Positions 1 through 25,476 of a stretch of 25,476 nucleotides of DNA are shown here, in pieces. Source of the DNA: a virus. Numbering within the stretch: position 1 is the first letter of the stretch; each line of letters starts with the position of its first letter. Location of the stretch: IMG/VR virus record IMGVR_UViG_3300044797_000169, positions 1-25,476 of that record. One strand, given 5' to 3'. The translations under genes and the position numbers were made by a program. The notes beneath the pieces were generated by a model. The model saw nothing but the letters and a program-made list of their open reading frames with translations. It ran no database searches and had not been told where the DNA came from.

Positions 1-193
1 GTTGACCAAGTTGTGATGCCGTCTGTTGTTGAAGTTGCGGTAAATTCTGGTTGAACTGAGTTGCATAAGCCGCTTGCTGTTGCTGCATCTGAGTTAATGC
101 CGCTGGAGTTTGTGGAGGCGCTGGAGATTGAGGTCCGCTTCCAACAAGAGGACTTAGTATTGCATTTGAAATGCCGCTTATTGCAGATCCCAT
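1..193 (-). CDS. N-terminal part of a virion-type protein (runs off left edge)
   Basis: An open frame starts at the ATG at 191-193 and continues past the left edge. Only about 64 residues are visible: a short small-residue-rich N-terminus (MGSAISGISNAI...), a Pro-rich stretch, then a Gln/Ala-rich segment with QQQQ and QLQQQT that looks like a helical or coiled-coil start. An AAGGA ribosome site lies just upstream of the ATG. It directly follows the acetyltransferase gene in the late operon, after the tail adaptor and stabilization-like genes. In podoviruses this position often holds ejection or internal virion proteins, so that role is plausible, but this is an inference from place and composition only. 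No catalytic motif is visible. Confidence 0.6.
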   Translation of the reverse strand, partial: MGSAISGISNAILSPLVGSGPQSPAPPQTPAALTQMQQQQAAYATQFNQNLPQLQQQTASQLGQ

Positions 194-194
194 G

Positions 195-524
195 TCAAAT
201 ATCCTTCATGAAATAAATCACGTTCCCTTTTAGAGAATATATTTTCATTCCATACTTAATAAGTTTCTCAACACACACAGTTGAATCTTTGGTTTGAATA
301 TCAACGCTTCCCAGTAGTTGTTTACAACCTTTTGATTTGCCAATCTCAATTGCAAAAGATGCCATATCTTCTAACAAACCAGTTCCTCTGTGCTCGGGAG
401 TTACGAAATAATCTTCGATGTAGAGAATTCCGTGATCTATTGAATAAACCAAAAAACCATTATCATTTTCGATAGTCTGTTTATTTCGACATTCAGAATT
501 ATATTGCGAATACAAAGATGCCAT
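195..524 (-). CDS. GNAT-family N-acetyltransferase-like protein
   Basis: This 109-aa protein has the shape of a small GNAT acetyltransferase. A strand ending in IEDYFVTPEH is followed by the acetyl-CoA pyrophosphate-binding loop PEHRGTG (about residues 43-49), a helix (LLEDMASFAIEIGKSKG) and C-terminal strands ending YFMKDI. GNATs move an acetyl group from acetyl-CoA to an amine, but the substrate cannot be told here. The protein is shorter than most GNATs (about 140-170 aa), because the N-terminal part before the acceptor strands is brief. The start is well supported by AAGAGGG seven bases upstream of the ATG. It sits among virion structural genes, so it could modify a virion or host protein. 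The family call is fairly sure; the role is unknown. Confidence 0.72.
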   Translation of the reverse strand: MASLYSQYNSECRNKQTIENDNGFLVYSIDHGILYIEDYFVTPEHRGTGLLEDMASFAIEIGKSKGCKQLLGSVDIQTKDSTVCVEKLIKYGMKIYSLKGNVIYFMKDI

Positions 525-533
525 TAAACCCTC

Positions 534-869
534 TTAAGACAATAATAATGTAACCGTCGTGGCTACAGTACATCCAAGATTTATTTTTGAGTTCGTATCT
601 AAATTTGACGGATGATAAACATCACAACTAGCGCCTTTATCCATGATCATGAATTTAACGCCGGTCTTATTTAAATTATGACTTACAAGCTGCGGGATAT
701 TGGCAAATCTGAAAACAACTGTAACTGTTTGAGTATTTAAGTTAGCAAATGTCATATTGCCGTTCATCTGCTTTTGCATCCCAGTGATCACTTGAGCCGC
801 TTTATTGTTAAAATCATTCTGATCAGTAACGTTCGTGAGATTATGCTGTGGAACAACCGAATTACTCAT
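534..869 (-). CDS. hypothetical 111-aa protein, probably virion-associated
   Basis: This is an unrecognised 111-aa protein. The N-terminal half is polar and probably helical (NDFNNKAAQVITGMQKQMNG). The rest is Thr/Val-rich and strand-like (TQTVTVVFRFANI near residue 50; CTVATTVTLLLS at the C-terminus), suggesting a small beta domain. It has no signal peptide or enzyme motif. The start codon overlaps the end of the 721-aa tail gene by four bases (ATGA), so the two are probably translationally coupled. By position it may be a small tail or tail-needle accessory protein, but the sequence itself does not show this. Confidence 0.6.
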   Translation of the reverse strand: MSNSVVPQHNLTNVTDQNDFNNKAAQVITGMQKQMNGNMTFANLNTQTVTVVFRFANIPQLVSHNLNKTGVKFMIMDKGASCDVYHPSNLDTNSKINLGCTVATTVTLLLS

Positions 870-3031
870 ACATTCCTCTGCATTCGTTCTTCCATGGTAT
901 ACCCATAGATGTTTAAAGGTGATGATGCGCCTTGAGCATAAATCTCAAAAGCAACAGCTTTTGCCGCAATTCCAAAATCAATTCGATCTTGAAAAACTCC
1001 AATATTCATCGTCGATGCGACAACGATACTCGGACCATAGTCTTGATAAAAATTAACCGAGACCAAATAAGTTGACGATTGAACTGTATTATCCATATAG
1101 AGTCTGCGAAATTGTTTAGTCACTGAGTTGCCAAGATCATGCATAAACTTGGATTTAAAATAAAGCGTCGGGCCAACTCCGTTATCAGCAATCATCGTTG
1201 GACTAAACTGATTCACTCGCCCTAAATAATCTCCATAAAATGGATAACGAGTGTTGTTAACCCCTTGCATTTGAGCGAAAACTGTCGCTTGAATTCCGGT
1301 ATAAGTCGTCCAAGCTGTGACTGCATAATCGTAAACTAGAAGTAAATTATTAGTCGTTGATCCATCAATTGGAATTGATATCAGTAATTGATTTCTTAAT
1401 TTATCATGAGACATGCACGCAGTAGTTAAAGCCGCTGTATAATTCATTCGATCAAAAAAGTTTTGAACCTTTAATGAAAGAACGTTCATACTGGATCCGT
1501 TAAATTCTATGATTCCCTTGCGATCCAAAAAAACCATCATATTATCGTGAAGAACTGCGCATCTGTTGTTTACACATCCAAAAATCGGCGAGACTTCTTG
1601 TAAAAAGAAATTGTTTGGATTGTCACCGCTTAATAAATGAAACGAGTTCTTTTTAAAAATATAAAGGCCTTGCGAGTAAGCTTGAAGACAAGTGATGTAA
1701 TCAGAATCGTTCGTTCTCGTTTCAAAATTAAATGTTGGGTTATATCCTTCCGGCTCCGTTGAATCAGAAAACCAAACCAAAGACGGTGCTAAAGAATATC
1801 CAGCTGAAAACAACCTATTTTGATAAACTTCTAAAAATCTAGGAAAGTTATTATTCAGATCATATTCAGTTGGTACTAATTGAGCGTTATTATTTTGATA
1901 TTCAGTTATAAGACCAGTGAAAGTTGCATTCACCGGAGTGTAATTTAAATTATTATAAAACGTCCCAACATTAGATTGAACCGAAGCATATCCATTTCCA
2001 AAAAAACCCGTCCCCGTATTTACCCACGTCGTTGTTGATCCGCTCGCTGGAGTTGTATTTAAATAAACTGGATCAAATATATATGGAGAAATCGTGGCAC
2101 CAATACTGTTTGCAGTTCCGGAACCTATATTTGCTCCAGCTGCAACTCCTGGAACCCAATAAATATATTGATTGATCGCTGATATTCCGTACTGAAGAGG
2201 GGTTGCAACATTAATTGCATATTGAAGAAATGAACCTCCATTCATTATGGTTGATCCATCAAAATTTGAATTGATTAAAGCCATCGGAGTCAATGGCCCT
2301 TCGAATCCTCTATTGTTTACATATGTAAAATAACAATAAAATATTCCGCTAACTCCGACCGCAGGCCAACCTTGTGTAAAAGCGTTCGTATATGCAATCG
2401 ATACTCCGGTTGGAAAAGCTCCACTTCCAGGAGGCAAAACTCTGCTCACTTGTGGCAAGGAAACCATAGTGGTCGTCACGCCATCGAACTTGCAAAATTT
2501 ATTTCCATCCGCCATGAACGCATAATTGTTCATCACTTTAACGCTAACCGTGTCGTCCACTAATAAAAATGGATCTTGATAAACTGTCGCTCCAATCGGA
2601 AGTAACTGTGTGTTGGATGCATTTGGAATATAAATTCCAGCTTCACCCTTAGAATTGAATCCCCCAATATCCCATCCACCAGCTATAGCAAAACCAATAA
2701 CGCCATTAACTTGCGTGGTTCCATTAACCGTAAAACTTAAACCAGTCATTTGTGTTTGAGTGGATCCGAACCAAATCCCACCAGTCACGCCAATCATGAT
2801 TCCACTATTGCCATTCAAATATGAAATCTCTTGTAATGCATTAATGGATCCGGCAAATGTTTGACCTATATATTGAGTTGATCCCCATCTTTGGGTTAAA
2901 GCACCAATCGTTTGGAAATCAAAATTCTGTATGCTTAAAAACTCCATCGGTTGAGTCAAATAAGGTGAGTACTTAGTGTTAATCCCACCAAAATTTGTAT
3001 ACGCTTCGTTTTTAAACTTCGGATTAGACAT
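866..3031 (-). CDS. large beta-rich tail protein, P22 gp10 / tail nozzle-like
   Basis: This is a 721-aa, strand-rich protein without signal peptide. The N-terminus contains a pattern typical of podoviral DNA-stabilization/nozzle proteins: GGINTKYSP near residue 15, then a segment with NFDF and TQRWGSTQ near residues 32-52, resembling the usual 'G-N-x-R-x-SP ... N-V-D-...-G-A-L-x-x-R-x-G' start. Later segments (LYIFKKNSFHLLSG, MMVFLDRKGIIEFNG, LLLVYDYAVTAWTTY) resemble blades of a propeller-like hub. It follows the head-tail adaptor, with its ATG overlapping the adaptor stop (TAATG) and GGAAG upstream. A structural tail role is likely; exact equivalence to P22 gp10 or T7 gp12 is inferred from gene order and general motif pattern. 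Confidence 0.68.
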   Translation of the reverse strand: MSNPKFKNEAYTNFGGINTKYSPYLTQPMEFLSIQNFDFQTIGALTQRWGSTQYIGQTFAGSINALQEISYLNGNSGIMIGVTGGIWFGSTQTQMTGLSFTVNGTTQVNGVIGFAIAGGWDIGGFNSKGEAGIYIPNASNTQLLPIGATVYQDPFLLVDDTVSVKVMNNYAFMADGNKFCKFDGVTTTMVSLPQVSRVLPPGSGAFPTGVSIAYTNAFTQGWPAVGVSGIFYCYFTYVNNRGFEGPLTPMALINSNFDGSTIMNGGSFLQYAINVATPLQYGISAINQYIYWVPGVAAGANIGSGTANSIGATISPYIFDPVYLNTTPASGSTTTWVNTGTGFFGNGYASVQSNVGTFYNNLNYTPVNATFTGLITEYQNNNAQLVPTEYDLNNNFPRFLEVYQNRLFSAGYSLAPSLVWFSDSTEPEGYNPTFNFETRTNDSDYITCLQAYSQGLYIFKKNSFHLLSGDNPNNFFLQEVSPIFGCVNNRCAVLHDNMMVFLDRKGIIEFNGSSMNVLSLKVQNFFDRMNYTAALTTACMSHDKLRNQLLISIPIDGSTTNNLLLVYDYAVTAWTTYTGIQATVFAQMQGVNNTRYPFYGDYLGRVNQFSPTMIADNGVGPTLYFKSKFMHDLGNSVTKQFRRLYMDNTVQSSTYLVSVNFYQDYGPSIVVASTMNIGVFQDRIDFGIAAKAVAFEIYAQGASSPLNIYGYTMEERMQRNV

Positions 3032-3693
3032 TAATAATAACTTCCATAATCATACGAGCTCGTCTCAATAATTCTTCGAGATTGATCTTGTTTACGTTGC
3101 GCAGTCATTTTCTTGAGTAAATTTAAATATTCCATTTTCTTAGAAACTAAATTCTCTGGAGCCCGATCATCTTTAATGAATCCATTAAAGGCAGCGACAA
3201 TTGCTATATACTCCATGAATTGCTCTGGGACGTCGGGAGTATCAGTATCGTTCTGTAAATCAACGAGCTTTGGGGAATAATAAAGTCTCAAATAATAATT
3301 TTGCTGCGGAGTCGGAAATAAAGAAAACCTATCTTTTAAAAGAATATAATTTTCTGGAATACCCAAAACACTTGGAACTAAATCCTGTTGGTTTACAGTC
3401 ATTGGAATCAAAGCAATTCTATTCTCTGAACCAGGTACTCCATAGCCGGATATAATGATCTCAAATCTGTGAAGAAAAATAAAATCAGGAGGCACTAAAT
3501 AATCAGCTTGAGACCCTATCGTTTGAGTTACAGCTCTTATTTGATACCAATTTTGACCAGCTCCTAAAAGTTCAAATTGAACTTGTCGTTGAGCTAAATT
3601 AAGCCAAGTATTTATGTCGTTTGAATTGAAGTAACCTTGCTTTTCGTCATCCAGCCAAGACAACACCAAAGTCGATAGCTGACTCCTCGTCAT
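3031..3693 (-). CDS. head-tail adaptor (connector) protein
   Basis: This 220-aa protein starts with a helix pattern seen in phage connector/adaptor proteins that dock below the portal: TLVLSWLDDEKQGYF, then DINTWLNLAQRQVQFEL (about residues 24-42). The middle is strand-like, with QADYLVPPDFIFLHRFEI and ILLKDRFSLFPTP. The C-terminus is helical and basic (FMEYIAIVAAF..., KKMEYLNLLKKM) and ends in a Tyr-rich tail. The start is supported by GGGGGA eight bases upstream of the ATG. It lies immediately before the large tail stabilization-like gene, which is the usual order in short-tailed phages (connector, then nozzle). Function is inferred from family-like motifs and context. Confidence 0.75.
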   Translation of the reverse strand: MTRSQLSTLVLSWLDDEKQGYFNSNDINTWLNLAQRQVQFELLGAGQNWYQIRAVTQTIGSQADYLVPPDFIFLHRFEIIISGYGVPGSENRIALIPMTVNQQDLVPSVLGIPENYILLKDRFSLFPTPQQNYYLRLYYSPKLVDLQNDTDTPDVPEQFMEYIAIVAAFNGFIKDDRAPENLVSKKMEYLNLLKKMTAQRKQDQSRRIIETSSYDYGSYY

Positions 3694-3703
3694 TTTAATC
3701 CCC

Positions 3704-3937
3704 CTATGGCCAAGTCAATTGCGGCGGCACTTCACCGAATGCCGCACTCACTTCTAAACTCCATGACGTCGAGATACCTATTCCGTCAACACTCGCCCAT
3801 ATAGCGTGGGCTTGCCATAAAAACCCACGCGTACAAAGACCAAACCCATTAACAGCTTCAACCTGACAGATTCCGAAATCGGCTATCGCCATTCCATATG
3901 AAAATACATCATTTGGATCCCGGATATCTAAACCCAT
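3704..3937 (-). CDS. hypothetical 77-aa protein
   Basis: This short protein begins MGLDIRDPND and is rich in Gly, Ala, Trp and Ser, with alternating patterns that suggest beta strands (GFLWQAHAIWASVDGIGI, SWSLEVSAAF). I chose the ATG at 3937 because it overlaps the glycosyltransferase stop (TAATG) and has GGAG five bases upstream. A TTG further upstream (3961) would extend it into the preceding gene but has no such support. There is no recognisable domain. It may be a small virion component of the tail region; nothing in the sequence fixes its function. Confidence 0.55.
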   Translation of the reverse strand: MGLDIRDPNDVFSYGMAIADFGICQVEAVNGFGLCTRGFLWQAHAIWASVDGIGISTSWSLEVSAAFGEVPPQLTWP

Positions 3938-6144
3938 TAAAGCTCCATGAATTTGATCCAATCATCGGCAACTGATGCCCAGTCATGGTGTTCAAAATTA
4001 AAATTATTTAGTCTTTCCCATTTTTTATCAACCAAAGCGGCTTTTACTTCATTTGCATAAGCCTCAATTTGCTCTGGAGTTACACAGTCGTGATCAAGCA
4101 TTACAGCCTGACCTTTTTGTTCGAACTCAGATAATGTATTTGCCAAAGCTCCAAGCCTTCTGGTGACTGGAAATATTTTTAAGGCTTCCATTTCAAGTGC
4201 CGTGATACAAAAAGTTTCAATGAAGTTGCATGGATGAATCCAGATAACTGCATCAGATACTTCTTGATACATTTTATTTTGCTCAGTGAATCCATGATAT
4301 TTAACATATGGACGCTCACTCATCATAACGTTGAGTCTATCAGCGAGGTCTTTCATTCCATACTTTTCTAGATTTTCTAGACCATAGTAAACATGAAGCT
4401 CTATGTCAGGGAATTGCCTTCTAACAATATCACAGACCAACATAGCGCGATCAAGTCCACGGTCAGGCGAAGACATCCAAACCAGTTTGTTCGGATTTTT
4501 CTCTTTGCCAACAAAGTCAAACTTACGCGAAGGAATACCATTGCGAGTAACAATAATTTTTTCTCCAGGTACACCTTGTTTCCCCGTCACGTAAGATTTA
4601 TGAAATTCAGATAAACATAACATTTTATCGAAGTTGTGCCGGATCTCAACGGTTCCGGTTACAAGATCATGGCACCACAAATATGTCTTACCTTTTGTAA
4701 GCTGAATATTATGCCTCCAAGCGATATGAACTTTTGGTCTGTGAGCATAGAAATATTCATTCACCTTAGCGTTTGATTTATAAACAACTCCTGATTCAGC
4801 AACCATATCTTCAGTTCGAGCGTTGAATACTAAAACGTTACGACCAGTTTTTGTTTTTAAATGCCTAGCCATTTCAATTAATGCCGTCTCAGATCCGCCC
4901 ATGCCTTTTGATTTATAAAGCTCTTCGTCGAACGGATAAGCCTGATTCGGTGGACAGGTAATAACAATGTCTTCATTGTCAGTCTGACCATTCTCTAATG
5001 TAACTAAAGGCTTCATTCTAATTATTTCATTTAAAATAGTTAAAGCCTCTGGGTGTTTATATTTATCAAAACATTCTTTAGCTTCCCGCTCAGCTTCATC
5101 CATTTTACCAAAATGAACTAAAATTTTAGACATCTGAATTGAAGGCATTAATCCATAGCAATCTCTGAAATTAAAAATAGCTCCTGTATAAGGAGATCCT
5201 TCATTCATGTTGATGCAATTTTTAGCCGCAGAATATAAAGGTAGCGCTGATTTTAAGTCGCCCTTTTTTAGAAATGAATCTCCGGCACCAACGTAAAATT
5301 CAGCCCTATTAGTATCGAGTTTTAATCCAGCTAAAGCGAACTCAATAGCTCGATCATACCAGCGATGCTTTTGCTCTTTCATGTCATCTTTAATCAAATC
5401 GCCTAGGTATTGAGCCGAATAACATCCATATTGATGAGCTAGCATTCGGTCGTGCATTTCAAGATCTGCTCTTTTAATTACATTTTCAAATTCAACGATA
5501 GCCTGATCTTGCTTTTGGTTTTCGAATAGTTCTTTGCCGTAATAGAATTGAAGTCTCGCGTCGAGTTCGCCTTTTTCTCTAAGACCCTCTAAAATATTAA
5601 TGTTACGAGACCTATCTTTTAATAAATCTTCGCCGTCTCTTAAATGTTTAACAGCCCAGGAGACTGCAAAGTCTGGCTTCCATTCTTTCTTAAGATCCAA
5701 ACCTTCATGAAGAGCATATTTCCATTTTGGATTAAGATCTCTTTTAACAACCCTTTCTCTCATGAACGACACTATAGGATTTTGATCTTTATCAACTGTG
5801 TAATGGTATGTGTTGAACCAAAGGTCTGCATGCTCCATTGCAGATTTTTTCCACTCCATGAAATTATCTCTTTGAAACAAAACGTCATCAAGATCCATCC
5901 ACATGATAAAATCAGATGTTGCATGAGAAAATGCGTAATTTCTTGCCTTCGCAAAATCATTACACCATTCAAACTCGACTAGTTTACATCCTCTTTCGAC
6001 CGCTATTTCTTTTGTTTTATCTTTTGATCCTGTATCGCAAAATATTATTTCGTCAAAGCATCCTTCGACTGAGTCTAGAAATCTATTAATGTTTTTTTCT
6101 TCATCCCTCGCTATTACCGCGAGTGACAATGTGGGTAAGCTCAT
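3937..6144 (-). CDS. bifunctional glycosyltransferase (GT2 + TPR-like + GT4-like)
   Basis: This 735-aa protein has three parts. Residues about 1-200 are a GT-A/family 2 glycosyltransferase: SLAVIARDEEKNINRFLDS, then FDEIIFCDTGSKDKTKEIA, KARNYAF and the metal-binding WMDLDD. Residues about 200-380 are helical and TPR-like (AEFYVGAGDSFLKKGDLKSALPLY). Residues about 400-735 look like a GT-B/family 4 transferase: GMGGSETALIEMARHL, IVTRNGIP, WMSSPDRGLD and a WIHPCNFIETFCITALEMEA acceptor-like motif. GT2-TPR proteins usually glycosylate with nucleotide sugars. AGGAG precedes the ATG. Its place between a fibre-like gene and the head-tail adaptor suggests that it decorates a virion protein or modifies the host surface; which one is unknown. 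Confidence 0.85.
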   Translation of the reverse strand: MSLPTLSLAVIARDEEKNINRFLDSVEGCFDEIIFCDTGSKDKTKEIAVERGCKLVEFEWCNDFAKARNYAFSHATSDFIMWMDLDDVLFQRDNFMEWKKSAMEHADLWFNTYHYTVDKDQNPIVSFMRERVVKRDLNPKWKYALHEGLDLKKEWKPDFAVSWAVKHLRDGEDLLKDRSRNINILEGLREKGELDARLQFYYGKELFENQKQDQAIVEFENVIKRADLEMHDRMLAHQYGCYSAQYLGDLIKDDMKEQKHRWYDRAIEFALAGLKLDTNRAEFYVGAGDSFLKKGDLKSALPLYSAAKNCINMNEGSPYTGAIFNFRDCYGLMPSIQMSKILVHFGKMDEAEREAKECFDKYKHPEALTILNEIIRMKPLVTLENGQTDNEDIVITCPPNQAYPFDEELYKSKGMGGSETALIEMARHLKTKTGRNVLVFNARTEDMVAESGVVYKSNAKVNEYFYAHRPKVHIAWRHNIQLTKGKTYLWCHDLVTGTVEIRHNFDKMLCLSEFHKSYVTGKQGVPGEKIIVTRNGIPSRKFDFVGKEKNPNKLVWMSSPDRGLDRAMLVCDIVRRQFPDIELHVYYGLENLEKYGMKDLADRLNVMMSERPYVKYHGFTEQNKMYQEVSDAVIWIHPCNFIETFCITALEMEALKIFPVTRRLGALANTLSEFEQKGQAVMLDHDCVTPEQIEAYANEVKAALVDKKWERLNNFNFEHHDWASVADDWIKFMEL

Positions 6145-6154
6145 TGCTGCACTC

Positions 6155-6883
6155 CTATAAACCTGTTTTAGTTACTTGTGAGACGCCATTTGCTATATTT
6201 TTATCTCGAAGGAGCGTCGAAGACCCTCGGTTATAAATCTGTAATAAACCAGCTGCTTTTGAATAATAATTATCGCCTTCAAGGTTTTCTTGAACGCGCT
6301 TCAGGTATCCAAACAAATCAATCGGATCTGTTAATTGACCGCCGAATGTAGATCCGACTGTTCCGATCAATGCGCCTAAAGAACTTGAGCCTGTCAATTC
6401 TGATAAAATAGTAATTCCCAAAGCGTAATTTGAAGTCCCAATTGCTAGAATAGATGTACCTATTGCAGCAATCGAAGTTCCTATTGCAACGTTCGTTTGA
6501 CCTAAAGCAACAGCTGTTATTCCAAGAGCAACAGCGCTTGTTCCTAACGCAATACCAGAAGTCCCTATTGCTACAGACGTGGTTCCAAGAGCCACTATCG
6601 TAGATCCAATTTCGTTTATGGAATCTGCTGGATCAATCGAGCCAGGGATATATCGAACTGAACCAAGACCCGTTGTAAATCCGTCTATTAAAAAACAAAT
6701 CGGTGTTGTGGTTCCCCAGATAAATGAATAAATGCCAGTGGCACCGACAACATTAGATATTCCAGGAGCCGACACAGGTGTACCGTTTTGGTTGAATATT
6801 AAAAATGTTGGAGTCAACCCAAAATTACCTCTTGGATCTCCGCTAGCTGTTGATGGCCATGAAACGTAATATGTTTTTGCCAT
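6155..6883 (-). CDS. fibre-like structural protein with YadA-type heptad repeats
   Basis: This is a 242-aa protein. Residues about 1-80 look like a small beta-sandwich (KTYYVSWPSTASGDPRGNFG ... TPTFLIFNQNG ... GIYSFIWG). Residues 96-158 are nine consecutive seven-residue repeats of consensus (s/a)VA(I/L)GTs, for example SVAIGTS, GIALGTS and AVALGQT. This periodicity matches the head repeats of YadA-like trimeric autotransporter adhesins, which form left-handed beta-rolls. Residues about 180-242 form a charged tail (LFGYLKRVQENLEGDNYYSK). CAGGAA precedes the ATG. A trimeric fibre or host-recognition role is likely. A hydrophobic heptad coiled coil is an alternative but fits less well, because Gly occurs in every repeat. 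Confidence 0.72.
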   Translation of the reverse strand: MAKTYYVSWPSTASGDPRGNFGLTPTFLIFNQNGTPVSAPGISNVVGATGIYSFIWGTTTPICFLIDGFTTGLGSVRYIPGSIDPADSINEIGSTIVALGTTSVAIGTSGIALGTSAVALGITAVALGQTNVAIGTSIAAIGTSILAIGTSNYALGITILSELTGSSSLGALIGTVGSTFGGQLTDPIDLFGYLKRVQENLEGDNYYSKAAGLLQIYNRGSSTLLRDKNIANGVSQVTKTGL

Positions 6884-6886
6884 TGG

Positions 6887-7063
6887 TTATTCCTGTTTAT
6901 TTGGTTTTTGCGTGATTGTTATTTTTGTTGTTTCTTTCCAGTAAGGCCTAGTCTTCTCTTCGTTGATCCAATATTCGGCGTCTTTCATGCAATTAAATGC
7001 TACAAACCAAGTTGATCCATCTTCATAAGTTAAAACAACTTCCGTTGGCTCTAAGGTCATCAT
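6887..7063 (-). CDS. hypothetical 58-aa protein
   Basis: This small protein reads MMTLEPTEVVLTYEDGSTWFVAFNCMKDAEYWINEEKTRPYWKETTKITITQ..., with strand-helix-strand character and several aromatic residues. I place the start at 7063, where ATG overlaps the glycine-rich gene's TGA (ATGA junction) with a GAGG about ten bases upstream. An ATG at 7084 would add seven residues inside the previous gene. It has no known motif. It lies between the glycine-rich adhesin-like gene and the fibre gene, so it may be a chaperone or small structural piece for them, but this is a guess from position. Confidence 0.55.
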   Translation of the reverse strand: MMTLEPTEVVLTYEDGSTWFVAFNCMKDAEYWINEEKTRPYWKETTKITITQKPNKQE

Positions 7064-7731
7064 TGATAATATTCCTCTACCCATAAAACACCGGCCGCTC
7101 CGGCGCCGCCTATCTGACCGCCGCCTCCAGCTGTTCCACCGCTAGCTGATGCTCCAACTGCATAAGTGTAACTTGCTGAAGGTGTATTAATTAAAATTCT
7201 ACAGGTCGCGCCTGATCCGCCACCACCGCCACCGGCTCCAGCTGAGGGAGTTCCGCCGCCGCCGCCACCACAACCTGAATTTGCAGCTCCAGCTCCACCT
7301 GTACCTCCACCAGAGGGTTGGCCTGCGCCAGCTCCACCAATAGAAGATGATCCACCATTTCCAGATCCTGTTGATACAGTCGCCGCAGTCGTAATCGTGC
7401 TAGATTCTCCAGCTCCACCATTTACTAATACTAAAGTTGTTCCGACACTCGAAGCTGCAGTCCCACCAGAGCCACCAGAATAAGTTCCGGCACCACCACC
7501 ACCACCAGCAGAAATATTGGTGCCGTTAAAAGTCGTAGCGTTTCCAGCTCCGCCGCTTCCGCCGTTATTTAGAGCACCAGTTGAAGTTCCAGCTCCGCCA
7601 CCACCGCCGCCAATACAATTAACAATTATGTAGAGTACATTTGCGGGAGTCGTATAAGTCCCGCTGCCTGATGTGAACCTTTGCACAGTTGGATTAGTTA
7701 AAGAAATAGCGCCAAACGTTGGCTTAAACAT
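7060..7731 (-). CDS. glycine-rich adhesin-like phage protein
   Basis: This 223-aa protein begins with a short strand-forming region (FTSGSGTYTTPANVLYIIVN, residues about 19-38) and then consists almost entirely of Gly-rich tracts (GGGGGGAG, GGAGAGQPSGGGTGG, GGGGGSGA) broken by short strands, ending GAAGVLWVEEYYQ. This is the pattern of phage glycine-rich domains whose polyglycine-II helix bundles form receptor-binding tips or lattices, as in T-even Gp38-type adhesins. GGGGGAGAT lies just upstream of the ATG. The gene is the first after the intrinsic terminator that follows the capsid block. Receptor binding is an inference from composition; a capsid or tail lattice protein is also possible. 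Confidence 0.7.
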   Translation of the reverse strand: MFKPTFGAISLTNPTVQRFTSGSGTYTTPANVLYIIVNCIGGGGGGAGTSTGALNNGGSGGAGNATTFNGTNISAGGGGGAGTYSGGSGGTAASSVGTTLVLVNGGAGESSTITTAATVSTGSGNGGSSSIGGAGAGQPSGGGTGGAGAANSGCGGGGGGTPSAGAGGGGGGSGATCRILINTPSASYTYAVGASASGGTAGGGGQIGGAGAAGVLWVEEYYQ

Positions 7732-7745
7732 TTATCTCCCCCGAG

Positions 7746-7772
7746 AAAAAGCCGAGAAGTTTCCCTCTCGGC
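7746..7772 (-). terminator. intrinsic terminator after the capsid gene block
   Basis: On the minus strand a perfect 7-bp stem GCCGAGA/TCTCGGC with an 8-base loop is followed at once by TTTTTC. It sits in the 48-base gap between the second decoration-like gene and the glycine-rich gene. It probably lowers read-through from the capsid genes into the tail genes. Confidence 0.82.
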
Positions 7773-7779
7773 AAATTAT

Positions 7780-8244
7780 TTAAGCGATACCTGCAAGCTC
7801 AGTTTTAACGTCTTGAATCGGCGTTACAACCATAGCAACAGAAAGTCCTGTAACTGCCGAATTTGCTCCTGCCGTGATGTACATAAGAACATCGTTAGGC
7901 AATAAATTAAGCAAAGTCCCTCCAACAGTTAACGAGTAACCTCCAGAGATTGCACCAGATTGACTGGTTACACCAAGAACACCAGAAGTTCCGTAAGCCA
8001 CAAGTGCCTGCGAAGTTCCAAGTGCAAAAGCTGTTGAACCAGTACCTATAATGAATCTGTTTACAATCAATCCGATTGTTGGAGATCCAGAAGTTCCAAA
8101 AGCTGCAACTTGTACAGCATTAAGAGTACATGGATACATAATGTGAGCAGCGATTCCAGTCACACCAGTTGCAAGTGCTCCAGCAAATACATTCAGTTGT
8201 TTTTTTTGCTCAGAAGTATCTAGAGCTCGATTTGTGATAGCCAT
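7780..8244 (-). CDS. probable capsid decoration protein, copy 2
   Basis: This is a 154-aa strand-rich protein rich in Gly, Thr, Ala and Val. It is a clear paralogue of the gene just upstream (8257-8700). Both start M-x-I-x-N-R-x-L-D-x-S-x-x-x-Q, share an RFI(I/V)GTG segment (about residues 63-69), then ALGTS/VLGTS, YGTSGVLGV/FGTSGVLSV and LPNDVL/LQQNDML, and end in a V-x-P-(I/L)-x-D motif. AAAGGAGAT precedes the ATG, a strong ribosome site suiting high expression. Placed shortly after the major capsid gene, the pair are best explained as capsid decoration or head-fibre proteins, although a tail role cannot be excluded. Confidence 0.68.
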   Translation of the reverse strand: MAITNRALDTSEQKKQLNVFAGALATGVTGIAAHIMYPCTLNAVQVAAFGTSGSPTIGLIVNRFIIGTGSTAFALGTSQALVAYGTSGVLGVTSQSGAISGGYSLTVGGTLLNLLPNDVLMYITAGANSAVTGLSVAMVVTPIQDVKTELAGIA

Positions 8245-8256
8245 TTTAAATCTCCT

Positions 8257-8700
8257 TTATACAATTCCGAAGAATTTTTGAATGTCCACTAAAGGACGAA
8301 TTACTATATTTACATTCAAAGCTTTAACCGCAGCATTGGATCCGCCAGATACAATAACCAGCATATCGTTTTGCTGAAGTGTAGTTAGCGTGCTGCCAAT
8401 AACTGGTAGACTAAATCCGAACGTTACACTTAGAACTCCAGATGTTCCGAACTCAACTGGAGAAAACGAAGTGCCAAGTACAAAATTAGTATAACCAGTG
8501 CCGACAATAAATCTTTGAACCGATAATGTATAAACTGGAGTTCCGGATAAACCATTTGCTGTGATCTGGATTGCATCCACAGAACATGCGCTAGGCATTG
8601 TTCCCATGATTGCTGTAGTTCCAGTTGTGAACGGAGCCTGATCCCAATTTATAAATTGACGTTTTTGTGATGCATCTAAATCTCTATTAATTATAGGCAT
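8257..8700 (-). CDS. probable capsid decoration protein, copy 1
   Basis: This is a 147-aa strand-rich protein, paralogous to the 154-aa protein that follows it. Shared landmarks are the N-terminal INRDLDASQ-type motif, RFIVGTG, NFVLGTS, FGTSGVLSV and NDML. The two are clearly diverged, so the duplication is not recent. AAGGAGAG stands six bases before the ATG, and the start overlaps the end of the preceding gene by ten bases. It sits two genes after the major capsid protein and before the intrinsic terminator, in the block expected to be most expressed. Decoration or head-fibre function is inferred from position, composition and duplication; no enzyme motif is present. Confidence 0.68.
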   Translation of the reverse strand: MPIINRDLDASQKRQFINWDQAPFTTGTTAIMGTMPSACSVDAIQITANGLSGTPVYTLSVQRFIVGTGYTNFVLGTSFSPVEFGTSGVLSVTFGFSLPVIGSTLTTLQQNDMLVIVSGGSNAAVKALNVNIVIRPLVDIQKFFGIV

Positions 8701-9140
8701 TTTTCTCTCCTTTTTTCTTTTTTAGACATGTTAGCCGTTCTTATATCGGAGAAAGTTTTCTTAAAGTGTGGGTACATTTCTGCAACCCCAGCCTCTATTT
8801 TATTTTTTACGTCCCTATTTCTGGATGCTTCATGCTTTTCATGTTGATCAATTACATCTTCAACAACACTTCTATTCCAATTATCCATCTGTTGGATTCG
8901 TTGGATGATAGGCATGTAACCCCAGTCGACAGCCTCACCGTGAGGTGACCAATCGTGGGTGAGAGTAAATATTAAATAAGGCGCAGAACGAGCAACCCAA
9001 AGAGATTGCTCCCCTAAATCAAAAAGCTCCCATCGCTTGCTGTTGCGAAAAACGCAGAGCTTACCCATACTGTTTTTTTCGCAGTATAGTTCACGATCGT
9101 AATTTTTTAGATGTTCGGTTAATTGAGCTGCGCGTCCCAC
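8691..9140 (-). CDS. conserved phage protein downstream of major capsid gene
   Basis: I place the start at the GTG at 9138-9140, which has GGGGGA eight bases upstream and lies just after the capsid stop; the frame is open further upstream, but that would overlap 150 bases of the capsid gene. The 149-aa product has a strand-rich first half (LYCEKNSMGKLCVFRNSKRWELFDLGEQSLWVARS), then FTLTHDWSPHGEAVDWGYMP (about residues 75-95), and a charged helical C-terminus. The HDWSPHGEAVDWG-type motif followed by MPIIQRIQQMDNW resembles a family often seen next to phage capsid genes, but I know no defined function for it. The ending KKEKRREK is strongly basic. Confidence 0.62.
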   Translation of the reverse strand: MGRAAQLTEHLKNYDRELYCEKNSMGKLCVFRNSKRWELFDLGEQSLWVARSAPYLIFTLTHDWSPHGEAVDWGYMPIIQRIQQMDNWNRSVVEDVIDQHEKHEASRNRDVKNKIEAGVAEMYPHFKKTFSDIRTANMSKKEKRREKCL

Positions 9141-9162
9141 TTTAAAAATCCCCCAAAAATAA

Positions 9163-10395
9163 TTACGGACTAACAAAGCCTTGAAGAACTCCGCACGCTG
9201 CAGGTTGTTCATTGAAAAGGTTTGTAAAGTGCCGAATACGAACTTCGAATTGATCCACATCCGTTTGTGCGATGTACATCGATCCCGTTTCGTCCGCGAA
9301 TTCCATAGCTGCAAGCTCATACATTTTCAAAACTTGAGCCGGTAAGAATGCCATTTTCAAACTCATGTCTTTATCTGGCACCATTGGAACGCCATTGAAA
9401 TCCATGTAGAATTGACCTTTTTTACCGAACGTTCCATCACCCTCAACGGTATTTGCATAGCGTTTATCTGGAGTGAGAAGTTTTTGATAATAACGAAGAC
9501 CTGTAAAATCGCAAAAATTTGCGTTGTACATGTTTACGTTACCGCGTCTTAAGCCTTCATTGTAAGGCGTCTGCATAGCATCGATCGACAAAATAGGATT
9601 TGTAGTAGTCGATACGTCAGTCACGTTACCTTGATAAGCCAACGCAGTAGATCTGTTTACACCGTAAACTGTCGTAGTCCCACCGTCTAATGCATAAAAC
9701 AAACCTTGTATTTCGTTTTGGTTTGAACCAGAGCGAATAAGGATGTTATTTGCACTCGCAGTTACAGGTTGATTTACTACCAATGTAGCCGTGTTAGATG
9801 CAGGAGTTGTTACAGTAAATGAAACTACTGTAATACCAGCTTGGATGATGTTGAAGTTAGTATCGATAATATCGAACTGAGATCCGACATCGAGATACTT
9901 TAATGCTGGCTCTGCAGTCGTGCGACCTTGAATGGAAAGTGAAGTTGAAGCAACCGCGGCTGAAGCCATCGTTGCAAGATCACCACGACCAGTCCAAGAA
10001 AGCTGACGAGAAACCTCAGTCTTAAGATCAAGATAACCTTGCTCAAGCTCGTATCCAGCTGATCTGACAAAGCTTCCGATGTCAGATTGCGAGGATTTGA
10101 TCATTGGGCCAGTTAGGCCGAATCTCAAATAATTAAATTTCGCAGATATCGTGGCTTGCACGACACCTTGTCTGCTGATCTGCGGTAATACACCGCCGTC
10201 AGAAGTCGCTCCAACGCCTTGGTTGCGAACCGTTCTGATTGCGCGAACTACTTGAAATCCGCTCCATCCTTCTTTTACTTTTTCACAAGCGCGATATATC
10301 GGCACATCTTCATTAATAGCGTCGATAATCGGACCTTGATAAAAGTTTTTAAGCTCGGCAAACCCGGAGGTTATGCCCTGAAATAAATTTGCCAT
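9163..10395 (-). CDS. major capsid protein (HK97-fold type)
   Basis: This 410-aa protein has the size, composition and place of a major capsid protein: after the scaffold, before decoration-like genes. The N-terminus (LFQGITSGFAELKNFYQG) is followed by VVRAIRTVRNQGVGATSDGG and a long central helix-like segment (GYELEQGYLDLKTEVSRQLSW, about residues 108-128) that would fit the HK97 spine helix. A beta-rich insertion follows (about residues 165-235). The C-terminus holds AFLPAQVLKMYELAAMEFAD and ends VLQGFVSP. GGGGGAATTTTAA precedes the ATG. No protease gene is visible, so the scaffold is probably released rather than cleaved. The assignment rests on context and general features rather than a recognised signature. 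Confidence 0.8.
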   Translation of the reverse strand: MANLFQGITSGFAELKNFYQGPIIDAINEDVPIYRACEKVKEGWSGFQVVRAIRTVRNQGVGATSDGGVLPQISRQGVVQATISAKFNYLRFGLTGPMIKSSQSDIGSFVRSAGYELEQGYLDLKTEVSRQLSWTGRGDLATMASAAVASTSLSIQGRTTAEPALKYLDVGSQFDIIDTNFNIIQAGITVVSFTVTTPASNTATLVVNQPVTASANNILIRSGSNQNEIQGLFYALDGGTTTVYGVNRSTALAYQGNVTDVSTTTNPILSIDAMQTPYNEGLRRGNVNMYNANFCDFTGLRYYQKLLTPDKRYANTVEGDGTFGKKGQFYMDFNGVPMVPDKDMSLKMAFLPAQVLKMYELAAMEFADETGSMYIAQTDVDQFEVRIRHFTNLFNEQPAACGVLQGFVSP

Positions 10396-10416
10396 TTAAA
10401 ATTCCCCCAAAATAAA

Positions 10417-11310
10417 TCAACGCTTCGAAAGCTGGGCAGCCGCAAATTTAGTCACGTCACTCAAGTTTTTAAACTTGTGAGGCGCTCTGCCAACTGCACT
10501 TCCGCCTGTTGCGACATCTTTCGATTTAGCGTTCGTTTCTGTTTGTTTTTTAACCATCGTTGAATATTCATCTTTGAATCGTTGCCGAATTTCTTGATCA
10601 ACCGATTTGAAAGTCTTCTCCCAAATACCTTGAGGTAAACGCGCTTGAGGGTCTTGCTCGAGCATTTGATTATATGCTTCATAGACTCTTCCGATCACTA
10701 GCTCTGGAATTGCTTTTGGGTATTTGGTTTTTAAGCCATCAACCTGCTTAGTGATCTCGTTTGTATTTTTAGCAATCTCTTGGTCGTTGTAAAACTTCTC
10801 CAAACGGTTAATCTTGTTTTCCATCTGCAACTGTTCATAAGACGGACCTTGCTGTTGAGTATTAATGCTCTGAGTATTTGAAAGCGCCTGTTGTAAATAC
10901 GCATGGTATTTATCAGGATACGTTTTCATATAAAGGAGCGCTCTACTCGCTATCTCTTTTGGATTTTCGAGAACCCATTTCAAGTCAGCCTCATAGTTAG
11001 ATTGAAACTTTTGGTCTTCAGCCAATGTTTTTTGCTGAGCTTCAAAAGCCTTTCTTTCTTCAGCTAACTTTTGCGATTTCTTCGTATAATCCTGTTGAAA
11101 TGCAAAGCCCTTTTTCAAGTCATCGACGGTAAGATCTTTGCCCTGAAACTTAAATTTACCAAGCTTCTCGAGTTCGTAAATCTCTTGTTGAGTCTGAAAA
11201 TCAGACTGAGATTCACGATTGTTCGATTCACTTGAACTGTTATCTGTATCAGCTTGGGTAAGCGAATCACTGCCGGAATCGGCAGTGTTCAAACTGGTAT
11301 CCATATCCAT
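10417..11310 (-). CDS. capsid scaffolding protein
   Basis: This is a 297-aa, highly charged, helical protein. An acidic, Ser/Asp-rich N-terminus (residues 1-45) leads to the short strand motif GKFKFQGKDLTVDDLKKG seen near the start of many phage scaffolds, then long Gln/Lys/Glu-rich coiled coil (KKSQKLAEERKAFEAQQKTLAED, about residues 76-98) and a basic C-terminus (KFKNLSDVTKFAAAQLSKR) fit for binding coat protein. It lies between the portal/acidic genes and the major capsid gene, the standard scaffold place. GGAG precedes the ATG, and a small hairpin lies directly upstream of that. Scaffolds direct procapsid assembly and leave before maturation. Confidence 0.82.
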   Translation of the reverse strand: MDMDTSLNTADSGSDSLTQADTDNSSSESNNRESQSDFQTQQEIYELEKLGKFKFQGKDLTVDDLKKGFAFQQDYTKKSQKLAEERKAFEAQQKTLAEDQKFQSNYEADLKWVLENPKEIASRALLYMKTYPDKYHAYLQQALSNTQSINTQQQGPSYEQLQMENKINRLEKFYNDQEIAKNTNEITKQVDGLKTKYPKAIPELVIGRVYEAYNQMLEQDPQARLPQGIWEKTFKSVDQEIRQRFKDEYSTMVKKQTETNAKSKDVATGGSAVGRAPHKFKNLSDVTKFAAAQLSKR

Positions 11311-11324
11311 TCTAAAACTCCATG

Positions 11325-11341
11325 ACCACTAGTTATGTGGT
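11325..11341 (-). promoter_or_regulatory. leader hairpin before the scaffold/capsid genes
   Basis: In the 57-base gap before the scaffold gene, the minus strand has a 5-bp stem ACCAC/GTGGT with a 7-base loop, ending about four bases before the GGAG ribosome site. It has no T-run, so it is not a terminator. It could be an mRNA-stabilising or processing hairpin at the head of the capsid genes. I could not identify a convincing -35/-10 pair here. Confidence 0.35.
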
Positions 11342-11367
11342 AAATGAATGTTATTTATATTTTAGTA

Positions 11368-11895
11368 CTAAAAACCTTTTTTACGTTTCTCAATTGCTGC
11401 CATTTTTTCTTTCATCGATCCAGCAGCTCTCTCATGAAGGCTCATTGCTCCACGACCAACATGTTTGCCACTCATATGCTTCATAAAGTTTGGTGCAATA
11501 CCGTGCTTTGAAACCATTTGAGCGTCGCCGTCTTTTAGCGCAGCTTCGGTATCAGCTTGTTTCGTCATAATATGATCTTTCATTTCATCCGGAGAAATAT
11601 CGCTTCCAGGATGAGTGTCCTCTTCATCTCGAAGCATGTGCGCCTCTTCGATACCTTTGCCTGGATCCTCTCCAATTTCCGGAGCAAGACCTGCGACTTT
11701 ATCACCATGATCTTCATCCTCGCCCATAGTCTCATCTTTAATTCCATGAGCGTCTTTAGGTTGAGGAGCTCCGTCTTCTTTCATGTTGTCTGCAATTCCG
11801 TCTTTGCCATAACCTTTGGCTTCGTCAGACTCTGGACCTCGCTTTTGTTTTTCCTCTTCGTATTTCTTTTTTAGTGCTTCCTTTAAATGATTCAT
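11368..11895 (-). CDS. acidic hypothetical protein between portal and scaffold
   Basis: This is a 175-aa very charged protein. The N-terminus is basic/helical (MNHLKEALKKKYEEEKQKRG). Residues about 20-110 are Asp/Glu/Gly-rich and probably disordered (GEDEDHGDKVAGLAPEIGED, DEEDTHPGSDISPDEMKDH). The C-terminal 45 residues are basic and helical (GRGAMSLHERAAGSMKEKMAAIEKRKKGF). There is no known domain. Its place between portal and scaffold, and its charge pattern, would fit a scaffold co-factor, a portal-scaffold linker or a minor head protein, but no motif decides between them. Confidence 0.62.
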   Translation of the reverse strand: MNHLKEALKKKYEEEKQKRGPESDEAKGYGKDGIADNMKEDGAPQPKDAHGIKDETMGEDEDHGDKVAGLAPEIGEDPGKGIEEAHMLRDEEDTHPGSDISPDEMKDHIMTKQADTEAALKDGDAQMVSKHGIAPNFMKHMSGKHVGRGAMSLHERAAGSMKEKMAAIEKRKKGF

Positions 11896-11907
11896 TTTTT
11901 TCCCTCT

Positions 11908-14025
11908 TTAAGCTGGTTGTTGCATTACTGGAGCGCCTTGGCTGTCTAGCTGAGGCGGTTGCTGTGGCGGTTGTCCTGCATTCTGCGGCGATCCAGGATG
12001 CATTTGATCTATTGTTTGTTGTGTTTTTTGCATCGCTAATGGAGCCATCTTCAAAGCATTTTCAGCCTGCATCTTCTGTTGTGCGAGTGCTGGATTTGCC
12101 AAATCAGCTAAAGCGTTAAGATGCCATTCCATTACGTACATAAATATCTTTTGAGATTCTGGAGTCATTAAATTAAACTTATCTTGTTTACGGTATTGAT
12201 TCATCTCTTGAAGGTGAACAACATGGTTATCGAATTGGTTGAGTTGAGGCATGTCACCTTGCTCAATTGCAGCGATTGCTTTTTTAACTTGAGCTTGATC
12301 TAAAGCCTGATCTTTCCACATCTCTTCTCGATCCCCGTACTCCATCATCTTCAGAACTTTCATTCTGACTTTATCATCCGCTGGATTACCGAGAAGTCCT
12401 GATTGCCAAGCCTGCATGATGTCTTGATTGCGTAAGACTTTACTGGACGGAGCAGTAGAGCCAGGTACAACGATAACGTCAAAATTCTCACCAATATCTT
12501 CGCCAACGAATTCTTTGACAGTATATTCAAGACCTTCTCCAGCGATCTTAAGCATCCGAGGCATGACATAATTTTTATGCGCATACTTCAAAATGCACTG
12601 ACCAACTTTGGCAAAACCAATTTCGTTTCTAGAAGTTTGAACTCCCATGCGAGTTTGATCTTGTTCTTGAAGCATTTGAATTCCAGCTGCTGGAATAGAT
12701 GCTGACGGCAAAACGCCGCGAGAGACTTGGTTAATCCCAGATATGAAATCAAACTCTGAATTCTGCGTATCAAGGTCTTTGTAAACATACGGCGGAACTT
12801 GAGGCACCGCTAATGCCGTTGGAGGCGGAGCATTCGGAACAGGCGTATATTCTAAAATCTCACCCGAATCATTATTCAAAGCCTCTTCAATAAGCTCAGA
12901 TCCACGAGCCATTAAATATTTGCCGCCTAAAGTTTTACGGATCCAATCTGCGACTTTTGTTCTTGTAATATTGTATTGATCTTGGAGCGGTCTAAGGTGC
13001 GTAATGACAGCTTCAGAACTATAACGATCGCCAATAATAATATCGTCAAACTTGATGATATCAAACTGACCAATAGGAAGCTCTTTGTTTTCAAGTAAGA
13101 TCCCACTGGCTATTACACACATTCGACCTCTTGGATGCTTTTCAGATCTTTTTTCGTAGTAAACAATTTCTATTGCAGAGTCTCTAGCTTGATCCTGAGT
13201 TTGAGCTCCAGTAATACCAACCGCTGTTAACGCATTAGTTTTCATGTCGTAAAGATTAGAAATGAGCCAAGTCTGCTCTTCTTTAACTGCGTTACCACGC
13301 TCATAATGATTTCTAAAATATTCGAGTTTTCTTGTCTTTGCCTTGATAACGTATTGAGCTTCCTCAATATTTTTAGCCAATGGATCCGGATAAACATTCA
13401 AACAATTTAAAACTTCAATCCTAATGTCACCTTCATATCCAGCTGGCTCACCAGTTTCTGGATCAACCATTGGTTTTCCAAGTGTCGGATCCCAAGTCAC
13501 CTGAAGATATGCGTGCCCACCTTGCATCGTAGACATGATTAAGTTTTGTCTGATCTCTGTGAATTTTTGTTTGTCAAAAACATCTTCAATAATCTGCACA
13601 CCAAGTTTAGCGGCATCTTTATCGTCTTGAGAGTTAGATTCAGGACGAACATCATACATGGGTGCTGACTGAGTTAAGCGAGCCAAACGATTCTGAACTG
13701 TGGCTAATATTTTATTTACTTTAAAACGAGATCTAGTGACTTTTCTCTTCGGATCCATGTTTTTAAACATCCGATAAGTCGAGTCGTAGTAAACACCGTC
13801 AAAACCCATGAGATATGCAACATTGGTCAGATAAATTCCCTCGATCGCTATTCGAGAGTTGGTCTGTCTAACCATGTCTATTTTTTTCTTAACGTGCTCA
13901 ACTAATTGAAGCTCTTCTAAAGACTGATCACTGGCTTGCTGAATAGGTGGGAGCTCAGCGTTTGGATCGTTATCATCTTGTTGTGAACGCTTGAAAAGCT
14001 TTTCAGTGATATCAGATAATTTCAC
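11908..14025 (-). CDS. portal protein (P22-type)
   Basis: This 705-aa protein has the size and layout of P22-like portals. An N-terminal helical region includes YLMGFDGVYYD, then NKILATVQNRLARLTQSAPMYDV (about residues 103-125), the 'bind and wing' start common to this family. KLGVQIIEDVFDKQKF and GHAYLQVTWDP follow. IRIEVLNCLNVYPDP is the typical 'V-x-x-xVYPDP' motif near residue 207. RYSSEAVITHLRPLQDQYNITRTKV (about residues 338-362) matches the portal stem helix region. The C-terminal about 80 residues are Gln/Pro-rich, like the barrel tail of P22 portals. Twelve copies would form the DNA channel at one capsid vertex. The start overlaps the end of the membrane-protein gene (ATGA). Confidence 0.88.
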   Translation of the reverse strand: MKLSDITEKLFKRSQQDDNDPNAELPPIQQASDQSLEELQLVEHVKKKIDMVRQTNSRIAIEGIYLTNVAYLMGFDGVYYDSTYRMFKNMDPKRKVTRSRFKVNKILATVQNRLARLTQSAPMYDVRPESNSQDDKDAAKLGVQIIEDVFDKQKFTEIRQNLIMSTMQGGHAYLQVTWDPTLGKPMVDPETGEPAGYEGDIRIEVLNCLNVYPDPLAKNIEEAQYVIKAKTRKLEYFRNHYERGNAVKEEQTWLISNLYDMKTNALTAVGITGAQTQDQARDSAIEIVYYEKRSEKHPRGRMCVIASGILLENKELPIGQFDIIKFDDIIIGDRYSSEAVITHLRPLQDQYNITRTKVADWIRKTLGGKYLMARGSELIEEALNNDSGEILEYTPVPNAPPPTALAVPQVPPYVYKDLDTQNSEFDFISGINQVSRGVLPSASIPAAGIQMLQEQDQTRMGVQTSRNEIGFAKVGQCILKYAHKNYVMPRMLKIAGEGLEYTVKEFVGEDIGENFDVIVVPGSTAPSSKVLRNQDIMQAWQSGLLGNPADDKVRMKVLKMMEYGDREEMWKDQALDQAQVKKAIAAIEQGDMPQLNQFDNHVVHLQEMNQYRKQDKFNLMTPESQKIFMYVMEWHLNALADLANPALAQQKMQAENALKMAPLAMQKTQQTIDQMHPGSPQNAGQPPQQPPQLDSQGAPVMQQPA

Positions 14026-14258
14026 AAGCTTGTCCCCAACATTCCATTTAGCTCATCTAGAACTGCATCCGGTTCCACTTCTAGATTTTTTTGCTCTTGG
14101 CTTTTGGGGTAAGCTTTGGCCAGAGTATTCGTCTGAACATATTCAGCGTAGTTTTTAGACATTAATTTGTCAATAAGACGCTGGTTTTGACGACTCCAAA
14201 ACCATGCCTGAAATATATTAAGACCGACTAAAGCCACGGATAACCAAACAAGATCCAT
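14022..14258 (-). CDS. small single-span membrane protein
   Basis: This 78-aa protein has one N-terminal hydrophobic segment (LVWLSVALVGLNIFQAWFW, residues 3-21), followed by a basic, polar, soluble part ending in an acidic helix (EVEPDAVLDELNGMLGTSL). It overlaps both neighbours (TAATG and ATGA), so it is firmly part of the packaging operon between the terminase nuclease and the portal. Similar small one-span proteins occur at this site in other podoviruses. The role is unknown; a membrane-anchored assembly or lysis-related protein are options. Confidence 0.65.
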   Translation of the reverse strand: MDLVWLSVALVGLNIFQAWFWSRQNQRLIDKLMSKNYAEYVQTNTLAKAYPKSQEQKNLEVEPDAVLDELNGMLGTSL

Positions 14259-14614
14259 TATTGTTTAGGCTTTCGAGTGATGTAGTTGTGATAATCATCC
14301 GCACTCATCGCCATTTCTTTTTCAATGATTTCTTTAGTGCCTGGACGAAAGACCCGAACACCTTTGTACATCAAGTATGGAGTCTGCTGGTTGTTCACAA
14401 TAAATCCCCAGAGACGATCTGAGATTGTAACTGACTTCTTTTCCATTCTCGCTCTTGCAAGCTCAACCTCAAACTCATGAGCATCATCAACGATCTTCTC
14501 TACTTCTTTGACCGGAATCAAAGTTACTGGATCAACAGCAGATGGAAGCGTTGGCAAATTACCCATCATCTCTGCGTTGGATAAATCGGATTGTTCTGGC
14601 GCGTGCTTTTTCAT
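14258..14614 (-). CDS. hypothetical 118-aa protein in the packaging operon
   Basis: This is an unrecognised 118-aa protein. Residues about 30-65 form a charged helix (VKEVEKIVDDAHEFEVELARARM), followed by SVTISDRLWGFIVNNQQTPYLMYKGVRVFRPGTKEII, which looks strand-rich, and a basic end (YITRKPKQ). The ATG overlaps the terminase nuclease stop by four bases and the stop overlaps the next ATG by one. No catalytic motif is visible. The tight coupling to terminase nuclease and portal suggests a packaging or head-assembly role, but the sequence itself does not reveal it. Confidence 0.6.
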   Translation of the reverse strand: MKKHAPEQSDLSNAEMMGNLPTLPSAVDPVTLIPVKEVEKIVDDAHEFEVELARARMEKKSVTISDRLWGFIVNNQQTPYLMYKGVRVFRPGTKEIIEKEMAMSADDYHNYITRKPKQ

Positions 14615-15390
14615 TGGTTAAGTCTCCCTAATTTCTTTTGGATGTACCAACGCTCGTAATCAGGATGACCAGGATGCGGTGGAGTTTTCCATTGTTGTTC
14701 TTTTTCTGGTGCGTACTGAATGTATTCAATTGAAGCTAGCGCATCAATAAGGTCATCGTACTTGCCTCGAGGGAACGACAAGAGTTCAAGCTCGAGGTCA
14801 ACAAGTCCTCTCGCAAGAAATAGATGACCCCACTCGAGGCGTGGTACGAGACTTTGTATGCGCATTTGTTTAGTCTTATTATTTGGCGGCGTAATACCCT
14901 TAATAGGCATAATCTTGCCACGCCTTCGCATCTCCTCATCCAAGAAATATAAAAGCGCCTTTTGGTAGGCCACGTCTTCAATTCCAATAACGTTAGGTGC
15001 CAATTGGTCGTAGAGTTTAAAAACCAAATCGATGAGCTCAGTCGGTCGAACTCTGTGGCGTCGAGCGTATTCGACATACCAGTTCTTATCGTGATCCAGA
15101 TGCACAACCACGACGCCCGTATAATCTGAGGTATCAGATTCAGATAAAGCAGGATCAATGAAGACGAAGGTTGTTTTGTTTTTAGGTAAACTTTCATAAT
15201 ATCTAAACCAATTCTTTTTAAAAGTTTGTAGCTCAATCGGAATCACTTCATTTAAATACTGATTCGCAAAAAGATAAGACCCCATGGATCTCTTCTGCTC
15301 TTCTAAAAACTCATGACTTAATTTTTGAGGGAACAATAATGAGCCGTCAGCTCTTATTGCTTTCTCAATGACTACTTCCCATTTGTTCAT
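14611..15390 (-). CDS. terL: terminase large subunit, nuclease domain (separate gene)
   Basis: This 259-aa protein is the C-terminal half of a phage large terminase. Residues 1-51 (NKWEVVIEKAIRADGSLLFP ... LEEQKRSMGSYLFANQYL) are the linker that normally follows the ATPase coupling motif. Residues 75-220 are the RNase H-like nuclease: FVFIDPALSESDTSDYTG (D79), VIGIEDVAYQ (E138) and KYDDLIDALAS (D212, D213, D216) supply the acidic metal-binding residues. It would cut concatemeric DNA during packaging. It has its own GGAG seven bases before the ATG, and its start overlaps the methyltransferase stop. The ATPase half is a separate gene about 2.3 kb upstream (17697-18359). No intein or intron-like extra sequence is seen at its start. 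Confidence 0.9.
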   Translation of the reverse strand: MNKWEVVIEKAIRADGSLLFPQKLSHEFLEEQKRSMGSYLFANQYLNEVIPIELQTFKKNWFRYYESLPKNKTTFVFIDPALSESDTSDYTGVVVVHLDHDKNWYVEYARRHRVRPTELIDLVFKLYDQLAPNVIGIEDVAYQKALLYFLDEEMRRRGKIMPIKGITPPNNKTKQMRIQSLVPRLEWGHLFLARGLVDLELELLSFPRGKYDDLIDALASIEYIQYAPEKEQQWKTPPHPGHPDYERWYIQKKLGRLNQ

Positions 15391-16919
15391 GAGATTCTCC
15401 GATTCGCTATTTCGAAGTAATCTTGATTCAACTCAATGCCGATAAATTGAAAGCCTAAGTTTTTAGCCGCAACTCCGGTTGATCCTGAACCCATGAACGG
15501 ATCTAGAACAATACCGTTTGGTGGAGTGATGAGCTTGATGAGGTATTCCATGAGTTTGATTGGTTTTTGAGTCGGATGGGCGCTAGTGCTTAGCTTTTCT
15601 CCGCAATCGCCGCACACGCTTTTCCTTAACAACTCTAGCGATGTGGCATGAACGGCAACGCCCATACAGTGGCCATCCTTCTCTTGAGATGTACCAGTTG
15701 TCTGTATTGATTGGCTTAAGCTCTTGGCAAAGGTGGCATGGCTTGAACCATTCGCTTCCCCTAAGTTCACATCCTGAATGCAGTCGCTTGTGTTCGGTCG
15801 GAGTAACGAGTTGGAGATTGTCGATGTGATTGTTGGAGGGATCTCCATCTCGGTGATGGACTTGCATTCCTTTTGGAATTGGTCCGTTAACTCTTTCCCA
15901 TTCAATGACATGGCCAAGTTTGAGCTTCCGACCAACGTTCTTTCGCAAATATCCTTTTGCAGTGACGTGAAAGCCGTCTGTTCTTTTTGATTTTGCCCCT
16001 CTAAGACCCATGCATTTGGTTTAACTGTTTTACAGTTGCAAGTCAGATAACTAAACCGTTCTTTACGCGACGCTTTTGCCACGTAAAAAAAGCGACTTGG
16101 TTCCCCTAACGACGCTGCAGCTTCTTCGTCGAGAATAATGTTCGCGGGCCATCGGCCTTGAATGGCATCTCTATTTGAACGGTCGAATTGGTCGTGCTCG
16201 CCTTCTGAAAAAAACTCCATACCTTTAGAAGTTGATGCCCTTGCAGACCGACCTTCTTTAGCATCTTTTTCGTTGGCATAGCCAATCCGACTCGCATCAA
16301 TATTCAGCGCGCCAGTGCCCCACTTCTGGACGTTTTGCGCGATAGTCAGTTTCGCCTCGAGAGGTTTGCGTGCGAGACAAATACTTTCCCAAGCGGGCTT
16401 CAAAGCAGCGCCCCAGCCTTGCCATTGTTTTGCGGCGTCGGTTGCTGGCTTAGACTTTGGACACTGGCAATTCGCTGCCGCACTACCATAAAATTTTCCA
16501 CAGTTATCGCAAACGTGCGTCCCGCGATGAGAGCCGCTATTGGCTGTCTTACGAACCGTTGTGCTCTTATAATCGTTTTCTCTTACTGCGCCCGCCGCTT
16601 TATCAATCGCCTTAGAAATATCCATAGATTTTGGGAACCCACTCCCATAAAGCCACTGGATCTGATCTCGAATTTCGAAGCCGGCGTCTTCCATGTTAAC
16701 AACCATACGGTGATAAGTCCGAGTGCCACCAAATGATAAAACATGTCCGCCAGGTTTTAGGACGCGCAAAACTTCTTTCCATATATCAACTGAAGGAACA
16801 TCGTAGTCCCATTTTTTTCCCATAAAGCTTAAGCCGTATGGCGGATCTGTCACCACAGCGTCAACTGAGTTCTCATCCATGAGCTTTAGTTTTTCTAAAC
16901 AATCGCCATTTATAAGCAA
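15387..16919 (-). CDS. DNA N6-adenine/N4-cytosine methyltransferase (beta class) with insertion
   Basis: This 510-aa SAM-dependent amino-methyltransferase has the beta-class order. Motif IV is first (VVTDPPYGLSF, DPPY at 25-28), followed by EVLRVLKPGGHVLSFGGTRT. A target-recognition region follows, including SRFFYVAKASRKER (about residues 280-293). Then come HPTQKPIKLMEYL (448-460) and the SAM site DPFMGSGSTGVAAKNLG (473-489). It would methylate adenine-N6 or cytosine-N4 in phage DNA; the target is unknown. Cys pairs (TCNC near 300; CGDC near 436-440) may form a zinc knuckle. The start is a TTG two bases after the preceding stop region, with AAGG upstream. Residues about 303-445 overlap the HNH gene in another frame and are Ser/Thr/Asn-rich, unlike the rest. 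Confidence 0.87.
   Translation of the reverse strand: MLINGDCLEKLKLMDENSVDAVVTDPPYGLSFMGKKWDYDVPSVDIWKEVLRVLKPGGHVLSFGGTRTYHRMVVNMEDAGFEIRDQIQWLYGSGFPKSMDISKAIDKAAGAVRENDYKSTTVRKTANSGSHRGTHVCDNCGKFYGSAAANCQCPKSKPATDAAKQWQGWGAALKPAWESICLARKPLEAKLTIAQNVQKWGTGALNIDASRIGYANEKDAKEGRSARASTSKGMEFFSEGEHDQFDRSNRDAIQGRWPANIILDEEAAASLGEPSRFFYVAKASRKERFSYLTCNCKTVKPNAWVLEGQNQKEQTAFTSLQKDICERTLVGSSNLAMSLNGKELTDQFQKECKSITEMEIPPTITSTISNSLLRPNTSDCIQDVNLGEANGSSHATFAKSLSQSIQTTGTSQEKDGHCMGVAVHATSLELLRKSVCGDCGEKLSTSAHPTQKPIKLMEYLIKLITPPNGIVLDPFMGSGSTGVAAKNLGFQFIGIELNQDYFEIANRRIS
15583..16011 (-). CDS. HNH endonuclease nested inside the methyltransferase gene
   Basis: This 142-aa protein lies wholly inside the methyltransferase gene in another frame of the same strand. 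The HNH core runs GHVIEWERVNGPIPKGMQVH, H52-H53, DGDPSNN (N60-N61), HIDNLQLVTPTEHKRLH (N65, H74), the usual HNH homing-nuclease pattern with strand-loop-helix order. A C-terminal zinc ribbon follows (C92/C95 and C119/C122), then a basic tail (KRVRRLRRKAKH). The ATG has no good ribosome site, so it may be translated weakly or by coupling. Such enzymes cut DNA lacking the insertion and so spread their own gene. The stop lies just before the host gene's conserved HPTQKP. The core family call is confident. Confidence 0.82.
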   Translation of the reverse strand: MGLRGAKSKRTDGFHVTAKGYLRKNVGRKLKLGHVIEWERVNGPIPKGMQVHHRDGDPSNNHIDNLQLVTPTEHKRLHSGCELRGSEWFKPCHLCQELKPINTDNWYISREGWPLYGRCRSCHIARVVKEKRVRRLRRKAKH

Positions 16920-16922
16920 TAG

Positions 16923-17093
16923 TTAGCCCTTACGACCACGAGCCGCTAACTTCTGAAACCTTGCACTTCCAAGCTTGGCTCTGCCAACAGATGCAGTAAT
17001 AGCTTTAGCCGATTTCTCAGACTTGCCTTTGGCCTCTAGTTTTTTTGCTAACTCTTCAAAGCGTTTTCCGCTCCCGAGCTTTGGCTTTGACAT
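16923..17093 (-). CDS. small basic phage protein (56 aa)
   Basis: This short gene starts at the ATG at 17091-17093, with GAGGGGG nine bases upstream, and ends just before the methyltransferase TTG. The 56-aa product is basic: MSKPKLGSGKRFEEL, a Lys-rich helix, then ITASVGRAKLGSARFQKLAARGRKG. The 'KLGSGKRFxxL ... GRxKxGxxxFxxLAAxGR' layout resembles small basic proteins found widely in phage genomes without known function. Nucleic-acid binding is possible from its charge. It overlaps the preceding gene's end by 46 bases in another frame and is one of the five genes inserted between the two terminase halves. Confidence 0.65.
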   Translation of the reverse strand: MSKPKLGSGKRFEELAKKLEAKGKSEKSAKAITASVGRAKLGSARFQKLAARGRKG

Positions 17094-17350
17094 GACGAAT
17101 CCCCCTCGCTGTCTTTTTTAATGTCTTCAATCTTAATGATGATATTTACTTCATGAGTTTCTTTAGTCTCTGGATGTAACCAAGGCATCTTGATCCTAGC
17201 CTCATCATGAAGTCTTAATTCCTTAAGAACTTTAAATGGTAAGATATTTTTCTTAAAGACTTTCTCTAAAGCAATACGACTCGAGAAGTCCCTCGAGGTA
17301 ACTTTAGAAGTTCCATCTGGAAACGTCGCAGTCTCAACAAGTTTTATCAT
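17048..17350 (-). CDS. hypothetical 100-aa protein between terminase halves
   Basis: This 100-aa protein begins MIKLVETATFPDGTSKVTSRDF and continues with a helix (RIALEKVFKKNILPFKVLKEL), two strand-like segments (EARIKMPWLHPETKETHEVNIIIKIE) and a polar Ser/Gln-rich tail. The ATG overlaps the preceding stop (ATGA). I do not recognise the family. Nothing visible links it to packaging beyond its position in the operon between the terminase ATPase and the methyltransferase. Confidence 0.6.
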   Translation of the reverse strand: MIKLVETATFPDGTSKVTSRDFSSRIALEKVFKKNILPFKVLKELRLHDEARIKMPWLHPETKETHEVNIIIKIEDIKKDSEGDSSCQSQSSGAENALKS

Positions 17351-17697
17351 GCAAGATTTGTATCGAAGCTCGTAAAGTTAAATGTCATAGCAATCGTCGA
17401 AGATGAGCCAGTCGAATAAACATAAAAACAAGCAGGACCGTTCCAACTGAAAATTTCGCTGGCACCAAGAGGATAACCGCCAACACCAACGCCTGTAGCG
17501 CCGCCAACTGAAATACCAGTGACTGATTGAGGACCAATCGAAACTAAAGAGCTGATTCCAACACCAATAGTTTTAAGCTGACCTCCCCAAGATCCGGTCG
17601 GCGTTCTTACAACAGTTGGGAATATGCTAGCTCCCAAAGGACCAAGAGCAAATTGTGTAGCACCTATGATTCTTGAGTCGACTTGAGATACTGACAT
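17347..17697 (-). CDS. hypothetical 116-aa strand-rich protein, structural-like
   Basis: This 116-aa protein is rich in Gly, Ser, Thr and Val with alternating hydrophobic patterns (KTIGVGISSLVSIGPQSVTGISVGGATGVGVGG), and ends in SSTIAMTFNFTSFDTNLA. It has no enzyme motif and looks like a compact beta-sheet virion protein, similar in composition to the decoration-like genes at 7780-8700 though not clearly homologous by eye. Its ATG shares a base with the terminase ATPase stop (TAATG). Finding a structural-type gene inside a terminase split is unusual. A role as head decoration or accessory is a guess. Confidence 0.58.
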   Translation of the reverse strand: MSVSQVDSRIIGATQFALGPLGASIFPTVVRTPTGSWGGQLKTIGVGISSLVSIGPQSVTGISVGGATGVGVGGYPLGASEIFSWNGPACFYVYSTGSSSTIAMTFNFTSFDTNLA

Positions 17698-18359
17698 TAA
17701 GATTCCCCCTGAATGTTCACTTCGTTATCTAGGATGTGAGCTATTATATCTCTTTCAGAATAGCGTGTTCCAATTACAACGTAAGTCCCACCAGGTTCCA
17801 ATATTGACTGGTTATATCTGTAATGTGCAATAACTTTTTCACTATTCTCTGGAGTGTTCTGGTTGTTTGGTGAACAATAATCATCCCCAATAATAGTTTG
17901 ATAATGCTGCCCGACCTTCGTCGCACCTATTCCAGACACTGTTATCGATGCCTCTTTATATGGCTTTGTTCTTTGCTTAATGATGATCTCAGACTCATTC
18001 CAAGTCTCACCTTTGAACTCACCGTAAAGCTTAACCAATAGCGGTGAGCTGATATGAAGCTTGATCTCTCTTAAGAACGTTTTGCTGTTCGAATACAGCT
18101 CCGAGTCTAAAAGTATTCTGTCGTTCGGATCGTTGATCAATCGCCATATTGGATATGCCACACAACCAATAGAAGACTTCAAAGTCCCACGAGGCATGTT
18201 GATTAGTTTTCTAGTTGAACCAGACTCTAACGCAGCTAACATTTTGCCGTGAGTTTCTTGATTTACGTCTTTCATTTTTAAGATGTCGTGAGCTAAGAAA
18301 AATAAAGATTCACGACCGTAGTCTGCGATTGCATCGATGCCTGCTTGGATCTCATTCAT
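17697..18359 (-). CDS. terL: terminase large subunit, ATPase domain (separate gene)
   Basis: This 220-aa protein is the N-terminal motor half of a phage large terminase. The Walker A loop is the terminase type, NMPRGTLKSS (K61). The Walker B with catalytic acids is TIIGDDY (about 155-161). The coupling motif is VVIGTRYSERD (about 194-204). Other expected elements are HGKMLAALESG (Q-motif side) and RILLDSELYSNSKTFL. The protein ends only about 16 residues after the coupling motif, exactly where the nuclease gene (14611-15390) begins in an intact terminase. So the two genes together give one complete enzyme of about 480 aa with nothing missing. It overlaps the small terminase gene at its start and the next gene by one base at its end. 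Confidence 0.88.
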   Translation of the reverse strand: MNEIQAGIDAIADYGRESLFFLAHDILKMKDVNQETHGKMLAALESGSTRKLINMPRGTLKSSIGCVAYPIWRLINDPNDRILLDSELYSNSKTFLREIKLHISSPLLVKLYGEFKGETWNESEIIIKQRTKPYKEASITVSGIGATKVGQHYQTIIGDDYCSPNNQNTPENSEKVIAHYRYNQSILEPGGTYVVIGTRYSERDIIAHILDNEVNIQGES

Positions 18360-18708
18360 CTTTCTTTGCTTTTAATAATTTTCTAGCTCGAGCAAGTTCT
18401 ATAAACTCATTTTGTAGTTCAAGTGAAATATTAGTAAAGTTCTGAACTTCAGTAGTGTCTTTTTGTTTAAGCCGTATCTTGCCCAGCCATATTAGCATTG
18501 AGACGTTTCCGCTCATTGCAATTTCAAACTGTTTTCGTTTAAGTGAAGCGCATCCACTCTCACGACCTTCTTTTATAACTTGGGAGAAACGGTTTGTAAG
18601 AGTTTTTTCATCACAATTTAAAACAGATGCCATTTCTGAATATGAGCAATCGATAGCTGCAAGTTTTTTAACCTGATCTGGATCAATATCCTTCTTTGGT
18701 CTAGCCAT
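18352..18708 (-). CDS. terS: terminase small subunit
   Basis: This 118-aa protein has a DNA-binding helix-turn-helix N-terminus: ARPKKDIDPDQVKKLAAIDC, then SYSEMASVLNCDEKTLTNRF (about residues 23-42), the 'A-x-x-G-C-T-x-x-E-I-A' type pattern of small terminases. FEIAMSGNVSMLIWLGKIRLKQKD (about residues 62-85) is the usual oligomerisation segment. A basic tail follows (ARARKLLKAKKDE). It would recognise phage DNA and load the large terminase. GCGGAG precedes the ATG; this ribosome site lies inside the truncated end of the ParB-methylase gene. It directly precedes and overlaps the terminase ATPase gene. Confidence 0.85.
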   Translation of the reverse strand: MARPKKDIDPDQVKKLAAIDCSYSEMASVLNCDEKTLTNRFSQVIKEGRESGCASLKRKQFEIAMSGNVSMLIWLGKIRLKQKDTTEVQNFTNISLELQNEFIELARARKLLKAKKDE

Positions 18709-19312
18709 TTAATAACTCCGCTTTTAAATTGTATGGCGGTGACGTGAATGTGATGCATGATTTTTCGCCATCCATCAGCTTTTCAACAGCATCAATCGAA
18801 GTCGAATTCCCACACATCAATCGATGTCGCCCTAGCTGATAAATGTCGCCGAGTTTTGATTTTGGTTCGACGTGATCTGGGACTTCGTCTTCGTCGCACT
18901 GAGGTTCAATTAGCTCCGGCAATTCAAAATCAGGAATACCCAGCAAATCCAAGTCAAAGTCATCACCAAGCAATTTAACATCGTCGATGATCATGTTCAT
19001 ATCCGACGAAGCCAGCTCAGCTATTTTATTATCGGCAACCATATCCGCGTATTCATATGCTTCAGATGCGTAATCTTGTTTATCAACAGGAGCTTTAGAC
19101 CAACCATTTAATCGCGCTGCCTCTAATCGGCCGTGCCCTTTAATTATAAAACCAGATCGATTTGAAACGACAATAGGCGAGCGCCAACCCTGGTGTTTCA
19201 TTATTTTAGCTAATAATTTTATTTGATTATCAGGATGCTTATTCGGATTCTTAGGGTTCGGAACCAATAGATCTGTATCTATTAATTCATCGTAAGCGCA
19301 TTCAACTTTCAT
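18701..19312 (-). CDS. ParB-like domain fused to a truncated DNA methylase fragment
   Basis: I start this at the ATG at 19312 (two bases after the preceding stop), giving 203 aa. Residues 1-105 are a ParB/Srx-type nuclease-like domain: DLLVPNPKNPNKHPDNQIKL, SPIVVSNRSGFIIKGHGRLE (GHGR at 59-62), then ADNKIAELA. Residues about 153-194 begin the adenine/cytosine methylase module usual in ParB-methylase fusions: KLGDIYQLGRHRLMCGNSTS and motif IV TSPPYN (190-195). The protein then stops eight residues later, so the SAM-binding motif I and the rest are missing and it should not methylate. The lost part is replaced by the small terminase ribosome site. It may work as a DNA-binding or packaging-site protein. 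Confidence 0.75.
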   Translation of the reverse strand: MKVECAYDELIDTDLLVPNPKNPNKHPDNQIKLLAKIMKHQGWRSPIVVSNRSGFIIKGHGRLEAARLNGWSKAPVDKQDYASEAYEYADMVADNKIAELASSDMNMIIDDVKLLGDDFDLDLLGIPDFELPELIEPQCDEDEVPDHVEPKSKLGDIYQLGRHRLMCGNSTSIDAVEKLMDGEKSCITFTSPPYNLKAELLNG

Positions 19313-19313
19313 C

Positions 19314-19643
19314 TTATGAAGTCCGCTGAATTCGGTTACTAATAATATCCAAATCATCTTCTAAACTTTGAACTTTTTGAGCAATGCCTTGAAGCGATTT
19401 TAAATCTTGCCTGATTTCAGAAATGATATCTCTAAACTGTGAGACATTTTCTTTTAGTACAGCGACTGTTTCTTTTAGTTCATCGATAGTTCGCTTCATT
19501 TCACTCACTTGATGCTCATCCTTTTTGGATTTTTCTCTATATTGATTATCGATTAGCGAAAACATGAAACGAATAATGATATATCCAACGACACAAAAAA
19601 CGATCAGATCTTGTTTTTCAAGTGTCGTTAAAGCTTCAAGCAT
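19314..19643 (-). CDS. membrane-anchored coiled-coil protein
   Basis: This is a 109-aa protein with one transmembrane helix near the N-terminus (LIVFCVVGYIIIRFMFSLI, about residues 13-31), a basic turn (DNQYREKSKK), then about 70 residues of heptad coiled coil (VSEMKRTIDELKETVAVLKENVSQFRDIISEI...). It is the first gene of the minus-strand late operon and is divergent from the spanin-like genes. A membrane-anchored coiled coil would fit a holin-associated, haemolysin XhlA-like or superinfection-exclusion protein, but XhlA carries its membrane helix at the C-terminus. The function is not determined. Only a weak AGG stands before the ATG. Confidence 0.62.
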   Translation of the reverse strand: MLEALTTLEKQDLIVFCVVGYIIIRFMFSLIDNQYREKSKKDEHQVSEMKRTIDELKETVAVLKENVSQFRDIISEIRQDLKSLQGIAQKVQSLEDDLDIISNRIQRTS

Positions 19644-19674
19644 CCTATTCGAAGCCTAGTTTTAATCTACACTT

Positions 19675-19704
19675 TTGACAAACCAAATTACAATAGAGTG
19701 AAAT
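19675..19704 (+). promoter_or_regulatory. possible sigma70-type promoter for the plus-strand small-gene group
   Basis: A perfect TTGACA (19675-19680) is followed after 18 bases by TGAAAT (19699-19704; 4 of 6 consensus bases) in the 81-base divergent gap before 19725. The leader would be short, so start-site mapping would be needed. The minus strand of the same gap must also drive the late operon, but I saw only a weak TTGTAA...TAGATT pair there. Confidence 0.4.
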
Positions 19705-19724
19705 TGGTCCAGGGGGGACTTATT

Positions 19725-19925
19725 ATGACACTCACACAAATACTAGCTTACTTGCAACCTTTTGAAGCACTACTTGCACCAGAAGCATTAAACCTTGAGG
19801 CGCAAGCTATTGCTGAACTCAATACTCTTATTGGTGGAGTTAGCTCACCAGATTTAAAAGCATTGTTGACTGCACTTTCAGGTGCGATTGACGCATTTGC
19901 AAAAGTGGAAATCAATAAACTTTAA
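19725..19925 (+). CDS. small hypothetical protein (66 aa)
   Basis: I place the start at the ATG at 19725, which has a strong AGGGGGGA seven bases upstream; a GTG at 19698 would precede that ribosome site. The 66-aa protein reads MTLTQILAYLQPFEALLAPEAL..., is helical and acidic/hydrophobic, and ends DAFAKVEINKL. It has no clear membrane span or motif. It is the first plus-strand gene, just before a probable lysis pair, so it may be a lysis regulator or small virion protein. No function can be assigned. Confidence 0.58.
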   Translation: MTLTQILAYLQPFEALLAPEALNLEAQAIAELNTLIGGVSSPDLKALLTALSGAIDAFAKVEINKL

Positions 19926-19946
19926 TTTGTTTTGGAGGTGTCAGTT

Positions 19947-20159
19947 ATGAGTTTTCTAGCCAGTTTACTTGCTGATCTTTTATCTGCCCTCTTTTCTGCT
20001 TTGACTGGTTTTATCTCACAATTTGTTAAACTCAAACAGCAAGAAAACCAAGTGATCACCCAGGCTCAAACTGACACCTCCGTCTTGCAAGGAGCAAAAA
20101 CCGATGCCGATAAAGCCATGGCTGCTCGCAAACTTAGCGACGATACTTTTTCTAATTAG
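19947..20159 (+). CDS. probable inner-membrane spanin-like (Rz-type) or holin-like protein
   Basis: This is a 70-aa protein starting at the ATG at 19947, with GGAGG about ten bases upstream; a TTG at 19932 lies before the ribosome site and is unlikely. It has an N-terminal hydrophobic segment (FLASLLADLLSALFSALTGF, residues 3-22) and then a charged helical tail (KLKQQENQVITQAQ...). The last 56 bases overlap, in another frame, the start of a lipoprotein gene. This is the architecture of an i-spanin/o-spanin (Rz/Rz1) pair, which join the inner and outer membranes for the last step of Gram-negative lysis. It is shorter than most Rz proteins, so a small holin remains possible. Confidence 0.58.
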   Translation: MSFLASLLADLLSALFSALTGFISQFVKLKQQENQVITQAQTDTSVLQGAKTDADKAMAARKLSDDTFSN

Positions 20160-20400
20160 CGGATGCGCATCGCTTCCTCCGTTACCTAGTGGTAATTTTT
20201 GCGTGGTTTCAGTTGCGTCGAATGGCGCCGTTTGTGTTCCGATTTCAGTTGTAGCTTCAGCGAGTGCGTCGCCAACGAGTGTATTTGTTCCATTTGTCCA
20301 AATGGATAATTATGTCACAGTTAGCCCGACGACTTGGGCAGCTATTCAAAGCTATATAGGCCAACTCAAAATTATTGCCCAACAACAATGTGGTAATTAA
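20104..20400 (+). CDS. lipoprotein, probable outer-membrane spanin (Rz1-like)
   Basis: This 98-aa protein has a lipoprotein signal peptide: KPWLLANLATILFLISGCAS, with the lipobox LISGC and modified Cys near residue 21. After it comes a Pro-containing segment (SLPPLPSG), then a Ser/Val-rich mature part ending IGQLKIIAQQQCGN. Its start lies inside the end of the preceding membrane-protein gene in another frame, as Rz1 genes do in Rz. At about 78 mature residues it is longer than a classic Rz1, and two further Cys (FCVV, AVCV) could form a disulphide. The lipoprotein call is strong; the spanin role comes from the arrangement. Confidence 0.65.
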   Translation: MPIKPWLLANLATILFLISGCASLPPLPSGNFCVVSVASNGAVCVPISVVASASASPTSVFVPFVQMDNYVTVSPTTWAAIQSYIGQLKIIAQQQCGN

Positions 20401-20700
20401 TCTCATAATGGAATGGCAGTCGGTAGTAACCGAGGATCGCTTAGTTGGCTAAAACTGGTTGCAACCCAACAAGCTGAAATAACCAAGATCGGCACCTAGT
20501 AGCGTAACGAACTACACATTCATTGAGCCGAGGCGTGGAAGCTGTGGACGGATTAAGCGCATCACAAAACCGATGGCAGTGTATCAGTCCCTTGAGACAC
20601 GCAGATAAGACAATAATCCGTATCTAAAAATGTGGGTAATCGCTCCATGGAGTTGAACCATTAAGATACATAGCCAAGTCGCGATTGGCCGGCTCATCTC
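20401..20700 (+). ncRNA. candidate structured noncoding RNA
   Basis: No gene is seen in the 380 bases between the lipoprotein stop and the next start. The plus strand folds into several helices that I could pair by eye. They are TCGGT/ACCGA with loop AGTA (20420-20433), GTTGG/CCAAC (20444-20470), GTAG/CTAC (20499-20515), GTGT-TCA/TGA-ACAC with one mismatch (20579-20600), CTCCATGGAG (20643-20652), and AATCGC/GCGATT (20638-20686). An 8-bp helix ACGGATTA/TAATCCGT (20548-20555 with 20614-20621) encloses the GTGT hairpin. Base content is more GC-rich than the flanking AT-rich ends. I do not recognise a known class. Transcription direction is assumed from the flanking plus-strand genes. Confidence 0.38.
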
Positions 20701-20736
20701 TTCTATATTCGATACAATGCCTATAAATATACTTGC

Positions 20737-20750
20737 ATAACTATAGTTAT
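20737..20750 (+). promoter_or_regulatory. 14-base palindrome, possible operator
   Basis: ATAACTATAGTTAT is a perfect palindrome 30 bases before the start of the tiny lipoprotein gene, in a very AT-rich stretch that also holds TATAAAT-like boxes. Perfect AT-rich palindromes in a promoter region are typical operators, but no repressor gene is known here. Confidence 0.35.
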
Positions 20751-20780
20751 AGTGTTAGACTGTATTTATTGGAGGTTTTT

Positions 20781-20915
20781 ATGAAAACTATCCCTTGGAT
20801 CGACATCATCATGATCTTAATATTTGCCTTAATTTTAAGCGCCTGCGGCACAGTCCAAACCCATAGTGGAGCAACCGTTTCACAACGAGCCGTTCACCCG
20901 GTGATTGGCAAATGA
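20781..20915 (+). CDS. tiny lipoprotein (44 aa)
   Basis: The ATG at 20781 has GGAGG five bases upstream; a TTG at 20733 lies before that site and is unlikely. The 44-aa product has a hydrophobic signal (TIPWIDIIMILIFALILSAC) with lipobox LILSAC, Cys near residue 22, and a short mature tail (GTVQTHSGATVSQRAVHPVIGK). A mature lipoprotein of about 23 residues is too short for an enzyme. Candidates are a small o-spanin-like protein, a superinfection-exclusion lipoprotein or an anti-receptor shield. Its stop overlaps the next ATG (ATGA), so the two are co-translated. Confidence 0.65.
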   Translation: MKTIPWIDIIMILIFALILSACGTVQTHSGATVSQRAVHPVIGK

Positions 20916-21193
20916 AACACACGCCGGGACCCTGGACAGTTCATTCAAATGGACATATTCGCCAACTCGATCCGCTAGGAGCGAATATTATTCCTAGAAA
21001 CGAAGCAGATAAAACTCTCATCGCTGCCGCTCCAGATCTTTTAGAATGGACCAAAGCTTACTTGGCGCTCCTAGAAGGAATGGCTGTAAGTGAAACTATC
21101 AACAAAGAAGAGCAATTTTTTGCTCATTCAACTCTAACATTACAAATAAACAGGCTCAAAAGAATGATCGCCAAAGCCGAAGGCGAGTCATGA
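20912..21193 (+). CDS. MKHTPGPW-type small phage protein (93 aa)
   Basis: This 93-aa protein starts with the motif KHTPGPWTVHSNGHI and has ADKTLIAAAPDLLEWTKAYL (about residues 32-51), followed by a helix. The 'HTPGPW ... A-x-x-x-LIAAAP-x-LLE' pair is shared by many small phage and prophage proteins without known function. The ATG overlaps the preceding lipoprotein stop, and the end overlaps the next gene's start. The family resemblance is clear; the role is unknown. Confidence 0.72.
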   Translation: MKHTPGPWTVHSNGHIRQLDPLGANIIPRNEADKTLIAAAPDLLEWTKAYLALLEGMAVSETINKEEQFFAHSTLTLQINRLKRMIAKAEGES

Positions 21194-21396
21194 ACGCTCC
21201 AGTATTCGAAGGTACGCTAAGCCCAGATCCAAGACTTATGTCGACAGATGAGCTTAGAGATTTCGAACGATACGTTATTGAATATAAGAAATGGTGTTTG
21301 AAAACTTATGACAGATACATACTCTTCACAAACATGTCGAATAAGTCATCTCCGTACTTAAAAGAGCTTCATGAAAGGCAAAATAGCACCAAATGA
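21190..21396 (+). CDS. hypothetical 68-aa protein
   Basis: This is a small soluble 68-aa protein: MNAPVFEGTLSPDPRLMSTDELRDFERYVIEY..., with a helix in the middle (ELRDFERYVIEYKKW) and a polar C-terminus (LKELHERQNSTK). It overlaps the previous stop (ATGA) and the next start (ATGA), so it belongs to one translated cluster of small genes. No family is recognised. Confidence 0.6.
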   Translation: MNAPVFEGTLSPDPRLMSTDELRDFERYVIEYKKWCLKTYDRYILFTNMSNKSSPYLKELHERQNSTK

Positions 21397-21563
21397 AAAC
21401 TACAAAAGAATCCAAAAACTCATTTCGATGCATGGTTTGTAAAAAACGCTGCCTGCGCGGTAAAATAGTAACCTTCGGAGATGGCTACAAATTTAAGATA
21501 TGCCAAGCGATTCAATGCGAGATTGACGCCAAAAATGGACATTTTCTCCACATCAAAGATTAG
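21393..21563 (+). CDS. small zinc-knuckle-like protein (56 aa)
   Basis: A 56-codon open frame starts at the ATG at 21393, overlapping the previous TGA, and ends at the TAG at 21561-21563. The product begins MKTTKESKNSFRCMVCKKRC. Cys residues at about 13, 16 and 20 (CMVCKKRC), then 37 and 42 (KICQAIQC), with two His near the end (GHFLHIKD), suggest a metal-binding knuckle or ribbon. The overlapping start and coding look support it as a real gene even though it is short. A nucleic-acid or protein-binding regulator is plausible but unproven. Confidence 0.58.
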   Translation: MKTTKESKNSFRCMVCKKRCLRGKIVTFGDGYKFKICQAIQCEIDAKNGHFLHIKD

Positions 21564-21586
21564 ACTCACTATGTTATAATGAGCCC

Positions 21587-21802
21587 ATGACAATGGTAGA
21601 TCTCGAGGAACTTCTTAAACAGCTCAACGTGCCCTTGTCGTCGGGTTTAGACCTCACTACGCCAGATCAGCGTCAAAAACTCCACGACGGGGCTCCTATG
21701 CTTTTGAAAGCCCTTCATCTGGCGCAAGCCAGGCTTGAGCAACTCGGGGAAACTGAGCGCATTTTGGATGTTATAAAAACAGCGATTCGGTTGGCCGAAT
21801 AA
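21587..21802 (+). CDS. hypothetical 71-aa helical protein
   Basis: This 71-aa protein begins MTMVDLEELLKQLNVPLSSG and continues with TTPDQRQKLHDGAPMLLKALHLAQARLEQL, a helical, Leu-rich stretch. The 'L-x-x-GAP-x-LLKAL' part recalls the 'LIAAAP-x-LLE' segment of the 93-aa gene upstream. A TATAAT lies about ten bases upstream of the ATG, which could be an own -10 box, but I saw no matching -35 at proper spacing. The ribosome site is weak. It is the last plus-strand gene before the repeat-rich gap. Confidence 0.58.
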   Translation: MTMVDLEELLKQLNVPLSSGLDLTTPDQRQKLHDGAPMLLKALHLAQARLEQLGETERILDVIKTAIRLAE

Positions 21803-21836
21803 AGGGCTCGTACCGCAAGCACCGCAGGACGGAGTT

Positions 21837-21943
21837 TTCCATTACCGCTATATTCCATTACTCCTATACCCCTTTTCCCCCTTTATCTATTATATATATA
21901 TATCTACTTATAATATAGGTACTTAAGGTACTTGAGGTTATTT
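21837..21943. repeat. tandem iteron-like repeats and AT-rich tract, possible replication origin
   Basis: The 155-base gap between the convergent gene ends contains two tandem repeats. A 16-base unit occurs twice (21837-21852 and 21853-21868), as TTCCATTACCGCTATA and TTCCATTACTCCTATA (14 of 16 identical). A 9-base unit occurs twice plus a degenerate third copy (21917-21925 AGGTACTTA, 21926-21934 AGGTACTTG, 21935-21943 AGGTTATTT). Between them lie a pyrimidine tract and about 12 bases of alternating TA (21891-21902). Iterons beside an easily melted tract, next to the primase-helicase gene, are typical of origins; no experiment supports this here. Confidence 0.42.
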
Positions 21944-21957
21944 AATAATAAAAACAG

Positions 21958-24051
21958 CTAGTTATGCCAATTTTTCTTTCCGGTACGACTCCTATAGTCA
22001 TCAGTACTGGGTACTGCCAATGTCTCTTTAATTGCATCTGAGAAATACTGCACCGTACTATTGGATTTTTTGCTGCGCCCATGCATTTTTAAAATTCCCA
22101 AAATTTTCTTGGTTCCAATGCCAAAAACCTTCGAAATCTCCGGTACTACACTTTTCACGTCGCCAAACGTCAAAATGTCCATTGGATAGCTCCTTTTGTT
22201 ATCCCTAATAAGCCCGACATCTCTGTCCCACATCTCAAGCAGCTCTGGAATAATATCGACTTGTTCAAACTTTTCATTTCCCATTGAAACAGCATCCCAA
22301 GTTGAAGGTTTTGCCCAGAAATCAGCGTCAAAAAGAGCCTTAAATTGAGCTATTATTTGGGTTCCAAAATCCTTTGGGTAAGACCAATCGATGTCTTCAA
22401 TCTCAAAAACTGCGAATCTGCGATTCCCGGTTTCATCACGTAAAATGTCGTCAATATTGACTGAGCAAATAAATGACGCAACACATTTACGGGTATGAGA
22501 TTTTCTAGCGAACTTGGATCTGTATTTTGCCGTATTCCTAGTGATCATGTCCTTTAAGACTGCAACTGGCATAGAACCCGTTTGATCAAACTCCTCTATA
22601 TGTAAAACTAAAGACTCGGTGACTTGATCCCAACAATCGACTGGGTCACGAGCAACGCTGAATGATTGATGATAATGCTTAAAGCCAGATAATAGAGTTT
22701 TAAGCAGACGGTCTTTGCCAAGGCCTTGTTTACCTTTTAATATTATGCATCTGTTTTGCATATTTTCTGCATAAAGACGACGGAACACGTTAGCTCCCCA
22801 TTCCTTAAATGCATCCTCGAATACTGAAAAATCCCGGTCTTTAAACTTTATATATAGAGCAAGCTCCTTGATTCGATCTTTTCCATCCCACTTTGGAACC
22901 TCTATTAAGAGCTCATATGGTTTTTCCAAAATATAGCGGTCTAAATGCATTTGAACTTTATTTGGGTTTAGACCTTGGCTTGCGGCGTAAGACTTTATTG
23001 CATCTAGGTTGTTGAGAGGGCTTTGCCAATATTCACCGTCGAATTTTAAGAATTCCTTGGTGATGATGTCTTTTTTGGCACCTTTTAGGTGATCATCGAA
23101 GAATAATTTGTATGGATCATACAATTCGTCGGAAATTAAGGACAGTAACTCATCGTTTTTAGTATCCAACTGTCCTAATTGGCGAGCCACCTCTTCAAGT
23201 CCTTCCAAAATATGAAGATCATTAAAATCAGTGGGTTTGGTCGAAAGATCTTTAAACTTTGGAACAACAATTTTGGCTTTTATAGCTTTTGTAGCGCCGA
23301 AAGCAGCTGTGACACCTGGGTTTTTCTCTGTAAATTGATCATTATCAGCCGCAAATATTATTTCCGCTTGCGGATATTTCTTTCGGATTTCTTTGCCGAC
23401 TTCGAGCAGATTTCCAGCGTCAAACGCTGAAATTGTTAAACATCCTGTGGCTTGAAAGATGCTCGACGCAGTTGCGAAACCCTCACACATATATATTCTT
23501 GCACTCTCAAAAGGTCCTAAAGCGTGGAAGCAGCCTTTTTTTCTTTGACCGCTAAGGAAATATTTTTCACCTGTTGCAAGAATTCTTTGGTATCCCCAAA
23601 GCTTGCCGCCAACATCGCGCGTTGGAACAATGAGAGTGTCCCCAAAAGTTCTAGTTCCGCAGTGACCGATAATGAGTTTTCGATCGCAATACGGCGTTGA
23701 ATGAGTGTTACCAAATCCTTCAAAATCAACATTCGCTTTTGCAGCAACTTCATTTTGGAGTTGGATCTTTTCGATTTCAGCTTTCGTTTTTGCGTCTCTA
23801 AGTCTTTCATTAACGTCCTTTTTCTGCTCCTTAGTTAATACGGCATTCGTCCGATACTCTGCACGCTCTGAGCCATTCCAATCGCCAACAATAACAACCC
23901 TGTATGGCTCACCGGAATTAAGCTTAAATGCCTCAATTCCCCAAAACCAGCCGGTTTTATGACCGTTGCGGTTAAATCTATATATAGTTGCGTCTAATGG
24001 ATAAATTTGGTCGCAACCAAATGCGGCGAGAAACGCCGATAAGTCGTTCAT
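21958..24051 (-). CDS. primase-helicase with TOPRIM and VapE-like ATPase domains
   Basis: This is a 697-aa replication protein. After an N-terminal region and a coiled Lys/Glu stretch (75-105), the primase part has DTLIVPTRDVGGKLWGYQRI and a TOPRIM-type fold with ARIYMCEGFATASSI (E190) and IIFAADNDQ (DND at 236-238). The C-terminal half is a virulence-associated E/VapE-like helicase: VPKWDGKDRIKEL (385-397), Walker A GKQGLGKD (440-447), Walker B LVLHIEEFD (481-489), and SVNIDDILRDETGNRRF. It would unwind and prime at the phage origin. AGGGGGAC stands six bases before the ATG. The iteron-like block sits just past its 3' end. No zinc-binding domain is visible at the N-terminus. Confidence 0.87.
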   Translation of the reverse strand: MNDLSAFLAAFGCDQIYPLDATIYRFNRNGHKTGWFWGIEAFKLNSGEPYRVVIVGDWNGSERAEYRTNAVLTKEQKKDVNERLRDAKTKAEIEKIQLQNEVAAKANVDFEGFGNTHSTPYCDRKLIIGHCGTRTFGDTLIVPTRDVGGKLWGYQRILATGEKYFLSGQRKKGCFHALGPFESARIYMCEGFATASSIFQATGCLTISAFDAGNLLEVGKEIRKKYPQAEIIFAADNDQFTEKNPGVTAAFGATKAIKAKIVVPKFKDLSTKPTDFNDLHILEGLEEVARQLGQLDTKNDELLSLISDELYDPYKLFFDDHLKGAKKDIITKEFLKFDGEYWQSPLNNLDAIKSYAASQGLNPNKVQMHLDRYILEKPYELLIEVPKWDGKDRIKELALYIKFKDRDFSVFEDAFKEWGANVFRRLYAENMQNRCIILKGKQGLGKDRLLKTLLSGFKHYHQSFSVARDPVDCWDQVTESLVLHIEEFDQTGSMPVAVLKDMITRNTAKYRSKFARKSHTRKCVASFICSVNIDDILRDETGNRRFAVFEIEDIDWSYPKDFGTQIIAQFKALFDADFWAKPSTWDAVSMGNEKFEQVDIIPELLEMWDRDVGLIRDNKRSYPMDILTFGDVKSVVPEISKVFGIGTKKILGILKMHGRSKKSNSTVQYFSDAIKETLAVPSTDDYRSRTGKKNWHN

Positions 24052-24112
24052 TCTGTCCCCCTAGTAAATTTGTTTACCCCTCGAAGCTGTCTTTGCTGCT
24101 CCAACTAACGAA

Positions 24113-24141
24113 TTGATTTTTTAACAATCGGTGTGTAACTA
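24113..24141 (+). promoter_or_regulatory. possible plus-strand promoter for a small RNA
   Basis: TTGATT (24113-24118) and TAACTA (24136-24141) are 17 bases apart on the plus strand, in the 162-base gap after the primase start. A strong plus-strand terminator lies about 100 bases downstream, which is why this weak pair is worth noting. The -10 box is a poor match. Confidence 0.3.
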
Positions 24142-24147
24142 TTCAAT

Positions 24148-24242
24148 CTCCTGTCTCCGATGACTTTTTGCTCCAACAAAAATATTGGAAGATAAGACCT
24201 TGTGTTGACCCGGTTAATCTAAAAAACTAACCGGGTTTTTTA
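24148..24242 (+). ncRNA. candidate small RNA ending in an intrinsic terminator
   Basis: Between the possible promoter and the terminator a plus-strand transcript of about 95 bases would form. It carries an unpaired pyrimidine-rich TCTCCTGTCTCC near its 5' end, complementary to GGAG-type ribosome sites used by this phage; a 5-bp hairpin TCCAA/TTGGA (24172-24189); and the 9-bp terminator hairpin. It would be antisense to the end of the nuclease gene (24214-24242). No protein frame of note is present. This is inferred from promoter, anti-ribosome-site stretch and terminator only. Confidence 0.28.
24208..24242 (+). terminator. strong intrinsic terminator facing right, overlapping the nuclease 3' end
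   Basis: On the plus strand ACCCGGTTA pairs perfectly with TAACCGGGT over an 11-base loop, followed by TTTTTT. The minus strand lacks a T-run after the stem, so it works only for rightward transcription. The stem encodes the last residues of the minus-strand nuclease. It would stop plus-strand transcripts from entering that gene. Confidence 0.85.
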
Positions 24243-24729
24243 TTTTTGGTAAATTAATAAAAAGAAATTGTTTAGCGGCTTCTGTATTCTCATCTCTAAT
24301 TTTCATCCACTGTATATAGTAGGCTTTGAGAATATCGACACTATCCACGACGCATGAAAACGCACCATGGTTAATTTTAGATATTAAAAACTCTTGCTGT
24401 CTGAAATTACGCGAATTACCAAAAGTACTTAATTTTCCTTTAGCCTTAAATTCAATAAATACAGCTATGCCTTGATTTGTGGTGCCCATGCAGTCTGCAG
24501 TACCAGCGCGCATTGATGAGCTGATGTAACGACCAGCTGCTGGGTTATAAGTTGCTTTTGATTCATAAATGGACACGTCCCATCCTTGGGAGCGCATCCA
24601 AAGCAAACATTCTGTTTCAACTAATTTTTCTGGCTTCATATTTTTTCGCTTAGGACTAAGTGATTTCAATTGTCTTGCCGAATGACTAAGCACGGCGGCT
24701 TTAATTCTTTTTTTATATTCATCTGACAT
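24214..24729 (-). CDS. VRR-NUC-type nuclease
   Basis: This protein of about 171 aa has the VRR-NUC (PD-(D/E)XK superfamily) core in order: an N-terminal acidic helix KLVETECLLWMRSQGW, then RAGTADCMGTTNQGIAVFIEFKAKGK (catalytic D, and E-x-K in IEFKAK), then FRQQEFLISKINHGAFSCVV (the conserved Gln helix) and a final VDSVDIL segment. Such enzymes are used in phage recombination or replication for processing branched DNA. The start is uncertain: I take ATG at 24729, but GTG at 24762 adds 11 residues with Cys-rich TCCNC and neither has a ribosome site; an ATG at 24639 is a third option. The 3' end overlaps a terminator that faces the other way. Confidence 0.78.
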   Translation of the reverse strand: MSDEYKKRIKAAVLSHSARQLKSLSPKRKNMKPEKLVETECLLWMRSQGWDVSIYESKATYNPAAGRYISSSMRAGTADCMGTTNQGIAVFIEFKAKGKLSTFGNSRNFRQQEFLISKINHGAFSCVVDSVDILKAYYIQWMKIRDENTEAAKQFLFINLPKIKNPVSFLD

Positions 24730-24783
24730 AACGCAATTGCAGCAAGTAAAAACTTTTGACACAACAAAAATCTAAACATAAAC

Positions 24784-24795
24784 ATTGAGGTCAAT
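24784..24795. promoter_or_regulatory. operator-like inverted repeat in the divergent gap
   Basis: ATTGAGGTCAAT is an interrupted palindrome (ATTGA/TCAAT around GG) in the gap between the minus-strand nuclease and the plus-strand ATPase gene. Its position could let one protein control both divergent genes. It is short enough to occur by chance. Confidence 0.25.
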
Positions 24796-24819
24796 ATTTA
24801 AAAGGGTTGGGGCAAATAA

Positions 24820-25476
24820 ATGGAAATTATAAAAGGAAAGGTTAAAAAACCTTTCAATGTTATTTTATACGGGCTTCCCGGTATAGGCAAAAGCACGTGG
24901 GCATCAAAATCACCAAGACCAATATTTATCGGTGCAGAAGAAAACGACGAGCTAAATGTTTCAAGGTTAAAGCGTTGTGAGAGTTGGCCTGAATTCCTTG
25001 ATCAGGTTCAATTTCTAACTCGCTCCATGTCTGAATTCGATACGTTGGTTGTTGATACGCTGGACTCGGTTGAGAAACTTCTGCATCGCTGGGTTTTGCA
25101 GCAAGATCCAAAGTCTGCTGGATCCATGGCTCAATCTCATGGAGGTTATGGTCGGGCGTATGAGAAGGCTGAGTCGGAGTTTTTGAAACTTCGTTCTGTA
25201 TTTCAGGGTTTTCGCGATGCTGGGAAGGGTATAATTCTTCTTGCGCATTCGAATAGGACGTCGGCGACAGATACTGTATTAGGTCTTCAGCACGATACAT
25301 ATGAGATGTCGATTCATAAGAAGGCTCAAGCGGTGTTTGTTGACTGGGTGTCATGTGTGTTGTTTGGCACTTACATAGTTCATAAAGTGGACGATGACAA
25401 TTCGGACAAAGTATTTGCGATTGGCCAAGGTGAGAGAGTTGTTCTGACTGAGAAGAGACCAGGATTTCTCGCAAAG
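24820..25476 (+). CDS. RecA-like P-loop ATPase, Sak4/AAA_24-type (runs off right edge)
   Basis: An open frame starts at the ATG at 24820 and remains open to the right edge (219 codons). It begins MEIIKGKVKKPFNVILYGLP with Walker A GLPGIGKST (18-26), then IFIGAEENDELNVSRL, Walker B TLVVDTLDS (75-83), and AHSNRTSA (sensor-like) around residue 147. This is the pattern of phage AAA_24 / Sak4-type RecA-like ATPases, which act with single-strand-binding proteins in strand annealing. AAAAGGGTTGGGG lies upstream of the ATG. It is divergent from the VRR-NUC gene, so the two may form a recombination module. A minus-strand open frame over the same bases is only its shadow. Confidence 0.82.
   Translation, partial: MEIIKGKVKKPFNVILYGLPGIGKSTWASKSPRPIFIGAEENDELNVSRLKRCESWPEFLDQVQFLTRSMSEFDTLVVDTLDSVEKLLHRWVLQQDPKSAGSMAQSHGGYGRAYEKAESEFLKLRSVFQGFRDAGKGIILLAHSNRTSATDTVLGLQHDTYEMSIHKKAQAVFVDWVSCVLFGTYIVHKVDDDNSDKVFAIGQGERVVLTEKRPGFLAK

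Follow-up and report, generated by a model that had tools for sequence, protein, structure and literature searches.

The window, by which we mean the whole 25,476-nucleotide stretch of viral DNA analysed here (positions 1 to 25,476 of IMG/VR record IMGVR_UViG_3300044797_000169), is free of genes between 20401 and 20700, as the first-pass annotation had noted. The longest internal open reading frames are of 28-37 aa and the stretch has no coding signal, which speaks against the pair of undetected short genes that the annotation had named as an alternative. Directly before the stretch, 19947-20400 on the plus strand is taken up by an inner and an outer spanin-like gene that overlap. The second has a lipobox, and neither PHROGs nor Pfam gave a match for either gene. 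Elsewhere in the window the large terminase is apparently split into an ATPase part and a nuclease part (17697-18359 and 14611-15390, both on the minus strand), with other genes between them and a weak Terminase_6C match for the nuclease part. The same split is seen in locus L001 (8530-9252 and 9580-10365). A DNA methylase gene (PF01555; 15387-16919, minus strand), with a profile match that stretches across nearly 500 residues, has an HNH endonuclease frame (PF13392; 15583-16011, minus strand) nested within it in another frame, a layout that looks as if a homing-endonuclease insertion were being read through.

From the sequence of the gene-free stretch the first-pass annotation had proposed a single unclassified structured RNA of about 300 bases. 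The features on which it relied are all present:

20420-20433, plus strand: hairpin TCGGT-AGTA-ACCGA
20579 and 20594: GTGTATC/GAGACAC, with one mismatch
20548 and 20614: long-range helix ACGGATTA/TAATCCGT
20620 and 20664: GTATCT/AGATAC, around CTCCATGGAG (20643)
20413 and 20573: two copies of the repeat word ATGGCAGT

They do not exceed what is expected by chance. Of dinucleotide shuffles of the stretch, 30% contain a perfect 8-bp helix and 41% a repeated 8-mer, while the folding energy of the 300 bases is average relative to shuffles (z +0.30 for the plus strand and -0.96 for the minus strand). Considered on its own evidence, without relatives, the stretch would not convince.

Relatives were sought by several routes. 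An alignment of the terminase led to 41 related phage loci, one of which, L013, has a 29-base intergenic match to the window: GTTGG-CTAAAACTGGTTGCAA-CCCAAC in the window corresponds to GTGGG-CTAAAACTGGTGCAAT-CCCAC in L013, so that the loop is kept while the stem is changed yet still pairs. The loop was matched 30 times in 2.9 million viral contigs, and the matches fell into two sets. Eight of them (L013, L046, L049, L051, L065, L066, L069 and L070) have a pairing stem and a downstream GGCAC and lie outside long open reading frames, whereas nearly all the others lie inside them. L065 shares its contig with L003, which is the closest relative by terminase. Relaxed loop patterns gave no further true viral members, and most loop-pattern matches in other records were discarded as lying inside coding sequence. 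Amongst 84,980 prokaryote genomes there was one real match, L093, on a Bdellovibrionales chromosome. The covariance model R1, built from a seed alignment (A3) that was hand-trimmed to the structure and whose counts lean towards it, added two more genomes of the same class, L097 and L098. Matches of a further model, R2, to L102, L103 and L115 were chance.

A pattern for a hairpin in the 3′ half, TAGCCARN{0,1}GTCGCGNYTGGCC, identified five other phage records (L119, L120, L121, L123 and L124). These share with the window GCGTGG...GAGACACGC, which was absent from the search pattern, and like window positions 20524-20696 they have GCGTGGRAAGCTGTGG, a variable stretch and then CTNGAGACACGC. The same motif appears in L003 and L070 when these are extended upstream, with CGGAAAGCGRTGAT...TGGAACCG as its bacterial counterpart. 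These records overturned an early view of the 3′ half as an insertion that had no relatives. Besides the window, one or both of the domains described below are found in 13 uncultured-phage records and three Bdellovibrionia genomes. Because nearly all of these 16 records came from searches with short conserved words, the apparent conservation of the words is in part an effect of ascertainment and is overstated, and more diverged members will have been missed. With model R3, three of 359 Bdellovibrionota genomes were positive, all of them of the class of L093. No real member was found in 398 genomes of a phylum sample centred on a Cellvibrionaceae MAG or in 195 genomes of the Lentisphaera phylum, with strict filters that can miss members; similarity searches of 50,697 phage records and of plasmid records found no member, and a search of an annotated phage collection with the window stretch gave no match. 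A portal-protein comparison gave a weak host signal, with 24% and 21% identity in two of the 359 Bdellovibrionota genomes. One of the three bacterial genomes carrying the RNA also contains a phage-type portal gene (L113; G081 contig C4, 33421-35025) with seven in-frame TAG codons, suggesting a phage that may read TAG as an amino acid.

The comparison makes it nearly certain that 20407-20696 on the plus strand holds two adjacent real RNAs. The 5′ one, RNA-1, has the following features:

20407-20524, plus strand: RNA-1, pseudoknot-type, of which 20418-20523 was found by model R2
20407-20415 with 20517-20524, plus strand: outer helix AATGGAATG/CATTCATT, with one bulge, weak and seen in this sequence only
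20420-20433, plus strand: helix P2, TCGGT/ACCGA, which aligns with the bacterial AGTCGG...ACCGAG
20435-20438 with 20487-20490, plus strand: helix P3, GATC/GATC, with hand-aligned counterparts in relatives
20439-20448 with 20466-20474, plus strand: helix P4, GCTT-A-GTTGG/CCAAC-AAGC, covarying in alignment A4
20449-20465, plus strand: conserved loop CTAAAACTGGTTGCAAC, near-invariant in all pseudoknot members
20457-20462 with 20491-20496, plus strand: pseudoknot of GGT(T)GC with GGCACC, compensatory change in L097
20499-20515, plus strand: 3′ hairpin GTAG/CTAC, put at the P6 position by R2, without the GTCGCG loop

The alignment A4 comprises L093, L097, L098, L065 and L070, aligned with MAFFT without structure and left untrimmed. 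In columns picked for counting after inspection, its five sequences give 16 double-changed cells against 5.7 in shuffles, supporting P4, P6 and the pseudoknot. Within P4 the column pair 48-78 is UA, CG, AU or GC, and the pseudoknot of L097 is changed on both sides (GGCGC/GGCGCC as against GGTGC/GGCACC). The hand-aligned counterparts of P3 are CTTA/TAGG, CTTG/CAGG, CTCT/AGGG, GGAG/CTCC and GTCG/CGGC. R2 was built from the five A4 sequences with the window left out, and it finds window positions 20418-20523 at 52 bits (E 2.5e-11 in 600 kb), while its best match outside the family reaches only 17 bits; by our estimate some 30 bits of scores of this kind come from the loop used to find members, so the independent part is the rest of the structure. 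The window has the loop CTAAAACTGG-GCAA in a covarying hairpin together with its GGCAC partner under a model that had not seen it. RNA-1 is a pseudoknot domain in which the conserved loop (CTAAAACTGG-T-GCAA) is predicted to pair with GGCACC.

The 3′ one, RNA-2, has these features:

20524-20696, plus strand: RNA-2, cloverleaf-type, conserved with L119, L120, L121, L123, L124, L003, L070/L116, L093, L097 and L098
20524-20530 with 20690-20696, plus strand: closing helix P1, TGAGCCG/CGGCTCA, pairing kept despite differing sequence
20533-20537 with 20598-20602, plus strand: arm P2, GCGTG/CACGC, conserved motif GCGTGGRAAGCTGTGG...CTNGAGACACGC
within 20533-20602, plus strand: interior of P2, with internal loop GAAGCT/TTGAGA and inner helix GGAC/GTCC
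20620-20625 with 20664-20669, plus strand: middle helix GTATCT/AGATAC around CTCCATGGAG, suggestive only
20673-20689, plus strand: hairpin P6, GCCAA-GTCGCGA-TTGGC, directly before the second P1 strand

For RNA-2 the 11 sequences of alignment A7, also from MAFFT, untrimmed and without a structure guide, were counted at P1, P2 and P6. In these columns, again picked after inspection, 89.9% of cells are paired compared with 72.5% in shuffles and 31-42% in slid controls, and there are 42 double-changed cells compared with 12.0 and 7-13 respectively; none of 500 shuffles reached either the observed paired percentage or the double-change count. The sequence of P1 is different in nearly every member, with both-sided changes at six of its seven pairs, as illustrated by GAGAGAT/ATCTCTC in L003, GTGAGTG/CACTCAC in L120, GTAAAGG/CCTTTAC in L121 and, in the bacteria, AAAGATA/TATCTTT in L093 and CTAAAAAGAT/ATCTTTTTAG in L098. 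P2 is changed in a compensatory manner in L070 (GCATG/CATGC). All cells of P6 are paired in the 11 sequences, with double changes at three pairs and an invariant TCGCG in the loop, and the hairpin at 20673-20689 was also picked up unprompted by R2. Covarying P1, P2 and P6 with the GTCGCG loop are all seen in A7, where the window scores 101.8 bits, the sequence itself being in the training set. This shows a predicted fold with a 7-bp P1, an arm P2 whose internal loop is conserved, and a P6 that has the loop GTCGCG. A middle arm is likely, though the evidence for its helix is suggestive only: L120, L121 and L123 have helices of different sequence that stop 0-1 base before TAGCC, with single chance probabilities of 0.003 to 0.13, and two further members have none.

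In the light of these alignments the call of an unclassified structured RNA was right, with strong covariation in relatives, no coding signal and no match in Rfam 15 behind it, while the reasons given were only partly so, since the listed features are at chance level and it is the relatives that decide. The compensatory changes that had been proposed as a check are there, in two adjacent RNAs rather than one. TCGGT/ACCGA turns out to be P2 of RNA-1, and GTATCT/AGATAC has the suggestive counterparts in three relatives just described. About half of the named helices differ from those that are conserved. The arm GCGTG/CACGC, which has covariation behind it, is in competition with GTGTATC/GAGACAC and would be crossed by ACGGATTA/TAATCCGT. 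The most important helices had been overlooked, namely TGAGCCG/CGGCTCA, the GCCAA/TTGGC hairpin, whose loop is GTCGCGA, and the GTTGG/CCAAC hairpin, which has the conserved loop and the pseudoknot.

The two domains are arranged differently amongst the members. In the closest phage relative L003, in L070 and in the three bacteria the pseudoknot domain is situated between P2 and P6 of one RNA, whereas in the window it precedes P1 as a separate adjacent RNA. It was looked for and not found in L119, L120, L121, L123 and L124, and it occurs alone, in most cases with its own closing helix, in L013, L046, L049, L051, L066 and L069. The window would seem to have the two domains split into separate neighbours, which may work together.

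The neighbouring genes differ in every locus, and those downstream have no visible common function. L003, L046, L093 and L097 are each followed by a gene on the opposite strand. The 133-aa frame listed for L098, which overlaps the RNA and a terminator-like hairpin, is unlikely to be a gene; both L097 and L098 have terminator-like hairpins of their own right after the RNA. A same-strand gene is close downstream in nine phage loci (L119, L120, L121, L124, L013, L051, L066, L069 and the window). On inspection of the sequence, M15 peptidase-like endolysin genes are near the RNA in L120 (oriented 993-1433) and L123 (oriented 2008-2424). The surroundings hint at a possible link of the RNA to lysis modules.

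What these elements might do can be weighed against the same observations. Chance complementarity in a spacer, with no functional RNA, would agree with the chance-level folding energy and first-pass features, but unless the alignments are wrong it is refuted by the covariation, and also by the match of the held-out model, and it is barely credible. Phage origins and packaging sites can contain hairpins, and the L051 copy lies just before its terminase gene, so a replication origin or packaging site acting as DNA might be considered; against this, G-U pairs are kept, both in the pseudoknot and at P3, where five of ten sequences have U-G at the column pair 16-60, and the bacterial copies lie in ordinary chromosomal surroundings, making such an element very improbable. 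A self-cleaving ribozyme or RNA-processing element, with the invariant loop and pseudoknot as candidate catalytic core, would account for the compact pseudoknotted core with its invariant unpaired bases and for single copies scattered in varied positions, as with phage ribozymes. We regard it as improbable given that no Rfam ribozyme family matches and there is no mark of a cleavage site.

A cis-acting leader (riboswitch, attenuator or antiterminator), in which the following gene is under the control of the fold and a U-rich tract after P1, deserves more weight but still seems unlikely. The nine loci with a close same-strand gene and the U-rich tracts after P1 in most cloverleaf members would suit it, and RNA-1 resembles ligand-binding pseudoknots in having a conserved A-rich loop in the pseudoknot. 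On the other hand, related genes are not consistently downstream and no common function is visible amongst them, L003, L046, L093, L097 and, on inspection, L098 are without a same-strand downstream gene, and no Rfam riboswitch matches. The differing neighbours, the lack of a same-strand gene in the bacteria and two phages, and the terminator-like hairpins of L097 and L098 make action in trans likelier than a riboswitch, and RNA-1 and RNA-2 are probably free-standing noncoding RNAs of this kind. Unpaired segments that are invariant are, as a rule, signs of a site for binding or catalysis. Here they suggest a bound partner: CTAAAAC beside the pseudoknot, the GRAAGCT/TGGAGA internal loop and GTCGCG could together make a surface to which a factor of the host or phage binds. 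That the RNA binds or sequesters a host protein or RNA-protein machine is a possibility we would put forward with some doubt. A more far-reaching and less certain reading is a new cloverleaf and pseudoknot class of phages and Bdellovibrionia, derived from an ancestral RNA whose two domains have split in the window phage and might target a host machine in trans. The position of the window copies directly behind lysis genes would point to a role late in infection.

Neither the window nor any of the 11 other members searched has a gathering-score match amongst the 4,227 families of Rfam 15. Matches at lax E values were chance snoRNA- and SECIS-like matches and an unrelated tRNA, and a supposed motif resemblance to 23S rRNA was dropped, lax Rfam searches giving no LSU rRNA match. 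Within the scope of Rfam 15 and a limited open-access text search, the RNA family is previously undescribed; the statement of novelty applies to the family. It is uncommon for a structured RNA family to show strong covariation and be missing from Rfam, and this one links phages with Bdellovibrio-like bacteria. The coordinates are exact, and three bacterial loci and a covariance model are available, a direct starting point for structure probing, pull-downs and assays of cleavage.

Amongst known systems, the phi29-type packaging RNA (Phage_pRNA) is a phage-encoded structured RNA of similar size, from which the present RNAs differ in that the window phage uses a terminase and Rfam gives no match. 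H-type pseudoknot riboswitches such as SAM-II and the preQ1 classes have a hairpin loop that pairs with a downstream strand and an A-rich conserved loop. RNA-1 is similar on both counts, but the present RNAs have no common, and sometimes no, downstream gene, and again no Rfam match. ARAGORN and Rfam identified neither tRNA nor tmRNA at the RNAs, bearing out the first-pass annotation, which had also recognised no known ribozyme. T-loop sequence, CCA end and tag frame are missing, yet RNA-2 does resemble tRNA and tmRNA in its closing stem of about 7 bp directly after a 3′ 5-bp hairpin with a 7-8-nt loop, its internal arms giving a cloverleaf-like plan. ROOL and GOLLD are large phage and prophage RNAs with Rfam profiles, often near tRNA islands and in the case of GOLLD often >800 nt (PMC12286853). 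The Rfam searches gave no match to the covariance model of either, ARAGORN found no tRNA genes in the window or in most of the phage loci examined, and the present RNAs, which have no Rfam match, are only about 110-230 nt. What they share with ROOL and GOLLD is that they are noncoding, structured and phage-borne, and of unknown function.
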